A DNA stretch of 64,000 nucleotides. Origin: Candidatus Chlorohelix allophototropha (GTDB lineage Bacteria > Chloroflexota > Chloroflexia > Chloroheliales > Chloroheliaceae). Below, one piece after another: positions 1 to 64,000 of the stretch. The first letter of the stretch is position 1. Each line of letters begins with the position of its first letter. A model generated the notes under the pieces. That model had not been told where the DNA came from and made no database searches. It saw only the letters and a list, made by a program, of their open reading frames with translations. The stretch covers positions 1,798,001-1,862,000 of the forward strand of contig NZ_CP128400.1 in assembly GCF_030389965.1 (NCBI RefSeq), read 5' to 3'. Made by a program: the position numbers and the translations under genes.

Positions 1-56
1 AGCGATATATAAGTAGGGTTAAAGTCGGTATTCCGGCTATTGGATAGGAGAAAATA

Positions 57-989
57 ATGGCGAAAGTAACTGTGCTAGGCACAGGCATGGTAGGCGCAAG
101 CTTTGCCTACCGTTTGCTAAATTCGGGACTAGCGTCTGAAATGCTATTGGTAGATGCCAACCACATGCGTGCCGAAGGCGAAATGATGGATCTAAACCAT
201 GCCATGCCTTTTGAGCATCCTTGCCAAGTTGAGGTGGGCGATTATGCCGACATCAAGGGCAGTGAAGTGGTGGTAATCAGCGCGGGCGCAGCGCAAAGAC
301 CGGGCGAAACCCGCCTCGATTTGGTGCAACGCAACGCTGCAATTTTCCGCGACATGATACCGCAAGTGGCGAAAGCTGCACCAGAGGCAATTATGGTAAT
401 TGCCACCAACCCGGTGGATATAATGACCCAAGCCGCTATCAAATATTCGGAATTTGCGCCCGAACGAGTAGTGGGCAGCGGTACTATCCTCGATACAGCC
501 CGATTTCGCTATCTGCTAGGTGAATATTACGGGGTTGACCCTCGCAGTGTGCATGCCTACATTATCGGCGAACATGGCGATAGCGAAGTACCTGCCTTTA
601 GTTGCGCCTCAATTGCGGGAGTGCCACTGGCAGATGTGGCAAAACAACTCGGCAAGGAATATGACCTGAACGATATGGAGGATATTTTCCAGCAGGTGCG
701 TACTGCCGCCTACGAAATTATCAACCGCAAAGGCTCAACCTATTACGCGATCGCTTCCGGTCTTTTACGAGTAACCGAAGCGATTCTACGTGACCAAAGT
801 ACCGCTTTTTCGGTTTCTAATGTAATGACCGGACAATATGGAATAAAAGATGTCTGCCTGAGTTTGCCAATGGTGGTCAGTCGCAAAGGTATAACCGCCA
901 CCCTTACCTTACCTTTGAATGAGAAAGAATTAGAGGGTTTCAGGCATAGCGCACAAGTGCTAGGTGAGCTTGCCGCTAAAACCTTGTAA
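57..989 (+). CDS. ldh: L-lactate dehydrogenase
   Basis: Interconverts pyruvate and L-lactate with NAD(H) in the cytoplasm. The 310 residues match the LDH/MDH family length. The Rossmann glycine motif GTGMVG is at residues 8-13, with Asp33 ending strand 2, which favours NAD. The substrate-specificity loop reads AQRPGETR (79-86). Its Gln80 sits where LDHs have Gln102 and malate dehydrogenases have Arg, so I call LDH rather than MDH. The catalytic pair is Asp146 with substrate-binding Arg149, and His173 in GEHGDSEVP. The ATG follows a GGAG ribosome site at good spacing. It stands alone, with about 200 bp before the next gene. LDH-like malate dehydrogenases occur in related bacteria, so the substrate should be treated as strongly suggested only. 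Confidence 0.9.
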   Translation: MAKVTVLGTGMVGASFAYRLLNSGLASEMLLVDANHMRAEGEMMDLNHAMPFEHPCQVEVGDYADIKGSEVVVISAGAAQRPGETRLDLVQRNAAIFRDMIPQVAKAAPEAIMVIATNPVDIMTQAAIKYSEFAPERVVGSGTILDTARFRYLLGEYYGVDPRSVHAYIIGEHGDSEVPAFSCASIAGVPLADVAKQLGKEYDLNDMEDIFQQVRTAAYEIINRKGSTYYAIASGLLRVTEAILRDQSTAFSVSNVMTGQYGIKDVCLSLPMVVSRKGITATLTLPLNEKELEGFRHSAQVLGELAAKTL

Positions 990-1189
990 TCCTCGAAAAT
1001 AACGCAATGCGAGCGTTCAGGTTTTCACCCCATTGTGAAAACCTGCCACCTTTCAAGAACATTACAAAACTGTTGCTTGCTAGGTTATTCCATTAAAGAA
1101 ATTATTTGCTATTATTGGAAATAATAAATAACATTCAATTTCCGTAATAGAACGTTTTTGTAGTAGATTTTGCGTGCGGTGAAGAGTTG

Positions 1190-2185
1190 ATGAACAACAA
1201 AAAAAAGCTGGCTGTTGCCAAATGGAGCAGTGTATTAATCCCTCCATTACTGGTGCTGGTTTACGAATTTGTGCGCCACTCTGTAATCCATGATTATATG
1301 GATATGGATACGGGCAACGTAGTTGCCGCGCTTTTAGTGCTATTCATCTCCTTTGTCTTCTCTCAATTAGTATTCGGCTGGATTAGTAATTTTCAAACGC
1401 GGTTGGAACGGCAAAACCAGAAACTCGAAGCTCTCAATAAACGTGTTAAGGAATTAGCCGTTTTGGAAGAACGCGGGCGCTTATCCCGCGAAATTCACGA
1501 TGGGGTGGCGCAATTGCTGGCATGTGCCTTGCTTAAAGCTGATGTAGCAGAAGCGCATTTGCAAGCAGGAAATATACCGGGCGCGGAAAAAGAATTGGAA
1601 CAATTGCGCAATGCCTGCAATGAGGCTTATGGTGATGTGCGTGAGGTTATCAGCGGATTACGCCCGGAGGTATTGGAACAGCGCGATTTTATCACTGTTT
1701 TGAGCGAAATGCTGGAAAAATTCACCGATAACACCGATATAAAAACGCGGTTGGATTTGGAAGGATTTGATGATAACAATATTGAAAAGCTCTTCCCCTC
1801 TAGCACCAGACTCCAACTGGCACGGGTTATTCAGGAATCTTTAAGCAATATACGCAAACATTCAAAAGCTACCAGCGCGGTCTTGCGCTTGCGACTCACC
1901 AATTTCAAGGACGGTGCGGCAGATAGCGGTGGCGCTAGCGACCCTCTCCGCCCGATAACTGTTACAATCAACGATAACGGTTGCGGCTTTGATACCCGTA
2001 GTTTCCACTCCGAGGGACAACATTTCGGACAGATAATTATGAGAGAGAGAGTTGAAAGCCTAGGTGGCACACTCGAAGTTTTAAGTGAACCGGATAACGG
2101 AACTGTTGTCAAAATTAGCTTGCCACTACCTTTTACATGTTTAGAAGCAAATCGACGGAAAGTAGGGTATGGGCTAAATGGCTGA
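1190..2185 (+). CDS. NarL-type sensor histidine kinase
   Basis: Membrane sensor kinase of the HisKA_3 (NarL/DegS) class. Two hydrophobic segments near residues 14-27 and 45-66 are joined by a very short extracellular loop, so a signal is probably sensed in or at the membrane. A coiled coil (about 70-95) leads to the H-box LSREIHDGVAQLL, with the phosphoacceptor near His103. The C-terminal HATPase has an N-box near QESLSNIRKHS and a G-box NDNGCGFD. TTG at 1187 directly precedes this ATG; I prefer the ATG. The gene overlaps the following LuxR-type response regulator by 8 bp, which marks a cognate pair. The signal is unknown. Confidence 0.9.
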   Translation: MNNKKKLAVAKWSSVLIPPLLVLVYEFVRHSVIHDYMDMDTGNVVAALLVLFISFVFSQLVFGWISNFQTRLERQNQKLEALNKRVKELAVLEERGRLSREIHDGVAQLLACALLKADVAEAHLQAGNIPGAEKELEQLRNACNEAYGDVREVISGLRPEVLEQRDFITVLSEMLEKFTDNTDIKTRLDLEGFDDNNIEKLFPSSTRLQLARVIQESLSNIRKHSKATSAVLRLRLTNFKDGAADSGGASDPLRPITVTINDNGCGFDTRSFHSEGQHFGQIIMRERVESLGGTLEVLSEPDNGTVVKISLPLPFTCLEANRRKVGYGLNG

Positions 2186-2867
2186 AACACTACGGATTTT
2201 GTTGGTAGATGATCACGTACTCTTTAGAGAGGGACTCGCCAGCCTGTTAAGTTCGCAAAATGATTTGCAAGTGCTTGGGCAAGCCTCAAATGGGCAGGAA
2301 GCATTAATTAAAGCCCGTGAGTTGATGCCGGATGTGGTGTTTATGGACGTTGACATGCCCATTATGAATGGGTTGGATGCTACCCGCGCCATCTCAAACG
2401 AAATGCCCTATATCAAGATAATCATGCTAACAGTTAGCGAAGAAGAAGAAATACTATTTCAGGCAATTAAAAATGGCGCACAGGGTTATTTGCTGAAAAA
2501 TATTAGAGCGGCTGAAATAGTGGAAATGTTGCGGGGCATTGGTAGCGGAGAAGCCCCAATCTCGCGCCTGATGGCAGCCCGTCTGTTGCGCGAATTTTCG
2601 CGTCAAAATCAGAACAACGCTGCAACGCCGCAAACTCAGCCGGAACAGACCAGCGCTACAGATGCAATTGAACAACTTACCCTACGCGAAAAGGAAGTAT
2701 TAAAACTCGTTGCCGAACGAGCCACCAATAAAGAAATCGCAGTGATACTTAACATCAGCGAATATACTGTAAAGAATCATCTGCGCAATATTCTGGCAAA
2801 ATTACACCTACACAACCGAGCGCAAGCCGCGCAGATTATCTTGAAAGCCGAGTCTAAACAGCGATGA
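2178..2867 (+). CDS. NarL/FixJ-family response regulator
   Basis: Cognate partner of the kinase it overlaps. The receiver domain (about 5-120) has acidic residues Asp11-Asp12, phosphoacceptor Asp57 (FMDVDMP), Thr85 and Lys107. A C-terminal LuxR-type helix-turn-helix (about 162-225) contains LTLREKEVLKLV and the recognition helix region ISEYTVKNHL. A glutamine- and threonine-rich linker joins the two. It is expected to bind DNA as a dimer when phosphorylated. The stop overlaps the start of the tag gene (ATGA), so the DNA repair gene may be cotranscribed. Confidence 0.92.
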   Translation: MAETLRILLVDDHVLFREGLASLLSSQNDLQVLGQASNGQEALIKARELMPDVVFMDVDMPIMNGLDATRAISNEMPYIKIIMLTVSEEEEILFQAIKNGAQGYLLKNIRAAEIVEMLRGIGSGEAPISRLMAARLLREFSRQNQNNAATPQTQPEQTSATDAIEQLTLREKEVLKLVAERATNKEIAVILNISEYTVKNHLRNILAKLHLHNRAQAAQIILKAESKQR

Positions 2868-3433
2868 GTGAACTGTTAGTGCGTTGTAGTTGGGCAAACA
2901 CCAACCCTCTGATGGTGGAATATCACGATACCGAGTGGGGCGTACCGCTTCATGATGATCAGAAGCTTTTCGAGTTTCTGATACTGGAAGGGGTACAAGC
3001 GGGGTTGAGTTGGAACACGGTGTTGCAAAAACGTGCAAATTACCGAGAAGTTTTCTCAAACTTCGAAGCAGAAAAGCTGATTAACTTTTCAGCTTCAGAT
3101 GTGGAGAGGCTGCTGCTGAATCCGGGCATAATCCGTAACCGCCTGAAAATAGAAGCAACTATAATTAATGCAAAAAAATTCATTGAAGTACAACGAGAGT
3201 TTGGCTCTTTTGACAAATATATTTGGGGACTTGTAAACTCAACACCGCGCAAGAACAACTTTAAAAGCCTCTCCGAGATACCACCCTATACCCCACAATC
3301 CGATATACTCAGCAAAGATTTGCAAAAACGCGGATTTAAGTTTGTGGGCAGCACCATTTGTTACGCTTATATGCAAGCAATAGGCATGGTAAACGACCAC
3401 TTAACCGATTGCTTTCGTCATGAACAGGTCTAA
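2864..3433 (+). CDS. tag: DNA-3-methyladenine glycosylase I
   Basis: Base-excision repair enzyme that removes 3-methyladenine from alkylated DNA. The 189 residues match the Tag family. The zinc site characteristic of Tag is present: Cys8 and His21 near the N terminus, and His179 and Cys183 in NDHLTDCFRH. The motif EGVQAGLSW holds the conserved acidic Glu42. The ATG overlaps the stop of the upstream response regulator by 4 bp (ATGA), suggesting translational coupling, although a functional link between the two-component system and alkylation repair is only inference. Confidence 0.93.
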   Translation: MSELLVRCSWANTNPLMVEYHDTEWGVPLHDDQKLFEFLILEGVQAGLSWNTVLQKRANYREVFSNFEAEKLINFSASDVERLLLNPGIIRNRLKIEATIINAKKFIEVQREFGSFDKYIWGLVNSTPRKNNFKSLSEIPPYTPQSDILSKDLQKRGFKFVGSTICYAYMQAIGMVNDHLTDCFRHEQV

Positions 3434-3584
3434 CTCAATATTTCCAAGCGCCAAATAAAAGAGTTACTATTTGTTATAACTTTTACCGGACAAAATGGTT
3501 ATTTACAAATCTATGGGTCTGAGTTAACATATCTTTATAATAAACAATTGGGAATATAGCCTGTCAAAGGCTACTACTCTGGAA

Positions 3585-3601
3585 ACATGTTGCCAACATG
3601 T
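3585..3601. promoter_or_regulatory. 17-bp dyad upstream of the AAA ATPase gene
   Basis: Perfect inverted repeat with 7-bp arms, ACATGTT-GCC-AACATGT, 40 bp before the ATG of the AAA ATPase gene. A TATAAT hexamer lies upstream at 3536-3541 without a convincing -35 partner. The position suits an operator for the ATPase-cpaF pair. The binding protein is unknown. Confidence 0.4.
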
Positions 3602-3641
3602 ACAAACAACCTGAAGAAGTAACTGGAGGTTAGCATACTTA

Positions 3642-4973
3642 ATGTCTATGCTTAACAACTACCCTAACGCCAGAAATTTTGATTCTCGCCTTAGAAATGT
3701 TGAAAGATTAATTTCTGAACCCACTAATATTCAGGAAACTGAGATTTCACAGCGAATAATCGGCGATTTAGTTATTAAATTAATCTACCAAATTACTATT
3801 ATTTCTGCTCAGAAAATGGCAGAAACAATTAAGTTGCCCTACTTTGGTGTAGTTGAACCTGTTATAAACCAGTTGCGAAAAGCGGAGATTATTGACATCG
3901 GTGGTAGCGAAGGGCTAGGAGAGTCAGCTTACCAATATGTGCTAACCCCAAAGGGGGTACAGCGTGCCCTCGAAGTCATAAACCACTCGTCCTATGTAGG
4001 ACCTGCCCCCGTCTCGCTAGACCAATATCGCAAGATAATCAAGGCGCAAACCTTTGGTGATATTCATGTAGGACCACAACAAGTGCGTGAAGCGCTTTTG
4101 GATATGGTGGTAGGTAACGATATTGTAGATTCTATCGGACCCGCCATCAACACCGGGCGTAGCATGTTCTTATACGGACCGGCAGGAAACGGCAAAACGC
4201 TCCTCAGTGAGCATGTGGCACGTTTGCTAGGCGGCGATGTCTATATTCCATACGCTATGGAGGCTGATGGATTTGTTATCAAGGTGTTTGACCAGAACTT
4301 GCATGTAGTTTCTGGAGATCAACGGAATAACTACGATAACTCAAGCCTAGATAGAAAACTTGATTCCCGTTGGGTCTTATGTAAAAGACCTGTTATCGTA
4401 GTCGGTGGTGAGTTGTCGCTAGGTAGCCTCGACTTGATTTGGGACGATACTTCCAAATACTATGAAGCGCCCTTCCAGTTAAAATCCAATAACGGGATGT
4501 TCCTGATTGATGACTTTGGTCGCCAGCAAATGCGCCCTCGCGACCTCTTAAACCGCTGGATTGTACCGTTGGAAAAGCGTATGGACTTTTTAACCCTACG
4601 TACCGGCAAGAAAATCGAAGTGCCTTTTGATGAACTAATCGTATTCTCAACCAACCTTGCACCGCGAGATTTGGTTGATGAAGCTTTCTTGCGCCGTATC
4701 CAAAATAAAATTGAAGTGCGCAATCCCACCTATGAAGAATATCGCGAAATCTTGCGTCGCCAATGCGAGGAACTAAAGGTTAGTTTCACGGATGAAGGGG
4801 CAGTGTATCTGCTGAAAGAACACTACGTAAAAGCCCGGCGTGAGTTGAGAAACTGTCACCCACGCGATCTGTTAAAGCAAATTTTGGGTATTTCTTCTTA
4901 TCTGGGTGCACCCGCTACACTAACGAAAGATTTAATTGACCAGGCAGTTGCGAGTTATTTTGTTGAGCTATAA
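3642..4973 (+). CDS. AAA-family ATPase with N-terminal winged-helix-like region
   Basis: Cytoplasmic P-loop ATPase of 443 residues. Residues about 40-115 look like a winged-helix domain (QLRKAEIIDIGG, then YQYVLTPKGVQRA). The AAA core has Walker A GPAGNGKT at 179-186 and Walker B MFLIDDF at 286-292, followed by an arginine-rich segment and a sensor-like FSTNLAP. A C-terminal helical lid follows. A GGAGG site lies about 13 bp before the ATG; a second in-frame ATG is two codons on. The cpaF gene follows after 51 bp. AAA ATPases of this form beside tad-type secretion ATPases are known in Chloroflexota, but the substrate and role are not established. Confidence 0.8.
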   Translation: MSMLNNYPNARNFDSRLRNVERLISEPTNIQETEISQRIIGDLVIKLIYQITIISAQKMAETIKLPYFGVVEPVINQLRKAEIIDIGGSEGLGESAYQYVLTPKGVQRALEVINHSSYVGPAPVSLDQYRKIIKAQTFGDIHVGPQQVREALLDMVVGNDIVDSIGPAINTGRSMFLYGPAGNGKTLLSEHVARLLGGDVYIPYAMEADGFVIKVFDQNLHVVSGDQRNNYDNSSLDRKLDSRWVLCKRPVIVVGGELSLGSLDLIWDDTSKYYEAPFQLKSNNGMFLIDDFGRQQMRPRDLLNRWIVPLEKRMDFLTLRTGKKIEVPFDELIVFSTNLAPRDLVDEAFLRRIQNKIEVRNPTYEEYREILRRQCEELKVSFTDEGAVYLLKEHYVKARRELRNCHPRDLLKQILGISSYLGAPATLTKDLIDQAVASYFVEL

Positions 4974-5024
4974 GTCATATTGCTGCTGGTATTAGAAGAT
5001 ATAATCGTAAGGGAGTTTTAATTT

Positions 5025-6569
5025 ATGCTTTTGAAAAGAGTTGGGGGTCCTACCCCGGAAGGTCGTCCCGGAGAATCAGGTCCATTACCACCTCCTCCCG
5101 CACAGGCTGTGCCTCCTCCTAGCGCTCCGGCGCAAGGAAACCCGCCGCCACCGCCGCCTTTCGCTTCTATTCCCGGCAATATAGTGACCAATTCAACAAT
5201 ACCAGGTGCGACTTCCGTAGCGCCGCCACCGACTTCCGGTAGTATGATACCGGGAATGGGTATGGCTGGAATTGTGGTTGACCGTGAGAAATTACGCGAG
5301 TTCCGAAATCAGATTGTAACTCGGATTCAATCAAGCATCGGCACAAACACGGTGCTGAACCGCGATGAAAAAACCACCCGCGAGTTGGCTACAAAATTCA
5401 AGCTGGTTTACGATCAGCTTCAACTTAACCTGCCACAAGAACAGCAAAAAATACTATTTGACGAAGTGCTGGCAGAAATGGTCGGTTTCGGTCCGCTTGA
5501 GCAATTGCTAGGAGACGAATCAGTCACAGAAATTATGGTGAACGGACCAAAGCTGATTTACATCGAACAGCGCGGACGCTTATTGGAAAGCAATATCACT
5601 TTCGAGAACGATGAGCATGTGATGCGTATTATCAATCGCATTATCGCTCCTCTAGGACGGCGTATTGACCGCAAATCTCCGATGGTAGATGCCCGCTTGC
5701 CCGATGGTAGCCGCGTCAATGCAGTAATCCCGCCCTGCTCTATTGACGGACCAAGTATCACTATCCGCAAGTTCAACAAAAAGCCTTTGACCATTGAAAA
5801 CCTGATCAACTTTGGCTCTGTTACAGCAGATATGGCAAAGTTTTTTGAAGCCTGCGTTAAAGCGCGTTTGAACATTGTGGTATCCGGTGGTACTGGTTCT
5901 GGTAAAACCACCTTATTGAACGTACTTAGTAGCTTTATTCCTGAAACAGAACGCATTGTAACGATTGAGGATGCCGCCGAATTGCAATTAATGCAACGTC
6001 ACGTGGTGCGGCTTGAAACCAAGAAACCGGATGTGGATGGAACTTCTGAAGTTACCATTCGTGACCTAGTGCGTAACTCTTTGCGTATGCGCCCCGACCG
6101 TATTGTAGTAGGAGAGTGCCGTGGTGGTGAAGCGCTCGACATGCTCCAAGCAATGAATACCGGACACGATGGTTCGCTAACCACCCTCCATGCCAATACC
6201 CCTCGCGATGCTACCCGGCGCGTTGAGACTATGTGCTTGATGGCTGGCATGGATTTGCCGCTTAAGGTTATTCGTGAGCAAATGGCAAGCGCAATAAACT
6301 TGATTATCCAACAATCTCGTTTGCGTGATGGAACTCGTAAGGTCACCGCTGTTACCGAAATCCAAGGTATGGAAGGCGAAAATATAGTTTTGCAAGATAT
6401 CTTTATGTGGGACGAAGAAGGCGATGACAACGGCAAAGTAGCAGGAGCTTTGAAGCCAACAGGCTTACGACCAAAGTTCGAACCAAAGCTAAGCCTGATT
6501 GGGTACAAGTTGCCACCCTCTATGTTCGGTGGGAAGCTTCCGGGAAGCGAAAGAAACCAGAAAAAATAA
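5025..6569 (+). CDS. cpaF: CpaF/TadA-type secretion ATPase
   Basis: Hexameric cytoplasmic ATPase of the type II/IV secretion superfamily that powers tad (Flp) pilus assembly. The first 75 or so residues are unusually proline-rich (PPPPP runs). The N-terminal domain contains GPLEQLL and MVNGP. The motor has Walker A GGTGSGKTT (288-296), an Asp box TIEDAAELQL, Walker B RIVVGECRGGEA (359-370) and the His box GHDGSLTTLHAN (380-391). A GGGAG ribosome site precedes the ATG. No tadB, tadC, pilin or secretin gene lies in the window, so this ATPase and its AAA partner are separated from the rest of any pilus apparatus. A strong terminator follows. Confidence 0.9.
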   Translation: MLLKRVGGPTPEGRPGESGPLPPPPAQAVPPPSAPAQGNPPPPPPFASIPGNIVTNSTIPGATSVAPPPTSGSMIPGMGMAGIVVDREKLREFRNQIVTRIQSSIGTNTVLNRDEKTTRELATKFKLVYDQLQLNLPQEQQKILFDEVLAEMVGFGPLEQLLGDESVTEIMVNGPKLIYIEQRGRLLESNITFENDEHVMRIINRIIAPLGRRIDRKSPMVDARLPDGSRVNAVIPPCSIDGPSITIRKFNKKPLTIENLINFGSVTADMAKFFEACVKARLNIVVSGGTGSGKTTLLNVLSSFIPETERIVTIEDAAELQLMQRHVVRLETKKPDVDGTSEVTIRDLVRNSLRMRPDRIVVGECRGGEALDMLQAMNTGHDGSLTTLHANTPRDATRRVETMCLMAGMDLPLKVIREQMASAINLIIQQSRLRDGTRKVTAVTEIQGMEGENIVLQDIFMWDEEGDDNGKVAGALKPTGLRPKFEPKLSLIGYKLPPSMFGGKLPGSERNQKK

Positions 6570-6590
6570 CTGCTTTTCAGAAATTGTATT

Positions 6591-6625
6591 GCCCCTATCC
6601 ACCACTGGACAGGGGCATTTTTTTT
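6591..6625 (+). terminator. Rho-independent terminator after cpaF
   Basis: A 10-bp stem with one mismatch (GCCCCTATCC paired with GGACAGGGGC, loop ACCACT) is followed by a run of eight T. It lies 22 bp after the cpaF stop and ends the ATPase-cpaF transcript before the convergent marR gene. Confidence 0.88.
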
Positions 6626-6651
6626 GGCTCATAGAATCAACTTTAAAGCAT

Positions 6652-7209
6652 CTATAAATCGCCACTCTGCTCAAGCGAACGGCGAAGCGTATTCATTGCT
6701 TTCTCAATTGCCTCAAATTCATCACCGGTTATCTGATTCAGAATCGAAGTAACGCTTTCCTCAGCCTTAGAGTGATAGCGACGTACTACCGCTTCACCTT
6801 CACTCGTAATTCGGGCATAAACCAGACGGCGGTCATCAGGGCTATCCACCCGTTCTACCAATTTCAAGCGGCGGGGAGCTTTACTTTTTGCAGACTGATC
6901 ATTATTACGATGTCTCCCCTCTAGACCGTCGATTATACGAGTCATGGTAGGGCGACTAACCTTAAAAATATCTGCCAGTTCACTGATCAAGTATTGTTGC
7001 TGATGCAACACTTTCAAAACAGAATATTGCTGCAAAGTTATCGGCAATTCTGAACCATCTCGTTCGCGTTGGATTATACGGCGAAGTAGTGGAATGATGG
7101 TCAAAACTTCCTGAGCGCAACGACGTTGCCTATCCTCATTAGCAAGCAATTGTTCTGGTTTTGGCGTATCAGGTTCCTGTGTTTGCGGGTTTGCTGCTGG
7201 CATCTTCAC
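6652..7209 (-). CDS. MarR-family transcriptional regulator
   Basis: Winged-helix dimeric repressor or activator of 185 residues. The central winged helix includes SELADIFKVSRPTMTRIIDGLEGR, and the wing includes DSPDDRRLVYARITSEG, the classic MarR DxRxxxxxLT-like signature. The 25-residue N-terminal extension is charged and low in complexity. The likely start is GTG at 7209, with AAGG nine bases upstream; an in-frame ATG lies two codons downstream. The gene is divergent from a second MarR gene across a 0.5-kb gap that holds a MITE. Ligand and targets cannot be read from the sequence. Confidence 0.88.
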   Translation of the reverse strand: MKMPAANPQTQEPDTPKPEQLLANEDRQRRCAQEVLTIIPLLRRIIQRERDGSELPITLQQYSVLKVLHQQQYLISELADIFKVSRPTMTRIIDGLEGRHRNNDQSAKSKAPRRLKLVERVDSPDDRRLVYARITSEGEAVVRRYHSKAEESVTSILNQITGDEFEAIEKAMNTLRRSLEQSGDL

Positions 7210-7345
7210 CTACTCTAGCCTTACTCTCAAACATTAGGAGCAATTTTACTAACTCTCGAAAAGAGTGGAAACAAGCGATGTAATGACAACTATAGGCTAG
7301 AGCCATTTGTCTTGTCAATTACACATCGCAAATTAAAAATTAAGA

Positions 7346-7611
7346 GCAGCAACTCAGGCAGGGTCAAAAAAGCCATTGCTGCGATTTGGATGCTGAACCA
7401 CTTCGAATCTCCCCCTGAATTTTAGAACGAATCCGAGCGGGGGTGGCAAGGGGTGTCCCCTTGACCTCCTCTCTCCTCTTCCCTCCTTGAGCGAACTAAC
7501 GAATCCGAGCGGGGTTCTCAGGGGTGCAATCCCTGTGCGGGGTCGCAAGGGGTGTCCCCTTGAACTCCTCTCTCCTTTCCCCCTTGAGGGGGTAGGCAGG
7601 TGAATAGTTAC
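7346..7611 (+). mobile_element. MITE copy A (266 bp, IS66-like, internally duplicated)
   Basis: The right end is the consensus TGAATAGTTAC (7601-7611). The left end is a diverged copy, GCAGCAACTCA (7346-7356). The interior holds two units that both begin with CGAATCCGAGCGGGG, so the element is longer than its relatives. It contains the family hairpins AAGGGG-TGT-CCCCTT and CCCCC-TTGA-GGGGG. No target duplication is seen, which fits an old or rearranged copy. It fills most of the 0.5-kb gap between the divergent marR genes. Confidence 0.7.
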
Positions 7612-7625
7612 AGCCCTTTTTGAGT

Positions 7626-7677
7626 TTGACAGGAACATAATTCTTATGGTATCTTTGCAATAAATGTGTAGATACAC
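7626..7677 (+). promoter_or_regulatory. Promoter and dyad for the second marR gene
   Basis: A perfect -35 TTGACA (7626-7631) is spaced 18 bp from TATCTT (7650-7655). Just downstream, GTGTA-GA-TACAC (7666-7677) is an inverted repeat between promoter and start codon, a usual place for an autorepressing MarR operator. The MITE end lies 14 bp upstream of the -35 box. Confidence 0.5.
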
Positions 7678-7697
7678 TTTATGTATAGGTAGTAGTT

Positions 7698-8111
7698 ATG
7701 AAATCAACTTGCTTTTGTATAAACTTGCGTAGGGCATCCCGAATTCTTACCCGTCTTTATGATGATGAACTAGCACCGATAGGGATACCCGTTACCCAAT
7801 ACTCGCTGCTCGCTAATATTTTACGAGCGCCGAATTCAAATCTAACCGAATTAGCCGATGAGCTATATCTAGAGCGCACCACCCTTTTGCGAAATCTGAA
7901 AATATTACAAGCAGCCGGGTATATTAGCATCAGCCATATAAAAGGTGAAGCCGGAAACAAGGTCTCTTTGACTGAGCAAGGTCGTTTGAAAATTGAAGAA
8001 GCGCGCCCTTATTGGGAAAAGGCACAGCAAAAAGTTCGAGAAACGCTAGGGGACAAAGGTAACACCGAACTGCTACTTTTACTGGATAGCTTGCAGCAAT
8101 TTGATATTTAA
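7698..8111 (+). CDS. MarR-family regulator with N-terminal CxC motif
   Basis: Winged-helix regulator of 137 residues. Helix-turn-helix LTELADELYLERTTLLRNLKIL is followed by a short wing and EAGNKVSLTEQGR. The N terminus STCFCINLRRASR places two cysteines (Cys5, Cys7) ahead of the dimerisation helix, a pattern seen in a subgroup of MarR proteins often adjacent to transporters. These cysteines could sense oxidants or metals, but this is inference. The MFS transporter gene starts 26 bp after the stop, so this is probably its local regulator. Confidence 0.88.
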   Translation: MKSTCFCINLRRASRILTRLYDDELAPIGIPVTQYSLLANILRAPNSNLTELADELYLERTTLLRNLKILQAAGYISISHIKGEAGNKVSLTEQGRLKIEEARPYWEKAQQKVRETLGDKGNTELLLLLDSLQQFDI

Positions 8112-8137
8112 ACTCGTTATTAATAAGGATAATTTTA

Positions 8138-9433
8138 ATGAAAGATAGAGCGGCATCGCCCCGATTTCACTATGCTTGGGTCATAGCAATTATTACCTTC
8201 CTGACACTGCTCACAACTGCCGGTATTCGCTCAACTCCGGGGGTGCTGCTCGTTCCATTGGGCGAGGATTTTCATTGGGATAGGGCAACAGTTTCGCTGG
8301 CAATCGCCATTAACCTAGTTCTTTTTGGTTTGTTTGGGCCTTTCGCTGCCGCTTTGATGGATAGATTTGGCGTAAGACGGGTGATGTTGATTGCCTTTGG
8401 CACAATTGCCTGCGCTTTATTATTGACTACCGTTATGACCGAACCGTGGCAACTGTATATTTTATGGGGTATAATGGTCGGTATATCCACCGGAGCAACT
8501 GCTACAGTGTTGGCAGCCTTTGTAACTAACCGTTGGTTTGTGAAACAGCGCGGGTTGGTGCTAGGCATTATGACTGCCAGCAATGCTACCGGGCAACTGG
8601 TATTTCTACCGCTGCTGGCAACCCTGATTACCACGTTTGGCTGGAGGGCAGCATCTTGGACTACCCTAACCGCAATAATTATCTTATTTCCGATAGTCGC
8701 CATATTCATGCGCAATCGCCCTTCCGACAAAGGCTTAAAAGCTTACGGGGCTGAACCGGATGCAGTAGAACCAGAAAGAAGCACCGGAAACCCTTTTGCA
8801 AACGCTATAAACGGCTTGTTGCGGGGCTTGCGTTCGCGCGATTTCTGGCTTCTTTCCGGCAGTTTCTTTATCTGTGGCGCTACCACCAATGGGCTTATCG
8901 GCACACATCTGATTCCCGCCTCGATGGATCACGGCATCCCGGAAGTAACTGCTGCCAGTTTGCTTGCCCTTATCGGGGTCTTTGATATTATCGGAACCAC
9001 CGCCTCAGGCTGGCTCTCAGACCGGGTTGATAATCGCGTATTGTTGGCGTGGTACTACGGCTTGCGAGGTCTCTCGTTACTGTTCTTGCCCTATGCGTTA
9101 GGCACAGGCTTTCTTTCACTGGCAGTATTTATCGTATTTTATGGGCTGGATTGGGTCGCTACTGTACCACCCACCGTTCGCTTAACCGCCGATATTTTTG
9201 GCAAAGCCAGCGCCCCGGTGATTTTTGGCTGGATTTTCGCCGCTCATCAACTCGGCGCGGCTTTTGCTTCTTTTGGGGCAGGTGCGCTTTACACAATTTT
9301 GGGCGATTATCAGGTTAGTTTTTTGCTGGCAGGTCTTTTATCGCTGGTTGCCTCTGGTCTAGTAATCCGGATTGGGCACAAGTCAGGAAAAACCCCGACA
9401 ACCCTTTCAGAAGCATCGAATCAGGCGGCTTGA
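8138..9433 (+). CDS. MFS transporter
   Basis: Major facilitator of 431 residues with about twelve hydrophobic segments. The loop between helices 2 and 3 has the MFS signature form (DRFGVRRVML, residues 76-85), and the second half has a matching loop (SDRVDNRVLL). It resembles the oxalate/formate antiporter and monocarboxylate transporter branch, so a small organic anion is a reasonable guess, but the substrate is not determined. It likely forms an operon with the preceding CxC MarR gene. The CopC-CopD gene starts 6 bp after its stop, so all three may be cotranscribed. Confidence 0.85.
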   Translation: MKDRAASPRFHYAWVIAIITFLTLLTTAGIRSTPGVLLVPLGEDFHWDRATVSLAIAINLVLFGLFGPFAAALMDRFGVRRVMLIAFGTIACALLLTTVMTEPWQLYILWGIMVGISTGATATVLAAFVTNRWFVKQRGLVLGIMTASNATGQLVFLPLLATLITTFGWRAASWTTLTAIIILFPIVAIFMRNRPSDKGLKAYGAEPDAVEPERSTGNPFANAINGLLRGLRSRDFWLLSGSFFICGATTNGLIGTHLIPASMDHGIPEVTAASLLALIGVFDIIGTTASGWLSDRVDNRVLLAWYYGLRGLSLLFLPYALGTGFLSLAVFIVFYGLDWVATVPPTVRLTADIFGKASAPVIFGWIFAAHQLGAAFASFGAGALYTILGDYQVSFLLAGLLSLVASGLVIRIGHKSGKTPTTLSEASNQAA

Positions 9434-9439
9434 TTTAAA

Positions 9440-10699
9440 TTGCTTAAAGCCGGAAATGTACGCTTAAAATTCAGTATTGCCACTTTTATCGGGCTAGTAT
9501 TGCTATTTGGCATTTGCCGGGTAAATGTGGCAAACGCACATTCCGGCTTTCTTCGCTCTGACCCTGCCGATGGTTCAATTCTCGCCACTGCCCCTGCTAC
9601 GATTAACATCTGGTTCAGCGAACCGATTCGGCTGATTCGCCCCGGTGTGACCGTTTTCTCCCCCTCCGGTACTAAAATTGAAATAGCTGCGCCTGTAATC
9701 GAGGGGCAAAAAGTTACGATTCCTGTAAAGCTCGATCAAAATGGCACCTACCGGGTGGTTTGGCAAGTTATATCCGAAGATACGCATCCGGTGCGGGGCA
9801 GTTTCAGCTTTAGCGTGGGTAATCAAAGCTCAAGGCTAGCGGGAAGTTCGGCGGAATTTGGCGCGGTGTCATTGCTAGGCTTAGGCTTGCAAACCTTTTC
9901 ACGCTGGTTGCACTTTCTCGGCTATGCCCTCGGCTTTTTCCCGGTAGTTTTCGGACTTTTCGCGCTTAAAAACCGAACAGAACAAGCAGAAAAGATAATA
10001 TGGCGACTTGTAAATTCAGGAATATTATTGCTGATAGTGGCAGAACCGCTGGCGTTATTAGGTCAGAGCGCCAGCCTCGATGAATCTCAGCTTTTCGACA
10101 GTACAACCATTGGCGATATCTTAGCCTCAAATTTTGGGCGTGTCTTGGGGCAAAGATTGGGGGCTGCCCTACTGCTATGGGTACTGGTTAGCGTGGCGAG
10201 ACAAGGAAATAGGGCAGCGAGCAGCGCGATTATCCTAACCGGAATTGTATTAGCGGTGGCAAATGGACAAGCCAGCCATGCAATTAATTTCGGGGTAGCC
10301 GGACTGGCTATCAATACATTCCATCTTTTAGCGATGGGCGTATGGGTAGGCGGACTTTTTACGCTGATTGCTCTTTGGCGATTGCCGGAGATAGCCTCGC
10401 AACGCCAGTATATAATCAAGCGTTTTGGAAGGTTAGCCGCCCTTGCTTTGCTGGTTTTGGTGACAACCGGAATTGCCAGCAGTATTCTCCAAACATATCG
10501 GCTTGAAAATCTGCTTGAGACAAACTACGGCAAGACCTTGATTTTAAAGCTGCTTGTTTTTGTTGTGGCGGTTCTCATCGCCTTTGCAGGAATACGCGCC
10601 AACCTGTCATTGCGCTGGCGTTGGTGGTTGGTGGAAGGGCTAACCCTCGCTTCTATTTTGTTTATAGTGGGCTTGCTGGTATCGCTTCCGGTCGGTTAA
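9440..10699 (+). CDS. CopC-CopD fusion, copper resistance/uptake protein
   Basis: A signal peptide (about 1-33, ending VNVANA) exposes mature N-terminal His34, the Cu-binding residue of CopC. The CopC beta-sandwich follows: SDPADGS, then WQVISEDTHPVRGSFSF with a second candidate His ligand. A CopD membrane domain of about eight helices (from about residue 150) carries the conserved RWLHFLGYALG and FHLLAMGVWVGGLF histidine motifs. The fusion resembles Bacillus YcnJ, linked to copper acquisition or tolerance. The best start is TTG at 9440, six bases after the MFS stop, with AGGCGG upstream; no in-frame ATG precedes the signal peptide. The final hydrophobic segment ends abruptly, and no cytoplasmic tail follows. 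Confidence 0.88.
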   Translation: MLKAGNVRLKFSIATFIGLVLLFGICRVNVANAHSGFLRSDPADGSILATAPATINIWFSEPIRLIRPGVTVFSPSGTKIEIAAPVIEGQKVTIPVKLDQNGTYRVVWQVISEDTHPVRGSFSFSVGNQSSRLAGSSAEFGAVSLLGLGLQTFSRWLHFLGYALGFFPVVFGLFALKNRTEQAEKIIWRLVNSGILLLIVAEPLALLGQSASLDESQLFDSTTIGDILASNFGRVLGQRLGAALLLWVLVSVARQGNRAASSAIILTGIVLAVANGQASHAINFGVAGLAINTFHLLAMGVWVGGLFTLIALWRLPEIASQRQYIIKRFGRLAALALLVLVTTGIASSILQTYRLENLLETNYGKTLILKLLVFVVAVLIAFAGIRANLSLRWRWWLVEGLTLASILFIVGLLVSLPVG

Positions 10700-10815
10700 T
10701 CAACAGGACTTTAGCTAGGAAAAGTAATTACTCAGGCGGGGCGATAAGGGGCAGAGCAATTATGCACAATACCTGAATGCTTTCCGGGTTTATGCTACAA
10801 TAAACCAAAAATAAG

Positions 10816-10958
10816 GTAACAACTCAGCCTAGGTATAAAACCAACGAAAAGGGGTGTAACCCTACGGGTCACAGGCACGGGAAACTCCCCGCCGGGGGCA
10901 TAGGGGTGTACCCTATACTTTTTCCCTCTTTATTCCCCCTTGAGGGGGTTAGGGTTAC
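10816..10958 (+). mobile_element. MITE copy B (143 bp) with perfect 8-bp target duplication
   Basis: The left end is GTAACAACTCA (10816-10826); the right end is diverged (TTAGGGTTAC, ending at 10958). The element is flanked by the exact direct repeat AAAATAAG at 10808-10815 and 10959-10966. The interior shares the G-rich CCCCCTTGAGGGGG hairpin, but its middle carries the variant block also found in copy E (GGGTGTAACCCTACGGGT, and ACGGGAAACTCCCCGCCGG). It lies between the copCD-like gene and the TrmB-like regulator. Confidence 0.85.
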
Positions 10959-10982
10959 AAAATAAGAGGAGTAAGATGCACC

Positions 10983-11786
10983 TTGGATGAAGAACAGATT
11001 AGCCAGCTTGAAGAACTGGATTTAACCCGAAATGAAGCTAAAATATATCTGGCTATGCTAGGCAGACCGAACTTTAAGGCAGCAGAACTGGCAAACGCCG
11101 CCGGAGTACCTCGCCCAAAAGTGTATGAAGCCCTGAATAACCTGTTGAATAAAGGCTTATGCTATGCTGTACCGGGAAATGTTGCTCAGTTCAGTGCGGT
11201 AGATCCAAAACAAGCTCTTTTGGATTTACAACGAAGGCATGAGCAGGAAATGAATGCGGTAATAACGCATCGCCGCCAATTAATGGAAGATTTGGTGGAA
11301 CAGATATTACCGCTATACAGCGCGGGTCAGACTGAAACAGGCTCATTACGTTATATAGATGTACTCTACGAACGAAGCCGTATTACGCAGGTAGCCAACG
11401 ACCTACTAGCAACCGCAAAGGATTTTATCTATATCCTTGAGAAAGAACCCTACGCGCAGGATCCTAGATTGTTGAATACTTATGAGTTGGCGGCTCTAAA
11501 ACGCAAAGTGCAATTGCGCTGCCTTTTCCAAGAAGGCACGGTTGGAATTGAAGAACGTATCGAATCCTTGTACAAAAGCGGCGCAGAATTGCGTATCAGC
11601 CAAGAATTGCCCATGAAATTAATTGTAGTGGATGATCGGGCGGCAATTTGCGCCCTCCGTGACCCCATAACCGGGCAGCAGAGCCTTACCAGTTTGCGGA
11701 TAGAACATCCTGATTTCGCGAGGGCGATGCGGCTATTATTCGAATCCTTCTGGCTAAGCCCTCAGAGTAAAGCTCTGTCACTTTAA
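10983..11786 (+). CDS. TrmB-like transcriptional regulator
   Basis: 267 residues with an N-terminal TrmB-type winged helix: LDLTRNEAKIYLAML, AAELANAAGVPRPKVYEALNNLLNKG. A helical linker and a C-terminal sensor domain of the phospholipase D-like fold follow, as in TrmB sugar-responsive regulators of archaea and some bacteria. The start is taken as TTG at 10983, with AGGAG about eleven bases upstream; the next in-frame ATG would cut into the DNA-binding domain. An out-of-frame ATG at 10976 closes after four codons. The SGNH hydrolase gene starts 3 bp after its stop. Confidence 0.82.
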   Translation: MDEEQISQLEELDLTRNEAKIYLAMLGRPNFKAAELANAAGVPRPKVYEALNNLLNKGLCYAVPGNVAQFSAVDPKQALLDLQRRHEQEMNAVITHRRQLMEDLVEQILPLYSAGQTETGSLRYIDVLYERSRITQVANDLLATAKDFIYILEKEPYAQDPRLLNTYELAALKRKVQLRCLFQEGTVGIEERIESLYKSGAELRISQELPMKLIVVDDRAAICALRDPITGQQSLTSLRIEHPDFARAMRLLFESFWLSPQSKALSL

Positions 11787-11789
11787 AGT

Positions 11790-13037
11790 ATGAAAAAGCT
11801 TTCGGCACACTCCATCATTGTAACGTTAATTGCGCTGGCTTTGCTTATTGTAACGCTGGCGCTATTCTTTACGCTAAAGAATTTTGTTGATGAAGTCCAA
11901 AGTAATACCGAGTTCGTACAGCCTGTTGCCACAATACCCGCGCCCACTCCCACGCTTTCCCCAACGCCTCGCGTAACAATTGGACACAATGATTCGGCTG
12001 CACCCATCGGGATAGGTGATTTATATCTGGCGTTAGGTGACTCTGTTGGGTATGGGTTGGGCGCACCTACTCCATACGATATGGGTTTTGCAGGGCTGTT
12101 TTATAATAATTACCTGAAGCGGGTTCGTCCCGCAATGACTCCATACAAAAACCTAGCCATACCGGGCGAAAGTAGCAGCAGCTTTTTTGAAGCTAAACCC
12201 GGCAACAAAAGCCAGTTGCAACTTGCCCTCGATGAGATTGATAAAGCCAAAATAGCAGGCAAAACGGTTAGCCCGATTACCCTCACGCTTGGCGGAAACG
12301 ATATGCTGGACAATCGCAATAAGAGCGAGCAGCTACGCAATAGCGCCTTGCAGCAATTTGAAACAAATTTCAGCCGAGCGTTGGACGAGCTTAAAGCCCA
12401 TACCGGAAACCGTTCCGATATAATTGTAACTACCTACTATAACCCCTATATCTATCAAACCGGTGGAGGTAGCGAGGATGAGCAGAACAACTGGGTTAAA
12501 CGGTTTGATGAGAGCATAAAACGGATTGCCTTAGATAAAGGGGTGCGCGTTGCCGATTTTTTTGCCCCCTTTTTTCAGCATGAGGGTGATTATACATGGA
12601 TAAAATTCGGTGACGTGCATCCAAACGCAAGCGGCTACAATGTGTTGGCACGCGCTTTATGGCAAGCAAGCGGCTATGACCGGGAAGGGTCGTCACTTAG
12701 CTTGAGTTATCAGGGCATACCAGATAACAGGAAGCTTCAAAGCGGTGAGCGTATTACCTTCAAGTTGGTCGCCGCCGATAATATTGTCAGCAGCAAGCAA
12801 GCAGAAACGCCCGGCGCGGGTAGTATTGCAGGAGTGTTCTATACTATGGATGGGTTAAATCAAACCCCTCTTGCCGCAGTCCCGGCTTTATATCTGGCAA
12901 AAAAAGCCGAAGCTGAATTTACCTGCATTGTTGATACTACAGGTCTGGTAGCTGGTAAGCATATTCTAAACTTTGTCGCGCAGGATATGGCGGGGAATAC
13001 CAGCAAGTTAGAGATAGATTTTGAGGTGTCAGGTTGA
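11790..13037 (+). CDS. Membrane-anchored SGNH/GDSL hydrolase
   Basis: Extracytoplasmic esterase or lipase-like enzyme of 415 residues. An N-terminal membrane anchor (about 8-29) is followed by a proline/threonine-rich stalk (48-62). The SGNH blocks are clear: block I ALGDSVGYG with nucleophile Ser85, block III GGND (Asn170), and block V GDVHPNASGY with Asp275 and His277. The last 110 or so residues form a beta-rich domain of immunoglobulin-like appearance that could bind a surface polymer. The substrate is unknown. The gene sits between a TrmB-like regulator and larB, overlapping larB by 4 bp. Confidence 0.85.
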   Translation: MKKLSAHSIIVTLIALALLIVTLALFFTLKNFVDEVQSNTEFVQPVATIPAPTPTLSPTPRVTIGHNDSAAPIGIGDLYLALGDSVGYGLGAPTPYDMGFAGLFYNNYLKRVRPAMTPYKNLAIPGESSSSFFEAKPGNKSQLQLALDEIDKAKIAGKTVSPITLTLGGNDMLDNRNKSEQLRNSALQQFETNFSRALDELKAHTGNRSDIIVTTYYNPYIYQTGGGSEDEQNNWVKRFDESIKRIALDKGVRVADFFAPFFQHEGDYTWIKFGDVHPNASGYNVLARALWQASGYDREGSSLSLSYQGIPDNRKLQSGERITFKLVAADNIVSSKQAETPGAGSIAGVFYTMDGLNQTPLAAVPALYLAKKAEAEFTCIVDTTGLVAGKHILNFVAQDMAGNTSKLEIDFEVSG

Positions 13038-13828
13038 GTAATATTTTTGAAGAATTGGCTAATTCGCTCATGGGTGTTGACCCTGAGATGAATCAAGAAC
13101 CGATTTTCGAAAAACAATCCAGTCTTGATTACAACAGGGAAGACCGTAAGGGCGTACCCGAAATAATATATGCCGAACGCAAACGGGATAATGATACTAT
13201 TGCAATTGCCCGGAATTTTCTGGTAAAAGGAAAAGGGCGAGCAATTATAAGTCGGGCAAAGCCGGAATTGCGGGCAAGGCTAGTACAAGAACTGGCAACA
13301 ATAGAATTTGAGGGTCAAACTATAGCTGTAGGCGTGGAAGAATTTGACGCTAGTAACATGTTGGTGTTGAAACGTGCTGATTTTAGCCAACCTGTCACCG
13401 GAGGGCAAGTAGGAATTATAACTGCCGGAAATAGCGACATCCCGGTGGCAGAAGAAGCCGGGGTAGTAGCGCGTGAAATGGGCTGCAATGTTACCTCAAT
13501 CTATGATGTTGGGGTAGCAGGCTTGCATCGTCTTTTCAGACCGCTCCAATCAATGTTGCAGATTGATGTGGATGTAATTATCGTAGCAGCCGGAATGGAT
13601 GGGGCATTACCCTCAGTAATTGCCGGTCTGGTAAATGTTCCGGTTATCGGACTTCCGGTATCGGTCGGTTATGGTTTAGGTGGAAAAGGGGTCGCAGCGC
13701 TATTAACCATGCTGCAAACCTGCGCACCGGGATTGACGGTAGTGAATATTGATAACGGAGTGGGAGCAGGCGCTACCGCCGCGCTAATCGCCAACAGAAT
13801 GGCGGCTATACGCAAGCAAAACTCATAA
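13034..13828 (+). CDS. larB: Nickel-pincer cofactor biosynthesis protein LarB
   Basis: LarB carboxylates and hydrolyses nicotinic acid adenine dinucleotide in the first step of nickel-pincer nucleotide synthesis, the cofactor of lactate racemase and related enzymes. The C-terminal AIR-carboxylase-like domain is well conserved: GNSDIPVAEEA, YDVGVAGLHRL, AAGMDGALPSV and GLPVSVGYG. The TTG start overlaps the previous stop (TTGA); an ATG at 13070 is an alternative that loses twelve residues. No larA, larC or larE lies in the window, so the rest of the pathway must be elsewhere if it is active. Confidence 0.9.
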   Translation: MSNIFEELANSLMGVDPEMNQEPIFEKQSSLDYNREDRKGVPEIIYAERKRDNDTIAIARNFLVKGKGRAIISRAKPELRARLVQELATIEFEGQTIAVGVEEFDASNMLVLKRADFSQPVTGGQVGIITAGNSDIPVAEEAGVVAREMGCNVTSIYDVGVAGLHRLFRPLQSMLQIDVDVIIVAAGMDGALPSVIAGLVNVPVIGLPVSVGYGLGGKGVAALLTMLQTCAPGLTVVNIDNGVGAGATAALIANRMAAIRKQNS

Positions 13829-13835
13829 ATTAAAA

Positions 13836-13990
13836 GTAACAATTCAGGCAGATAGAAAATAGACCTATGTAACTAAAGGAAACCGAGCGGGGTTCTCAGG
13901 GGTGCAACCCCTGTGCGGGGTCGCAAGGGGTGTCCCCTTGAACTCCTCTCTCCTATTTCCCCCTTGAGAGGGTAGGGGGTGAATTGTTAC
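13836..13990 (+). mobile_element. MITE copy C (155 bp)
   Basis: Perfectly complementary termini GTAACAATTCA (13836-13846) and TGAATTGTTAC (13980-13990). The second-base substitution relative to other copies is mirrored at both ends. Flanks AATTAAAA (13828-13835) and AAATAAAA (13991-13998) match at 7 of 8 positions, consistent with a decayed target duplication. The left flank begins on the last base of the larB stop codon. The remainder of the gap to 14138 is A+T-rich and holds no other gene. Confidence 0.85.
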
Positions 13991-14137
13991 AAATAAAAAT
14001 CAATAGGAGATTATTGTACAAAATGCTTATGGTTCTTTGCTGTAAAAGGAATTATAATCATCTTAGATACTAAATATACGCGAAATAGTTTATTTGACCT
14101 TAATAATTTATATGTTTAACTATATAGGTCGATTGAT

Positions 14138-15112
14138 ATGGCTGAAGCCCCTAATCCTGAACCTTCTGTCTTAATTGTAGATGATGATTTGGGTGTTCGC
14201 AATGTTATCGCGCGGATGCTCACTATTAATCATTTTCGAATCACAGATGCGGATAATGCTGAAAAGGCGCTTGAACTTGTAAAAAGTAATCCTTTTGACC
14301 TTATAATTTGTGATATCCATATGCCGGGTATGAGTGGGCTTGAATTTCTGGAAGAACTTAAAAAAATAGACCCCGGAATTGCCAGCATAATTATAACCAG
14401 CAATGACAATGTAGACGTTGCGGTAAAAGCATTGAAAGCGGGCGCGTTAGGTTTTATACCCAAGCCCTTTTCTGGTCCCGAATTGATTGAAACAATTAAA
14501 TCCGCCCTTTCAAGCGCACAGCTTATGCGTGAAACCATGAGCCTGAAAGTATTTTTCCCGCTGTTAGAAAACGCCAGTATTGCGCTATTAAACGCCCTAG
14601 AAGCAAAAGACCACGATAGTCAGGGGCATAGCCAAAGAGTAGCTAATTATTCCCGAATTGTGGCTGAAACTCCCTCATTAGAACTTACTAAAGAACAGAT
14701 ACGAAATATTTATCTGGGAGGTCTTTTCCACGATATTGGAAAAATAGGAGTGCCGGATAAAATCCTCAAAAAAGCTGGTAATTTAACTTCCGAAGAATAT
14801 ACCGAGATGAGCCATCATCCCGAAATCGGGGCAAGAATTTTAGGGCGGGTGGAAGGGCTAGAGGATTCATCGCTAATTATTTTGCAACACCATGAAAGAT
14901 TAGATGGCAGCGGTTACCCTTACGGCTTGAAGGGTGACCAAATTACTCTGGGAGCGCGAATCGTCGGTATTGCGGATGCCTTTGACGATATGACCTCAAA
15001 AAGAGTTTATGCCGATGGTTTGCCCAAAGAAGACGCTATTGAAATTCTAATTAGCGGTAAAGGACGGCTTTTTGACCCCGTTTTAGTAGATATTTTCCTC
15101 GCCCTTATTTGA
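14138..15112 (+). CDS. Response regulator with HD-GYP domain
   Basis: Probable cyclic-di-GMP phosphodiesterase of the RpfG type, 324 residues. The receiver domain has Asp15-Asp17 and phosphoacceptor Asp59 (ICDIHMPG), then Lys109. The HD-GYP domain has the metal-binding HD pair His198-Asp199 (FHDIGKIG), MSHHPEIG, and HHERLDGSGYP with GYP at 259-261, so all signature residues for catalysis are present. It is monocistronic, with a MITE upstream and a convergent MMPL gene downstream. No cognate kinase is adjacent. Confidence 0.92.
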   Translation: MAEAPNPEPSVLIVDDDLGVRNVIARMLTINHFRITDADNAEKALELVKSNPFDLIICDIHMPGMSGLEFLEELKKIDPGIASIIITSNDNVDVAVKALKAGALGFIPKPFSGPELIETIKSALSSAQLMRETMSLKVFFPLLENASIALLNALEAKDHDSQGHSQRVANYSRIVAETPSLELTKEQIRNIYLGGLFHDIGKIGVPDKILKKAGNLTSEEYTEMSHHPEIGARILGRVEGLEDSSLIILQHHERLDGSGYPYGLKGDQITLGARIVGIADAFDDMTSKRVYADGLPKEDAIEILISGKGRLFDPVLVDIFLALI

Positions 15113-15115
15113 TTC

Positions 15116-15142
15116 AAAAAGGAGCGGGTTTTATGCCGCTCC
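15116..15142 (-). terminator. Rho-independent terminator of the MMPL gene
   Basis: Read on the minus strand, a GGAGCGG / CCGCTCC stem of 7 bp with an 8-base loop is followed by TTTTT. It begins 8 bases after the MMPL stop. On the plus strand no T-run follows, so it serves mainly the minus-strand gene. Confidence 0.8.
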
Positions 15143-15150
15143 TCCTCACT

Positions 15151-17424
15151 TTAATGCTTGATATTTACATCCGGCAAAAGTCGCTTCAACGCTTTCGGAA
15201 TCCACCAGTTCCAGTCGCCAATCAATTTCATTGTGGCAGGCACAAGTAACGCGCGTATGATAGTGGCATCAATAAATACCGCCAGCGCCATTCCTATCCC
15301 GATAGCTTTAATGATAATAATATCGGCAGTGGCAAAGGCGGCGGATACAACAATCATAATTAAAGCCGCGCTGGTTATGATACCGCCGGTACGCTCAAGC
15401 CCCAAAGCCACGCTTTTGGTATTATTCTTGGTCTCATCGTAAACCTCTTTGATACGAGTAAGCAAGAAAACCTCGTAATCCATCGAAAGACCCGAAAGAA
15501 TACCGAACATCATAATCGGTAACATAGATTCTACATAGCCCGTTGGCTTGAAATCCAATAAGGTAGAGAGGTTTCCATCCTGTAACAACCAAACCAACGC
15601 CCCATAACTGGCGGACAAGCTAAGCGCGGTCATTACTACTGCTTTTAACGGTAATAACACAGACTTAAACATTATCAGCAAGGTTATGTAAGTGATAATC
15701 ACTACCAGCAATATGGCAATCGGGAAATCGCTGTACATTTTATCCACGAAATCCATTAATGCCGGTTGCTCACCTGAAATCAGCACATTAAAGTTAGCGG
15801 GTTTATTACCTCGCAAGCTATTAATATATTGGCGGGCATCTGCGCTGGCATATTCAATCCCGGTATCGAGCTTGATAACCGCCTTTTGATTATCAATTAA
15901 GCTCTTTAATACTGGGGTTAATTGAGCTACCTGCGCCGGTAATTTAGAAGGGTCATTACCGTATATGCCAAGCAGTGTTACATACTGTTCCTGAGTCAAG
16001 GGTGTCGGGAGCGGCAGGTTAACCGCGCTGCGGATACCTTTAACTTGCTTATCCTTAATCAATTGATTTGTATAATTTACCAAGGCAGTGACATTCTCAG
16101 GGTCGGTCATTTTGCCATTCTTGGCTTCAACCAGCAAATAAACATCACTGCTTTTAGCTGAACCGGGGAAATTCTGACCGATAATTTCAAAAGCAACCCT
16201 AGCAGGGTTATCTTTTGGCAATATATCTGCCTGTGGTTCACCAAAACGCACTCTCCAGAAGGGCGAACCTACTAATACCAAAATCGCCAGCACCACCACA
16301 ATAATCTTTATAGGGTGGCGCATTACAAATTCCGCCAGTTTGTGCCAGAAGCTATTACCTGTTCCCATTTCCTGTAGCTTATCTTTTGTTCTTTTCAGAA
16401 ACGGGACTTTCAAGCTATCAATACGGTGTCCTAATATTGAAAGAATAGCCGGAAGCATTGAGAGGCTTGCCAGCACGCTCATAAGCACCACCAACACCCC
16501 GCCAATGCCCATCGAACGCAAAGCCATAAACTGGAACAAAAGTAGCGAGGACATACCTATCAGAACGGTCAACCCGCTAAAGAAAGTGGCACGTCCGGCT
16601 GAACCCACTGTAGCAGCAATGGCAGATTCTACATCGCCATCCCGCTTGTGCAATTCCTCTCGAAAACGATTTACAATAAATAGTGAATAGTCTATCCCTA
16701 TACCGAGACCTAGCACAGTTGCAATATTCAGTACAAATATGGAAAGATCGACTGTCTGACCAAGAAAATAAATCATTGCAAGGGTGGTTGCCACGCTACA
16801 CATTGCTACGATTATAGGCATTGCTGCTGCCACCAATGTCCGAAACACTATTACCAGAATTATTAAAGCCAAGGGCAAGGTTATTTTTTCGGCTTGTTCA
16901 AGGTCGGTTTGGCTTACTTCGTTCACCTGCTTATAAATAACCGGCAACCCGGTTAAGCGCATATCGAGGTTACCCGGTTTAAGCGTTTTCTCAAAGCTTG
17001 CCAAGTTTTGCTCGGTCGCATCCACATCGGTGACAAAACCAAACAGCGCATAGGTGTATTTTCCGTCCCCCGAAATAAAGCTTTTATCTCCGGTTGAGCC
17101 GTAGGTTAAAACCGCTTTTATATCCTTAAATTCTTTCGCGCCTGCTACCGCTGCGTCAACCTGCGCCATGTAGGTAGGGTCATCGGCACGAGTGCCAGAA
17201 GGAGGCGTAAAGAGCGCCATAATCGTAGCTCTGTAACCCCCGAACCGTTCGGTTATATCATTGATGGCTTTAATACTTTCGGCTTCCGGCAAGTTAAAAC
17301 CGCCGCTCTTAAGCACACCATTAGCCTGTGGCGCAAAAACGCCCGCCATTACGATGATACACAGCCAGGCAGCTACTATCCACCACCTTGCTCGGTAAGA
17401 AAATACACCAAGCTTATAAAACAT
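15151..17424 (-). CDS. MMPL-family RND transporter
   Basis: Inner-membrane exporter of the RND/MMPL superfamily with about twelve helices in two MMPL repeats, each with a large extracytoplasmic loop. Motifs include GLGIGIDYSLFIVNRF in the first half and GLSMDYEVFLLTRI in the second. The second supplies the acidic residue typical of proton-coupled MMPL proteins. An ATG at 17466 is in frame, but GGAGG lies six bases before the ATG at 17424, and the N terminus from there (MFYKLGVFSYRARWW) fits the family, so I place the start at 17424. Relatives export lipids, but the cargo here is unknown. Confidence 0.88.
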   Translation of the reverse strand: MFYKLGVFSYRARWWIVAAWLCIIVMAGVFAPQANGVLKSGGFNLPEAESIKAINDITERFGGYRATIMALFTPPSGTRADDPTYMAQVDAAVAGAKEFKDIKAVLTYGSTGDKSFISGDGKYTYALFGFVTDVDATEQNLASFEKTLKPGNLDMRLTGLPVIYKQVNEVSQTDLEQAEKITLPLALIILVIVFRTLVAAAMPIIVAMCSVATTLAMIYFLGQTVDLSIFVLNIATVLGLGIGIDYSLFIVNRFREELHKRDGDVESAIAATVGSAGRATFFSGLTVLIGMSSLLLFQFMALRSMGIGGVLVVLMSVLASLSMLPAILSILGHRIDSLKVPFLKRTKDKLQEMGTGNSFWHKLAEFVMRHPIKIIVVVLAILVLVGSPFWRVRFGEPQADILPKDNPARVAFEIIGQNFPGSAKSSDVYLLVEAKNGKMTDPENVTALVNYTNQLIKDKQVKGIRSAVNLPLPTPLTQEQYVTLLGIYGNDPSKLPAQVAQLTPVLKSLIDNQKAVIKLDTGIEYASADARQYINSLRGNKPANFNVLISGEQPALMDFVDKMYSDFPIAILLVVIITYITLLIMFKSVLLPLKAVVMTALSLSASYGALVWLLQDGNLSTLLDFKPTGYVESMLPIMMFGILSGLSMDYEVFLLTRIKEVYDETKNNTKSVALGLERTGGIITSAALIMIVVSAAFATADIIIIKAIGIGMALAVFIDATIIRALLVPATMKLIGDWNWWIPKALKRLLPDVNIKH

Positions 17425-17875
17425 TAAACCCTCCATAATTTTGGCAACACGCACAAGGCTTAGCATAGTAACAACTAATCCGGGTAATGTGCCTATCTTG
17501 TTACAACAATAGCCTCATAGGAAAAAGGTTAAAATTAGTTAACCAACTTGCGATATTTTGTAACAAATTTCACAATGTTTGTCAAGAGTATTTTTATAAA
17601 TTATCAAGTTCAGTCGCATTTTATGTTGTTTTTAAGGTGAAAACAACAATTAGCATGTCCTTTTTAGTGGCAAGCTCGGATAGCTCACGCATCCCGATGC
17701 ACCCTTACGAATTAAAACTATCTCACCCCTTCCAAGAGAATTAATAACTAGGCACAATTTCTTTCTTGCAACAGCCCTACTTTTTAAAGTAGTTGCTATT
17801 TGTATTGTAGCGTAATATACTTTTTCTCTATATGTTTTGGTATTAAAACTTTTACAAGTCTTATTTTTAAATAAT
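17425..17875. other. A+T-rich divergent intergenic region
   Basis: 451 bp between the MMPL and mtaB starts with no convincing gene. It holds two copies of the 9-bp dyad TTGTWACAA (17498-17506 and 17558-17566), and between them GGTTAA-AATTAG-TTAACC (17527-17544). A third dyad, CTACTTT-TT-AAAGTAG, lies at 17777-17792. These are candidate operators for either gene. Confidence 0.4.
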
Positions 17876-19351
17876 ATGCGTACTATTGAACTGATTAATT
17901 TAAGTGTAAGCACTAACCCTCAACCCGTAACCCCAGCGGGGGTTAAGGCGCGAATCGAGAACAACCTCAACCCGGATGATTTTAGACCGCGCATCGCCTT
18001 TCTGACGCTTGGTTGCAAAGTTAATTCCAGCGAGACTGAAGGGCTAGCCGAGAACTTTCAAAGAGCCGGATTTGCGCTGGTTGAACCTGATGGCGTATAT
18101 ACACCCGATGTAGTAGTGATAAACACCTGCACCGTAACGCATATAGCAGATCGCAAGTCGCGCCAGATTCTACGGCGCACCAAACGTGAGAACCCCCAAG
18201 CGTTGGTTATCGCCACCGGTTGCTATGTTTATACCAACCCGGAACAAGTAAAAGCCTTAGCAGAAGTAGACCTAGTTTTAGATAAGGTTGAGCAGGAGCG
18301 TATGGTTGAACTGGTAGCAGAGCGTCTAAACTACGAACTGGAGTTTCGACCAGAACCCTCTCACCCGCTTTTTGAGGAAGATGAGATTGGCAACACCACC
18401 GATAAGGTAAAGGTCGAAAAAAAATACCACACCCGCGCGATGGTAAAAATACAGGATGGCTGCAACGCTGGTTGCGCCTTTTGTATCGTGCCAACTGCCA
18501 GAGGTGTACCGAGAAGCATCGCTATTCCAGAGGTCATCGAAAGTGTGCGCCGCAAACTGGAAGCCGGATACCGAGAAGTTGTGCTTACGGGCGTGCATCT
18601 TGGCAAATACCGAGCCTTTAATATGGAAAATGAAGAACGCCCGCTACGCCTTAAAGCGTTGCTTGAGACTATCCTCGAAAAGCTGGATATCCCACGCTTA
18701 CGAATTACTTCGCTCGAACCACAGGACTACGACCCAACTTTGCTTGAGTTGTGGCAACGCGATACTCGACTGGCACGCCACTTTCATCTTGCCTTGCAAT
18801 CGGGTAGCGCTGCGACACTTGCCAGAATGCGGCGGGGCTATACTTTGGAAAAATACCGCCAAATTGTTGAGCAAATTCACCGAGAATTGCCGGATGCTTC
18901 TATAACTACAGATATTATCGTGGGTTTTCCGGGTGAAACTGAGCAGGAATTTTCCGAGACATTGGCATTTGCGGCAGAAATGGGGTTTGCTAAAATCCAC
19001 GTATTTCCCTATTCGCCGCGAAGTGGTACGCTTGCCGCCAGTATGCCCGATCAGGTAGCTGATGCGGATAAAAAGCAAAGAGGTGAACGCCTTAGACTTC
19101 TTTCTGACGAACTGAGTCAAAAATGGCGCAGCCGTTTTCTAGGTGAAATTCGAGAAGTGCTTTGGGAAGCAAAAGACCCAAATAGCTCGATGCGGAGCGG
19201 TTTGACCGGAAATTACCTGCGAGTATTCATTCAATCGGAAGAAAATTTGCGCAATCATTTAACCTCGGTAAGGCTGCTTAAACTCGCCGGAAATGGAGAC
19301 GCTGACGGAATGTTCGGCGAAATTGTGAGGGAATGTAATGAGTACGAATGA
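17876..19351 (+). CDS. mtaB: tRNA t6A37 methylthiotransferase MtaB
   Basis: Radical-SAM enzyme that converts N6-threonylcarbamoyladenosine-37 to its 2-methylthio form in ANN-decoding tRNAs. The N-terminal UPF0004 domain has the three cluster cysteines Cys47 (TLGCKVN), Cys85 (NTCTVT) and Cys116 (TGCY). The radical-SAM motif CNAGCAFC gives Cys196, Cys200 and Cys203. A C-terminal TRAM-like region ends the 491 residues. About 38 residues precede the usual family start; the ATG at 17876 lacks a good ribosome site, and an upstream TTG is also open. It overlaps the next membrane-protein gene by 14 bp. Confidence 0.9.
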   Translation: MRTIELINLSVSTNPQPVTPAGVKARIENNLNPDDFRPRIAFLTLGCKVNSSETEGLAENFQRAGFALVEPDGVYTPDVVVINTCTVTHIADRKSRQILRRTKRENPQALVIATGCYVYTNPEQVKALAEVDLVLDKVEQERMVELVAERLNYELEFRPEPSHPLFEEDEIGNTTDKVKVEKKYHTRAMVKIQDGCNAGCAFCIVPTARGVPRSIAIPEVIESVRRKLEAGYREVVLTGVHLGKYRAFNMENEERPLRLKALLETILEKLDIPRLRITSLEPQDYDPTLLELWQRDTRLARHFHLALQSGSAATLARMRRGYTLEKYRQIVEQIHRELPDASITTDIIVGFPGETEQEFSETLAFAAEMGFAKIHVFPYSPRSGTLAASMPDQVADADKKQRGERLRLLSDELSQKWRSRFLGEIREVLWEAKDPNSSMRSGLTGNYLRVFIQSEENLRNHLTSVRLLKLAGNGDADGMFGEIVRECNEYE

Positions 19352-19796
19352 TGTTGAAGAATTAGATGAGGAAACTAGCAAAGAACGCGCCAGAACTTTT
19401 TTGTTGTTCCGTTTGCAATGGCTTCTAAACATAGTAGTAGCAGTTTTATCGGCTATTGCCATCGGGTTGGCTTACGCGGAACAGCGCACCGTAGCACAGA
19501 TAATTTTCCTTTTTATAGTGCTTATTTTCATCGGTTCGGTTATCTTGACGGTTTATCGCTATCGCCGCAACAGTGAGCGACGGCAAATTATCCTAGATAA
19601 ACTTGATGCAGAACGAAACACGCGCCTTCGAGAAGTGTTCGATGAAGCCCGGCGCGAAAAACGCCTACCTAACGACCGTGAATCAAAAGACGGTTTTGAT
19701 AACTCGCTGCGAGAAATCACTGAGCTTGCCGAAGCCGAACGCCTCCGCAAAGCCAAACGCAATACTCCCAAAGAAGGCGGGAAAAGTGGCAGATAA
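19338..19796 (+). CDS. Small two-helix membrane protein, function unknown
   Basis: 152 residues. Two hydrophobic segments (about 28-46 and 53-71) are followed by a long charged tail rich in Arg, Glu and Lys, probably cytoplasmic and helical. I recognise no family. The start overlaps the end of mtaB by 14 bp and its own end overlaps the next gene by 11 bp, so the three are likely one operon. Confidence 0.7.
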   Translation: MSTNDVEELDEETSKERARTFLLFRLQWLLNIVVAVLSAIAIGLAYAEQRTVAQIIFLFIVLIFIGSVILTVYRYRRNSERRQIILDKLDAERNTRLREVFDEARREKRLPNDRESKDGFDNSLREITELAEAERLRKAKRNTPKEGGKSGR

Positions 19797-20184
19797 GCTC
19801 ACGCCACAAGAGAACAAGCTTTTGGATCCAGCAATCGGTATCCCACCTACCGTAGAGCCTTTACCCAAGTTGAATGATAATTTTTTCTGGCGCACAATCG
19901 AAAAGATTGGCGCATTCGCGCCTTGGGGTGCGGCTTTGAGCGCGACGATAGTATGGTCGCTTGGTTTGATTGTCAGTGAGGATTATGGCTGGGTAGGTCT
20001 GCTAAACCTAATCCCAATCACGTTACTATTAATTTTCATCCCCTATCTAATTCGCCGTAACCAGAAAGCAGAAATCGCTCGCCTTCAACAGCATCGCCTT
20101 GAACAACAAAAGTTACGCGCCGATGTTATGCGCATGGTGATCGAACAGAGTCAGCGTGAAAATAATAATACCGATAACAAGTAA
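19786..20184 (+). CDS. Small two-helix membrane protein, function unknown
   Basis: 132 residues from a GTG at 19786 preceded by GGCGGG. The reading frame is open further upstream to 19603, but that part lies inside the previous gene and is low-complexity. Two hydrophobic segments (about 46-62 and 70-86) precede a Gln/Arg-rich helical tail. The design mirrors its neighbour: two helices plus a charged tail. The two may form a membrane complex, but that is inference. Confidence 0.65.
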   Translation: MADKLTPQENKLLDPAIGIPPTVEPLPKLNDNFFWRTIEKIGAFAPWGAALSATIVWSLGLIVSEDYGWVGLLNLIPITLLLIFIPYLIRRNQKAEIARLQQHRLEQQKLRADVMRMVIEQSQRENNNTDNK

Positions 20185-20197
20185 CGATAATTGCTTT

Positions 20198-20354
20198 GTA
20201 ACTATTCACCCCCTAACCCCCTCAAGGGGGAAAAGAGAGAGGGTGAGTTCAAGGGGACACCCCTTGCGACCCCGCACAGGGGTTGCACCCCTGAGAACCC
20301 CGCTCGGATTCCGTTAGTTACCTAGGTCTATTTTCTATCTGCCTGAATAGTTAC
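20198..20354 (-). mobile_element. MITE copy D (157 bp) with perfect ends and target duplication
   Basis: This is the best-preserved copy. The terminal inverted repeats GTAACTATTCA (20198-20208) and TGAATAGTTAC (20344-20354) are perfect. Exact 8-bp direct repeats ATTGCTTT flank it (20190-20197 and 20355-20362). The interior carries CCCCCTCAAGGGGG, AAGGGGACACCCCTT and CAGGGGTTGCACCCCTG hairpins. The orientation is opposite to copies A, B, C and F. The target duplication starts 5 bp after the upstream stop codon. No coding capacity. GTAA ends with 8-bp duplications match the IS66 family. Confidence 0.9.
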
Positions 20355-20380
20355 ATTGCTTTTAGGGCTTTCGCTTTAGA

Positions 20381-20400
20381 CAAGGGGTTTAAGCCCCTTG
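20381..20400. repeat. Palindromic hairpin, TTTAAG loop
   Basis: CAAGGGG-TTTAAG-CCCCTTG, 7-bp arms, preceded by TTTCGCTTTAGA. It has the same loop and a similar stem and leader as the hairpin at 40311-40334, so it may be a REP-like repeat. It lies at the 3' side of the merR gene, 24 bp from its stop. Confidence 0.5.
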
Positions 20401-20423
20401 CCTGCCACAAATATCTTAAAAAC

Positions 20424-21152
20424 CTACTTCCCGGCGGACATCGCCTTACCTACATAATCCATCAGTTTCGGGTCAATCCCGGTGAAGTTTTGCAGTTCGC
20501 TATCCGACTCATAGCGCTGCTTCAGCTTTTGCTCAATCGCAGGGTTGCCGCCGCTGAACATCATTACCAATTCCTTCCAGCGTTTCATATAGCCCTGAAC
20601 TTCTGCGCTGTCTGGAGCAGTGCCGTTATCCATCGCGGCTTTCACCGCTGCAATAAGCGTGGGCCATTCCGTTTCAACCTCACGGATTTTTTCATCGCCT
20701 AATTGTTGCCCCCGTGCCTTGATTTCTTCCATCTCTTCGGTAGAAAAATTATGTTCCATCATACTCATCACCTCAATCGTTTGTAAAAATTCGTCAATCG
20801 AAACTTCCCTGATACTATCCAAACGGCTATCCAACGCTGCCAACCTTCTTTTCAGCGTTTGCAACATCTCAAGTTGCTCATCCACGCGCTTCAAATGCAA
20901 TTGCACCACTCGGCGGGGCGAAAACTCCTTCGAGCTAAGGCAATTCTTGATGTCATCCAACGAAAAGCCCATTTGACGCATAGATTTTATTTGCTGCAAG
21001 CGCATCACATCTTCCGCGCTGTATAAGCGGTGTCCTGCTTCGGTGCGTTCGGATGGTATAAGCAAGCCTAATTCTTCGTAGAAATGAAGCGTTCTAACGG
21101 TTAGTCCGGTTCTTTTGGCAATTTCGCCAACTTTTATCGCCAGCGTTTGCAT
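20424..21152 (-). CDS. MerR-family regulator with TipAS-like effector domain
   Basis: 242 residues. The N-terminal MerR winged helix reads VGEIAKRTGLTVRTLHFYEELGLL, then HRLYSAEDVMRLQQI. A coiled coil (about 80-115) follows, and the C-terminal helical domain resembles the TipA antibiotic-binding domain (HNFSTEEMEEIKARG, FSGGNPAIEQKLKQRYE). TipA-type proteins sense small ligands and activate efflux or stress genes. The frame is open to an ATG at 21194, but the promoter -10 box covers that codon, so translation must start downstream. The ATG at 21152, with AAAGG ten bases upstream, fits best. Confidence 0.88.
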   Translation of the reverse strand: MQTLAIKVGEIAKRTGLTVRTLHFYEELGLLIPSERTEAGHRLYSAEDVMRLQQIKSMRQMGFSLDDIKNCLSSKEFSPRRVVQLHLKRVDEQLEMLQTLKRRLAALDSRLDSIREVSIDEFLQTIEVMSMMEHNFSTEEMEEIKARGQQLGDEKIREVETEWPTLIAAVKAAMDNGTAPDSAEVQGYMKRWKELVMMFSGGNPAIEQKLKQRYESDSELQNFTGIDPKLMDYVGKAMSAGK

Positions 21153-21192
21153 ACAAGCGCTACCTTTCATGTGTGTTGCAACCCACGCGAGC

Positions 21193-21223
21193 ATTATATA
21201 ACCTCACGTAACGTTAGATGCAA
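21193..21223 (-). promoter_or_regulatory. MerR-type promoter with 19-bp spacer
   Basis: On the minus strand, -35 TTGCAT (21218-21223) and -10 TATAAT (21193-21198) are separated by 19 bp rather than 17. This long spacer is the hallmark of MerR-activated promoters. The spacer holds CTAACGTTACGTGAGGT, a degraded form of the ACCTCACGT-ACGTGAGGT dyad typical of MerR operators. Autoregulation is expected. Confidence 0.75.
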
Positions 21224-21334
21224 TAGGGATTTTCACCATTTCGCCATAATCAAACGATTTGCCAATCCCCCTCATTCTGGAATAAACTAGGCATACATTA
21301 CAACCCAGAGACTTTCCAAGTAGGAGGGAAATAA

Positions 21335-22153
21335 ATGAGTAGCATGTTGCCAGAGGGCGCGTTGCAGAATCAGGTGGCGATAATAACCGGAGGCGGCACA
21401 GGTATCGGTAAAGCCATCGCGCTTAATTTCGCTAAACTCGGCGCGAAAATTGTGGTGGCAAGCCGGAAACTGGAAAACCTTGAAGCAACCGTAGCCGCAA
21501 TCGAAGCGCAAGGGGGCGAAGCGTTGGCATTGGCAACCGATGTGCGCGATATGGCACAGGTTCAAAACATGGTGGAGAGAACCAAAGAACGCTTCGGCAA
21601 GATAGATATACTCATAAATAATGCGGCAGGCAATTTTGTGGCGCGTTCCGAGGAATTATCGGTAAACGCTTGGAATGCGGTAGTGGGCATAGTGCTGAAC
21701 GGCACATGGTTTTGCACCCAAACGGTAGCGAAAGAGATGATTGCACAGGGTAGCGGCGGTAAAATTGTGAACGTCATTGCAACCTATGTATGGACGGGCG
21801 CACCCGGCACCGTGCCAAGTGCCGCCGCCAAAGCGGGCGTACTGAGCATGACCCAATCGCTGGCGGTAGAATGGTCTAAATATAAAATCCGGGTAAACGC
21901 GATTGCGCCCGGGCCTGTCGCTACCGAAAATACCACCCGCCAACTGTTCGGGGGTGGGAATCTGTTCGAGCGTATCGCTTCAGAAAATCCGGTAGGGCGT
22001 TTCGGAGAGGTGGATGAGATTTCCAATGCCACCGCCTATCTGGTTTCGGATTATGCCGCTTATATCAATGGGGCGTGCCTAACTATTGATGGAGGGCAAT
22101 GGCTTAACAAAGGTTACTTGCAATATTTCAACGACCTTCCGCCTAAACCATAA
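21335..22153 (+). CDS. SDR oxidoreductase, 2,4-dienoyl-CoA reductase-like
   Basis: Short-chain dehydrogenase of 272 residues. The NADP/NAD motif is GGGTGIG (19-25) and the NNAAGN motif is at 95-100. The usual YxxxK is replaced by Ser162-xxx-Lys166 in VPSAAAKAGV, with Tyr151 fifteen residues before the lysine. That arrangement is the signature of 2,4-dienoyl-CoA reductases, which remove double bases of unsaturated acyl-CoAs before beta-oxidation, that is, they reduce the 2,4-diene. A GGAGG ribosome site precedes the ATG. The stop overlaps the next gene (TAATG), though that gene looks unrelated in function. Confidence 0.85.
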   Translation: MSSMLPEGALQNQVAIITGGGTGIGKAIALNFAKLGAKIVVASRKLENLEATVAAIEAQGGEALALATDVRDMAQVQNMVERTKERFGKIDILINNAAGNFVARSEELSVNAWNAVVGIVLNGTWFCTQTVAKEMIAQGSGGKIVNVIATYVWTGAPGTVPSAAAKAGVLSMTQSLAVEWSKYKIRVNAIAPGPVATENTTRQLFGGGNLFERIASENPVGRFGEVDEISNATAYLVSDYAAYINGACLTIDGGQWLNKGYLQYFNDLPPKP

Positions 22154-24348
22154 TGAAGATAACCAATCAAGAGACTACGAGTGGGGTTGAGTCGACCCTC
22201 GCACCGCGCCTGTGGTCTCGCCGTTTGCAAGAAATAGCAGCAGTTATAGCGGGGCATTTCCTGCTGACCTGTCTTTTCACCTTCCCCCTAATCCTGAACT
22301 TTGGCAGCCAATTACCCGGCAAGCTCATCGAAGACCGCGACCAGAATCTTTGGAATCTGTGGTGGGTGCGCGACTCGCTGTTGCACTTTCGCAATCCCTT
22401 TCATACCGATTTTATATATTTCCCGGAAGATACCAGCCTTTACTTCCACACCCTTCACCCCATAAACGGGGTTCTAAGCCTGCCTGTGCAGCTAATTTTC
22501 GGGATGACCGCCGCTTACAATTTCGTGGTGTTCTATTCCTTTATCTTGGCAGGGCTAGGCGCATATTTGCTGCTAAATTATCTGTGCCGAAATAAGCCAG
22601 CCGCCTTTGCTGCCAGCCTCATATTTGCCTACTCGCCCTATCATCTCGGCACGCTCAAGGGGGTTATGCAACTGATTTCGCTGCAATGGCTGCCCTTCTA
22701 CGTGCTATTCTTGCTTCTAACCGCCCGTGAGCGCGAAAATCGTTTGCGCAACGGCTTGTTGGCTGCAATATTTCTGCTGCTAACCGCTCTAACCGATTGG
22801 TATTACACCCTCTTTTTGCTCGGTTTTACGGCATTGTATGGCTGTTGGCTGGTGATAGCGGGGCTACTGAACAAGCAGGGGCGAAAAGCGTTTTTGCCGA
22901 TACTCAATATCGGGCTATCGCTTGGCATCTTTGCCGCGCTGGTTTCGCCGATTCTCATTCCGATGTTGCGCGAATTGAGCGGAAGCAGTTACTATTTGCC
23001 CGACCCGAACGACACCCGCAAGTTCTCGGCAGATTTGACCCAGTTTTTCCTACCCTCCACTACTTCTAGCTTTTTCGGCTGGCTTTCCCAAAACTTCTCG
23101 GCGCAATATGTAACAGGCTGGTTGGCAGCACAGGTTTATCCGGGATATGTAGCGGTGATTTTGGCAATAGTAGGGCTGTATAGGCAAGGGCGCGCTCGGT
23201 TTTGGGGTTTTACCGCATTAATCTTTTGGATTCTAGCGTTTGGGCCTGCCTTGCGAGTTAACGGGGCACAACCGGGTTGGTGGATGCCCTATGCCCTGAT
23301 TGAAAACTTGCCGGTGGTAAAAATTATGCGTAGCCCCGATCGTTTTATGGTCATTACCATGCTGTGTTTGGCGGTTTGCGCCGCTTACGGGCTGGCAAGT
23401 TTGAATTTGCGCTTTGCCGTAGGTAAGAAAAAAGAATGGGCGTTGGCAGGGCTGGCAGGTGCGCTGATAGTAGTCGAATTTTTACAAATCCCCTACCCGC
23501 TCGAAGGTTTTAAATACTCGCCTTTCTTTGATCAACTCGCCAAAGATAAAGAGGACTATTCGCTGGTGGAAGTCCCGGCGCAAGGCGGCTTTTTCACCGG
23601 AGCGGAACGCATGGCGGAACAGGCGATACACGGCAAGCGCATTTTTGACGGCTATATCTCGCGCGAATATGACCACCCCTTCCAGCAACGCGCTCCCGGT
23701 TTCCGCGAACTGACCACCTTGAAATTCAATCAGGATATTATGCTACCCGCCGCAGACGATTCGAGTGATGGCACACGCCACGCTTGGTATGATGCTTTCC
23801 ACTTCTACAAGGTGCGCTACATCATCCTGCGTTTACCCCAGAACGATAAGCAAAATGCCACCGATATTGCCAAATATCGCACGGCAATTGCGCGTATTGC
23901 GCCCGGCGCGGCAGTATATCGGGATGACCAAATCGAGGCTTACGCGCTACCCCAATTAAGCGAAACGCGCCCCTTTGTCGAAATCGGTAACGGCTGGTAC
24001 GAGCCTGAGCAAACCGCCGGAACAACTACCTACCACCGTTGGGCAACTGACACAGCAAATCTGTTCCTTTGCTGGGAGGGGGTAGCCACAAAAAATGTCA
24101 CTTTATCCCTATCAATCGGGCTACTACAAGGCGAGAAATCGGCTAAAATAACGCTGGATGATAAAATCATCTGGAGTGATACGCTTAAAGGCGGGTTACA
24201 AGCTTTGAAAATCCCGCTGGCATTGTCACCGGGCAAACATCGCCTCGACTTCAAAGTGGAGGGGGAAGCTGCCAAACCTAGCGAACTGGGCATGGGTAAC
24301 GATACCCGCCGCCTACTTTATCTGGTTAAAAATGTACAACTTGATTAG
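22153..24348 (+). CDS. Polytopic membrane protein, GT-C glycosyltransferase-like
   Basis: 731 residues. About ten to eleven hydrophobic helices fill residues 30-445, and a soluble domain (about 445-731) ends in a beta-rich part. The first extracytoplasmic loop has an acidic cluster EDRDQN (60-65) followed by LWNLWW, the position where GT-C enzymes place a catalytic Asp. I therefore suspect a lipid-linked-sugar glycosyltransferase, but no named family is certain. It overlaps the upstream SDR stop by one base and is followed by galT and two GT4 genes, which supports a role in glycan assembly. Confidence 0.7.
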   Translation: MKITNQETTSGVESTLAPRLWSRRLQEIAAVIAGHFLLTCLFTFPLILNFGSQLPGKLIEDRDQNLWNLWWVRDSLLHFRNPFHTDFIYFPEDTSLYFHTLHPINGVLSLPVQLIFGMTAAYNFVVFYSFILAGLGAYLLLNYLCRNKPAAFAASLIFAYSPYHLGTLKGVMQLISLQWLPFYVLFLLLTARERENRLRNGLLAAIFLLLTALTDWYYTLFLLGFTALYGCWLVIAGLLNKQGRKAFLPILNIGLSLGIFAALVSPILIPMLRELSGSSYYLPDPNDTRKFSADLTQFFLPSTTSSFFGWLSQNFSAQYVTGWLAAQVYPGYVAVILAIVGLYRQGRARFWGFTALIFWILAFGPALRVNGAQPGWWMPYALIENLPVVKIMRSPDRFMVITMLCLAVCAAYGLASLNLRFAVGKKKEWALAGLAGALIVVEFLQIPYPLEGFKYSPFFDQLAKDKEDYSLVEVPAQGGFFTGAERMAEQAIHGKRIFDGYISREYDHPFQQRAPGFRELTTLKFNQDIMLPAADDSSDGTRHAWYDAFHFYKVRYIILRLPQNDKQNATDIAKYRTAIARIAPGAAVYRDDQIEAYALPQLSETRPFVEIGNGWYEPEQTAGTTTYHRWATDTANLFLCWEGVATKNVTLSLSIGLLQGEKSAKITLDDKIIWSDTLKGGLQALKIPLALSPGKHRLDFKVEGEAAKPSELGMGNDTRRLLYLVKNVQLD

Positions 24349-24371
24349 CCTAATAAGTGAGGGCAATTAGG

Positions 24372-25415
24372 ATGAATAAAGAGCTATTTACCAAGCCGCA
24401 TCGCCGCCTTAACCCACTGACCGGAGAATGGGTTATTGTGTCGCCCCACCGTTTGCAACGCCCTTGGCAAGGGCAAGTGGAGAAAACTGCGATTGAGCAG
24501 AAGCCAACCTTCGACCCGGCTTGTTACTTATGCCCCGGTAACGAACGCGCCGGAGGCAATCATACGCCTGCTTATGACTCGGTTTATGTTTTCGATAACG
24601 ATTTTCCCGGCTTATTGCCCGATACCATCGAGTCTAAACTTGATGAGAAAGGCATTATTGTAGCTGCAACCGAACGCGGTATTGCCCGCGTACTGTGCTT
24701 CACCCCCCGTCACGACCTCACGCTTCCCCTGATGGAACAAGCTCAAATTGAAATAGTAGTAGAGGCATGGGCACAGCAATATCAAGAACTCGGCTCTATT
24801 GATTATGTAAAGTACGTTAGCATCTTTGAGAATCGGGGCGCAATGATGGGCGCAAGCAATCCGCACCCGCATGGGCAAATTTGGGCGCAGGAAAGTTTAC
24901 CCAACGAACCGCGCCGGGAATTTGCTAACCAACTTGATTATTTCAAACGGCAGGGCAATTGTATGCTGTGCGATTATGTAGCGATTGAGTTGCGCGAACA
25001 AGAGCGGATTGTGTGCGAAAATGACACTTGGATGGCGGTAGTGCCTTTCTGGGCAACCTGGCCCTATGAAATTATGCTACTGAGCAAGCGCCACAATGCC
25101 TCATTGACCGATTTGCATACGGAAGAACGCGCCGGGCTTGCTGAGGTGCTGAAACGCTTCCTAACCCGCTATGACAACCTGTTTGAGACATCCTTCCCCT
25201 ATTCGATGGGTTTCCACCAAGCGCCAACCGATGGCGAAAATTACCCGCATCAGCACCTACACGCCCATTTTTACCCGCCCTTGTTGCGCTCTGCCACCGT
25301 CCGCAAATTCATGGTAGGCTACGAAATGTTGGGAGGCCCGCAGCGCGACATCACAGCCGAACTTGCCGCCGAGCAGTTGCGTAATCTATCTGAGGAACAT
25401 TACAGCCTGAAATGA
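24372..25415 (+). CDS. galT: Galactose-1-phosphate uridylyltransferase
   Basis: Leloir enzyme exchanging UDP between glucose-1-phosphate and galactose-1-phosphate, providing UDP-galactose. The zinc site starts with Cys51-x2-Cys54 (CYLCPGN). The active site is SNPHPHGQIW with His165-Pro-His167, the latter being the uridylylated nucleophile, and the C-terminal half has HQHLHAHFYPP. The 347 residues match the family. An in-frame GTG at 24357 is possible, but the ATG at 24372 with GAGG upstream is preferred. It overlaps the next glycosyltransferase by 4 bp (ATGA), so galactose activation and glycosyl transfer are probably coexpressed. Confidence 0.93.
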   Translation: MNKELFTKPHRRLNPLTGEWVIVSPHRLQRPWQGQVEKTAIEQKPTFDPACYLCPGNERAGGNHTPAYDSVYVFDNDFPGLLPDTIESKLDEKGIIVAATERGIARVLCFTPRHDLTLPLMEQAQIEIVVEAWAQQYQELGSIDYVKYVSIFENRGAMMGASNPHPHGQIWAQESLPNEPRREFANQLDYFKRQGNCMLCDYVAIELREQERIVCENDTWMAVVPFWATWPYEIMLLSKRHNASLTDLHTEERAGLAEVLKRFLTRYDNLFETSFPYSMGFHQAPTDGENYPHQHLHAHFYPPLLRSATVRKFMVGYEMLGGPQRDITAELAAEQLRNLSEEHYSLK

Positions 25416-26683
25416 ACAACGCCCTGAACATTGCCATACTGAGTGACGTATTCCCGCCCAAGTGCGGCGGAAGCGGTTGGAGCAGCTTTTATCTGGCGCG
25501 TGCCTTGCAACAACGCGGTCACAATGTGCAGGTGGTTGTGCCGAAAGAGGGCAAAGCCTTCACCACTACCACTCGCGAATATGAGGGCTTGCCCGTCACC
25601 GAGTTTATCTATCCAACCGTTAAAATCCCATTCGCTCGCAACTACACCCGCAACGAACGGCTCTATCCCCGTTTCGCGGATTGGCTGGAAGGTTTTTTCA
25701 AGCAGTATAAAATTCAGGTGGCGCATGGGCAGCATTACCTAACCATCCCTCCCGCGATTATTGCCGCCCAAAAGAGCGGCGCGGTCAGTCTCGCCACCAT
25801 CCGCGATTACTGGGCGGTATGCTACTGGACGACTCACCTGAGCGGAAATAAGGTTTGCCCTGGATGCAGCCCGGTCAACCGCTTGAAGTGCCTCTACCGA
25901 AATCAGGGCGCGTTTGGAATAGCTGCCGCGCCTGTTTCGCTCTATATGGCTGCCAATTTGCGCCTCAAGCAAAAATGGCTGGCACAGGCAGATGCGGTGC
26001 TAGGAGTTAGCCATTATGTCGCTAGTAAGCTCGCGCCCTTTGTACCGCCCGAACGCTTGCGCGTGTTACCAACCTTCGTTGACCTCGATCAATTGCAGGA
26101 AATTGCCGGGCAGAAATCTAGCCTGAAAGTTAGCGAACCTTATTTGCTGTATATGGGCAAGCTGGAGGAAAACAAGGGTGCGGGGATGCTGCTGGACGTA
26201 TTGCGTATCGCCCGTCCTGCTATTCCCACGCTGGTAGCAGGCGAGGGCAGTATGCGATCCAGCCTTGAGGAAACCGCCACGCGCGAAGGCTTGAATATAA
26301 AGTTTTTGGGTTGGGTGGAACACGATGAAGCATTAAAGCTACTGGCAAAAGCCGAAGCGTTGCTCTTTACCTCGCTGTGGCACGAACCGCTTAGTCGGGT
26401 GCTGCTGGAAGCCATCGGGCTAGGCGCATTGGTAGTTGGCATCAATACCGGCGGTACGCCCGACGCAATCGAAGATGGGGTAAGCGGTGCGTTGGCTACC
26501 ACACCTGCCGAAATGGGCGAAAAGCTTAAGGAATTGCTCAAGCCGGAGAACGCCGAAAAGCGCACACAGATGCGTGCCGCCGCTCTACAAGTCGCCCGTG
26601 AAAGATTCAGCCAGCCTGTAGTAATTGCCCGTACTGAGCAGCTTTATTACGATTTACTGGCGCAGAAAAGGACAGAACGTTGA
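25412..26683 (+). CDS. GT4-family glycosyltransferase
   Basis: Retaining GT-B glycosyltransferase of 423 residues. The N-terminal domain has the glycine-rich loop PPKCGGSGWSS. The C-terminal nucleotide-sugar domain has LLYMGKLEENKG and the EX7E motif in HEPLSRVLLEAIGLG. A cysteine-rich insert (CPGCSPVNRLKC, about 149-160) is seen in some capsular and exopolysaccharide enzymes and could bind a metal. It is coupled to galT upstream and to a second GT4 gene downstream by 4-bp overlaps. Donor and acceptor are unknown. Confidence 0.88.
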   Translation: MNNALNIAILSDVFPPKCGGSGWSSFYLARALQQRGHNVQVVVPKEGKAFTTTTREYEGLPVTEFIYPTVKIPFARNYTRNERLYPRFADWLEGFFKQYKIQVAHGQHYLTIPPAIIAAQKSGAVSLATIRDYWAVCYWTTHLSGNKVCPGCSPVNRLKCLYRNQGAFGIAAAPVSLYMAANLRLKQKWLAQADAVLGVSHYVASKLAPFVPPERLRVLPTFVDLDQLQEIAGQKSSLKVSEPYLLYMGKLEENKGAGMLLDVLRIARPAIPTLVAGEGSMRSSLEETATREGLNIKFLGWVEHDEALKLLAKAEALLFTSLWHEPLSRVLLEAIGLGALVVGINTGGTPDAIEDGVSGALATTPAEMGEKLKELLKPENAEKRTQMRAAALQVARERFSQPVVIARTEQLYYDLLAQKRTER

Positions 26684-27876
26684 TTATTGCGCATCTGGCG
26701 CGGGTGTGCTACCCCTTTCACCCCTTTGGTGGGCTTGAACAACACGTTTACAGACTGACCCAAGAACTGGCGCGGCTCGGTCATACGGTGCATCTTTTTA
26801 CCCAACCGCCCGACCCTTTTTATTTTCAGCAAGAAGCGGTGCGCTGGCGAGGCGAAGTAATACACCACTATTTGCCTTACCAAACCATAAAACTTTTGCG
26901 CCGTAACTCTATTCCCGACAGGCTGGTTAACTACCCGCTTTTCAGCCTGCGCCTTGCCCGTGAGGTGCGCCATTTTACGCCCGCCCCTGACGTAATCCAC
27001 GCGCATGGATTGGCAGCTTTCGGTGTGGCAATGCAACCTTTACCGGGCGTGCCGTTGGTGCTAAACCCACATGGCATGGAAGAATTTAAAAACGTTTCGC
27101 GGCTCAAGCAAGGCGCGTATGCCCCTTTTCGCGCCATGTTGCGGACTGCCGCACAGCGCAGCGCCGCCATCATCGCCACCGATAGGGCGTTAATACCCGA
27201 AGTTTCGCGCTATCTAAAGGCCCCGGACAGCAAAACGCGCCTCATCCCAAACGCGGTTGACCTTGAAGAAATTGACGCAAAACTAGCCAGCGCAAAGCCA
27301 GTCACCCAACCCGCCGATACAAGGCTTATCCTCAGCGTGGGTAGGCTCGAACAAAACAAGGGCTTCGACATAGGGTTACAGGCTTTGAGCCAAATTAGCA
27401 CAGCGCAAGCATGGCGCTGGGTGCTGGTTGGAGAGGGCAGCCAACGTGAGGCGTTAGAGTCGCAAGCTGCTCGACTCGGCTTGAAAGAGCGGGTTTATTT
27501 TGCGGGAAAGATTACGGACGAAGAATTGTACGGCTACTACCGCCGCGCCGATATTTTCTTACACCCTACCTTGTACGAAGGTAGCTCACTAGTCACATTA
27601 GAGGCGTTGGCATGTGGCATCCCGGTAGTAGCAAGCGCAACGGGCGGTATCCCCGACAAAGTTTTTGAAACAGGCGAATTTGAAAACGGCAGATTAGCGT
27701 CACCGGGCGATGCAACAGCGTTGGCTACCCACCTTGCAACACTCCTCGAAATGGAAACCGGAAAAAGGCATGAGCTTGGACAAAACGGGCGCAGGCTGGT
27801 ACAACAGCGTTTTAGCTGGGAAGCAGCCGGCAAAGCTACAGTAAATCTCTACAAAGAATTTTTCCTAATTAAATGA
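26680..27876 (+). CDS. GT4-family glycosyltransferase
   Basis: GT-B glycosyltransferase of 398 residues. The N-terminal loop is FHPFGGLEQHV, the C-terminal domain has LSVGRLEQNKG, and the EX7E motif lies in YEGSSLVTLEALACG. The start is TTG at 26680 overlapping the previous stop (TTGA), which gives the expected short N terminus IIAHLARVCYPF. It ends the galT-GT4-GT4 run that appears to make a surface glycan or glycolipid. Confidence 0.88.
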   Translation: MIIAHLARVCYPFHPFGGLEQHVYRLTQELARLGHTVHLFTQPPDPFYFQQEAVRWRGEVIHHYLPYQTIKLLRRNSIPDRLVNYPLFSLRLAREVRHFTPAPDVIHAHGLAAFGVAMQPLPGVPLVLNPHGMEEFKNVSRLKQGAYAPFRAMLRTAAQRSAAIIATDRALIPEVSRYLKAPDSKTRLIPNAVDLEEIDAKLASAKPVTQPADTRLILSVGRLEQNKGFDIGLQALSQISTAQAWRWVLVGEGSQREALESQAARLGLKERVYFAGKITDEELYGYYRRADIFLHPTLYEGSSLVTLEALACGIPVVASATGGIPDKVFETGEFENGRLASPGDATALATHLATLLEMETGKRHELGQNGRRLVQQRFSWEAAGKATVNLYKEFFLIK

Positions 27877-27883
27877 TAATTGT

Positions 27884-27912
27884 TTGTGATTTGTCCAAGC
27901 TTTGTATATAAT
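27884..27912 (+). promoter_or_regulatory. Promoter of the Rieske-protein gene
   Basis: -35 TTGTGA (27884-27889), a 17-bp spacer and a perfect -10 TATAAT (27907-27912). A 60-base or longer A+T-rich leader leads to the ATG at 27983. Confidence 0.55.
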
Positions 27913-27982
27913 TTGTGGATAAGGTTAAAATCCTTTTACCATATACATACAATATACTATTTTAACAAAAAGTTGGTTAAAC

Positions 27983-28348
27983 ATGCTTGAACAAAATAAT
28001 ATCAGCAGTTATAACATAGATAATGATGGCTATCTTTTGCTGGCGCATGTTTCAGAAATTGCGCCCGGCTCTATCAAAAGAGTAATACTAGAAGAAAAGG
28101 ATTGGGAGGTAGCGATTGTCAACACCAACGGCAAGATTTACGCTTTTCGTGATGTTTGCCCACACCGCGCGCTCCCCCTTAGTGTCGGCAGAGTAGAAGG
28201 CTGTAGAGTCGTTTGCATTGCACATACATGGAAATTTGACCTTGAAGATGGCGGTAAAGCAGCCTGCCCGCCTATCCGCAAGTCGCTTGAAACCTATCCG
28301 GTGCGGGTAGAGCAAGGCAACATTTGGGTCAAGGTGCGAATTTGGTAA
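27983..28348 (+). CDS. Rieske [2Fe-2S] ferredoxin-like protein
   Basis: Soluble Rieske protein of 121 residues. The cluster ligands are complete: Cys59-x-His61 (CPH) and Cys78-x2-His81 (CIAH). It lacks a membrane anchor and the disulfide cysteines of cytochrome bc Rieske proteins, so it resembles ferredoxins of dioxygenases or the NirD-like small subunit. No partner oxygenase or reductase is adjacent. Its stop codon directly abuts that of the convergent gene. Confidence 0.88.
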   Translation: MLEQNNISSYNIDNDGYLLLAHVSEIAPGSIKRVILEEKDWEVAIVNTNGKIYAFRDVCPHRALPLSVGRVEGCRVVCIAHTWKFDLEDGGKAACPPIRKSLETYPVRVEQGNIWVKVRIW

Positions 28349-29545
28349 TTAAGTGCCAAGCCCGCGCTCGGCGATTACGGTGAAAAGCGCAATCCACAGT
28401 AGAAATTGAACAATCAAGGTTGCGCCAAAGAAAATCAAGCCAAGGATTCGTTCGCGTTTGTGTATCACTGCACCGAAAATAGAATTGAGCAATACTGCGC
28501 TGAGACCGACAAAGGGAAGCCACATTACGTCACCTTTTGAAGAAATGCGGTCAACTTCGCCTAGCTTATTGAAGTGCAAGCGCACTAAATCGGGCAAGTT
28601 CGGCAATCGCCAAAGCAGATAAACAAACATTAGCAAATTCAGGGCAACCCCTACCGCAATCAAACTACGCCCAAGCCAATCATGCCAGAGCGGGTGATTC
28701 AAAGTCAGCCCGCCCTGTATTTCCTCCTTGACGTTTTCGGTAGCCCCTAGATTCTTGCGTAGCTTGTACTCAATTAGAAATTGTTGCGGGTCTTGCGGAC
28801 TGAGCGCGTAAACCGAAGAAGCGGTACGTATTATCAAGGTATTCTCAAGCGTTACGGTAGAATAAAACTGGATTTCACCCAACGGCTCAAGCAAACCTCG
28901 ATTTACGTAATAGCCCTTCCAATAAGAAAATAGCCTCATTCGGGGCTTGAGACGGGGCAAGAGCAAACCCTTAACGGTAAACGGTGGCGTCTTTCTAGGC
29001 GAGGGCGTTTCAACTTTTTGCGCCGTTTGTGCTTCGGTTGATTTCTCATCCGCCACATGCACCACCACGGCTTCGGCTATCTCGTCTTCTGGCGTTGTTT
29101 TCGCCTCCGCGACAACCTCAGCAACAGGTTCAGCCGAAGCAAAAACGCTCTCCACCTCTTCGGGGTTAGGTATAACCTGTGAGGGAGTTACTTTCTGACG
29201 CGCGATTTCGCTTAAAACTATATTGGCGGGAAGCAAATGTTGGATATTGGCAAGAGGGATAACCTGCCTGCGATCGCCCAAGGCAATGACGATTGCATTA
29301 CGGTCGAGGCTATAACGAAGGCGGTAGAAGTTGAAGGTACGAAAGGCAAGCCCGACTAAAACCGCCAGCAAAAGGAAGCATAGCAAACCCATGCCGAACG
29401 TGCCGAAATTTGCTCCTGCACTGTCAGGAGCTTGAGTTGCTACGATAGTTTGCCAGAGCATTCCACCGAGCAACCCCACCGTGAGGAGTGTCAGGATAAT
29501 TCCAATGACACCACCCCACGAAGAAACAGGTTTCCAGTTTTTCAT
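28349..29545 (-). CDS. DUF1648-type membrane protein
   Basis: 398 residues. Two N-terminal helices (about 12-33 and 48-68) precede a domain that looks PH-like, interrupted by an acidic, valine- and alanine-rich insert (about 125-185). The C-terminal membrane part (about 290-398) contains LPDLVRLHFNKLGEVDRISSK, which matches the DUF1648 motif found near SdpI-like immunity proteins. No bacteriocin gene is nearby. Function unknown. Confidence 0.7.
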   Translation of the reverse strand: MKNWKPVSSWGGVIGIILTLLTVGLLGGMLWQTIVATQAPDSAGANFGTFGMGLLCFLLLAVLVGLAFRTFNFYRLRYSLDRNAIVIALGDRRQVIPLANIQHLLPANIVLSEIARQKVTPSQVIPNPEEVESVFASAEPVAEVVAEAKTTPEDEIAEAVVVHVADEKSTEAQTAQKVETPSPRKTPPFTVKGLLLPRLKPRMRLFSYWKGYYVNRGLLEPLGEIQFYSTVTLENTLIIRTASSVYALSPQDPQQFLIEYKLRKNLGATENVKEEIQGGLTLNHPLWHDWLGRSLIAVGVALNLLMFVYLLWRLPNLPDLVRLHFNKLGEVDRISSKGDVMWLPFVGLSAVLLNSIFGAVIHKRERILGLIFFGATLIVQFLLWIALFTVIAERGLGT

Positions 29546-29572
29546 TTTAGAATAGTCGGTGCAAATTCGGTC

Positions 29573-30514
29573 CTAGACCTGAGCTATCGCATCGGAAGTC
29601 TGGTAAACCGGAGTACACCAAGATAGATATACAGGATTTTTGCCGCGTACTACATCGTCATAAAGCTTTTGCAGCCTTTGTGCGAACGGGCCAATAGCAC
29701 CGTCACCTACAGGGCGGCGATCAACCGAAATCACCGGGGCAACCTGCGCCCCCGTGCCACACAGTAAAATCTCATCGGCAATGTACAACTCGGTGCGGTC
29801 AATCACCCGGTCTACGGTTTCAATACCCAACCCTTCGCGGGCTAACGTAATAATGGTGTTGCGGGTAATACCCACCAGAATGTTCTCGCTCACGGGCGGA
29901 GTTACCAGCTTGCCGCCTACGTACATGAAAAAGTTTTCGGCGCTACCTTCCGATACATGCCCATCGGAGGTAAGCATAATTGCCTCATCAAAGCCGTTAA
30001 GCAGGGCTTCAGTTTTGGCAAAGGCGCTATTGACATATGCTCCCGCGATTTTGCTACGCGCCGGAATCATATTATCATCAATGCGCTTCCAGCTACTAAC
30101 CCCTACCTTCAAACCATCAGTGCTGACATATGCGCCGAAAGGCTGGCAGGTAATGCAAAATTCATACTTTAGGTCGTGCAGCCTTACCCCGATTACTTCG
30201 GATGCGATATAAGCGGTTGGGCGGATATAAATATTTTCCTTGAACCCGGCGCGTCGCACCAGTTCGGTAGTAATTTCGCACAGTTCATCTACCGTACCGG
30301 GTAACTTAAACCCAAGGATGCGCACACTATTTGCGAGGCGTTCGTAGTGTTCACGCAGCCGGAAGAGATATAGCTCTTGCTTTTCTTCATTCCAGTAGCC
30401 TCGAATACCCTCGAAACAAGCCGTTCCATAGTTGAAGGCATGGGTCATTATGCTGATTTTTGCTTCGGCAAGGGGAACGTATTTGCCCTCAAAATAGCAC
30501 ATTACGTTTGACAT
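29573..30514 (-). CDS. ilvE: Branched-chain amino-acid aminotransferase
   Basis: Fold-type IV PLP enzyme that transaminates Leu, Ile and Val with 2-oxoglutarate. 313 residues from the ATG at 30514; the frame is open to a TTG seven codons earlier, but GAGGAG lies there as the ribosome site. Lys155 in SKIAGAYVNSA is the PLP Schiff-base lysine. FEGIRGYW (34-41) and MLTSDGHVSEGSAENFF are typical of IlvE. It is transcribed alone from an extended -10 promoter. Confidence 0.93.
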   Translation of the reverse strand: MSNVMCYFEGKYVPLAEAKISIMTHAFNYGTACFEGIRGYWNEEKQELYLFRLREHYERLANSVRILGFKLPGTVDELCEITTELVRRAGFKENIYIRPTAYIASEVIGVRLHDLKYEFCITCQPFGAYVSTDGLKVGVSSWKRIDDNMIPARSKIAGAYVNSAFAKTEALLNGFDEAIMLTSDGHVSEGSAENFFMYVGGKLVTPPVSENILVGITRNTIITLAREGLGIETVDRVIDRTELYIADEILLCGTGAQVAPVISVDRRPVGDGAIGPFAQRLQKLYDDVVRGKNPVYLSWCTPVYQTSDAIAQV

Positions 30515-30563
30515 CTTGAAAATCCATCTCCTCAAAATCTAGGCTGATAGAACACTAAAGGGC

Positions 30564-30572
30564 ATTATATCA
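30564..30572 (-). promoter_or_regulatory. Extended -10 promoter of ilvE
   Basis: TGATATAAT on the minus strand, giving a 40-odd-base leader before the ilvE ATG. The bases after the hexamer (GCCC) recur at two other promoters in this area. Confidence 0.5.
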
Positions 30573-30594
30573 CAAATGTATCGAGCATTTGCCC

Positions 30595-31776
30595 TTACTT
30601 CGAGTCTTCCTCCTCGCTAACGCTTGTCTGGCTCGTAGCTTGAGAAGCTTCGGCTGATTCCGCTTCTGAATTATTGCCGTCAGCGTCTTCTTCAAAGGAA
30701 TCTTCAGCCTGTGGCGCTTCATCATCTACGGTATCTGTTACCAATTGGCGTGGCGCAACTCGCACCGAAAGGGCTTCATCATCGCGAGTTGGGTGGGCGC
30801 GATGTCTCCAGATAAACCAAACCGAACCGATAAAGATAGAGACAATTGACAACATTTGCGCGCTACGGATACCGCCACTCACCGGGTCGCCGATGATATA
30901 AAGCGAATCGGTGCGCATCGCTTCCACTATAAACCGCCCGATGCTATAAAACACCAGATAAGCTAGGAAAATATCGCCATCACGCAAGCGAATTTTCAGA
31001 GCGCGTTGTACCCGCTTCGGATACATAACCATAAACAGCAAGGTGATAAACACCGCGTAATCCCAGATGGATTCGTAGAAAAAAGTGGGGTGAAACAGTG
31101 AATCGGCAGGAATCGCCTGACATGTGGTATTGACTGTGCCGGGAGTAACGCCGGAAGTGCGGTATTCGCAGGGGATTTTTAAGCCCCATGGTAAATCCGT
31201 TTGGCTACCGTAAGCTTCATTATTGAAAAAGTTGCCCCAACGACCCATTGCCTGTGCCACAATCAATCCGGGTACGATAAAATCAGCCCAGCGCATGAAT
31301 TTAATGCCTGTAAATTGCCGATAAATCAACGCGGCAATGATACCGCCGATTACTGCGCCCTGTATCGCAATACCGCCACGCCACACCTCGAAGAAACCGG
31401 GATGCTGTGGGTCACCAAAGGAATAAAGGTAATCTTTGTATTTTTCCCAAGTGTTGATTACATACCATAACCGAGCGAACAGGATGCCGAATACCAGTAA
31501 AAACGGCAACATTCCCCAAGCATGATTCGGGTCTTCACCGCGCCGTTCCGCCAGATATTGCGCAATAAAGAGTGCGAAAACTACCCCTACTGTAATTACA
31601 ATACCGTACCAGCGAAAGGTTAGGCTACCTAACTGGAGCGCAATCGGGTTATTTCCGCCTTCCAACCGCAACAGAAAGAAGATAGTGAATACTGCCGAAT
31701 AAACCAGCAGGATACCCGGTAAAGTCAATAGAAATTTAAATATGTCAAATTCTTTTTTGGTTCGGTTCAACGCCAT
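30595..31776 (-). CDS. lgt: Prolipoprotein diacylglyceryl transferase
   Basis: Integral membrane enzyme that attaches diacylglycerol to the lipobox cysteine of prolipoproteins. About seven helices. The Lgt signature GRWGNFFNNEAYG is intact. After the last helix there is an acidic tail of about 60 residues (rich in Asp, Glu, Ser), longer than in typical Lgt. I place the start at 31776, with GGAG nine bases upstream; an ATG at 31791 is also in frame but lacks a ribosome site. It is useful here, since a lipobox esterase is encoded at 48 kb. Confidence 0.92.
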   Translation of the reverse strand: MALNRTKKEFDIFKFLLTLPGILLVYSAVFTIFFLLRLEGGNNPIALQLGSLTFRWYGIVITVGVVFALFIAQYLAERRGEDPNHAWGMLPFLLVFGILFARLWYVINTWEKYKDYLYSFGDPQHPGFFEVWRGGIAIQGAVIGGIIAALIYRQFTGIKFMRWADFIVPGLIVAQAMGRWGNFFNNEAYGSQTDLPWGLKIPCEYRTSGVTPGTVNTTCQAIPADSLFHPTFFYESIWDYAVFITLLFMVMYPKRVQRALKIRLRDGDIFLAYLVFYSIGRFIVEAMRTDSLYIIGDPVSGGIRSAQMLSIVSIFIGSVWFIWRHRAHPTRDDEALSVRVAPRQLVTDTVDDEAPQAEDSFEEDADGNNSEAESAEASQATSQTSVSEEEDSK

Positions 31777-31818
31777 TTTTGGGTTCTCCATTTATTGTGG
31801 GTAAATTTTCACTGAGGC

Positions 31819-31827
31819 ATTATACCA
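31819..31827 (-). promoter_or_regulatory. Extended -10 promoter of lgt
   Basis: TGGTATAAT on the minus strand, followed by GCC, about 43 bases before the preferred lgt start. No clear -35, as expected for extended -10 promoters. Confidence 0.5.
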
Positions 31828-31847
31828 TCAGCGACCGAAACCGATTT

Positions 31848-32636
31848 TTATTTTCTTCCGTAAACAACCTTGCGGCGGCGTAGGCGGCTTAACAAATATT
31901 CCAGCAAAAGCACCACCAGCGCCAACAATAGGTTGATAACAGCGGCAAAGGCAAAAACCCATGTCAAATTGCCAAGGAAACTTATTACCTTTTGTTGATA
32001 TTCTAATGAAATAGGCGGCAGAAAGCCCAGAAAGCCCAGTGTCGCCAATATAGCGGCAGGTAGCACAAATCCCAGCAACCAAGGACGACGGTCAGCCGAG
32101 CTTGGCAACATACCGTTGCTAATGGTGAAGACAAGATACAACCAGAGTAGGTTTATCGGCTGCGAAACTGTTTTCAGCAAGTCGGCAGGGAGATTTTGAA
32201 AGATATGCAGTATTTGCGTCCCATCCGAGAACCCGTAGCGAAACTGTAGCAAATTCGCGATAAAAGCTAACGCCACTATTCCGGTTAGCAACGGCGCAAT
32301 ACCGATCAAGCTTTGGCGCAGGGGGTCGGTCTTATATATTTCAACGTAGCCTAGAATTACTTTGTTGTTTTGCGCTCGATTTTTGGATGGGCTGAACAAA
32401 GCCATATCTCCGGTGGGTACAAACAGCACTTTCGCCACTAGCCAATGGCTTAGCTCGTGCAGAATCACGCCGGGAGCGAGCAACCAGAAATAGAAACTTG
32501 AGGCGGGTCCGGGCTTGCCGAATATCAGTAGCCCTAGCCCCTGTATGTGACGAGAGAGCCACGACTGAAGTAACCAGTAAGCGGCAAACATCAAATATAG
32601 CCAGCAAAGGGCGTTAACCCAGATTTCCCAACTCAT
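31848..32636 (-). CDS. M50-like membrane metalloprotease
   Basis: 262 residues with about six hydrophobic segments. HELSH at 60-64, within a membrane segment, is the HExxH zinc motif in the form used by site-2 proteases (M50). I do not see the second conserved motif with the third metal ligand (NPDG-like), so it may be a divergent or non-catalytic member. It overlaps the upstream glycosyltransferase gene by 4 bp (ATGA). Confidence 0.65.
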   Translation of the reverse strand: MSWEIWVNALCWLYLMFAAYWLLQSWLSRHIQGLGLLIFGKPGPASSFYFWLLAPGVILHELSHWLVAKVLFVPTGDMALFSPSKNRAQNNKVILGYVEIYKTDPLRQSLIGIAPLLTGIVALAFIANLLQFRYGFSDGTQILHIFQNLPADLLKTVSQPINLLWLYLVFTISNGMLPSSADRRPWLLGFVLPAAILATLGFLGFLPPISLEYQQKVISFLGNLTWVFAFAAVINLLLALVVLLLEYLLSRLRRRKVVYGRK

Positions 32637-34033
32637 GAAAATTTAGACCTGACCTTACTCCACCAACGGCGCAGGGGTGAGGCTTCTAGCCCTTTAAGAC
32701 GTGTTTCCATCTCGTGCGCCCACTGCTCAATTGTACTAATATGGGCGTTTTTAGCCTCCAGTTGACTTTCCAATTCTGCCAACTTTTTCTCCAAATCCAG
32801 CCTACTGTCCGCGCTATTTCCAGAGTCGGGCGCTTTACGGGGGTTTGCCGCCCATTCCAGCAACGGCGCAGTAGTGACTTGGTAATGGTAATGCTCATAC
32901 ACAAAGTGTTGCCCCTGTTCGCCTGCCACTTTAAGCGCAAGGGGGGTTTTTGCCAGTTCACCTAGCAAATCTCCCAACCGCTCACTAGCGCCATGCGGAA
33001 AGGTGAAAACTGCCCCGGCGTTTTCTAATTCGGTTACAAGTTCCGCGCCCCGTGTGGCTATTGCTGGCAGACCATATTTTAGCCAATCAACCAGACGGGT
33101 GCGACTGCCTAGCACCGCTTCATAGCTCCACTTATCCAGTATTATACCTAGATTTGCCTCAAGGTAAAAATTGTGCAGCGTTTCAAACGGCTGCCACCCT
33201 AGCAAGTGATAACGCTGGCAATATGCGGAAGTTTCAACCAGTTGGCAAAAACGGGGATAGGTAGCTACATCGTGCGGCGGTAGCGTTCCTCCGGTTGAAA
33301 CAAAATGCAAATCTGGATATTGTGACATGGCGTGGTCAAGCCCGGCAAAAAGCGTATCAATATCCGTCCACGTATTGTAACCACCGCTCCACAGCGCCAC
33401 AAAAGCATTTTCAGGCACAATTTTCCCGCGTAGCATATTCCGGTCATGGGGTAAAACGGTGAAATCGGTGCTGGCTGGTAGCGACCATACGAAGCGATAT
33501 CCGTAGGTTGCCGCAGTAAGCCTGCCGCAATGTCCTAACTCGCCCTCAATAGCGTGCTGTTGCGCAACAGAAACTGCGCTGAAAGCATCGGCGCGTTCGA
33601 GTACCGCCCGCTCAAAACGCAGGAAAGGCTCGATTACGCTATCATCGCAATACACCGCGGCTTTTGCCTGCGCCTCCGCCATCGGGCTACCGAAAAGGTC
33701 AGCCCAGAGCGGTAATGAGGACGGCAAGTATAAGGAGGCAAGATACGATGCCCGAACACCCGAACCGACTACCGCTTGCGGCATGCTATCGGCAAGCATT
33801 TTCTCCAAATAATTTTCGGTGGTTATCATAGCTTCCGGTAGAGCGTGAAGCGTGAGATTATCGGCTATAAGGCGAGGTGCTTGAATAGAGTTAGAGCCAA
33901 GCGACACCAACCTAACCTTATGTCCCGCTTCAGCCAATGCCCGTCCAAAATACCATGCCCTGAAACCGGGCGCGCTATGCTTTTCGGATAGTTCGACAGG
34001 CAACGGCCCTTGCCCTATTAGAAGTATTTCCAT
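32633..34033 (-). CDS. Glycosyltransferase with C-terminal coiled coil
   Basis: GT-B-like protein of 466 residues. The N terminus has the family loop (GQGPLPVELSEKHSAPGFRAW), and the middle has VALWSGGYNTWTD and LGWQPFETLHNFY. A C-terminal heptad region (about 410-450, LEKKLAELESQLEAK) could mediate oligomerisation. It resembles glycosyltransferases placed in O-antigen clusters. No ribosome site precedes the ATG, and a -10 box ends six bases before it, so the mRNA is probably leaderless. The M50-like gene overlaps its end. Confidence 0.8.
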   Translation of the reverse strand: MEILLIGQGPLPVELSEKHSAPGFRAWYFGRALAEAGHKVRLVSLGSNSIQAPRLIADNLTLHALPEAMITTENYLEKMLADSMPQAVVGSGVRASYLASLYLPSSLPLWADLFGSPMAEAQAKAAVYCDDSVIEPFLRFERAVLERADAFSAVSVAQQHAIEGELGHCGRLTAATYGYRFVWSLPASTDFTVLPHDRNMLRGKIVPENAFVALWSGGYNTWTDIDTLFAGLDHAMSQYPDLHFVSTGGTLPPHDVATYPRFCQLVETSAYCQRYHLLGWQPFETLHNFYLEANLGIILDKWSYEAVLGSRTRLVDWLKYGLPAIATRGAELVTELENAGAVFTFPHGASERLGDLLGELAKTPLALKVAGEQGQHFVYEHYHYQVTTAPLLEWAANPRKAPDSGNSADSRLDLEKKLAELESQLEAKNAHISTIEQWAHEMETRLKGLEASPLRRWWSKVRSKFS

Positions 34034-34039
34034 AAGGGC

Positions 34040-34069
34040 ATTATAGTTTCAACCTCACCGGATGGTCAA
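34040..34069 (-). promoter_or_regulatory. Strong promoter giving a leaderless glycosyltransferase mRNA
   Basis: Minus-strand -35 TTGACC (34064-34069), 18-bp spacer, -10 TATAAT (34040-34045). The start codon begins seven bases after the -10 box, which is where transcription should start. Confidence 0.7.
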
Positions 34070-34087
34070 TTTGTGCAAATGCACAAA
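34070..34087. promoter_or_regulatory. Perfect 18-bp dyad between divergent promoters
   Basis: TTTGTGCA-AA-TGCACAAA, 8-bp arms, directly abutting the -35 box of the minus-strand promoter and 21 bp before the -35 of the plus-strand promoter. It has the look of a dimer-binding operator, CRP/FNR-like in outline (TGTG...CACA). Confidence 0.6.
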
Positions 34088-34108
34088 GGCTTTTTTAGTT
34101 TGGGCGAT

Positions 34109-34137
34109 TTGCAAAAACTCCCATTTCTTACTATAAT
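34109..34137 (+). promoter_or_regulatory. Promoter of the ANTAR regulator gene
   Basis: -35 TTGCAA (34109-34114), 17-bp spacer, perfect -10 TATAAT (34132-34137), about 60 bases before the ATG. Confidence 0.6.
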
Positions 34138-34206
34138 TCCATCGATTTTATTTGCGTATGTTTGATTTTGTTGTAATATATAAAAGCAATAATTGGAGAA
34201 ATAAAT

Positions 34207-34839
34207 ATGCCTGTGATACCCCAAAATGCAATGCTGCAGAAAGAGGTGCGTAAATTGAATCAGACAAGGGTGGTGATCGCCGATGATGAATCGATCATCC
34301 GTATGGATCTGAAAGAAATGCTCAGTGTTTTAGGTTATCAGGTGGTTGGGGAAGCAGGTGACGGCAAGCAAGCAGTCAGCCTTGCGCGAGAATTTAAACC
34401 AGACCTGGTAATAATGGATATTAAAATGCCAGAAATGGACGGTATAACCGCCGCTAAAATATTGACCGAAGAACGAATTGCTCCGGTGCTATTGCTTACC
34501 GCCTACAGCCAACAAGAACTGGTAGCAGGGGCGCGGGAAGCTGGAGTTATTGGATATATTGTAAAGCCCTTCCGACAGGATGAACTTCAACCTGCTATTG
34601 AAGTTGCACTCAGCCGTTTCCGCGAGTTCTGCGACTTGGAAAAGGAAATAGGCGACCTGCGCGAGACTCTCGAAGCTCGCAAGGTCATAGAGCGTGCTAA
34701 AGGCGTTCTGATGGATCAATATGGACTTAAAGAGGCAGACGCATTCCGGCGCATCCAGAAATTAAGTATGGACACGCGCAAATCAATGAAGGAAATTGCA
34801 GAAGCTATATTGCTGGCACGAGAACTAGACAAAAACTAG
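34207..34839 (+). CDS. ANTAR-domain response regulator
   Basis: RNA-binding response regulator of the AmiR/NasR group, 210 residues. The receiver domain has Asp26-Asp27, phosphoacceptor Asp71 (IMDIKMP), Thr98 and Lys122. A coiled linker leads to the ANTAR domain (about 150-205, containing KVIERAKGVLMDQYGL and three helices ending in ILLARELD). ANTAR proteins prevent termination by stabilising paired RNA hairpins. No kinase is adjacent, and I found no clear dual-hexaloop ANTAR target in this window. A GGAG site precedes the ATG, and a strong terminator follows. Confidence 0.93.
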   Translation: MPVIPQNAMLQKEVRKLNQTRVVIADDESIIRMDLKEMLSVLGYQVVGEAGDGKQAVSLAREFKPDLVIMDIKMPEMDGITAAKILTEERIAPVLLLTAYSQQELVAGAREAGVIGYIVKPFRQDELQPAIEVALSRFREFCDLEKEIGDLRETLEARKVIERAKGVLMDQYGLKEADAFRRIQKLSMDTRKSMKEIAEAILLARELDKN

Positions 34840-34864
34840 TGAATCAATAAAATATTAGCAATCG

Positions 34865-34895
34865 AAAGGGGAGTTAATTAACTCCCTTTTTCTTT
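34865..34895 (+). terminator. Rho-independent terminator
   Basis: An A-tract and perfect dyad GGGAGTTAATTAACTCCC (34869-34886) followed by TTTTTCTTTTT, 26 bases after the ANTAR gene stop. The A-tract on the left side means it may also work for the convergent ccm operon. Confidence 0.85.
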
Positions 34896-34969
34896 TTGCC
34901 GTTATGTAAAAACCAGCTAGACGAAGTTTCGTGCCGCCATTAGATTAGACGGAAGCGGTCGGAATATGC

Positions 34970-35227
34970 CTAGCCTAAATCTTGACCGGATTTAACCGCT
35001 TGATCTTTCGCTTTTGCTGCGTGTTTTTGTTCTTCTTCCTCTTCTCGCAAAAGGTCAATTTCTCGCTTTAATTGAGCTTGGCGACGCTGGATAGTGTAGA
35101 GGTATCCGGCAATAAACAGCCAGATAACCGCATAAGCCGCTACCACGTAAACCAGCCCACTACTGACCTGTTCTTGAGAAGGGGGCGGTGTGACAGCCTG
35201 TGTCAGAATTGACGCTAAATTTGCCAT
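34970..35227 (-). CDS. ccmD: CcmD-like small membrane protein
   Basis: 85 residues, one helix (about 25-43) and a charged cytoplasmic tail with QRRQAQLKREIDLL, the pattern of CcmD. CcmD holds the heme-CcmE complex at CcmABC so it can be released. Its start overlaps the ccmC stop by one base (TAATG). The tail is longer than in proteobacterial CcmD. It is the last gene of the ccm run. Confidence 0.75.
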   Translation of the reverse strand: MANLASILTQAVTPPPSQEQVSSGLVYVVAAYAVIWLFIAGYLYTIQRRQAQLKREIDLLREEEEEQKHAAKAKDQAVKSGQDLG

Positions 35228-35955
35228 TATTCGTTTTCCATTCCTTCAAGCGTCATGCGGCGCGCCTGCAACTCTTCATGCATATGCCCTAAGCGAATGC
35301 GCGCTTGCAGCATCCAGGCAAATAGCAACCCAACTGCCACAAAGCATACGCCCAATGTAATGAACATAAAGCCTTCGAGACCAACCGGAGTTCCGCTATC
35401 GCCGCCAAAGATAACCGGATGTTCCCCTTTCGGAAACCAGCGTGTAGAGAAATATACCAACGGCACATTTACAAAACCGATGATTCCAAACGCGGCAGTT
35501 AAGGCTGCCTTGCGCGTTGGGTCTTCTACCGCCGACCGCAACATTACCCCAGAGATGTAAACTACCATCATGATACTGACGGTGGTAAGGCGCGGATCCC
35601 ACGTCCAGAAAGTACCCCAAGCATAACGCGCCCAAATTGCTCCGGTAATTATCCCAATGACTGCCCAGAAGATACCTAATTCCAGCCCGGCTACCATCAC
35701 AATATCCCATTTGCGGTTTCTAGTTCGCCAGTAAGCAATACCACCGATGAAATAAACCATGAACGATAGAAAGCACATGATATTGGCGGGAAGGTGGTAA
35801 TAAAAGATGCGCTGTGAGTATTTAAGGTTTACATCATCGCCTGCCATAAGCACGAAGATTAGCGAAATGGGCCAGCTAAAAACCGTTGCCCAAAACAGCA
35901 CATTGGACAAACCTAAACCTTTAGTTGGTTTTGTATATTTTATTGCGGTTGCCAT
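35227..35955 (-). CDS. ccmC: Heme exporter / heme-handling protein CcmC
   Basis: Six-helix membrane protein, 242 residues, that presents heme to CcmE. The tryptophan-rich heme motif WGTFWTWDPR (WWD domain) is present, flanked by conserved histidines (YYHLPAN before it). I place the start at the ATG at 35955, with GGAAAG upstream; the frame is open to a TTG ten codons earlier, which would overlap ccmB. Confidence 0.93.
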   Translation of the reverse strand: MATAIKYTKPTKGLGLSNVLFWATVFSWPISLIFVLMAGDDVNLKYSQRIFYYHLPANIMCFLSFMVYFIGGIAYWRTRNRKWDIVMVAGLELGIFWAVIGIITGAIWARYAWGTFWTWDPRLTTVSIMMVVYISGVMLRSAVEDPTRKAALTAAFGIIGFVNVPLVYFSTRWFPKGEHPVIFGGDSGTPVGLEGFMFITLGVCFVAVGLLFAWMLQARIRLGHMHEELQARRMTLEGMENE

Positions 35956-35974
35956 ATCTAATACTTTCCAGAGG

Positions 35975-36658
35975 TTACTCCTCAACTACTAATTCAAACA
36001 AAAGAACAGGCAATGCTAGGAATATAATATCGAAAATCGTGATAAATTGTAACTGTCCGGCGATGTCCTCTATAGGGCGATTCGACAGCAAAGCGGTGGT
36101 GGCGTTGGCAGCCGCGATAATTACCGGCAGCATTATCGAGAAAAACAGCACCGGCAACAGCACCTCACGCGCCCTAGTGTTGACTGCCATCGCTGCAAAA
36201 AGCGTCCCGATTTCAGCAAAGCCTAGCGTACCAAGCAACACCACCGGAATTAACAATGGGTTCCACATTGAATAATTAAAAACCACCCCAAAAATTGGGG
36301 TAATCAACATTTCCACCAGCACCATAAAGGTGAGGTTACTCAGCATTTTGCCCAGATAAATTGCGCTGCGGTCGGCGGGCGCAAGCAGCAACCCCTCCAA
36401 CGAACCGCGATCTTTCTCCACGATAAAAGAGCGGTTCAAACCCAACACCCCGCTAAAGGTGTATGCCACCCACAACAAACCGGGCGCAACTCCCGCCACC
36501 TCTTTCGGCTCCATCAATTTGCCGGGCAGCGCAAAAGCGAAAACCAGCGTCGCCAGCAAACTGAATACAAACATTGCGCTGAATATATCTTTGGTGCGGA
36601 GTTCGGCGCGTACATCTTTGGAAAATACCGCCCAAACTTTTCGCAGGTAGTTACCCAA
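35975..36658 (-). CDS. ccmB: CcmB, permease of the CcmAB ABC transporter
   Basis: 227-residue permease with about six helices. Conserved CcmB features include the N-terminal cytoplasmic FSKDVRAELRTKD and FIVEKDRGSLEGLLLAP. With CcmA it uses ATP to release holo-CcmE from CcmC. The gene abuts ccmA with no gap and is separated from ccmC by 19 bp. Confidence 0.92.
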   Translation of the reverse strand: MGNYLRKVWAVFSKDVRAELRTKDIFSAMFVFSLLATLVFAFALPGKLMEPKEVAGVAPGLLWVAYTFSGVLGLNRSFIVEKDRGSLEGLLLAPADRSAIYLGKMLSNLTFMVLVEMLITPIFGVVFNYSMWNPLLIPVVLLGTLGFAEIGTLFAAMAVNTRAREVLLPVLFFSIMLPVIIAAANATTALLSNRPIEDIAGQLQFITIFDIIFLALPVLLFELVVEE

Positions 36659-37393
36659 TCAACGCCCCCTGCTAACCGAGTCGAAATAGAACTGCTGCAA
36701 TTCATCCGCCGATAACCCAGTGGCGGGGCGATCCGCTACCAGTTTGCCGCCTGCCAAAACCACCACCCGGTCACACATCGCCAAACCGCGCTCAAGGTTG
36801 TGGGTGGTCATCAAAACGCTGCGCTCTTGCCCATCAATCGCCAGTTCGTGGATAAGCCCGCTCAACATGTTGGAGGCTTGTCGGTCAAGCCCGGTGTCAG
36901 GCTCATCCAGCAGCAGAATAGGGGGGTTGTGTAAAATCGCACGGGCGATGCTCAAGCGTTGCTGCATACCGCGCGAGTAAGTACGTACCCGATCAATAGC
37001 ACGTCGCTCTAAGCCTACTTTTTCTAGAACTTCCCGAATACGCTTTTCGAGTTCAGGCACATCGTATAGCCTACCGTAAAAGCGCAGATTTTCAAAGGCA
37101 TTCAAATCTTCATACAAAAAGGTCTGGTGGCTGATAACGCCAAGCAGACCTCTTATGGTTGGGCGTGCATCCTTGAGTGCAATACCCGCGATTTCAATTG
37201 TACCGCTGGTAGGACGCGCCAGCGTAGCGAGAATACGCAGTAGGGTGGTTTTACCCGCGCCATTTGGTCCTAATAGGGTTACAAACTCGCCCTGCCTTAA
37301 ATCTAAATCAACCCCGCGCAGAACGGCACGATTCCCGAAGTTTTTCTGCAACCCTTTTGCCCGTATCATGACGGAATGCGCCGCTTTGGTCAT
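36659..37393 (-). CDS. ccmA: CcmA, ATPase of the CcmAB ABC transporter
   Basis: 244 residues. Walker A GPNGAGKTT (42-50), signature YSRGMQQRLSIARA, Walker B PILLLDEPDTGLD and the switch histidine in MTTHN. Drives release of heme-loaded CcmE. Follows the zinc-ribbon gene by 3 bp and abuts ccmB. Confidence 0.92.
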   Translation of the reverse strand: MTKAAHSVMIRAKGLQKNFGNRAVLRGVDLDLRQGEFVTLLGPNGAGKTTLLRILATLARPTSGTIEIAGIALKDARPTIRGLLGVISHQTFLYEDLNAFENLRFYGRLYDVPELEKRIREVLEKVGLERRAIDRVRTYSRGMQQRLSIARAILHNPPILLLDEPDTGLDRQASNMLSGLIHELAIDGQERSVLMTTHNLERGLAMCDRVVVLAGGKLVADRPATGLSADELQQFYFDSVSRGR

Positions 37394-37396
37394 CGC

Positions 37397-38083
37397 TTAG
37401 GAATTAGCTTCCTCCGCATTTTTGGTGCGCTTCTCAAAAGTGGCACCGCAACGAGAGCAAAATTTAGCTTCCTCGTCCTTGATTTCAGTACCACAATTCA
37501 AGCAAATTATCGGCAAAGGGGCTTTACACTTGGTGCAAAATTTATCACCGGGTTTGAAGGGTGTGTTGCACTCGCTGCATTTCAAACTCTCTTTTACCGA
37601 AGCTTTCGAGCGTGTATCTCCGGCAGTTTTCTCGGCAATTTGTTTTTTGGCAGGGGCATTGAGGGGTTGAGTAGGACGCGCCTTGCGCTTCAACTCGCGC
37701 TCACCTTCAACCAATTCTTCGGTGCGCTCCGAAACCGCCCCTTCGAGCGTCTTTAAACGGCTGCGGCTGCGTTCCTTAAGCATTTCGTAGTCTTGCGTCT
37801 CGATTATGCCCAGTTCGCGGTCGAATTCTAGCTCTTCCAGCGAAAGCCTTTCCGCGCCTGCCCGCTCGCGCAAGGTTTCGAGTTCAATTTGAGCATCGCT
37901 CAACTGCCGTACACTGGCTCGCTTTTTCCCGGTTTCAAGCTGAAGCAACGGTTGCCCGACTACAAAAACCACCGCCACCGCCACCATAAAGGCGATCAAC
38001 CAACCGAGAAACGACAAATCTTTGTCTGAGTTGGAGGTCAGACTCGTTTGCAGTATTATGTTATGTAAAGTATATAGAGTCAA
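37397..38083 (-). CDS. Membrane-anchored zinc-ribbon protein in the ccm operon
   Basis: 228 residues. One membrane helix (about 26-45), then a long helical region (about 55-130) with EERAG- and SRSRLKTLEG-like heptads, a basic Pro/Ala linker, and two zinc ribbons near the C terminus: CSECN...FCTKC and CLNCG...FCSRC. The helix plus coiled coil resembles the N-terminal part of CcmI/CcmH-type proteins, which would be its positional equivalent, but the ribbons are not part of that family. It lies between ccmF and ccmA, so a role in assembly of cytochromes c is a fair guess. Confidence 0.7.
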   Translation of the reverse strand: MTLYTLHNIILQTSLTSNSDKDLSFLGWLIAFMVAVAVVFVVGQPLLQLETGKKRASVRQLSDAQIELETLRERAGAERLSLEELEFDRELGIIETQDYEMLKERSRSRLKTLEGAVSERTEELVEGERELKRKARPTQPLNAPAKKQIAEKTAGDTRSKASVKESLKCSECNTPFKPGDKFCTKCKAPLPIICLNCGTEIKDEEAKFCSRCGATFEKRTKNAEEANS

Positions 38084-38125
38084 TTTTTAATTTCAAACCT
38101 TAGAGGTTTATACCTCGCCACTATT

Positions 38126-40159
38126 TTAGACTTGCACCGTTTCGGATTTCTTAGGTTCGCCAGATTTGCTTTTAGTTGGAATCTGCACTACCTGCTCGTT
38201 AGGATTGGGCCAGATAGCCACCAGCAATCCGGCAATCGTCACGGCAAGCCCCACCCACGCCCATAACATCATCGGACGTACCAAAATCTGGAAGGGTGCG
38301 CTTACAATTTTATTATTCGCATCGACTTCCTGCTGACCGGTGGTAATCCAGAGGTCTTCCAGCAAGTCAGGGCGTATTGATACTGTCGTTACAAACTGGT
38401 CAATGCTAGGATAATATTCCACTGCCGGAGTAATGGGGTCTTGTGCTTTACCATCAACCGTAAGCGCGAGGTTTACCGGGTAAGTGGTTTTAAGATCGCC
38501 CTTTATCCGAGCCGCACTTACCAGCGTTAGCTTGTAGCTGTGTATCCCATTGATGAAAACACTATCACCTACTTTAAGCTGGACGAACTCAATCTTAGCT
38601 TCATATACACTACTGACGATAATTACCGCCGAGATTATCAGAATGCCGAGGTGCACCAGCAAACCGCCATAGCGGGGCCCATTGCGACGCGCCATATTTG
38701 TGGCAGCAACCAGCACATTAGTATCGCCATGATTGCGGCGGGTACGGATGCCCCGGTAGTAATCCAAAAATATTGTGGTGGCGGTAAAGACACAGATGCT
38801 CAAACCCACATATGCCAGAAATTCATGCATTCCCAACCCGTAAGCAATCAAGGCAAAGCCAAGACCCGCCAACGCTGGAATCCAGAAACTGCGCGAGATG
38901 CTTTCCAGAGAAGCACGTCGCCACGCGATGAGAGGGCCTATACCCATCAGGAACAACGTGCCTAATAACACCGGGTACATGGTTTTCGGGTAATAATCAG
39001 CAGTGGTTTCCGCCTTGTTTCCGGTGAATATTTGGGTAACCAGCGGGCTAAGCGTTCCCCAGAGAATAAAGGCTACACACAGGAAGAACAGAATGTTATT
39101 TAAAAGGAAGCTGGTTTCGCGGGAGATAAGCCCATCCAACTTGTTTTCGCTGCGTAATTGCGGTAAGCGCAGAAATACGTAGCCGAAGCCGATTATCAGC
39201 AGGATACCAATCCACGCCATAAAGTAAAGCCCAAGCGTGCTTTCACCAAAGGCATGCACGGAACTGAGAATACCGCTGCGGGTTAGGAAAGTGCCAAATA
39301 GCGAAAGTCCGTAAGCCAAAAACGCCAGCGAAATATTCCAGACTTTAAACATACCGCGCCGTTGTTGGATCATGATGCTGTGCATCAGGGCAGTATTGAT
39401 AAACCAAGGCATAATAGCGGCGTTTTCAACTGGGTCCCAAGACCAGAAACCGCCAAAGCTCAGTACCACATAAGCCCATTGCCCACCCAGAAAGTTTCCT
39501 ACGGTGAGAAAAATCCAGCTTGACAGAATCCAGCGCCGCGAAAAGCGAATCCAAGTATTATCCAGACGGTTAACAACCAGCGCACCGAAAGCGTAACCCG
39601 CCGCTACTATTGTACTGACATATCCGGCATAGAGCATGGGGGGATGTATTACCATACCGAGGTTTTGCAACAGTGGGTTTAAGCCGCGCCCATCCTGTGG
39701 AATTGTCACGCTCTGCTCAAACACGTTGGTAACGATACTAGACATCGCCGCAAAAAAGGCAGCGCCTGTCAACATAGTTACCAAAACCCAAGGTCCTATC
39801 TGACGGTAAGCAGCATGGCGGGTCTGGAGCAAGACAACTACCATAAAACCAGCCAGCATCCACGCCCACAACAGAAGTGAGCCTTCTTGACCGCCCCACA
39901 TCGCCGAGAGTTTGTAGAACCACTCCATCGCCCGCGCGCTATTGGTAACTACATATTTAAGGCTGAAATCGTCATTCAGTAACGCCCAAATGAGACTGAG
40001 AGAGGCAAGAGTTATCAGACCTGAGGATACCCAAGCAGCCCTACGACCGCTCTTTATCATTTCAGGATAGCCCCGGAACGATCCGATTGCGAGCGCTACT
40101 GCGCCGTAAAGGGAAACGGCAAAGGCCACCAACATAGAAACATAACCAATTTGATTCAT
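38126..40159 (-). CDS. ccmF: Cytochrome c heme lyase CcmF
   Basis: 677-residue membrane protein with about fifteen helices. It accepts heme from CcmE and attaches it to apocytochrome c. The WWD motif GGFWSWDPVENAAIMPW is intact, with conserved histidines in the adjacent loops (IHPPMLYAGY and SSVHAFG). The C-terminal extracytoplasmic domain precedes the final helix. Its ATG has no clear ribosome site. CcmG and CcmH, which normally supply reduced apocytochrome, are not encoded here. Confidence 0.93.
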   Translation of the reverse strand: MNQIGYVSMLVAFAVSLYGAVALAIGSFRGYPEMIKSGRRAAWVSSGLITLASLSLIWALLNDDFSLKYVVTNSARAMEWFYKLSAMWGGQEGSLLLWAWMLAGFMVVVLLQTRHAAYRQIGPWVLVTMLTGAAFFAAMSSIVTNVFEQSVTIPQDGRGLNPLLQNLGMVIHPPMLYAGYVSTIVAAGYAFGALVVNRLDNTWIRFSRRWILSSWIFLTVGNFLGGQWAYVVLSFGGFWSWDPVENAAIMPWFINTALMHSIMIQQRRGMFKVWNISLAFLAYGLSLFGTFLTRSGILSSVHAFGESTLGLYFMAWIGILLIIGFGYVFLRLPQLRSENKLDGLISRETSFLLNNILFFLCVAFILWGTLSPLVTQIFTGNKAETTADYYPKTMYPVLLGTLFLMGIGPLIAWRRASLESISRSFWIPALAGLGFALIAYGLGMHEFLAYVGLSICVFTATTIFLDYYRGIRTRRNHGDTNVLVAATNMARRNGPRYGGLLVHLGILIISAVIIVSSVYEAKIEFVQLKVGDSVFINGIHSYKLTLVSAARIKGDLKTTYPVNLALTVDGKAQDPITPAVEYYPSIDQFVTTVSIRPDLLEDLWITTGQQEVDANNKIVSAPFQILVRPMMLWAWVGLAVTIAGLLVAIWPNPNEQVVQIPTKSKSGEPKKSETVQV

Positions 40160-40310
40160 GGGGAAACTTTCGTTACCTTATTAAAGCTACTATATGCTCG
40201 TTTATGACTCTCGCCGTTTGATTTTGCCATTCCGAATAAATGCCAATAATGGTTACGGGGAGCTTCATCAAATAAATATATTCAGGATTTTCGCTTCAGG
40301 AGAGCTTGCA

Positions 40311-40334
40311 GACAAGTGGTTTAAGCCACTTGTC
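40311..40334. repeat. Palindromic hairpin, TTTAAG loop
   Basis: GACAAGTGG-TTTAAG-CCACTTGTC, perfect 9-bp arms, in the 298-bp gap between ccmE and ccmF, which otherwise holds no gene. It shares loop and outline with 20381-20400. It could act as mRNA structure between the two ccm genes. Confidence 0.55.
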
Positions 40335-40457
40335 TCTCTTAACAGGTTCATTTTTATTATTCTGACAACCGTAACTCAAGGTGTATAGCTATGCCCTTAT
40401 GCAACGTTGTACTACCAGAAATCTCTTACTTCATTTCTATGCTTAATTGCTACACTA

Positions 40458-40940
40458 CTAAGCGGTTGTCGAATATTTGGATGGACATTTAGCCAGTAAT
40501 TCGTTAGCCACAAACATTGACTGCGAAGAATTAAAATTCCCGGTTAGGGTGACCTGCGCTTCATCCTTGAAAGTATCCGGTATAACCCCTTTATAAGTTG
40601 CGGTTATGGTTAGGTCTTTTTGTTTCATGTCGGAGACAGTAAAAATATAGGTGTCAGCAGTAGCGCCCTTGCGAATAGTGCCGGGTACAACCTGCCCTGC
40701 CATACGGAATGGCTCATTAGCAAGAGCGCCGCTTACCAGTTTCGCCTTTACTTCATGGACATCATAGTAATAAACGGTTGCGCCTTGCATCGCGCTAAAA
40801 GCCACAAAAGCAGCTGCGCCAAGAATAACTATACCTACCAGGTAAAATTTGAGCTTGGATTTTAAAGGAGATTTGCGATGCTGTTCAAAGCCGGTGGATA
40901 TAGATTTCACAGAGGCAGTTGATAAGGTAGCGCGAGCCAT
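40458..40940 (-). CDS. ccmE: Heme chaperone CcmE, CXXXY type
   Basis: 160 residues: N-terminal basic tail, one membrane helix (about 31-50) and an extracytoplasmic beta-barrel (GQVVPGTIRKG, VTLTGNFNSSQSMFVANELLAKCPSKY). In most bacteria heme binds a histidine in HxxxY at this place. Here the motif is Cys152-Pro-Ser-Lys-Tyr156, the CXXXY form known from archaea and Desulfovibrio-type System I*. An AGGGAG ribosome site precedes the ATG. It is transcribed first in the ccm cluster. Confidence 0.92.
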   Translation of the reverse strand: MARATLSTASVKSISTGFEQHRKSPLKSKLKFYLVGIVILGAAAFVAFSAMQGATVYYYDVHEVKAKLVSGALANEPFRMAGQVVPGTIRKGATADTYIFTVSDMKQKDLTITATYKGVIPDTFKDEAQVTLTGNFNSSQSMFVANELLAKCPSKYSTTA

Positions 40941-41113
40941 TCTAATCTCCCTTCAAATACGAGATATTGGGTATATAAAAATTGATTGAAATTTTACCTG
41001 ATTGTAAATGTAAAAGTATCATAGGCAGAAACAAAAGTCAATAATAGTAAGTAATAGTAAGTGAGCCTGTCAGCCTATCTTAATCGAACCCTAATTTTTT
41101 CTTATAAAATATA

Positions 41114-41141
41114 GAGACCAACCTGGACTTAGGTTGGTCTC
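41114..41141. other. Strong isolated hairpin in the ccmE-argS gap
   Basis: GAGACCAACC / GGTTGGTCTC, perfect 10-bp stem with an 8-base loop TGGACTTA. Neither strand has a full T-run after it, although the minus side is A+T-rich. The 469-bp gap (40941-41409) otherwise holds A+T-rich sequence and the argS promoter. It could be a small RNA part or a weak terminator. Confidence 0.45.
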
Positions 41142-41348
41142 TGTGCTATGAGTGTGGATGTAGACTTGTTGAGCTAGGCAGATATGATCTATAAGAAAGG
41201 AAAATATTAATACATTAAAAATTTTTTGTAGTACTTTATTTTATGTGTTGTTCATCTTTTGTATAGGTTAATTATAAACCTTTTTTTAGCCCTGTCAACT
41301 ATGGAAAAATTAAATATTGGGGTTTGTACAGATAACTTAGCAAAAATC

Positions 41349-41357
41349 TGGTATAAT
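41349..41357 (+). promoter_or_regulatory. Extended -10 promoter of argS
   Basis: TGGTATAAT, about 53 bases before the argS ATG. A possible TTGTAC lies too far upstream (22 bp) to be a normal -35. Confidence 0.5.
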
Positions 41358-41409
41358 TTTCCTCTACTGACCTTTAGTGTTTTCAAGATACTTTTACTAT
41401 ATTAAATTT

Positions 41410-43062
41410 ATGACTGTAAACGAAGAAATAGCCCTTCTTGTTAAAGAGGCAATCCATTACGCAGTACAAAAAGGGGCGTTGCCGGAACTAGCGTTACCGG
41501 AAGTTTTTGTAGAACGCACCCCCCGATATGATCATGGAGATTACGCCTGCAACGTAGCTCTCAAATTGAAGCGCGCCATCCCGAACTCAAACTCGATGCG
41601 CATTGCCGAAATTATCCGGCAATACCTTAAACCAAATGATTCAATAGCGGAAGTAGAAATTGCCCAACCGGGCTTTATCAACTTCCGAATGAAACAAGGC
41701 TGGTTAGCGGGTCAGGTTTTGGAGATTATCAAAGCCGGGCAGAGCTATGGGAATGTTGAGCTAGGTAATCAAACCAAAGTCCAAGTAGAGTTTGTAAGCG
41801 CAAATCCTACCGGACCGATTACCATCGCTTCGGCGCGAGGCGCTGCCCTAGGTGATGCCTTAGCCAACGTGCTGGAAGCGGCAGGCTATGAAGTAGAACG
41901 CGAGTTTTATGTAAATGATGCCGGTAGTCGCATGGAAGTGTTTTACAGCAATTGCTGGTATTATTATCGAAAGCTTCAAGGCGAAGATGCCACGCCCCCC
42001 TTGGAAAATTACCCTGCCGCTGAATTTGCAGCGCGCTTACTTATCGAGGAATATGGTAATCGCTTCCTAGCCTTGCCCGATTCTGAAGGTCGCTTAAAAG
42101 TAGGCACACTTGGAATTGAAGTGCAATTAGCCGACATTAAAGCTACCCTTGAGCGCATGGGGGTAAAATTTAATCGGTGGTTCCGGGAACAAAGCCTATT
42201 TGAGAGTGGCGAGGTACAAATCACCCTTGAGCAATTGCGCAAGAAGGGGCATGTAGCAGAGCGTGAAGGGGCAGTTTGGTTTGTTTCCAGCGCACTAGGG
42301 CAGGAAAAGGACAATGTGCTGATTCGCTCAAACGGCTTGCCCACCTATTTTGTGTCAGATATTGCCTACCACTATAATAAGTTTATAACCCGCGGTTTTC
42401 AGAAAGTTATCAATATCTGGGGAGCGGATCATCAGGGGCACATTCCACGCCTGAAAGCCAGCCTTAACGCACTCGGCTTGAATCCCGATGACTTAACCAT
42501 TATCGTTATGCAAATGGTCATGGTCAATGGCGCGCGAATGAAAAAAACCACCGGCAATATCGTAACCCTTGATAGAGTTATGAGCGAAGTAAGTGCCGAT
42601 GCAATACGGTATAACCTGATAAGTCGAAGTCAGGATACCAAAATTGACTTTGACCTTGACCTCGCGCTCGCCCAATCCAATGAGAATCCGGTCTATTACG
42701 TCCAGTATGCCCATGCCCGTTGTGCCAGCATTTTCAAGCAAGCTCCCGAAAAGGGCATTAATACTTGGGATGACGGTGATGTGTATCTTCTGACTAATGA
42801 GGGAGATTTGAATTTGGTGAGGCAATTAACTTTGCTGCCAGAAATTGTAGCAGGCGCGGCACGTAATCTTGAACCGCACCGATTGGCGTTCTACTCGCAA
42901 GAACTTGCTAGTGCATTCCACACCTATTATCACGATAATCGAGTAATTGACCCTGATAATGTGCCTTTAAGCAAAGCAAGGCTGCTCTTGGTTAAAGCAG
43001 TTAAAGTTACGCTGGCACGTGTATTAAGTTTAATGGGTATGAGCGCTCCGGAAGAGCTATAG
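41410..43062 (+). CDS. argS: Arginyl-tRNA synthetase
   Basis: Class I synthetase charging tRNA-Arg, 550 residues from the ATG at 41410 (a GTG eleven codons earlier is open but unlikely). The N-terminal Add1 domain (about 1-110), catalytic core and helical anticodon domain are all present. The HIGH region reads ANPTGPITIASARGA (131-145), where most ArgS have GPLHVGHGRGA, so both histidines are replaced. The KMSKS region reads ARMKKTTGNIVTL. The conserved VEREFYVNDAG follows the HIGH loop. It is the only ArgS candidate in the window and otherwise looks intact. Confidence 0.92.
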   Translation: MTVNEEIALLVKEAIHYAVQKGALPELALPEVFVERTPRYDHGDYACNVALKLKRAIPNSNSMRIAEIIRQYLKPNDSIAEVEIAQPGFINFRMKQGWLAGQVLEIIKAGQSYGNVELGNQTKVQVEFVSANPTGPITIASARGAALGDALANVLEAAGYEVEREFYVNDAGSRMEVFYSNCWYYYRKLQGEDATPPLENYPAAEFAARLLIEEYGNRFLALPDSEGRLKVGTLGIEVQLADIKATLERMGVKFNRWFREQSLFESGEVQITLEQLRKKGHVAEREGAVWFVSSALGQEKDNVLIRSNGLPTYFVSDIAYHYNKFITRGFQKVINIWGADHQGHIPRLKASLNALGLNPDDLTIIVMQMVMVNGARMKKTTGNIVTLDRVMSEVSADAIRYNLISRSQDTKIDFDLDLALAQSNENPVYYVQYAHARCASIFKQAPEKGINTWDDGDVYLLTNEGDLNLVRQLTLLPEIVAGAARNLEPHRLAFYSQELASAFHTYYHDNRVIDPDNVPLSKARLLLVKAVKVTLARVLSLMGMSAPEEL

Positions 43063-43159
43063 TTCTATTGCGGCTCTTCCAGAAATATTGTATCCTTTAT
43101 ATACGCTCCGTAAAACAATCAAAAGCCAAGATTAAAGATTAAGGAGACTAATCTAAACT

Positions 43160-43717
43160 ATGAGCGATGAAACTAAAAGTGGCTCGCCTATGGATCCATT
43201 TAATTTTTGGAAAAAAATGATGGATGCCAGCGAGGAAATGTCATCCAATGCTATGAACCAGTTTGTTAACACTGAAAAGTTCGCAGCAAGCATGGGTAAG
43301 AACATGGAATCCGCGATGACAATGCAGAAAGTTCTACAGGATAACATGGAGAAGTATCTGCATCTTCAGGGCTTGCCAACCCTCCACGATTTCACGCGGC
43401 TCTCTTCCCAAATCGTTGATATAGATGCGCGGCTTGATGACCTTCAGGAAAAAATCGAGTCTAACTCTACTTCTGCTGAAATCAGAAAAATCAGCGGACA
43501 TGTGGGTAATCTCGAAGTCAGGCTCTCCAAAATAGAGAATACGCTGGAACAGATCATGAAAGCGCTGAACCTACAAGCCGCCGCCACTGACGATAAAGCT
43601 GTAGCTGAGACTCAATCAGCCGCCGAAGGTGATGCAGGTTATTACCCGTTGGGTGAAGCAAGCCCGGTTTCAAAAAAGTCGGCAAAGCGTAAAGCAACCG
43701 CAGAAACCGCAGAATAA
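43160..43717 (+). CDS. Phasin-like / PhaE-like coiled-coil protein
   Basis: 185 residues, no membrane segment. The N-terminal part (FNFWKKMMDASEEM, then NTEKFAASMGKNMESAMTMQ) is amphipathic and phasin-like. A heptad region (about 82-145: VDIDARLDDLQEKIESN, GNLEVRLSKIENTLEQIM) follows, and then an Ala/Lys-rich tail reminiscent of granule-bound phasins. A GGAG site precedes the ATG. The PhaB-like reductase gene lies 54 bp downstream, supporting a polyhydroxyalkanoate role. A PhaE-like synthase subunit is an alternative. Confidence 0.65.
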   Translation: MSDETKSGSPMDPFNFWKKMMDASEEMSSNAMNQFVNTEKFAASMGKNMESAMTMQKVLQDNMEKYLHLQGLPTLHDFTRLSSQIVDIDARLDDLQEKIESNSTSAEIRKISGHVGNLEVRLSKIENTLEQIMKALNLQAAATDDKAVAETQSAAEGDAGYYPLGEASPVSKKSAKRKATAETAE

Positions 43718-43771
43718 GCCTCGCAGTATAAAAGAATAGAGAGAGTTGAAGAAAGAATGGAGGTAACAAGA

Positions 43772-44518
43772 ATGGGCAGACTGGATGGTCAGGTAGCCAT
43801 AGTTACCGGTAGCTCAAAGGGCATTGGTAAGGCAATTGCTATCGAACTGGCATTAGAGGGAGCCAGTGTGACCATAAATTATAAGAGTGATACGGCAGGG
43901 GCAGAAGAAACCTTAGCGCAAATTAGAGCAACGGGCGGTAAAGCAATAGCTATTGCCGCCGACGTTGGGAGTAATGAAGAAGCCAAAACGCTGGTTGAAA
44001 AGACAATAGCAGAGTTCGGAAAACTTGATATACTAATCAACAATGCGGGCATTACTCGCGATAAGTCTTTCAAGAATATGAATGAGCAAATGTGGCTCGA
44101 AGTTATTAATGCCAATCTCAACAGCTTATACTATTGTACTCATAGTGCGCTACAGTATATGCTGAACCAGAAACACGGGCATATAGTCAGCATTTCGTCT
44201 GTTATTGGGCAAGCAGGTGGCTTCGGTCAGGTAAACTACAGCGCTACTAAAGCCGCTATTCTGGGCTTTACCAGATCGCTGGCATTAGAAACCGCCAAGT
44301 CTGGGATTACTGTAAATGCCATTTGTCCGGGCTTCATCGCAACCGAAATGGTGGCAGCAGTTCCAGAAGACCGCCTTGATCTCATTAAAGCCAGAATTCC
44401 AATGGGAAGACTGGGAAAATCTGAAGAAGTTGCCCGAGCAGTTGTATTCCTATGCGCTGATGCCGATTATATTACCGGACAGGAAATCAACATCAACGGC
44501 GGGATACACATGGGGTAG
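43772..44518 (+). CDS. phaB: Acetoacetyl-CoA reductase-like SDR (PhaB/FabG)
   Basis: Short-chain dehydrogenase of 248 residues. TGSSKGIG at 12-19, NNAG at 90-93, catalytic Ser142 and Tyr156-xxx-Lys160. The ITRDKSFKNM and GQEININGGIHM segments resemble acetoacetyl-CoA reductases that make (R)-3-hydroxybutyryl-CoA for polyhydroxybutyrate. FabG has the same fold, so the substrate is not certain. The frame is open to an ATG at 43757, but that ATG overlaps the GGAGG ribosome site of the ATG at 43772, which I take as the start. The phasin-like neighbour favours PhaB. Confidence 0.85.
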   Translation: MGRLDGQVAIVTGSSKGIGKAIAIELALEGASVTINYKSDTAGAEETLAQIRATGGKAIAIAADVGSNEEAKTLVEKTIAEFGKLDILINNAGITRDKSFKNMNEQMWLEVINANLNSLYYCTHSALQYMLNQKHGHIVSISSVIGQAGGFGQVNYSATKAAILGFTRSLALETAKSGITVNAICPGFIATEMVAAVPEDRLDLIKARIPMGRLGKSEEVARAVVFLCADADYITGQEININGGIHMG

Positions 44519-44580
44519 CATAACCCAAAAGCGGTGAGCTTTCGTTGAATCAATTTTGAAACAGGTTAAAACACCCGAAA

Positions 44581-45180
44581 ATGTTGGATGATTATCCAAA
44601 AGAAATAGACTTACGTGACGGTCAGATTGCTACCCTGCGGGTATTACATCAGGAAGATGAAGACCGCCTCATCATGTTTTTTCTAACCATACCCGAAGAT
44701 GAGCGTAACTTTCTGCGCTATGATGTAACCGAGCGCGAAAGCCTAGAATCTTGGTTCGGTGGTCCTCGTTGGAATGAGGTATTCCCCATTGTTGCGGAAA
44801 TTAATGAACGCATTGTAGGCGTTGCAGTTCTAAGAGGCTACCGCACCCAGTGGTTTGCGCACATTGGTGAGTTCTGGATGCTGGTGGGCGAAAACAGTCG
44901 CGGCTTGGGGCTTGGACGCATACTTGCCAGCGAACTATTCAACCTTGCGCGTGATCTAGGTATGGAAAAATTATCAGCCGAATTACGTGCCGATCAACTT
45001 GTTGCTATCAAAATTTATAAGCAACTAGGCTATGTCCATGAGGGCATCCTCACCGATTACATAAAAGATGCACAAGGCGTAACCCATGACCTACTGATCA
45101 TGGGTTGCAAAATAAAGGATTACTGGCAGAAACTTACCGATAGCCAGATTTATCCCGGTAATACTATTATTAATCCCTAA
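44581..45180 (+). CDS. GNAT-family acetyltransferase
   Basis: 199 residues with the GNAT fold. The acetyl-CoA loop is GENSRGLGLGRILASELF (about 101-118), preceded by a beta strand (HIGEFWMLV) and followed by KLSAELRADQLVAIKIYKQLGY. The N-terminal half has an extra acidic stretch (LHQEDEDRLIMFFLTIPEDE). The acceptor is unknown. No clear ribosome site precedes the ATG. Confidence 0.85.
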   Translation: MLDDYPKEIDLRDGQIATLRVLHQEDEDRLIMFFLTIPEDERNFLRYDVTERESLESWFGGPRWNEVFPIVAEINERIVGVAVLRGYRTQWFAHIGEFWMLVGENSRGLGLGRILASELFNLARDLGMEKLSAELRADQLVAIKIYKQLGYVHEGILTDYIKDAQGVTHDLLIMGCKIKDYWQKLTDSQIYPGNTIINP

Positions 45181-45213
45181 AAACATTCTACTACACAAGG
45201 AGGCAGTAATTAG

Positions 45214-45621
45214 ATGGCGTTGTTCGGTACACAGGAATGGCTTGATGAATTCAGAGAGGCGCTCAATACAAGCGCGAGTTATGAAGATGCCGCAAAAGAA
45301 TGGGAAGGTGATTTTTATTTTATCGCTTCGCCGGACGAAACATCCACTGATGAAATTACCATGTATTTGAATTTACAATATGGTAAATGCCTTGAAGCAA
45401 TTAAAGTAGAAGATGCTTCCCTGCGCACCCCTGAGTTTACTGTCAAAGGTCCGGCTGATTCTTGGTTTAAAGTGGCTACCAACGAACTTGATCCTATGCA
45501 AGCGATTATGACCGGCAAGTTGAGCCTCAAAGGCAATATGCAAAAGGTTATGAAAAACCTAAAAGCCGCCAATGAACTGGTCAATAGCCTCAAGCTGGTG
45601 CCTACCGAATTGCCGGGATAA
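45214..45621 (+). CDS. SCP2 sterol-carrier domain protein
   Basis: 135 residues, a single SCP2 domain that should bind acyl lipids in a hydrophobic tunnel. The C-terminal LDPMQAIMTGKLSLKGNMQKVMK is the diagnostic part. AGGAGG precedes the ATG at good spacing. It sits between a GNAT gene and a lipase-like gene, downstream of the PHA-like pair, so a lipid or acyl-CoA context is plausible. Confidence 0.88.
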   Translation: MALFGTQEWLDEFREALNTSASYEDAAKEWEGDFYFIASPDETSTDEITMYLNLQYGKCLEAIKVEDASLRTPEFTVKGPADSWFKVATNELDPMQAIMTGKLSLKGNMQKVMKNLKAANELVNSLKLVPTELPG

Positions 45622-45641
45622 TAAACACTGTTAGAGGTTGT

Positions 45642-46796
45642 ATGGAACAAGCCAGATTAGCGGAACTGTTACAAAACTTCCAGAGCCAGTGTGCGGCTGA
45701 AAACAATCTGTGTGAACTGAGCGTAGCCGCCGGTCAACCTGATATGCCCATCGTAGTGCTAGTTCATGGGATAGGGGGCAATGCTAAGCATTGGTCAGAC
45801 CCCCTCAGCCTTAACGTCAACGACACTTGGCTATTTGATCTAAATAGCAAGCCCCCCAAGAATACAAAGGGAATAGCCACCTCGTTGCCTTATCAACCCG
45901 GCGCGGCAAAAAGCTGGACTCAGTGCTTGAGCGAAAATGGTTTTAGTTATGTAAACTTTAGTCAGTGCCATCCGAGCGACCTCCTACAATATGCTGTTAC
46001 CGAATTAAGCGCCATCTTAAGCTACCTTGAAAAACTGGTTTTTCAGGCGATAGAACAAGAGGTAGCTACAAACGGCGGTAGCATACCGCCTATGATAATT
46101 TTGTGCCACAGTCGGGGTGGGCTGGTTACCAGAGCCACCCTAAAACAACTCGGCAATAGCGGAGTGCCGCATTTGCGCAAGGTTATCAGCCTTTGTACGC
46201 CTCATCAAGGCAGCTATATGCCCAAGCTGTCAAAAGATTACAATGATACCTTGCACCAAAATATAAATTTCGACATACTGGGCAACATCAAATTTCCGCC
46301 ACCAATACAGGGCTTTCTGGACAATGTGCTGGAGAAAAACCTGAACGATGTGGCAAACAAAGTGCGTGAAGCTATCTCACATTCCTTCGGCGCACCCGCT
46401 ATGAGCGCGGGCTTTGATGAACTTGTACCCGGTAGCGATATGCTGAACAACCTAGTTCAAGATGAGCAACCCTTACCCGGTGTACAATATTTTGGATTTA
46501 CCGGAACTAACCCTACTTTTGTTAATTTATTTCTGTGCGAACTCGGTAAAGTGATCAATATTCTGGAGGTTTCCAGCCCCCACTTGCTAGAGTTTATCGG
46601 CAAGGTAGCAGACTCCCACCAAAATTACGGTAACTTTAAAGAGATGAGCGAGGGAGACTCGGCGGTAGCTATCAACAGCGCAAACTGGCCACCCCAGTTC
46701 AACGCTCCGCAACAAAATTTTCATATTAATCATATGCAAGCGCTCATCGACTCCGGTTTGCAAAATACAGTGCTTGGAATATTAAAGAGCAACTAA
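45642..46796 (+). CDS. Alpha/beta hydrolase, lipase-like
   Basis: 384 residues. The oxyanion loop is VLVHGIGGN (39-47). The nucleophile elbow is LCHSRGG with Ser157, where cysteine replaces the usual first glycine. The catalytic His is probably in NHMQAL near the end. There is no signal peptide, so it is likely cytoplasmic. The DUF676/triacylglycerol-lipase outline fits. Its place after SCP2 and phaB hints at storage-lipid turnover. Confidence 0.8.
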   Translation: MEQARLAELLQNFQSQCAAENNLCELSVAAGQPDMPIVVLVHGIGGNAKHWSDPLSLNVNDTWLFDLNSKPPKNTKGIATSLPYQPGAAKSWTQCLSENGFSYVNFSQCHPSDLLQYAVTELSAILSYLEKLVFQAIEQEVATNGGSIPPMIILCHSRGGLVTRATLKQLGNSGVPHLRKVISLCTPHQGSYMPKLSKDYNDTLHQNINFDILGNIKFPPPIQGFLDNVLEKNLNDVANKVREAISHSFGAPAMSAGFDELVPGSDMLNNLVQDEQPLPGVQYFGFTGTNPTFVNLFLCELGKVINILEVSSPHLLEFIGKVADSHQNYGNFKEMSEGDSAVAINSANWPPQFNAPQQNFHINHMQALIDSGLQNTVLGILKSN

Positions 46797-46996
46797 CCGC
46801 CTTTCCAAATTTAACTTTGTACCCACCTGACGAATATAAAGCTCTCAAGGAAGCTCGTATTTCGAAAGAGTAGCTAAATATGTTATGTTATTGAAATGAT
46901 TTTATTCTTGAATATCTAAATTTGGTAATGGAATTATGCTAGAATGAAAGTGGTAAACCTTTAAAGTTGTTTTAATTTGTCTAAGCTGGGTTGCCA

Positions 46997-48094
46997 ATGA
47001 AAATACTAATAATTGATGATGAAGAAATGATCCGCAGCACCATGGCAGTGGTGCTAACCAACGCAAAGTATGATGTTATCAAGGCTGCCGATGGTAAAAC
47101 AGGTCTAGCTATTCTCGAACAATACCATCCCGATTTGATTTTATGTGATATAAATATGCCCCAAATGGATGGTTACACTGTACTAAAAACCGTCCGATCC
47201 AATCCGCAATTTTCCTCCATTCCATTTATCTTCCTCACCGGATTTAATGAACGTAGCCGCATGAGAATCGGCATGGAGCTTGGAGCCGATGATTATCTGG
47301 TAAAGCCTTGCACAGTCGAAGAGCTAATTAATTCGGTTAATACCCGAATAGAAAAGCATCGCAATAATAAACGCCAAATCGAATCTAAACTAAATGAATT
47401 GCGCCAGAATATTACAACTATTCTACCGCACGAATTCCTCACTCCCTTGAGTGTAATCCTTGGCTATTCACTTTTACTGAGAGATTACCGGGATTCGCTT
47501 GAAAAAGATGAAATAGGCTTGATGGCAAATGGCATTTACCAGAATTCACAGCGCTTGAATCGGCTTATCCAGAACTTTTTACTGGTCGCAGAACTCGAAA
47601 TTGTCAAAGAAGATCAGCAAAAAATTCAATTGCTCCGGCATGAACTTTGCGTTTCGCCCGAGCCGCTCTTAGCCGAAGTAATTACCAAAGCGGCAGCAGG
47701 TTTCGAACGGATAGGAGATTTAACTCTACAAGTAAGCAGTCAAAAATATAACGTTGCCATCAACGAAGCGCGTATAGCTAAAATCGCCGAAGAATTGGTC
47801 AATAATGCTTTTCGCTATTCCACGCCCGGCTCACCCATACTAGTAACTATGCGGCTGGAAAAGGGCGAGTTTGTGCTGGAAGTGCAGGATAAAGGGCACG
47901 GAATGAAAGCGGAACAAATCCGCTCTATCGCGGGGTTTGTTCAATTCAATCGGGAATTACACGAGCAACAGGGTGGCGGGCTTGGGTTAACCCTAGTAAA
48001 GCGACTATGCCAAATTTATAACGGTGAATTGAACCTGATAAGCATTCCAGAAATGGGTACTATAGCCAATGTTTCGCTACCACTCGCCCAATAA
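46997..48094 (+). CDS. Receiver-histidine kinase hybrid
   Basis: 365 residues with receiver first and kinase second. The receiver has Asp7-Asp8, phosphoacceptor Asp51 (LCDINMP) and Lys103. The HisKA H-box is ILPHEFLTPL with His145. HATPase boxes are EELVNNAFRYS, DKGHGM and GGGLGLTLVKRL. This receiver-kinase order suggests a kinase controlled by phosphorylation from another histidine kinase. No membrane part. A TTG two codons upstream of the ATG is not needed. Confidence 0.9.
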   Translation: MKILIIDDEEMIRSTMAVVLTNAKYDVIKAADGKTGLAILEQYHPDLILCDINMPQMDGYTVLKTVRSNPQFSSIPFIFLTGFNERSRMRIGMELGADDYLVKPCTVEELINSVNTRIEKHRNNKRQIESKLNELRQNITTILPHEFLTPLSVILGYSLLLRDYRDSLEKDEIGLMANGIYQNSQRLNRLIQNFLLVAELEIVKEDQQKIQLLRHELCVSPEPLLAEVITKAAAGFERIGDLTLQVSSQKYNVAINEARIAKIAEELVNNAFRYSTPGSPILVTMRLEKGEFVLEVQDKGHGMKAEQIRSIAGFVQFNRELHEQQGGGLGLTLVKRLCQIYNGELNLISIPEMGTIANVSLPLAQ

Positions 48095-48104
48095 ACGGAA
48101 TTGG

Positions 48105-49106
48105 TTAAGCCGCATTCCGATTGTCATTCTGTTGGGCGTTCCTAAAGAACTGGAAAGCCATCAAATCCATGTCAGGGGTAATCTCGTGACCCACTTGTGG
48201 AAAAGTATTGAAGGTAGCATGTACTCCAACCTTTTGTAACCATTTGTAGAAAGTTCGGGCGCGCTCAAGGCGATTATTACCAAGATAGGGGTCATAATCG
48301 CGTGGCACATCGGCGGATTTAGTATCCATTTCCCCTACTTCAATCACAAATTGTACTTTTAAAAAAGCTTCGCGGTTAAAAGCATGCCCGGTATAATGTG
48401 AAATATCCCCTACACCAAACGGAAACGGCATAATTTTAGAAGCTGCCTGTGCGGTCTGCTCGGAACTAGGTTCGTTGATAATCGGTAGTGAGTAGCCACC
48501 GGCTGAAATTATAGCGGCTGCCAAAACCCTTTCAGGATTGAACATAGCAAAGCGATGTGCCAGTTGCGCCCCTCTGGAAAAACCAAAGAGTATAACTTTG
48601 GGGTTAATCTGCAAACCAAGGGTTACGGGAATCTGGTCGATCATATTTTGAAGCCGAGCAGAAAGCGTTGGCTCTTCTTGCGCAATAACCGAAATATCTT
48701 TCCAATTCTGGTTATATGTAAGGCTAGGCGCAACCACCACCATATGATAGCGATCGGCGTACTCAGTTAATATTCGCCCCATCGCTTGCCCGTTACCGCC
48801 CATCCCATGCAATGCCAACAATATTTGAGCGGGTGCTGTTTTATCCAGCCCAACCGGGAGATATACAAAAGCTGAGAAATCCCCTATTTCAAGGGTGATA
48901 GCCTCACTCGCCGCTTGAGTCGGGAGGGGAGTGGCAGTAGCAAATGAAGTAGCGGTAGCAGTGCTTATAGGTGCGCTATAGGTTGGTGAAGTGGTAAAAA
49001 CTGTAGGTTCTGCGCTACATGCGCTTAGCAAACTGGCAAAAAGTGTAAAAATCAGGAATAGACTTAAAAAACGCTTCGTTCGGAAACTTACTGCAAAAAA
49101 TCTCAA
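48105..49106 (-). CDS. Lipoprotein alpha/beta hydrolase (esterase/PHB-depolymerase-like)
   Basis: 333 residues. Lipobox LLSAC with Cys30 after a signal helix, then a Thr/Ser/Pro-rich stalk (35-65). The hydrolase core has LLALHGMGGN (97-106), the nucleophile elbow GFSRGAQ with Ser178, and a late His in QVGHEI. The pattern is of the PHB depolymerase / LpqC / esterase-D group. Substrate unknown. It should be anchored outside the membrane by Lgt. It is convergent with the hybrid kinase, 10 bp away. The 299 bp upstream of it (49107-49405) are A+T-rich, and I see no gene there. Confidence 0.82.
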   Translation of the reverse strand: MRFFAVSFRTKRFLSLFLIFTLFASLLSACSAEPTVFTTSPTYSAPISTATATSFATATPLPTQAASEAITLEIGDFSAFVYLPVGLDKTAPAQILLALHGMGGNGQAMGRILTEYADRYHMVVVAPSLTYNQNWKDISVIAQEEPTLSARLQNMIDQIPVTLGLQINPKVILFGFSRGAQLAHRFAMFNPERVLAAAIISAGGYSLPIINEPSSEQTAQAASKIMPFPFGVGDISHYTGHAFNREAFLKVQFVIEVGEMDTKSADVPRDYDPYLGNNRLERARTFYKWLQKVGVHATFNTFPQVGHEITPDMDLMAFQFFRNAQQNDNRNAA

Positions 49107-49405
49107 ACTCGCACCGTCGCTCTCACTGCAAATGTTAAAATTTGGTAAATAAAATATGGTTGGTTTTTACTTCTAATTAACTTAACCCTTTTGCATAATT
49201 TTACAGGGCAAATGAGGTTGATGCAATCAATTTTACTAATATATTACATAAGCGTAATCAATAAAGTGAGTCGTGAGGGGGATTAGCCTCAATTGAGGGA
49301 ATCTTTCCAGAGGGTAAATTTTCGAGGTTTCTATATTGAAATTTGCAAATCTAAAATAGCGCTACTACAGGCAATGTTGAGTTAAATGATAGGAAAACAA
49401 ATAAT

Positions 49406-50971
49406 TTAAAGGATATCGGTATCGTAGGTAAGAACAACGACCGTGCCTCTACCGGGAGTAGAGCGTATTTCACAAGTGCCGCCGATAACCGCCATGCGTT
49501 CCTGCATCAAAACCATTCCGGTTTGCCTGCCCATTTCACCGCTGACCAGCGCCCCGGTATTAAAGCCTTTACCCTGATCACTGATTTCAATGGTGATTTT
49601 ATGGCTATTATTACGGCTTTTTTCAACCCTAAACAGGACGCTAATCGGGTAACCTTTAGCATGTTTGCAAGCATTATTAAGGGCTTCTTGAAAGGTGCGG
49701 TATAAGGCGGTTTCGACCGCACTACCCATACGAGGCGCTTCTGAACCTTCAAGGTGAAAGGTTGGCTTTGGTTCGATGCCGGGATCGGCTGAGATTTCAC
49801 GGACATAACGGCGAACAGCCGCGCTCAAACCATACTCGTCCAACTCGGTGGGTCGCAGGGTTTGCACAAGATTTTTAGCTTCACCCAATATTTCTTTCAG
49901 GCGTTGCTCGGCATGAAGTAATTCCTGATTCGAGGGCGAATGTACTTTTCCCAGATAATTCTGCAAAGCTTGTCTGCTGCTAATCAGCGCCGGAATTATC
50001 CCCTCTTGAATATGATTTGAAATGTTTTTGCGCTCTTCTTCCTGAATGGAAACAAATTTCCCAAGAAAACCACGCAAACGTTCTTCCCGCTTGCTCAGTG
50101 TCTCAAAGAGACGGCGGTTATCCACCAACGTTGCCAATTGTCCGGCGAATATCTCGAATAATTCGCGTTCACCCTGCGCAAAAGTTTTTTCTAGAGAGGC
50201 GCGCCCTAACAACAAAGCGCCTTCCACTTTGCCTCCTAGTAGCAATGGCACAGCCATAACCACGCCGGGTACTGTGTCATCTGCGCTGGCTTCTGTAGTA
50301 TTGCTACGCCGTAACACCACCGTGCGTTTTAACTCTACACAACGTGCCGCAAGTTTATCGGCAGGAAAACTACGCCCTGAAAAATAGCGGGTAGCTTCAA
50401 GATTAGTATGAACCGCGACGGCTTGCAAAGCGCTTTCGGCTGAATCGGCAAGGTATATCGCGCAATAATCGGTGGTAGACTCGCGGGCAGTAACTTCCAC
50501 TACCGAGCTAAAGAAAGCAGTAAGATCAAAATCGCTCATCAGCATTTTGCGGGCTTCTAGCAGTGGGGAAAGCACCCGCAAACGCATTGCTTCTTGCGCT
50601 ATATGGCTTTTGTCTAGCGCATCGTTAATTACGCGCTCTAATTCGGAGGAGGCAAACGGTTTTTGCAAAAAGCCCTGAACACCTAGTTGCATCGCTTTGA
50701 TTACAACATCAATCGTACCGTGTGCAGTCATCAACACCGCTATCAAATCAGGCACAAGCTTACGAGCGCTGGTAAAAAGCTGGAGACCATCCATATCGGG
50801 CATGCGAATATCGGAAAGCATCAAAGCGAAAGGCTGCTGCTTTATCAATTCCAGTGCAGATTTTCCATCAGGGGCAGTTAAAACGCGGAAACCGGCTTTG
50901 CGTAAGACCGCCTCAGCTTGTTTCCTGATTATTTCCTCATCATCAACGACTAGAATAAGCTCATCTGCCAT
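49406..50971 (-). CDS. Receiver-GAF-NarL-type histidine kinase
   Basis: 521 residues, soluble. Receiver (1-120) with phosphoacceptor Asp54 (LSDIRMP). GAF domain (about 155-290). A HisKA_3-like H-box EEERKNISNHIQEG with His320, then HATPase with EALNNACKHAKG and DQGKGFN. The H-box has N-H-I-Q-E-G in place of the usual xHD, so the acidic residue after the histidine is absent, as in some HWE/NarL-type kinases. It may receive phosphate from another kinase. No cognate regulator lies next to it. Confidence 0.85.
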   Translation of the reverse strand: MADELILVVDDEEIIRKQAEAVLRKAGFRVLTAPDGKSALELIKQQPFALMLSDIRMPDMDGLQLFTSARKLVPDLIAVLMTAHGTIDVVIKAMQLGVQGFLQKPFASSELERVINDALDKSHIAQEAMRLRVLSPLLEARKMLMSDFDLTAFFSSVVEVTARESTTDYCAIYLADSAESALQAVAVHTNLEATRYFSGRSFPADKLAARCVELKRTVVLRRSNTTEASADDTVPGVVMAVPLLLGGKVEGALLLGRASLEKTFAQGERELFEIFAGQLATLVDNRRLFETLSKREERLRGFLGKFVSIQEEERKNISNHIQEGIIPALISSRQALQNYLGKVHSPSNQELLHAEQRLKEILGEAKNLVQTLRPTELDEYGLSAAVRRYVREISADPGIEPKPTFHLEGSEAPRMGSAVETALYRTFQEALNNACKHAKGYPISVLFRVEKSRNNSHKITIEISDQGKGFNTGALVSGEMGRQTGMVLMQERMAVIGGTCEIRSTPGRGTVVVLTYDTDIL

Positions 50972-51001
50972 TGTTTAACCTAACACTTCCCCACTTTAAA
51001 C

Positions 51002-52405
51002 TCATAGTGAAGTTGAAGCTTCGCCTCTTTCTAACATTTTACCACTAATTGTCTCACTACTGCTATCTGCTGAGAAGTTTAGTTTAGAACCATTTGCGCT
51101 ACTGCTTGCCGTTTGCTGTTCGTTTTTCCGGTAGCGGCTTATTGCCCTATCGTAAATCCCTTCAAGCTGTTCACGCCCTTGCTTCCAACTCATTTCAGTA
51201 AGTGCGCGGGCGCGAAGCTTTTGCGCTAGAACCTGCCGCAAGCTCTCGTTCTGTGCCAGCATTTTAATATTATCTGCCAGTGAACGTGCATCCCCATATT
51301 TGGCGTAGATACCATCTTCACCCATCAACTCGCGGCTAACCGGGGTATCAAAGGCTACTGTGGGAATGCCCATCGCCATATAATTAGTAATCTTGCCCGC
51401 GCCCTCAGTCGCCGACATCTTGGGCGCGACCGCTATATCGCCGATTGAAAGCATTCGCGCCGCTTCTTGATAGGGAATCCTACCCGGAAAAATTACTCTG
51501 TCGCCCAAGCCCAAATAATTTGCCAATTCGCGATAACTATCAACACCGGGATAGCCCATGATTACGAAATGCAAGTCGGGCGCTTCATGCTTAAGCATGG
51601 CGGCAGCTTCAAGCAAATGATCCGTACCCTGATAGGGCGCAAGCACTCCCAAATAAATTACCACTTTCTTGCCCGGTGGTATATTTAGTTCGCGGCGAGT
51701 GTGTTCCGCGATTTCCCGCTCTTCCGGCGAGGTATAAGGCTTGAAGATATTGCTATTTACCCGGTCGGTCAGCGTAATAACCTGTTCTGGGTTTATCCCG
51801 AACTTATTTTTTAAGATGTTTGCCGAATTATAAGTGCTGGTAATAATCAAATCGGGGAGATGGTTGATAAAGTTTTCCAGCTTAACCGCCGGTTTGTAGA
51901 AAAAGCCTTCCGGATTGAGGAAATGATGATCTACCATTTCGCTGGTCATACTGCCCTGAAAATCGAAAACCAACGGCATGCGCCCGAATTTCAAAAGCTT
52001 GAGCATGCCACCGATTAGCGCCCCTTCATGCAGATGGGCGTGGATTATATCGGGCTTCTGGCGAAGAGCAACCTGAAAGCTCTTCAAGGCGAGAACAGCA
52101 TCGAAGTAAATTTTGTGGCGGCTGCTGCCTACCTGTGCGCCCCGCTTCCACGGTACATCGAGACTACGTTGAACATCGACACCATCTATATTGTTTCCCA
52201 TATGGTAGGTACACACAGTAATCTGGTGACCACCCTCTTGCAAAGCGCGTATTTCTTCAAGGATGCGTACGTGGCAGCCGTTATCGTAAAAAAACGATGT
52301 GGGCGCAACCATCAATACTTTATAAGGCAAGAGTTTCCTATTCCCCTTTTCTGGCTCTTCGGCTATCAACCGTAAACAATAACCTGTGAGCTTTAAAGCA
52401 ATCAT
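51002..52405 (-). CDS. GT4-family glycosyltransferase
   Basis: 467 residues. The N-terminal domain begins after a 25-residue leader (KVLMVAPTSFFYDNGCHVRI). The C-terminal donor domain has VVIYLGVLAPYQGTDHLL, and the EX7E equivalent lies in ATEGAGKITNYMAMG. A Ser-rich low-complexity tail ends it. No ribosome site precedes the ATG, and a possible -10 (TAATAT) ends only four bases before it, so a leaderless start is possible; an internal TTG near residue 26 with AGGA upstream is an alternative. Confidence 0.83.
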   Translation of the reverse strand: MIALKLTGYCLRLIAEEPEKGNRKLLPYKVLMVAPTSFFYDNGCHVRILEEIRALQEGGHQITVCTYHMGNNIDGVDVQRSLDVPWKRGAQVGSSRHKIYFDAVLALKSFQVALRQKPDIIHAHLHEGALIGGMLKLLKFGRMPLVFDFQGSMTSEMVDHHFLNPEGFFYKPAVKLENFINHLPDLIITSTYNSANILKNKFGINPEQVITLTDRVNSNIFKPYTSPEEREIAEHTRRELNIPPGKKVVIYLGVLAPYQGTDHLLEAAAMLKHEAPDLHFVIMGYPGVDSYRELANYLGLGDRVIFPGRIPYQEAARMLSIGDIAVAPKMSATEGAGKITNYMAMGIPTVAFDTPVSRELMGEDGIYAKYGDARSLADNIKMLAQNESLRQVLAQKLRARALTEMSWKQGREQLEGIYDRAISRYRKNEQQTASSSANGSKLNFSADSSSETISGKMLERGEASTSL

Positions 52406-52446
52406 CGCTATATTACACTATGGTAAAGTCAGGCGCAAACCAGCAT

Positions 52447-52476
52447 TTGGCTAAGAGCTTAAGCACATGCTATAAT
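52447..52476 (+). promoter_or_regulatory. Promoter of the 52.5-kb unknown genes
   Basis: -35-like TTGGCT (52447-52452), 18-bp spacer, and an extended -10 TGCTATAAT ending at 52476. It would drive the small gene at 52563 and the tandem genes after it. Confidence 0.55.
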
Positions 52477-52524
52477 AATTGAAATAAGAACACTAACTTA
52501 GCTTTCGCTACCTATTAATAGCTA

Positions 52525-52553
52525 CTCCTCTACCCGGAAACCGTGGAAAGGAG
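52525..52553 (+). promoter_or_regulatory. Leader hairpin enclosing the ribosome-binding site
   Basis: CTCCT (52525-52529) pairs with AGGAG (52549-52553), the ribosome site of the small gene. An inner stem CCCGG-AAA-CCG(T)GG continues it. If it folds, initiation at 52563 is masked, so this could be a translational switch. Confidence 0.5.
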
Positions 52554-52562
52554 ATCCCCTCA

Positions 52563-52844
52563 ATGCCCAGCGGCATGGGTATTATCGGATTGGGGCGAAA
52601 CGGTCGCCAAACCTTGAAATTTCGAGTAGTAACTCCCCCGGATGCAGTTTTAACATTGGCTGCGTTTGGTCTGATCGACCCTTTAAAAGCCGCCTATTTC
52701 CAACTTTTTGATATTTACCAGCATTATAAATTTAATTTCCGATTTGCCAACCCGGTTGCTATACCTGTTTCCCACGATACCGATCAGGCTTTGAGTTGTG
52801 CTAATTCTCGGCTAAAGACAAAGGATAAATGTACCCTGCTATGA
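52563..52844 (+). CDS. Small protein of unknown function
   Basis: 93 residues, strong AGGAG site nine bases before the ATG. The N terminus is glycine-rich (GMGIIGLGRNGR), and the middle is mixed aromatic (LKAAYFQLFDIYQHYKFNFRF). I recognise no family. The final 16 bp overlap the first of the two tandem genes. It could be a remnant of a larger gene, but the promoter, leader and ribosome site argue that it is translated. Confidence 0.5.
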   Translation: MPSGMGIIGLGRNGRQTLKFRVVTPPDAVLTLAAFGLIDPLKAAYFQLFDIYQHYKFNFRFANPVAIPVSHDTDQALSCANSRLKTKDKCTLL

Positions 52845-53527
52845 ATAATCCTTGGACTGAATTACCTAATGATAAGCCCTACATACTAGCCAGTGACCGG
52901 GAGATGATTGAACAATTCAATAAAATTGCTCGCACCGATCATTTTATTCATCATGAAATGCTACCCGAACCATTTATGGGAAATCCGGATGCGCCGATAG
53001 TCCTGCTTAATGGTAATCCCAGTGGTCATAGCGATAATGATTTATTTTGGTATCAAAAACCAGAATTTGCTCGGCTAACAAAAGGAAATTTAGTTCACGC
53101 CCCTTCTGACCACAGCTTTTACCTATTAAATCCAAAGGCAGAGGGTTCAGGCGGTTATAGTTGGTGGATGAAAAAGTTAAAACCAGTAATTTCTTGCTCT
53201 GATCAAAAAACTGTGGCTAATAATATATTCTGCGTTGAATATTTTCCATATCACTCAATAAGAGCTGCGAATTTTCAAAAATATAAACGTATTCCTTCAC
53301 AAGAATATAGCTTTCACCTTGTCGAAAAAGCCATAAACCGAAACGCACATATAATCCTCATGCGCTGGAAAAATTCTTGGCTTGGTACATTTCCCCAGTT
53401 GAATACTTATGACAATATCTACAGGCTTAATACCAGTAGGAATGTCATAATCAGCCCCGGAAATTGTCCCGGTGGGTTTGAGAAGATTGTGGATGTGTTG
53501 AAAAATGCCAAAGCAAACGATAATTGA
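52829..53527 (+). CDS. Unknown protein, first copy of a tandem duplication
   Basis: 232 residues (or 228 from the ATG at 52841). No membrane segment. Conserved-looking pieces are VLLNGNPSGHSD, YLLNPKAEGSGGYSWW, CVEYFPYHSIRA and NVIISPGNCPGGFEK. The NGNP loop after a hydrophobic strand and the late SPGN loop recall the uracil-DNA glycosylase-like fold, but this is weak. A+T-rich compared with neighbours. About 30 residue positions separate it from the second copy, mostly in loops and the C-terminal third. Confidence 0.75.
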   Translation: MYPAMNNPWTELPNDKPYILASDREMIEQFNKIARTDHFIHHEMLPEPFMGNPDAPIVLLNGNPSGHSDNDLFWYQKPEFARLTKGNLVHAPSDHSFYLLNPKAEGSGGYSWWMKKLKPVISCSDQKTVANNIFCVEYFPYHSIRAANFQKYKRIPSQEYSFHLVEKAINRNAHIILMRWKNSWLGTFPQLNTYDNIYRLNTSRNVIISPGNCPGGFEKIVDVLKNAKANDN

Positions 53528-53561
53528 CTTATGCTTGTTCCCGGCTAAGGGCAAAGGATAA

Positions 53562-54248
53562 ATGTACTCTACTATGAATAATCCTTGGACTGAATTACCT
53601 AATGATAAGCCTTACATACTATCCGGTGACCGGGAGAGGATTGAACAATTCAATAAAATTGCTCGCACCGATCATTTTATTCACGATGAGTTATTTCCCG
53701 AACCATTTATGGGAAATCCTGATGCACCGATAGTCTTACTTAATGGCAATCCCGGTTATAGCGATATTGATTTATTTTGGTATCAAAAACCAGAATTTGC
53801 CCAGCTAACCAAAGGAAATTTAGTTCACGCCCCTTCTGACCACAGCTTTTACCTATTAAATCCAAAGGCAGCGGGTTCAGGTGGTTATAGTTGGTGGACA
53901 AAAAAGTTAAGACCTGTCATTTCTTGCTCTGATCAAAAAACTGTGGCTAATAATATATTCTGTGTTGAATATTTTCCCTATCACTCAATAAGAGCTGCAA
54001 ATTTTCAAAAATATAAACGTATTCCATCACAAGAATATAGCTTTCACTTAGTCGAAAAAGCTATAAACCGAAACGCACTTATAATCCTTATGCGCTGGGA
54101 AAAACCTTGGCTTGGAACATTTCCCAAGTTGAGCAATTTCTACAAGCTTAAAAACACTAGGAATGTCATAATCAGCCCCAGAAATTGTCCCGGTGGGTTT
54201 GAGAAAATTGTGGAAGTGTTGAAAAATGCCAAATCAAACGATAATTGA
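53562..54248 (+). CDS. Unknown protein, second copy of a tandem duplication
   Basis: 228 residues. Same layout as the copy 34 bp upstream, with one residue less at NGNPGYSD and three fewer near residues 203-206. The 35-base leader before the start codon (CGGCTAA...GGCAAAGGATAA) is duplicated too, so the unit was gene plus leader. Two in-frame start codons (53562 and 53574) occur in both copies. Both frames are intact, which argues for selection to keep them. Function unknown. Confidence 0.75.
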   Translation: MYSTMNNPWTELPNDKPYILSGDRERIEQFNKIARTDHFIHDELFPEPFMGNPDAPIVLLNGNPGYSDIDLFWYQKPEFAQLTKGNLVHAPSDHSFYLLNPKAAGSGGYSWWTKKLRPVISCSDQKTVANNIFCVEYFPYHSIRAANFQKYKRIPSQEYSFHLVEKAINRNALIILMRWEKPWLGTFPKLSNFYKLKNTRNVIISPRNCPGGFEKIVEVLKNAKSNDN

Positions 54249-54469
54249 GGCAATATTGTCACAAATCAATTTTAAAGTACAATGAAAGTCGATTATCTCA
54301 AAGTTTCAAAAGTTTTCAGCTTATAGGAACTTATTCTCAGCGCCACCCTATAAATGAAGTTTGACAAAGCTTGTAGTAATAAATACTGAGTAACGTGAAT
54401 ACTCAGGTTGTCACCCGCAGTAAATTAGTAGCTTAAAGTAATTATGTAAACAAGGATGGGTCAGTTATT

Positions 54470-55651
54470 ATGAACAAAAAAACTATCGAAGATGTAGTTG
54501 TCAGCGGGAAACGTGTACTGGTGCGCGTGGATTTCAACGTGCCGTTGGAAAATGGACAGATTACCGACGACACTCGCATTCGCTCTGCCATACCCACAAT
54601 TAATTATTTGGCGGGAAAAGGGGCGAAAGTGATTTTGATGTCGCACCTTGGCAGACCAAAAGGGGTGGATGAAAAATTGCGCCTGACCCCAATTGCCACC
54701 CACCTTGCCGAACTGCTCGGTAAGCCCGTGACCAAACTTGATGATTGTGTGGGCGCGGAAGTAGAAGCAGCGGTAAATGCCCTCAAGGATGGGGATGTAG
54801 CGTTGCTGGAGAACTTGCGCTTTCATCCAGAAGAAGAAAAGAACAACCCTGACTTTGCCAAGCAACTCGCCGCGCTAGGGGATGTGTATGTGAACGATGC
54901 TTTCGGCACTGCCCATCGCGCCCACGCCAGCACCGAAGGCGTAACCCACTACATCAGCGAGAGTGTAGCGGGCTATCTGATGCAAAAAGAACTCGAAATC
55001 ATGGGCGGCGCGCTTTCCAACCCCACGCGCCCGTTGATCGCGATTCTGGGCGGCGCGAAAGTTTCGGACAAAATCGGCGTAATTCAGAACCTGCTCACCC
55101 GCGTTAAGGTTGATACCCTGCTCATCGGTGGCGGTATGGCTAACACCTTCTTTAAAGCGAAGGGCTACGATGTAGCCGATTCGCTGGTGGAAAATGACAA
55201 AGTAGAACTGGCTAAGGAATTGCTGAATAGCCCAGAAGGTGCGCGAATCGTGCTTCCGACAGATGTGGTGGCAGCAGATCGCTTCGCACCGGATGCAAAT
55301 TACAGCATTACTACCCCCGACAAAGTAGCAGCAGGCACCCGTATTCTCGATATTGGGCCCGCCGCCGTAGCAGATTACAAAGCGCGTCTGAAAGATGCCA
55401 AAACAATAATCTGGAACGGGCCTATGGGCGTATTCGAGTTTGAAGCTTTTGCCAAAGGCACGACCGCAGTAGCGCAAGCCTTGGCAGAAGTGGATGGCAC
55501 GACCATCATCGGTGGCGGTGAGAGCGTGGCAGCAGTTGAGCAAAGCGGTTTGGCAGACAAAATGACTCATATCAGCACCGGCGGCGGCGCAAGCCTTGAA
55601 TTTCTTGAGGGGCGAATTTTACCCGGTGTAGAGGCTCTCAACGATAAATAG
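54470..55651 (+). CDS. pgk: Phosphoglycerate kinase
   Basis: Glycolytic enzyme forming ATP and 3-phosphoglycerate, 393 residues. N-terminal signature [11 protein letters not shown] with Asp21 and Asn23, Arg36 in the substrate basic patch, [17 protein letters not shown] and the C-terminal [13 protein letters not shown] are all present. A perfect TTGACA lies at 54361-54366 without a good -10. It is followed by tpiA after 86 bp; gap and the enolase gene are absent. Confidence 0.95.
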
Positions 55652-55660
55652 TACGTCTTG

Positions 55661-55690
55661 CCCCTTTTCCTTTTGGGGGAAAGGGGTTAT
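55661..55690 (+). terminator. Possible attenuating hairpin between pgk and tpiA
   Basis: CCCCTTTTCC / GGGGAAAGGGG stem of about 10 bp with a 6-base loop, followed only by TTATTCTA. The short T-run suggests partial readthrough into tpiA rather than full termination. Confidence 0.4.
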
Positions 55691-55737
55691 TCTAGCATAA
55701 AGCATAGGGTTTATACCCTGCCTATGGAGGAAATATT

Positions 55738-56538
55738 TTGCAGATTAACAGGTCCAGTACCAGCAAACGCACTCCTATAATCGCCGGTAACTGGAAAATG
55801 AATAAAACTGTTGACGAAGCACTTGATTTAGTAGAAGATATGATGGATGACCTCGACTCGTTTGAAGGAGTTGAGGTGGTACTTTGCCCGCCTTTTCTGG
55901 CGCTCTTTGCCGTTCAGACAGAGTTGCTGGAAGATACAGAAATAAAATTGGGCGCGCAGAATATGTACTGGGAAGAGGAAGGCGCATTTACCGGCGAGGT
56001 TTCTCCGCTCATGCTCCGCGAGTTTTGCGATTACGTTATAATCGGGCATAGCGAAAGGCGTACCCTATTTGGGGAAACCGATGCCGATGTAAATCGTAAG
56101 GTCAAAGCCGCCTTTAAGCATGACATCACCCCGATTATTGCGGTAGGCGAAAATCTGGCGCAAAATGAAGCCGGGCAAGCTCAAGAAGTGGTAGAGCGGC
56201 AAGTGCGCGGCGCGTTTGAGGGCATTAGTCGCCAAGACGCAAGCACCGCAGTTATTGCCTATGAACCTATTTGGGCAATCGGAACAGGTAAAGCGGCTAA
56301 CGGCGAATACGCCAATACCATATCCGCGCATATCCGCAAGATACTAACCGAGCTTTACGATGCAGAATTGGCAAATGTGGTACGTATCCAGTATGGCGGT
56401 AGCGTAAACGCGAAGAATATCGCCGAGTATTTAAGCCAGCCTGAAGTTGATGGGGCGTTGGTGGGTGGCGCAAGCCTGAAGGCTAACGATTTCGTACAGA
56501 TTGTGGCAACTACCCTTGAGGTGACTGCCCGCAAATAA
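55738..56538 (+). CDS. tpiA: Triosephosphate isomerase
   Basis: Interconverts dihydroxyacetone phosphate and glyceraldehyde-3-phosphate, 266 residues. Catalytic Lys20 (AGNWKMNK), His104 (IIGHSERR) and Glu176 (YEPIWAIGTGK) are intact, and the phosphate-gripping GGSV is present. The start is TTG at 55738, supported by GGAGG seven bases before it and the lack of an in-frame ATG ahead of the Lys20 motif. The N terminus is about 10 residues longer than usual. MITE copy E begins 10 bp after the stop. Confidence 0.94.
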   Translation: MQINRSSTSKRTPIIAGNWKMNKTVDEALDLVEDMMDDLDSFEGVEVVLCPPFLALFAVQTELLEDTEIKLGAQNMYWEEEGAFTGEVSPLMLREFCDYVIIGHSERRTLFGETDADVNRKVKAAFKHDITPIIAVGENLAQNEAGQAQEVVERQVRGAFEGISRQDASTAVIAYEPIWAIGTGKAANGEYANTISAHIRKILTELYDAELANVVRIQYGGSVNAKNIAEYLSQPEVDGALVGGASLKANDFVQIVATTLEVTARK

Positions 56539-56548
56539 GGGATTGTGC

Positions 56549-56722
56549 GTAACTATTCACCCCCTAACCCCCTCAAGGGGGAAGGGAGAGAAGGAGGAGT
56601 TATAGGGGACACCCCTATGACCCCGGCGGGGAATTTCCCGTGCCTGCCTGTGCCCTGAAAGGGTATGAACCCGTAGGGTTACACCCCTTTTCATTAATTC
56701 GTCTCAAGGGCTGAGTAGTTGC
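56549..56722 (-). mobile_element. MITE copy E (174 bp) with perfect 8-bp target duplication
   Basis: Left end GTAACTATTCA (56549-56559), right end TGAGTAGTTGC (56712-56722), two mismatches from the consensus. Exact direct repeats GATTGTGC flank it (56541-56548 and 56723-56730). The duplication starts 2 bp after the tpiA stop. The middle carries the copy B variant block (GGCGGGGAATTTCCCGTGCC, then CCCGTAGGGTTACACCCC). Confidence 0.88.
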
Positions 56723-56795
56723 GATTGTGCAGCTTTTGACGGGGCAGGGGTTTCCACCCTGCGCCCGTTGTATTTTATTACAGCGAAGCAACAAG

Positions 56796-57749
56796 ATGTT
56801 TTGCATTTATTGCGGATTTAAAAATAAAGCCGAAGCAACAGATTGTGCCAATTGCGGAAAGCCACTCCTGACTCATAACGCAACTTCTGGAACACTCCAG
56901 AGTTTAGCGCGTCTGCTAGAAGAGCAAGATGAGCTTCAAGTTAGCCTACCGCCAAGTATTTTTGACGAGAATTACAAACCCTCGCCCAATAACCCTGATG
57001 ATTTGTGGACAATACCCAGACCGCCCTTTCCTGAAATGGCTTCAATCCCTGAAGCAAGTAATCCACAACAGATAGATGTTCCACCGTCTTTCCAGTCTTT
57101 AAGATTGCCCCGCCAGCCTGTAAATATGGATTCGCTTGCCAGTTCTACGGTTACCAGTAGTTATGGCATCACCGAACCGCGCCCCAGCAACGTCCACTAT
57201 GAGGGCAATTTTACCTGCCCAAATTGTCGCCAAATCAAGCCGCTGGCAACCTCGGTAACCATTAAAGGATTCTTGGGTTCAAGCAAAAAAATTTGCTACG
57301 AGTGTGCCAGCACCATTTCGCTACAACAAATTTACTCTGCCCCCGGTACTCTCTCCCATGCGGCAATGGGCTTTCTGGTAGGAGTAATTTTCGGCGCTTT
57401 ATGCGCGGTGCTTTTTGGAATAGCCTCCCTAATTACACGGCAAGTTCTAATGGTAAGCTTTGCAATGGTGGGCTTTTTAGTGGGCGTTAGCGCCCGTTCC
57501 GGCAGTGAGAATCGTGAAGGTATTTTGGTGATGTTGGCAGCAATGCTGGCTACATTGGTAACTTTTGGTTTTTGCCTTTACACCTCTATTATCGGTATCA
57601 ACAACCTAAAATTCGTAAGTTGGGTAGAATTTCAGGATATGCTGGCAAAGCAGCAGATTCTACATTACTGGGACTGGATTAGTCTTGGAGTAGCGCTGGT
57701 AATTGCTTTTCTAATACCACTCAAACCCGGCATTCGCGATATAGAATAG
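56796..57749 (+). CDS. Zinc-ribbon membrane protein, function unknown
   Basis: 317 residues from the ATG at 56796, which puts the first zinc ribbon at the N terminus (MFCIYCGFKNKAEATDCANCG). An upstream start at 56727 would add residues partly encoded by the MITE flank and is unlikely. A Pro-rich spacer is followed by a second ribbon (CPNCRQIKPL ... CYEC) and about four helices in the C-terminal third. It is bracketed by MITE copies E and F. Confidence 0.7.
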   Translation: MFCIYCGFKNKAEATDCANCGKPLLTHNATSGTLQSLARLLEEQDELQVSLPPSIFDENYKPSPNNPDDLWTIPRPPFPEMASIPEASNPQQIDVPPSFQSLRLPRQPVNMDSLASSTVTSSYGITEPRPSNVHYEGNFTCPNCRQIKPLATSVTIKGFLGSSKKICYECASTISLQQIYSAPGTLSHAAMGFLVGVIFGALCAVLFGIASLITRQVLMVSFAMVGFLVGVSARSGSENREGILVMLAAMLATLVTFGFCLYTSIIGINNLKFVSWVEFQDMLAKQQILHYWDWISLGVALVIAFLIPLKPGIRDIE

Positions 57750-57762
57750 TTACTAAAAATCG

Positions 57763-57875
57763 TACCTATTCAGCTAGGAAAAATAGACCTAGAAACTCCG
57801 AGCGGGGTTCTCAGGGGTGTCCCCTTTACTTCCTCCTCTCTTTCCCCCTTGAGGGGGTAGGAGGTGAATAGTTAC
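57763..57875 (+). mobile_element. MITE copy F (113 bp)
   Basis: Left end GTACCTATTCA (57763-57773, one mismatch), right end TGAATAGTTAC (57865-57875). Flanks TAAAAATC (57755-57762) and TAAAAAAC (57876-57883) match at 7 of 8. It is the shortest copy and lacks the middle CAGGGGTGCAACCCCTG block. The flank starts 5 bp after the upstream stop. Confidence 0.85.
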
Positions 57876-57909
57876 TAAAAAACCCTAGTTTATTAATGAG
57901 GATAAATAT

Positions 57910-58347
57910 ATGAGCGAAAAGCAGGAAAGTCTAAAAGCCGCCGCAGGGTTTTATTGCCTTGAAGATATAAAATCTGTCGAACTGGCACAAGGCATTAAAA
58001 TGCAGCTTTTCTCCGGTGAAAACGTGATGATGAGCTTTGTCACCCTCGAACCCGGTGCGTTGGTGCCACTCCACAGCCATCCTCACGAGCAGATGGGTAC
58101 GGTGCTGGAAGGCGAGTTTATTTTCTATATCGGTGGACTGGCTGAGGAAAATGGTAAGCGCGTAACCAAAGGTGATATATACCTTGCGCCCGGCGGAGTT
58201 TTACATGCCGCCCGGAGTATCGGCGATAAACCTTGTCTTACCCTCGATATTTTCGGTCCGATTAGAGAAGATTACATTGCCATGTTCAAGACTACACATG
58301 GACATGAGGTAAGCGGCTTACAAGTTAGTGAGCAGGAGCAAAAGTAA
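57910..58347 (+). CDS. Cupin-domain protein
   Basis: 145 residues, one conserved cupin barrel. Motif 1 PLHSHPHEQMGTVLEGE gives the three metal ligands His-His-Gln/Glu, and motif 2 is APGGVLHAAR with a further His. Likely a small metal-dependent sugar or aromatic-acid enzyme, or a binding protein. A GAGG site precedes the ATG. The stop directly abuts the start of the DapA-like lyase, so they are probably translated together and may act on one substrate. Confidence 0.85.
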   Translation: MSEKQESLKAAAGFYCLEDIKSVELAQGIKMQLFSGENVMMSFVTLEPGALVPLHSHPHEQMGTVLEGEFIFYIGGLAEENGKRVTKGDIYLAPGGVLHAARSIGDKPCLTLDIFGPIREDYIAMFKTTHGHEVSGLQVSEQEQK

Positions 58348-59259
58348 ATGACCGTAAAGAATATCACTCCGGCGAGTCTAGCAGGGGTAATGCCGCCCTT
58401 ACCTACCCCTTTCGATGCACAGGGTGAAGTGGCATTAGGAAAGCTGCGTGAAAATCTCGATAGCCTGAACCGCTTTGGGCTGACCGGATTTGTGATTCTG
58501 GGCAGCAACGGCGAATATGTATATTTAGAAGAATCTGAAAAGCTGGCAGCAATTGCCGCCGCGCGTGAATCTATACCCTCGGATAAGCTGTTGGTAGCCG
58601 GAACAGGCACGGAATCCACCCGCGCTACTATTCGCCTAACCCGCGCGGCGGCGGAAAACGGGGCTGATGTAGCAATAGTAATTACGCCCGGTTACTATAA
58701 AAATGCTATGACCGGAGAGGCGATGGTGGCGCATTTTACTGCCCTCGCCGAAGCTTCAACCATCCCGATAGTGCTTTATAATATGCCCGCTTACGCCGGA
58801 ATCGACATGAGCGTAGATACCATACTCAAGCTTGCGGCGCATCCCAATATTATCGGGTTGAAGGAAAGCTCAGGGAATCTGGTTAAAATCGGCGAGTTGG
58901 TGCAAGGCGTAGCGGTGCGCAAGCTAGATTTTGCGATATTGGCAGGCTCTGCTTCGTTCCTGTTGCCCACGCTGGCGGTAGGCGGAATGGGAGGTGTAGC
59001 GGCGCTGGCAAATATTGCGCCCCAACAATGCCTCGATATTTATAATTACTTTCGGAGTGGGCATTTGGAAGAAGCGCAGCAAGTGCAATTGCAGGTACTC
59101 GCTGCCAACGCCGCAGTCACAACCCGTTTCGGGGTCGCGGGCTTGAAATACGCGATGGATAAGCTCGGCATGTATGGTGGCGCAGTACGTCCTCCACTAT
59201 TACCGCTAAACGCCGCCGCCGCAAGTGAAATTGATGGAACTATTGAATCAATGAAGTAG
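58348..59259 (+). CDS. DapA-family lyase (HOGA-like)
   Basis: Class I aldolase of the dihydrodipicolinate synthase family, 303 residues. Schiff-base Lys172 (GLKESSGN) and Tyr144 (VLYNMP) are present. The pyruvate-binding loop is GSNGEY in place of the GTTGE of true DapA, which points to 4-hydroxy-2-oxoglutarate aldolase or another pyruvate aldolase. Transcribed with the cupin gene. Confidence 0.87.
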   Translation: MTVKNITPASLAGVMPPLPTPFDAQGEVALGKLRENLDSLNRFGLTGFVILGSNGEYVYLEESEKLAAIAAARESIPSDKLLVAGTGTESTRATIRLTRAAAENGADVAIVITPGYYKNAMTGEAMVAHFTALAEASTIPIVLYNMPAYAGIDMSVDTILKLAAHPNIIGLKESSGNLVKIGELVQGVAVRKLDFAILAGSASFLLPTLAVGGMGGVAALANIAPQQCLDIYNYFRSGHLEEAQQVQLQVLAANAAVTTRFGVAGLKYAMDKLGMYGGAVRPPLLPLNAAAASEIDGTIESMK

Positions 59260-59265
59260 TTTGCA

Positions 59266-59376
59266 ATGAGCGATTTAGTTAACGTGGTTGCGTGGGGGAT
59301 AGTGCTGGGCATTTTCGTTGCGGCGGGATGCACAGCCGCTCTCTGGGCAATCATTTTTATAGATAATCTTCAATAA
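59266..59376 (+). CDS. Possible 36-residue single-helix membrane protein
   Basis: ATG at 59266, six bases after the lyase stop, ending TAA at 59376. The product begins MSDLVNVVAWG, is almost entirely hydrophobic and ends FIDNLQ, a plausible single transmembrane span. There is no strong ribosome site, but translational coupling to the lyase is possible. Confidence 0.4.
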   Translation: MSDLVNVVAWGIVLGIFVAAGCTAALWAIIFIDNLQ

Positions 59377-59828
59377 AGTGTCGCGTAATATCAGGGCAAG
59401 TGCAAGGGCGGTTTTTCCATTTTCAACCTGACCTCTTCCAAGAAAATTAACCCGTAGAGGGTGTGAACCGCCCTTCCCACGATTGCCCAATCCACAAGAT
59501 TTGCGCCACCCAAGGTGAGCGCATCCCGATACGCCCTTACCTAAACCCCTTTGAGAACCGTTTTATAGGGGACGATTTCTTTCCCATTAAATTTAGCTAA
59601 TGTCTTTTTTTTAGCAGCTTTAATTTGCTATAATTACATTTATATATAGCAATACATAGCTAACTAGGGATTATATATGCAAAAATCTAACCGCTATCTA
59701 AATGTTGGAACAAGCGACCTGCAGTAGCTCAACCGTTTGGATAGCGTTTATTTTTGTTACTAAAGAATCTCTCTCCCGTAGTACAAACACAGTGGTATAA
59801 ATTAAGACAGTCGAAAGCGACAGTACCC
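59377..59828. other. Intergenic region upstream of the PAS kinase
   Basis: 452 bp without a convincing gene. It holds a 10-bp inverted repeat with a 52-base loop (AAGGGCGGTT at 59404-59413, AACCGCCCTT at 59466-59475), and an extended -10 TGCTATAAT at 59626-59634 that could drive the kinase, with a leader of about 190 bases. Confidence 0.4.
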
Positions 59829-62800
59829 ATGAAAGATAGCGTCACAGAACATAAGCTGAGCCAGCACGAAGAAGAATTAGAACGCCTACGTGCCAAAGTA
59901 GCCGAACTGGAACAAACCGAACGTGCGTTGCTTGAACGCGAAGCTGAACTCCGGCAAACCAACCAGTTTTTGAATACCATCATCAATAATTTACCTATAT
60001 TTGTCTATGCACATGACCAAAATGGGAATATCTCAATAGCAAAAGGCAAAGGGTTAGAACAGTTAAACCTGAAGACAGAAGACTTAAAAGGCAAAGCCAT
60101 CTATGAGATGCACGGCGCTACAGAAACAGAGTTGGTAAGGGATATTTTACAACGCTTCATGCTGGGTAACGATAAAGAAATCATAAGGATGCGCAATGGC
60201 TGGTACGAATTTCATGGGAATGCCCTGAAGGATGAGCAGGGAAATGTCATCGGCGGGGTGGGTGCGGCAATTGACATCACCGAACGCAAACAACTGGAAG
60301 AAGCCTTAAAGCACAAAAACGAGCAGTTTGACCTCGCCCTCAAAGCGGCAAAGGCAGGGGTTTGGGAATTTCAACTCCCTTCGCTTGAAATAAGCTGGTC
60401 AGATTATTTGTATGAACTCTACGGCACTACTCGCGAAGAATTTGAAGCAAGCGGGAGTAGTCCTAGTGACTTCACCCCGCCGGAAGACTACCAGCGAACA
60501 AAGCTAATCTATGAAAAGTCGGTTGCAAATCACGAGGATTTTCAGGCAGATTATCAGATCAGGTGGAAAGACGGCTCAATCCACTGGCTTGAATCGAGCG
60601 GGTGCTGCTTTTACGATAAAAATGGAATACCCACCAAGGTAGTAGGTATCACCTACGATATAACCAAACGCAAACAATCAGAAATTGCCTTGCAAGAGAG
60701 CGAGGAACGTTTCCGGCTTGTCGCGGATAATTCCAACGATGTTATCTGGACGATGAATAGTAAAGGACAGTTTACTTATGTAAGCCCTTCCGTGCTACAA
60801 CTCAGAGGCTATACCCCAGAAGAGGTTTTGCGACAAACCATAGATGAAGCCCTAACCCCAGAATCTGCCAAAATTGCTCAGCAAGGTGTAATAGAATCTA
60901 TCAAGTTGGCGCAAGAAGGCAAAATTAAGAAAGGATTAAATAAATTAGAGCAACCTTGCAAAGATGGCAGCACCGTTTGGACAGAGGCTTCAACCAGCAT
61001 AATGTATGACACAGAAGGTAATTTTAAGGGGATTCTAGGTATCACCCGTGATATTACCGAACGCTTAAAAGCCGAAGAGGCATTGCGTAAATCGGAAGAA
61101 AAATTCTCCAAAATCTTTAATGCCAGCCCTATGCCGATAACTATCTCAACGCTAGAAGATGGGCTTCTCCTAGACGCTAATCAAAAATCCCTTGAGTTTT
61201 TCGGATACGCCAAAGAGGAATTTGTCGAACATACCGTCAGTGAACTAGGTATTTGGGTTAATCCTGAACTCCGAAGCAAGGTAGTACAACTAGTAGAAAA
61301 ACAAGGTTATTTTTATCATCTTGACAATGATTACCGCACTAAAAGCGGCGAAATTCGCAATACTATTGCTTTTTTCGATCTAATTGAACTAGATGGCAAA
61401 ATAAGAGTGCTGTCGATTCTGAATGACATCACCGAACGCAAACAAGTAGAAAAGGCGTTGCGTAAATCGGAAGAGAAATTTTCCAAAATCTTCGATTGCA
61501 GCCCGGTTGCAACAATAATCACCAATCCTGAAGATGGAGAAATACTAGATATTAACCCTAGCGCACTCCAACTTTTCGGCTTCACCCGCGAAGAATGTAT
61601 CGGGCGAACTTCAGAAGAGCTTGCAGTTTGGGCGCAACCTGAGCTAAGAGTGCAGGTTGGTAATATTTTGGTTAATCGGGGCTATCTCCGCCAATTTGAA
61701 AATACCTACCGAATTAAAAGCGGTGAAATCCGCCATGTACTGGCTTATTATGAACTGATAGAGCTAGGGGGTGTTAGGCGGGTTTTGTCCCTCATTAACG
61801 ATATAACCGAAATAAAAACGGCGCAAGAAGAGCGCCAAAAAAGCGATGAGCGTTTCAGAGTTGTTTTTGAAAATGCGTCGGTAGGTATCACAATTTCAGA
61901 TTTGAATCGCAAATTTTTAGATACTAACCAGCGTTTCTGCGATATAACCGGCTACAGCGCACAAGAAATACTCAATATGAGTACCGAGGAACTAACCGTT
62001 GCGGAAGATTATGAAGTAGAAAAAAAATATATCGAACAAGTGCAAAACGGTGAAAGCTTCAACTACAGCCTTGAAAAGCGCTATATTCGCAAGGATGGCT
62101 CGCCCGTTTGGGTTTTTGTCAGTGTAACATTAATAGCCGGCTTTAACGGTTCACCCGACTACAACATAGCGATAATTGATGATATAGATGCACGTAAGAA
62201 AGCCACAGAAGCCTTACACCTTAGTGAAGCACGCTTAGCATTAATCTATGATAATACTTCCGATGCAATGGCTTTAATTGAGGTTAACGGCGATCAACCC
62301 GGACGCATACTCAGTGTAAACAAAAGTTATATCAAGGCGCTTAGGAGTCTTAACCTTGATGTAACTGAAGCAGATATTGTCGGGCAAAACCTAGCATCAT
62401 TTTTCTCCCAAGTGCTTAGTATAAACGAGGAAGAAAATGAAAGCGAAATCCAACAGTATCGTCAGGTTATACGCGCTAAAAAGCCGCTATTATACGAACA
62501 TTATAATCAGCTAGGTAATAGCCAATACTACGGCGAAGCGCAGTTAGTGCCTGTTCTAGACGAAATGGGGGAATGTCGCTTCTTACTATGGTCTTCCCAT
62601 GATATTACCGAAAAGCGGTTGGCGGAACAAGCCCGGCGCGAAAGTGAAGTACGCTTATCGCTGATTTTAAGTAACACCTCGGATATGATTGAACTGTATG
62701 AAGTTAAGGATGGCATTCCAGACGCTATTGTTTTTGTTAATCAGAGCATTTTAAAGGTAATTCACAGTGTCGAACCTCAAGTTACCATAGAGGATATTAT

Positions 62801-64000
62801 CGGCAAGGATTGGAAAGTTCTACACTATGCTTCGGGTGTAGGGGTTGACTATATTGAAAATGAGTTGGGGCATTTCCGCCAAGCAATTGAGTCGCGCAAA
62901 CCCCACCAATACGAATATTCATTGAAACCGTTAGGGCAAACTTTATACGGGGAAGCCACCATCGTACCAGTGCTGGATGAGAGCGGTAATTGCCGCTATG
63001 TGTTGCGTTCTGCCCGTGACATTACCGAGCGAAAGAAAGCCGAGCTTGCGCTACGTCAACGAGAGCAAGAGTATAAAGCGCTGGTCGAAAATTCGCCCGA
63101 TATTATCGCACGTCTGGATACACAGGGTTTATATCTTTATGTAAACCCGGCTAGTGAACCGATTATAAATCGTCCCGCCGAAACGCTATTAGGTACTGGC
63201 GTTGCAGAACAGGCTTTTAGTCCGAACGATAAAGAAATAATTTACAATGCCATTAATTCTACCCTCGAAACCGGCAAAGAAGCGGTAGTAGAGTTTTCCT
63301 ATCCTTCTCCCACCAAAGGCGAAGTATATTACCAAGCGCGAATAGTGCCAGAATATAACGAAGCAGGAGAGATTGTTTCGGTACTTACTATCGCTCGCGA
63401 TATAACCAGCCTAAAAGAAGCCCAAATTGCGCTTGTGAAAAGCCAAGAAGCGCTCTTTCAGGCGCAAAAACTGGAGTCGGTGGGACGGTTGGCGGGAGGA
63501 ATAGCGCATGACTTTAACAACATCCTGACAGCGATCATCGGCTACGCAAATCTGTTGAGCATTACCTTACCAGAAAACAATTCAAACCGTAGCAATTTGC
63601 TTGAAATCGAAAATGCCGCAAATAGAGCGGCTTCTCTGACACGCCAATTGCTGGCTTTCAGTCGTCGCCAAATGCTTCAGCCTAAATTAATGGATTTGAA
63701 CGCTATAATCCAAGAACTGGATCGGATGTTGCGGCGCCTGATTGGCGAAGATATTATTTTGATTGAGAATCTTGACCCAGATTTGGGCAGAATAAAAGCC
63801 GACCCGGTTCAAATAGAACAGGTCATCCTGAATTTGGTGGTCAATGCCAGAGATGCAATGTTAAATGGCGGAAAACTAGTGTTAGAAACCAGCAATATCG
63901 AAGTTGACGCAACGCTGACAGAGCTTCATAGCGAATTAAAGCAAGGACCTTATGTGCTGATTACCGTAACTGATAACGGAATTGGCATGGATAAGGAGGT
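59829..64000 (+). CDS. Multi-PAS sensor histidine kinase (3' end outside window)
   Basis: Open from the ATG at 59829 to the window edge, 1390 residues so far; no stop is reached. No membrane segment. An N-terminal coiled coil (5-40) is followed by nine PAS-like modules, each ending near a DITxR-type linker: about 48-148, 155-276, 290-408, 415-532, 540-657, 665-784, 790-924, 930-1063 and 1070-1190. Modules 4 and 5 are close repeats, as are 7 and 8. The HisKA H-box GGIAHDFNN places phosphoacceptor His1227. The HATPase N-box NLVVNARDAM and G-box DNGIGMD follow. A receiver domain often ends such proteins and may lie beyond the edge. The start lacks a clear ribosome site. Confidence 0.88.
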   Translation, partial: MKDSVTEHKLSQHEEELERLRAKVAELEQTERALLEREAELRQTNQFLNTIINNLPIFVYAHDQNGNISIAKGKGLEQLNLKTEDLKGKAIYEMHGATETELVRDILQRFMLGNDKEIIRMRNGWYEFHGNALKDEQGNVIGGVGAAIDITERKQLEEALKHKNEQFDLALKAAKAGVWEFQLPSLEISWSDYLYELYGTTREEFEASGSSPSDFTPPEDYQRTKLIYEKSVANHEDFQADYQIRWKDGSIHWLESSGCCFYDKNGIPTKVVGITYDITKRKQSEIALQESEERFRLVADNSNDVIWTMNSKGQFTYVSPSVLQLRGYTPEEVLRQTIDEALTPESAKIAQQGVIESIKLAQEGKIKKGLNKLEQPCKDGSTVWTEASTSIMYDTEGNFKGILGITRDITERLKAEEALRKSEEKFSKIFNASPMPITISTLEDGLLLDANQKSLEFFGYAKEEFVEHTVSELGIWVNPELRSKVVQLVEKQGYFYHLDNDYRTKSGEIRNTIAFFDLIELDGKIRVLSILNDITERKQVEKALRKSEEKFSKIFDCSPVATIITNPEDGEILDINPSALQLFGFTREECIGRTSEELAVWAQPELRVQVGNILVNRGYLRQFENTYRIKSGEIRHVLAYYELIELGGVRRVLSLINDITEIKTAQEERQKSDERFRVVFENASVGITISDLNRKFLDTNQRFCDITGYSAQEILNMSTEELTVAEDYEVEKKYIEQVQNGESFNYSLEKRYIRKDGSPVWVFVSVTLIAGFNGSPDYNIAIIDDIDARKKATEALHLSEARLALIYDNTSDAMALIEVNGDQPGRILSVNKSYIKALRSLNLDVTEADIVGQNLASFFSQVLSINEEENESEIQQYRQVIRAKKPLLYEHYNQLGNSQYYGEAQLVPVLDEMGECRFLLWSSHDITEKRLAEQARRESEVRLSLILSNTSDMIELYEVKDGIPDAIVFVNQSILKVIHSVEPQVTIEDIIGKDWKVLHYASGVGVDYIENELGHFRQAIESRKPHQYEYSLKPLGQTLYGEATIVPVLDESGNCRYVLRSARDITERKKAELALRQREQEYKALVENSPDIIARLDTQGLYLYVNPASEPIINRPAETLLGTGVAEQAFSPNDKEIIYNAINSTLETGKEAVVEFSYPSPTKGEVYYQARIVPEYNEAGEIVSVLTIARDITSLKEAQIALVKSQEALFQAQKLESVGRLAGGIAHDFNNILTAIIGYANLLSITLPENNSNRSNLLEIENAANRAASLTRQLLAFSRRQMLQPKLMDLNAIIQELDRMLRRLIGEDIILIENLDPDLGRIKADPVQIEQVILNLVVNARDAMLNGGKLVLETSNIEVDATLTELHSELKQGPYVLITVTDNGIGMDKE

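What the first reader, a model, noticed from the sequence alone, without database searches (positions are those of the whole stretch)
20190..20362. IS66-like MITE family with perfect ends and 8-bp target duplications
Seen: six G-rich elements (7346-7611, 10816-10958, 13836-13990, 20198-20354, 56549-56722, 57763-57875) share ends close to GTAACTATTCA / TGAATAGTTAC. Three are flanked by exact 8-bp direct repeats (AAAATAAG, ATTGCTTT, GATTGTGC) and two by 7/8 matches. Known: IS66-family elements start with GTAA and make 8-bp duplications. Inference: these are non-autonomous IS66-type MITEs that moved as units, not plain intergenic repeats. Six copies in 64 kb implies a large genomic burden.
Basis: partly seen in the sequence, partly recalled or inferred. 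Interest (0 to 1): 0.8.

Follow-up and report, generated by a model that had tools for sequence, protein, structure and literature searches.

The report
Small jumping element using IS66 transposase
The repeated 110-420-base G-rich sequences are a genuine family of tiny "hitch-hiker" transposons that carry no gene and are very probably moved by an IS66-family transposase present in the same bacterium; this is a new family of a well-known kind, notable mainly for its heavy clustering in one part of one chromosome and for serving as a landing site for two other insertion sequences.

Summary
Confirmed. The element at 20198-20354 has perfect 11-bp inverted ends (GTAACTATTCA/TGAATAGTTAC) and a perfect 8-bp duplication (ATTGCTTT). 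It belongs to a family with about 64 loci in the genome; of 21 copies with both ends assigned, 18 have flanking 8-bp repeats matching at 7 or 8 of 8 bases, against none of 420 mismatched flank pairs. The probable autonomous partner is in the same genome: nine 1.5-kb IS66-family elements of the one-gene (ISBst12) type, eight uninterrupted. Five begin with GTAACAATTCAGCCAG, identical over 16 nt to one MITE end, and 7 of the 8 uninterrupted ones have exact 8-bp duplications. A 65%-identical IS66 element in a same-family genome has GTAACTATTCAG at both ends and an exact 8-bp duplication. Contig sizes identify the host as 'Ca. Chlorohelix allophototropha' L227-S17. Extras: 42 of 64 loci lie in 0.66 Mb of chromosome 2; none were found on the chromid or plasmids; two IS4-family elements repeatedly inserted into the MITE's GGGN5CCC palindromes. 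It is a new member of a known kind.

The parts
20198..20354 (+). MITE copy (157 bp); perfect 11-bp inverted ends; C-rich end (A-end, GTAACTATTCACCCCC) on the left
20190..20197 (.). 8-bp target duplication ATTGCTTT, left copy
20355..20362 (.). 8-bp target duplication ATTGCTTT, right copy
20253..20263 (+). Palindromic GGGGACACCCC in the core; in other copies the same site (read as GGGGTGTCCCC on the other strand) is the target of an IS4-family element
10816..10958 (-). MITE copy; right end shortened to GGGTTAC; exact duplication AAAATAAG (10808-10815 / 10959-10966)
13836..13990 (-). MITE copy, ends GTAACAATTCA on both sides; 7/8 duplication (13828-13835 / 13991-13998)
56549..56722 (+). MITE copy of a variant core; exact duplication GATTGTGC (56541-56548 / 56723-56730)
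57762..57875 (-). Short MITE copy (114 bp), left end GTACCTATTCA; 7/8 duplication (57754-57761 / 57876-57883)
7346..7611 (-). Degenerate or rearranged copy with two core units; exact right end, poor left end (GCAGCAACTCAGGCAGGGTCA), no duplication

Best explanation
The finding is a family of non-autonomous IS66-type MITEs. Each copy is a gene-less G/C-rich core between ends of an ISBst12-group IS66 element. An IS66 transposase (TnpC) supplied in trans recognises the GTAACWATTCA ends, moves or copies the unit, and inserts it at staggered cuts 8 bp apart, which repair turns into 8-bp duplications. Shown: the ends, the duplications, many dispersed copies, and autonomous IS66 elements with matching ends and matching duplications in the same and a related genome. 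Inferred: that the resident 482-aa TnpC, or a lost close relative, is the enzyme that did it, and that the core is passive cargo between functional ends.
For: 18 of 21 assigned copies have 7-8/8 flanking duplications, 0 of 420 mismatched pairs do. IS66 (PF03050, NF033517) elements: nine copies of a 1.5-kb element, eight uninterrupted; seven of those eight have exact 8-bp duplications (AAATGTTT, TGTTAATC, AATTATTT, TTCAATTT, CATTATTG, TAAGATTT, GAATCATT); five start GTAACAATTCAGCCAG, identical over 16 nt to the MITE B-end seen at C2:1790001 and C2:2150192. Same-family genome G083: 65%-identical TnpC between GTAACTATTCAGCCAG and GACCTGAATAGTTAC with duplication AAGAAATA; a 54% relative in another family (G091) also ends GTAACTATTCAGC/GCTGAATAGTTAC. 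The published ISBst12-group element ISDge4 has ends GTGACTACTCAGCA/GTAACTGCTCAGCA, one transposase gene and an 8-bp duplication on observed transposition (PMC12898284).
Against: The second MITE end (A-end GTAACTATTCACCCCC) matches the resident IS66 right end (GTAACAGTTCAGACC) only in the outer ~11 bases (9/11), and no core similarity to the IS66 element was seen, so descent from the present copies by internal deletion is not shown. No MITE was found on C3-C5 although 7 of 9 IS66 copies lie on C3 and C4, so the present IS66 copies may be later arrivals. No transposition was observed and no empty site in a sister strain could be compared.
Confidence: 0.93

Rival explanations
1. Plain intergenic palindromic repeats (REP-like or terminator-like) that spread by recombination or gene conversion, not by transposition.
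For: The core is made of palindromes and the strand folds well (z -4.3); copies lie between genes; some copies are core-only tandem arrays.
Against: Fixed inverted ends with 8-bp direct repeats in 18 of 21 assigned copies and the same ends on IS66 elements. No terminator-like site or Rfam family in the copy.
Confidence: 0.04
2. MITEs of another transposase family that also makes 8-bp duplications, with the GTAA end shared by chance.
For: Several IS families make 8-bp duplications (general knowledge); the A-end matches the resident IS66 only over about 11 bases.
Against: 16-nt identity of the B-end with five resident IS66 copies, and 11-nt identity of both ends with the G083 IS66 element. The two resident IS4-family elements examined have other ends (ATMRGTTACAAGTTAAG, ATARGCGTATAGTTAAG) and 11-bp duplications.
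Confidence: 0.03
3. A sub-question within the best explanation, not exclusive of it: the MITE was mobilised mainly by an older, now lost IS66 element rather than by the resident one.
For: Resident IS66 copies are 95-99.7% alike and mostly on the chromid and plasmid, where no MITE was found; the exact end GTAACTATTCA is that of the G083 and G091 IS66 elements, not of the resident ones.
Against: The B-end is identical to the resident left end over 16 nt; MITE copies up to 97% alike with exact duplications exist, so some moves are fairly recent.
Confidence: 0.45

Closest known systems
IS66 family, ISBst12 group (for example ISDge4 of Deinococcus geothermalis)
   Same: Ends of very similar sequence (GTGACTACTCAGCA / GTAACTGCTCAGCA in ISDge4), 8-bp duplications; the resident autonomous partner has a single transposase gene (482 aa)
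   Different: The MITE carries no gene and is 114-417 bp; its A-end continues CCCCC instead of GCC
Chunjie MITE of Geobacter uraniireducens
   Same: Short gene-less element with conserved ends and direct repeats, dozens of full and partial copies, mostly intergenic (review PMC10969869)
   Different: Other organism and size range (178-235 bp); its sequence was not compared here
MITEPsy1 of Pseudomonas syringae
   Same: Non-autonomous element thought to use a resident IS transposase (PMC3189936)
   Different: Linked to ISPsy2, 4-bp duplications, 100 bp
IS231 (IS4 family) target preference, for the nested insertions
   Same: From memory: IS231A prefers GGG(N)5CCC and duplicates about 11 bp; the nested elements here do the same
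   Different: The nested elements are assigned to the IS4 family by models but not to the IS231 group by any test here

Membership tests
MITE (non-autonomous IS derivative) | Short, no transposase gene, terminal inverted repeats | tested here: met
   114-417 bp; 11-bp ends, perfect at 20198-20354
MITE (non-autonomous IS derivative) | Target-site duplication at most copies | tested here: met
   18 of 21 at 7-8/8, 0 of 420 mismatched pairs
MITE (non-autonomous IS derivative) | Shares ends with an autonomous element in the genome | tested here: met
   16-nt identity of one end with the resident IS66 element; the other end 9/11
MITE (non-autonomous IS derivative) | Demonstrated mobilisation in trans | not testable with these tools
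   Needs a transposition assay
IS66-type (ISBst12 group) dependent element | Ends begin 5'-GTAA | tested here: met
IS66-type (ISBst12 group) dependent element | 8-bp duplication | tested here: met
   MITEs and resident IS66 copies
IS66-type (ISBst12 group) dependent element | Partner element encodes an IS66 transposase as a single gene | tested here: met
   NF033517 308 bits, PF03050 153 bits; the 1504-bp element is nearly filled by that one ORF
IS66-type (ISBst12 group) dependent element | Core derived from the parent by internal deletion (common, not required) | tested here: inconclusive
   By inspection no similarity to the resident IS66 beyond the ends; a lost parent cannot be excluded
IS66 family, as an autonomous member | Encodes its own TnpC | tested here: not met
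   The MITE has no gene; it is filed as a dependent of IS66, not as an IS66 element

The most novel reading that the evidence does not exclude
The palindromic cores make these MITEs recurrent safe landing sites for IS4-family elements: a three-layer relation in which an IS66-dependent MITE spreads GGGN5CCC targets between genes and thereby shelters two other insertion sequences (5 of 8 near-identical copies of the two sit inside MITEs, in about 0.2% of the genome). Alongside, MITE spread seems confined largely to 0.66 Mb of chromosome 2.
Probability: 0.35. Interest if true: 0.5.

Novelty: new member of a known kind. Interest (0 to 1): 0.38.

Why it matters
IS66-linked MITEs are little described: in the held library, searches for IS66 together with 'miniature inverted-repeat' or 'MITEs' returned few papers, and none of those I opened reports an IS66-type MITE (subscription journals are mostly not held, so this is not proof of absence). 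This family comes with its probable autonomous partner and clean duplications in a closed genome of a phototroph of special interest, so the end requirements of the poorly studied ISBst12 group could be tested directly. The nested IS4 insertions show how a MITE can become a target platform for other elements.

Tried and rejected
A scan of genome contigs for A-end plus core found nothing (the host's own record may be left out there). Scanning the same collection for close relatives of the TnpC found none (that search reaches only close relatives). A DNA search of 157 other genomes of the class found no MITE, including the four held genomes of the same family. A second IS66-like gene in the host (C2:173934, 29 bits) showed no matching ends and was dropped as a parent. 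A conserved RNA was considered: no Rfam match, no terminator-like site, and RNAalifold gave an unfavourable covariation term with only 1 of 44 pairs changed on both sides, so no support for a selected RNA structure. The 340-aa ORF between the copies at 56549 and 57762 was checked as a possible transposase of a composite: no Pfam or NCBIfam match, and each MITE there has its own duplication.

Full report
OBSERVATION. The six sequences are present. The copy at 20198-20354 has perfect 11-bp ends GTAACTATTCA/TGAATAGTTAC and the perfect 8-bp repeat ATTGCTTT on both sides. The copies at 10816 and 56549 have exact duplications, those at 13836 and 57762 (start corrected by one base) match at 7 of 8, and 7346-7611 has no duplication and only one good end. 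The window holds 10 matches to GTAACWATTCA with up to one mismatch against 2.2 expected.

GENOME-WIDE FAMILY. The window lies at 1798001-1862000 of contig C2 of a 6,086,194-base, 5-contig genome. Contig sizes (2.961, 2.453, 0.375, 0.241 and, by subtraction, 0.055 Mb) and GC 46.8% (window) equal those published for 'Ca. Chlorohelix allophototropha' L227-S17 (PMC10972752); the identification is by those numbers, not by a named record. Searches with two copies and with the core 11-mer GGGGACACCCC give about 64 loci; the core 11-mer occurs 60 times, its reversed control 0 times. The similarity searches are capped, and some loci are fragments or core arrays (for example C2:2231319-2231735 with four core units between two ends, and C2:2268397-2268801).

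DUPLICATIONS. I assigned both ends for 21 copies. Nine have 8/8 and nine 7/8 flank identity, one 6/8, two none; among 420 pairings of a left flank with another copy's right flank the best is 6/8. The copies were picked partly with the help of the flank match (the listing filter accepted either good ends or a good duplication), so the exact fraction is somewhat optimistic. Copies with at most one mismatch in the two ends together (for example C1:2003811, C2:403341, 1718795, 1811836, 1818198, 1855762, 1925527, 1949673, 1981706, 2150192, 2231319, 2355463, C1:554201) qualify on ends alone, and 12 of those 13 have 7-8/8. Duplicated sites are 78% A+T.

PARTNER. PF03050 finds nine copies of one IS66 element plus fragments and a distant relative. 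The element is 1504 bp with one 482-aa gene, matched by NCBI's IS66 model at 308 bits against a cut-off of 180. Eight copies are uninterrupted; seven of them have exact 8-bp duplications. Left ends are GTAACAATTCAGCCAG (five copies) or GTAACAAATCAGCCAG (four); the right end is GTAACAGTTCAGACC. The MITE B-end GTAACAATTCAGCCAG (C2:1790001, C2:2150192) is identical to the first over 16 nt. In the same-family genome G083 a 65%-identical transposase lies between GTAACTATTCAGCCAG and GACCTGAATAGTTAC with duplication AAGAAATA, and a 54% relative in G091 also carries GTAACTATTCAGC ends, there without a duplication. The published ISBst12-group element ISDge4 has closely similar ends and made an 8-bp duplication when it moved (PMC12898284).

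MECHANISM. Best reading: an IS66 TnpC acts in trans on the GTAACWATTCA ends and inserts the unit with an 8-bp stagger. The sequence evidence for ends, duplications and partner is direct; the action in trans is inferred. Whether the resident element or a lost relative did most of the moving is open: seven of nine resident IS66 copies sit on C3 and C4, where no MITE was found.

SURROUNDINGS. Of 17 copies examined, 14 show no ORF of 60 codons or more across the joined flanks; the other three show minus-strand ORFs of 89, 93 and 179 codons that were not verified as genes. The copies are thus essentially intergenic, several within 7-13 bp after a stop codon (13836, 20198, 56549, 57762 in the window). 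No RNA family, promoter or terminator was found in the copy at 20198. The strand folds better than shuffles (z -4.3), as expected for inverted ends plus palindromes, but covariation gives no support for a selected RNA.

DISTRIBUTION. 42 of 64 loci lie in C2:1.70-2.36 Mb, where 6.9 would be expected; none lie on C3-C5, where 7.1 would be expected. The binomial figures assume independent insertions and complete detection, neither of which is assured, and the region was chosen after seeing the hits; but exact end matches and the core-motif count show the same clustering. No MITE was found in 157 other genomes of the class.

NESTED ELEMENTS. Two IS4-family elements (443 and 506 aa transposases) have four near-identical copies each. 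Five of these eight lie inside MITE sequence (C2:527363, 1790174, 1884109, 1791694; C1:2043069), and three of the five have exact 11-bp duplications of a GGGN5CCC palindrome in the core (GGGGTGTCCCC twice, GGGTGCAACCC once). At C2:1790001-1793341 both sit in one MITE-derived block. The preference for GGGN5CCC is recalled for IS231A and was not tested as membership.

VERDICT. The finding is real and its interpretation correct. It is a new IS66-type MITE family, not a new kind of system.

Noticed in passing
G000:C2:1790001-1793341 (L053), C2:527190-528769 (L052), C2:1884109 (L103), C1:2042957-2044710 (L056/L127): Two IS4-family elements inserted in the palindromic cores of MITEs at GGGN5CCC sites, with exact 11-bp duplications in three of five cases.
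   Followed up: partly
G000:C2:1.70-2.36 Mb: 42 of 64 MITE-family loci lie in this 0.66-Mb part of chromosome 2; none found on the chromid or plasmids, where most IS66 copies lie.
   Followed up: partly
window 57743-57753: A further near-end (AGAATAGTTAC) abuts the left duplication of the copy at 57762 and supplies the stop codon of the 340-aa ORF 56727-57749; perhaps the remnant of an earlier insertion.
   Followed up: no
G000:C2:957416 (L007): A ~220-bp A+T-rich sequence with similar ends (GTAACTATTCAGATAC ... GGTCTGAATAATTAC) but another core and no evident duplication; possibly a second MITE family.
   Followed up: no
G000:C2:491355-491478 and C2:2357444-2357560: A subfamily with ends GTAATTACTCA ... 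TGAGTAATTAC, with 7/8 and 8/8 duplications.
   Followed up: partly
G000:C2:2231319-2231735, C2:2268397-2268801: Copies whose core unit is repeated about four times in tandem, about 100 bp per unit.
   Followed up: no
L132, L134, L136 (C2:2352481, 1984208, 1962852): A third IS4-family element with GTAGGGGCG...CGCCCC palindromic sequence at its left junction, another dispersed repeat type in this genome.
   Followed up: no
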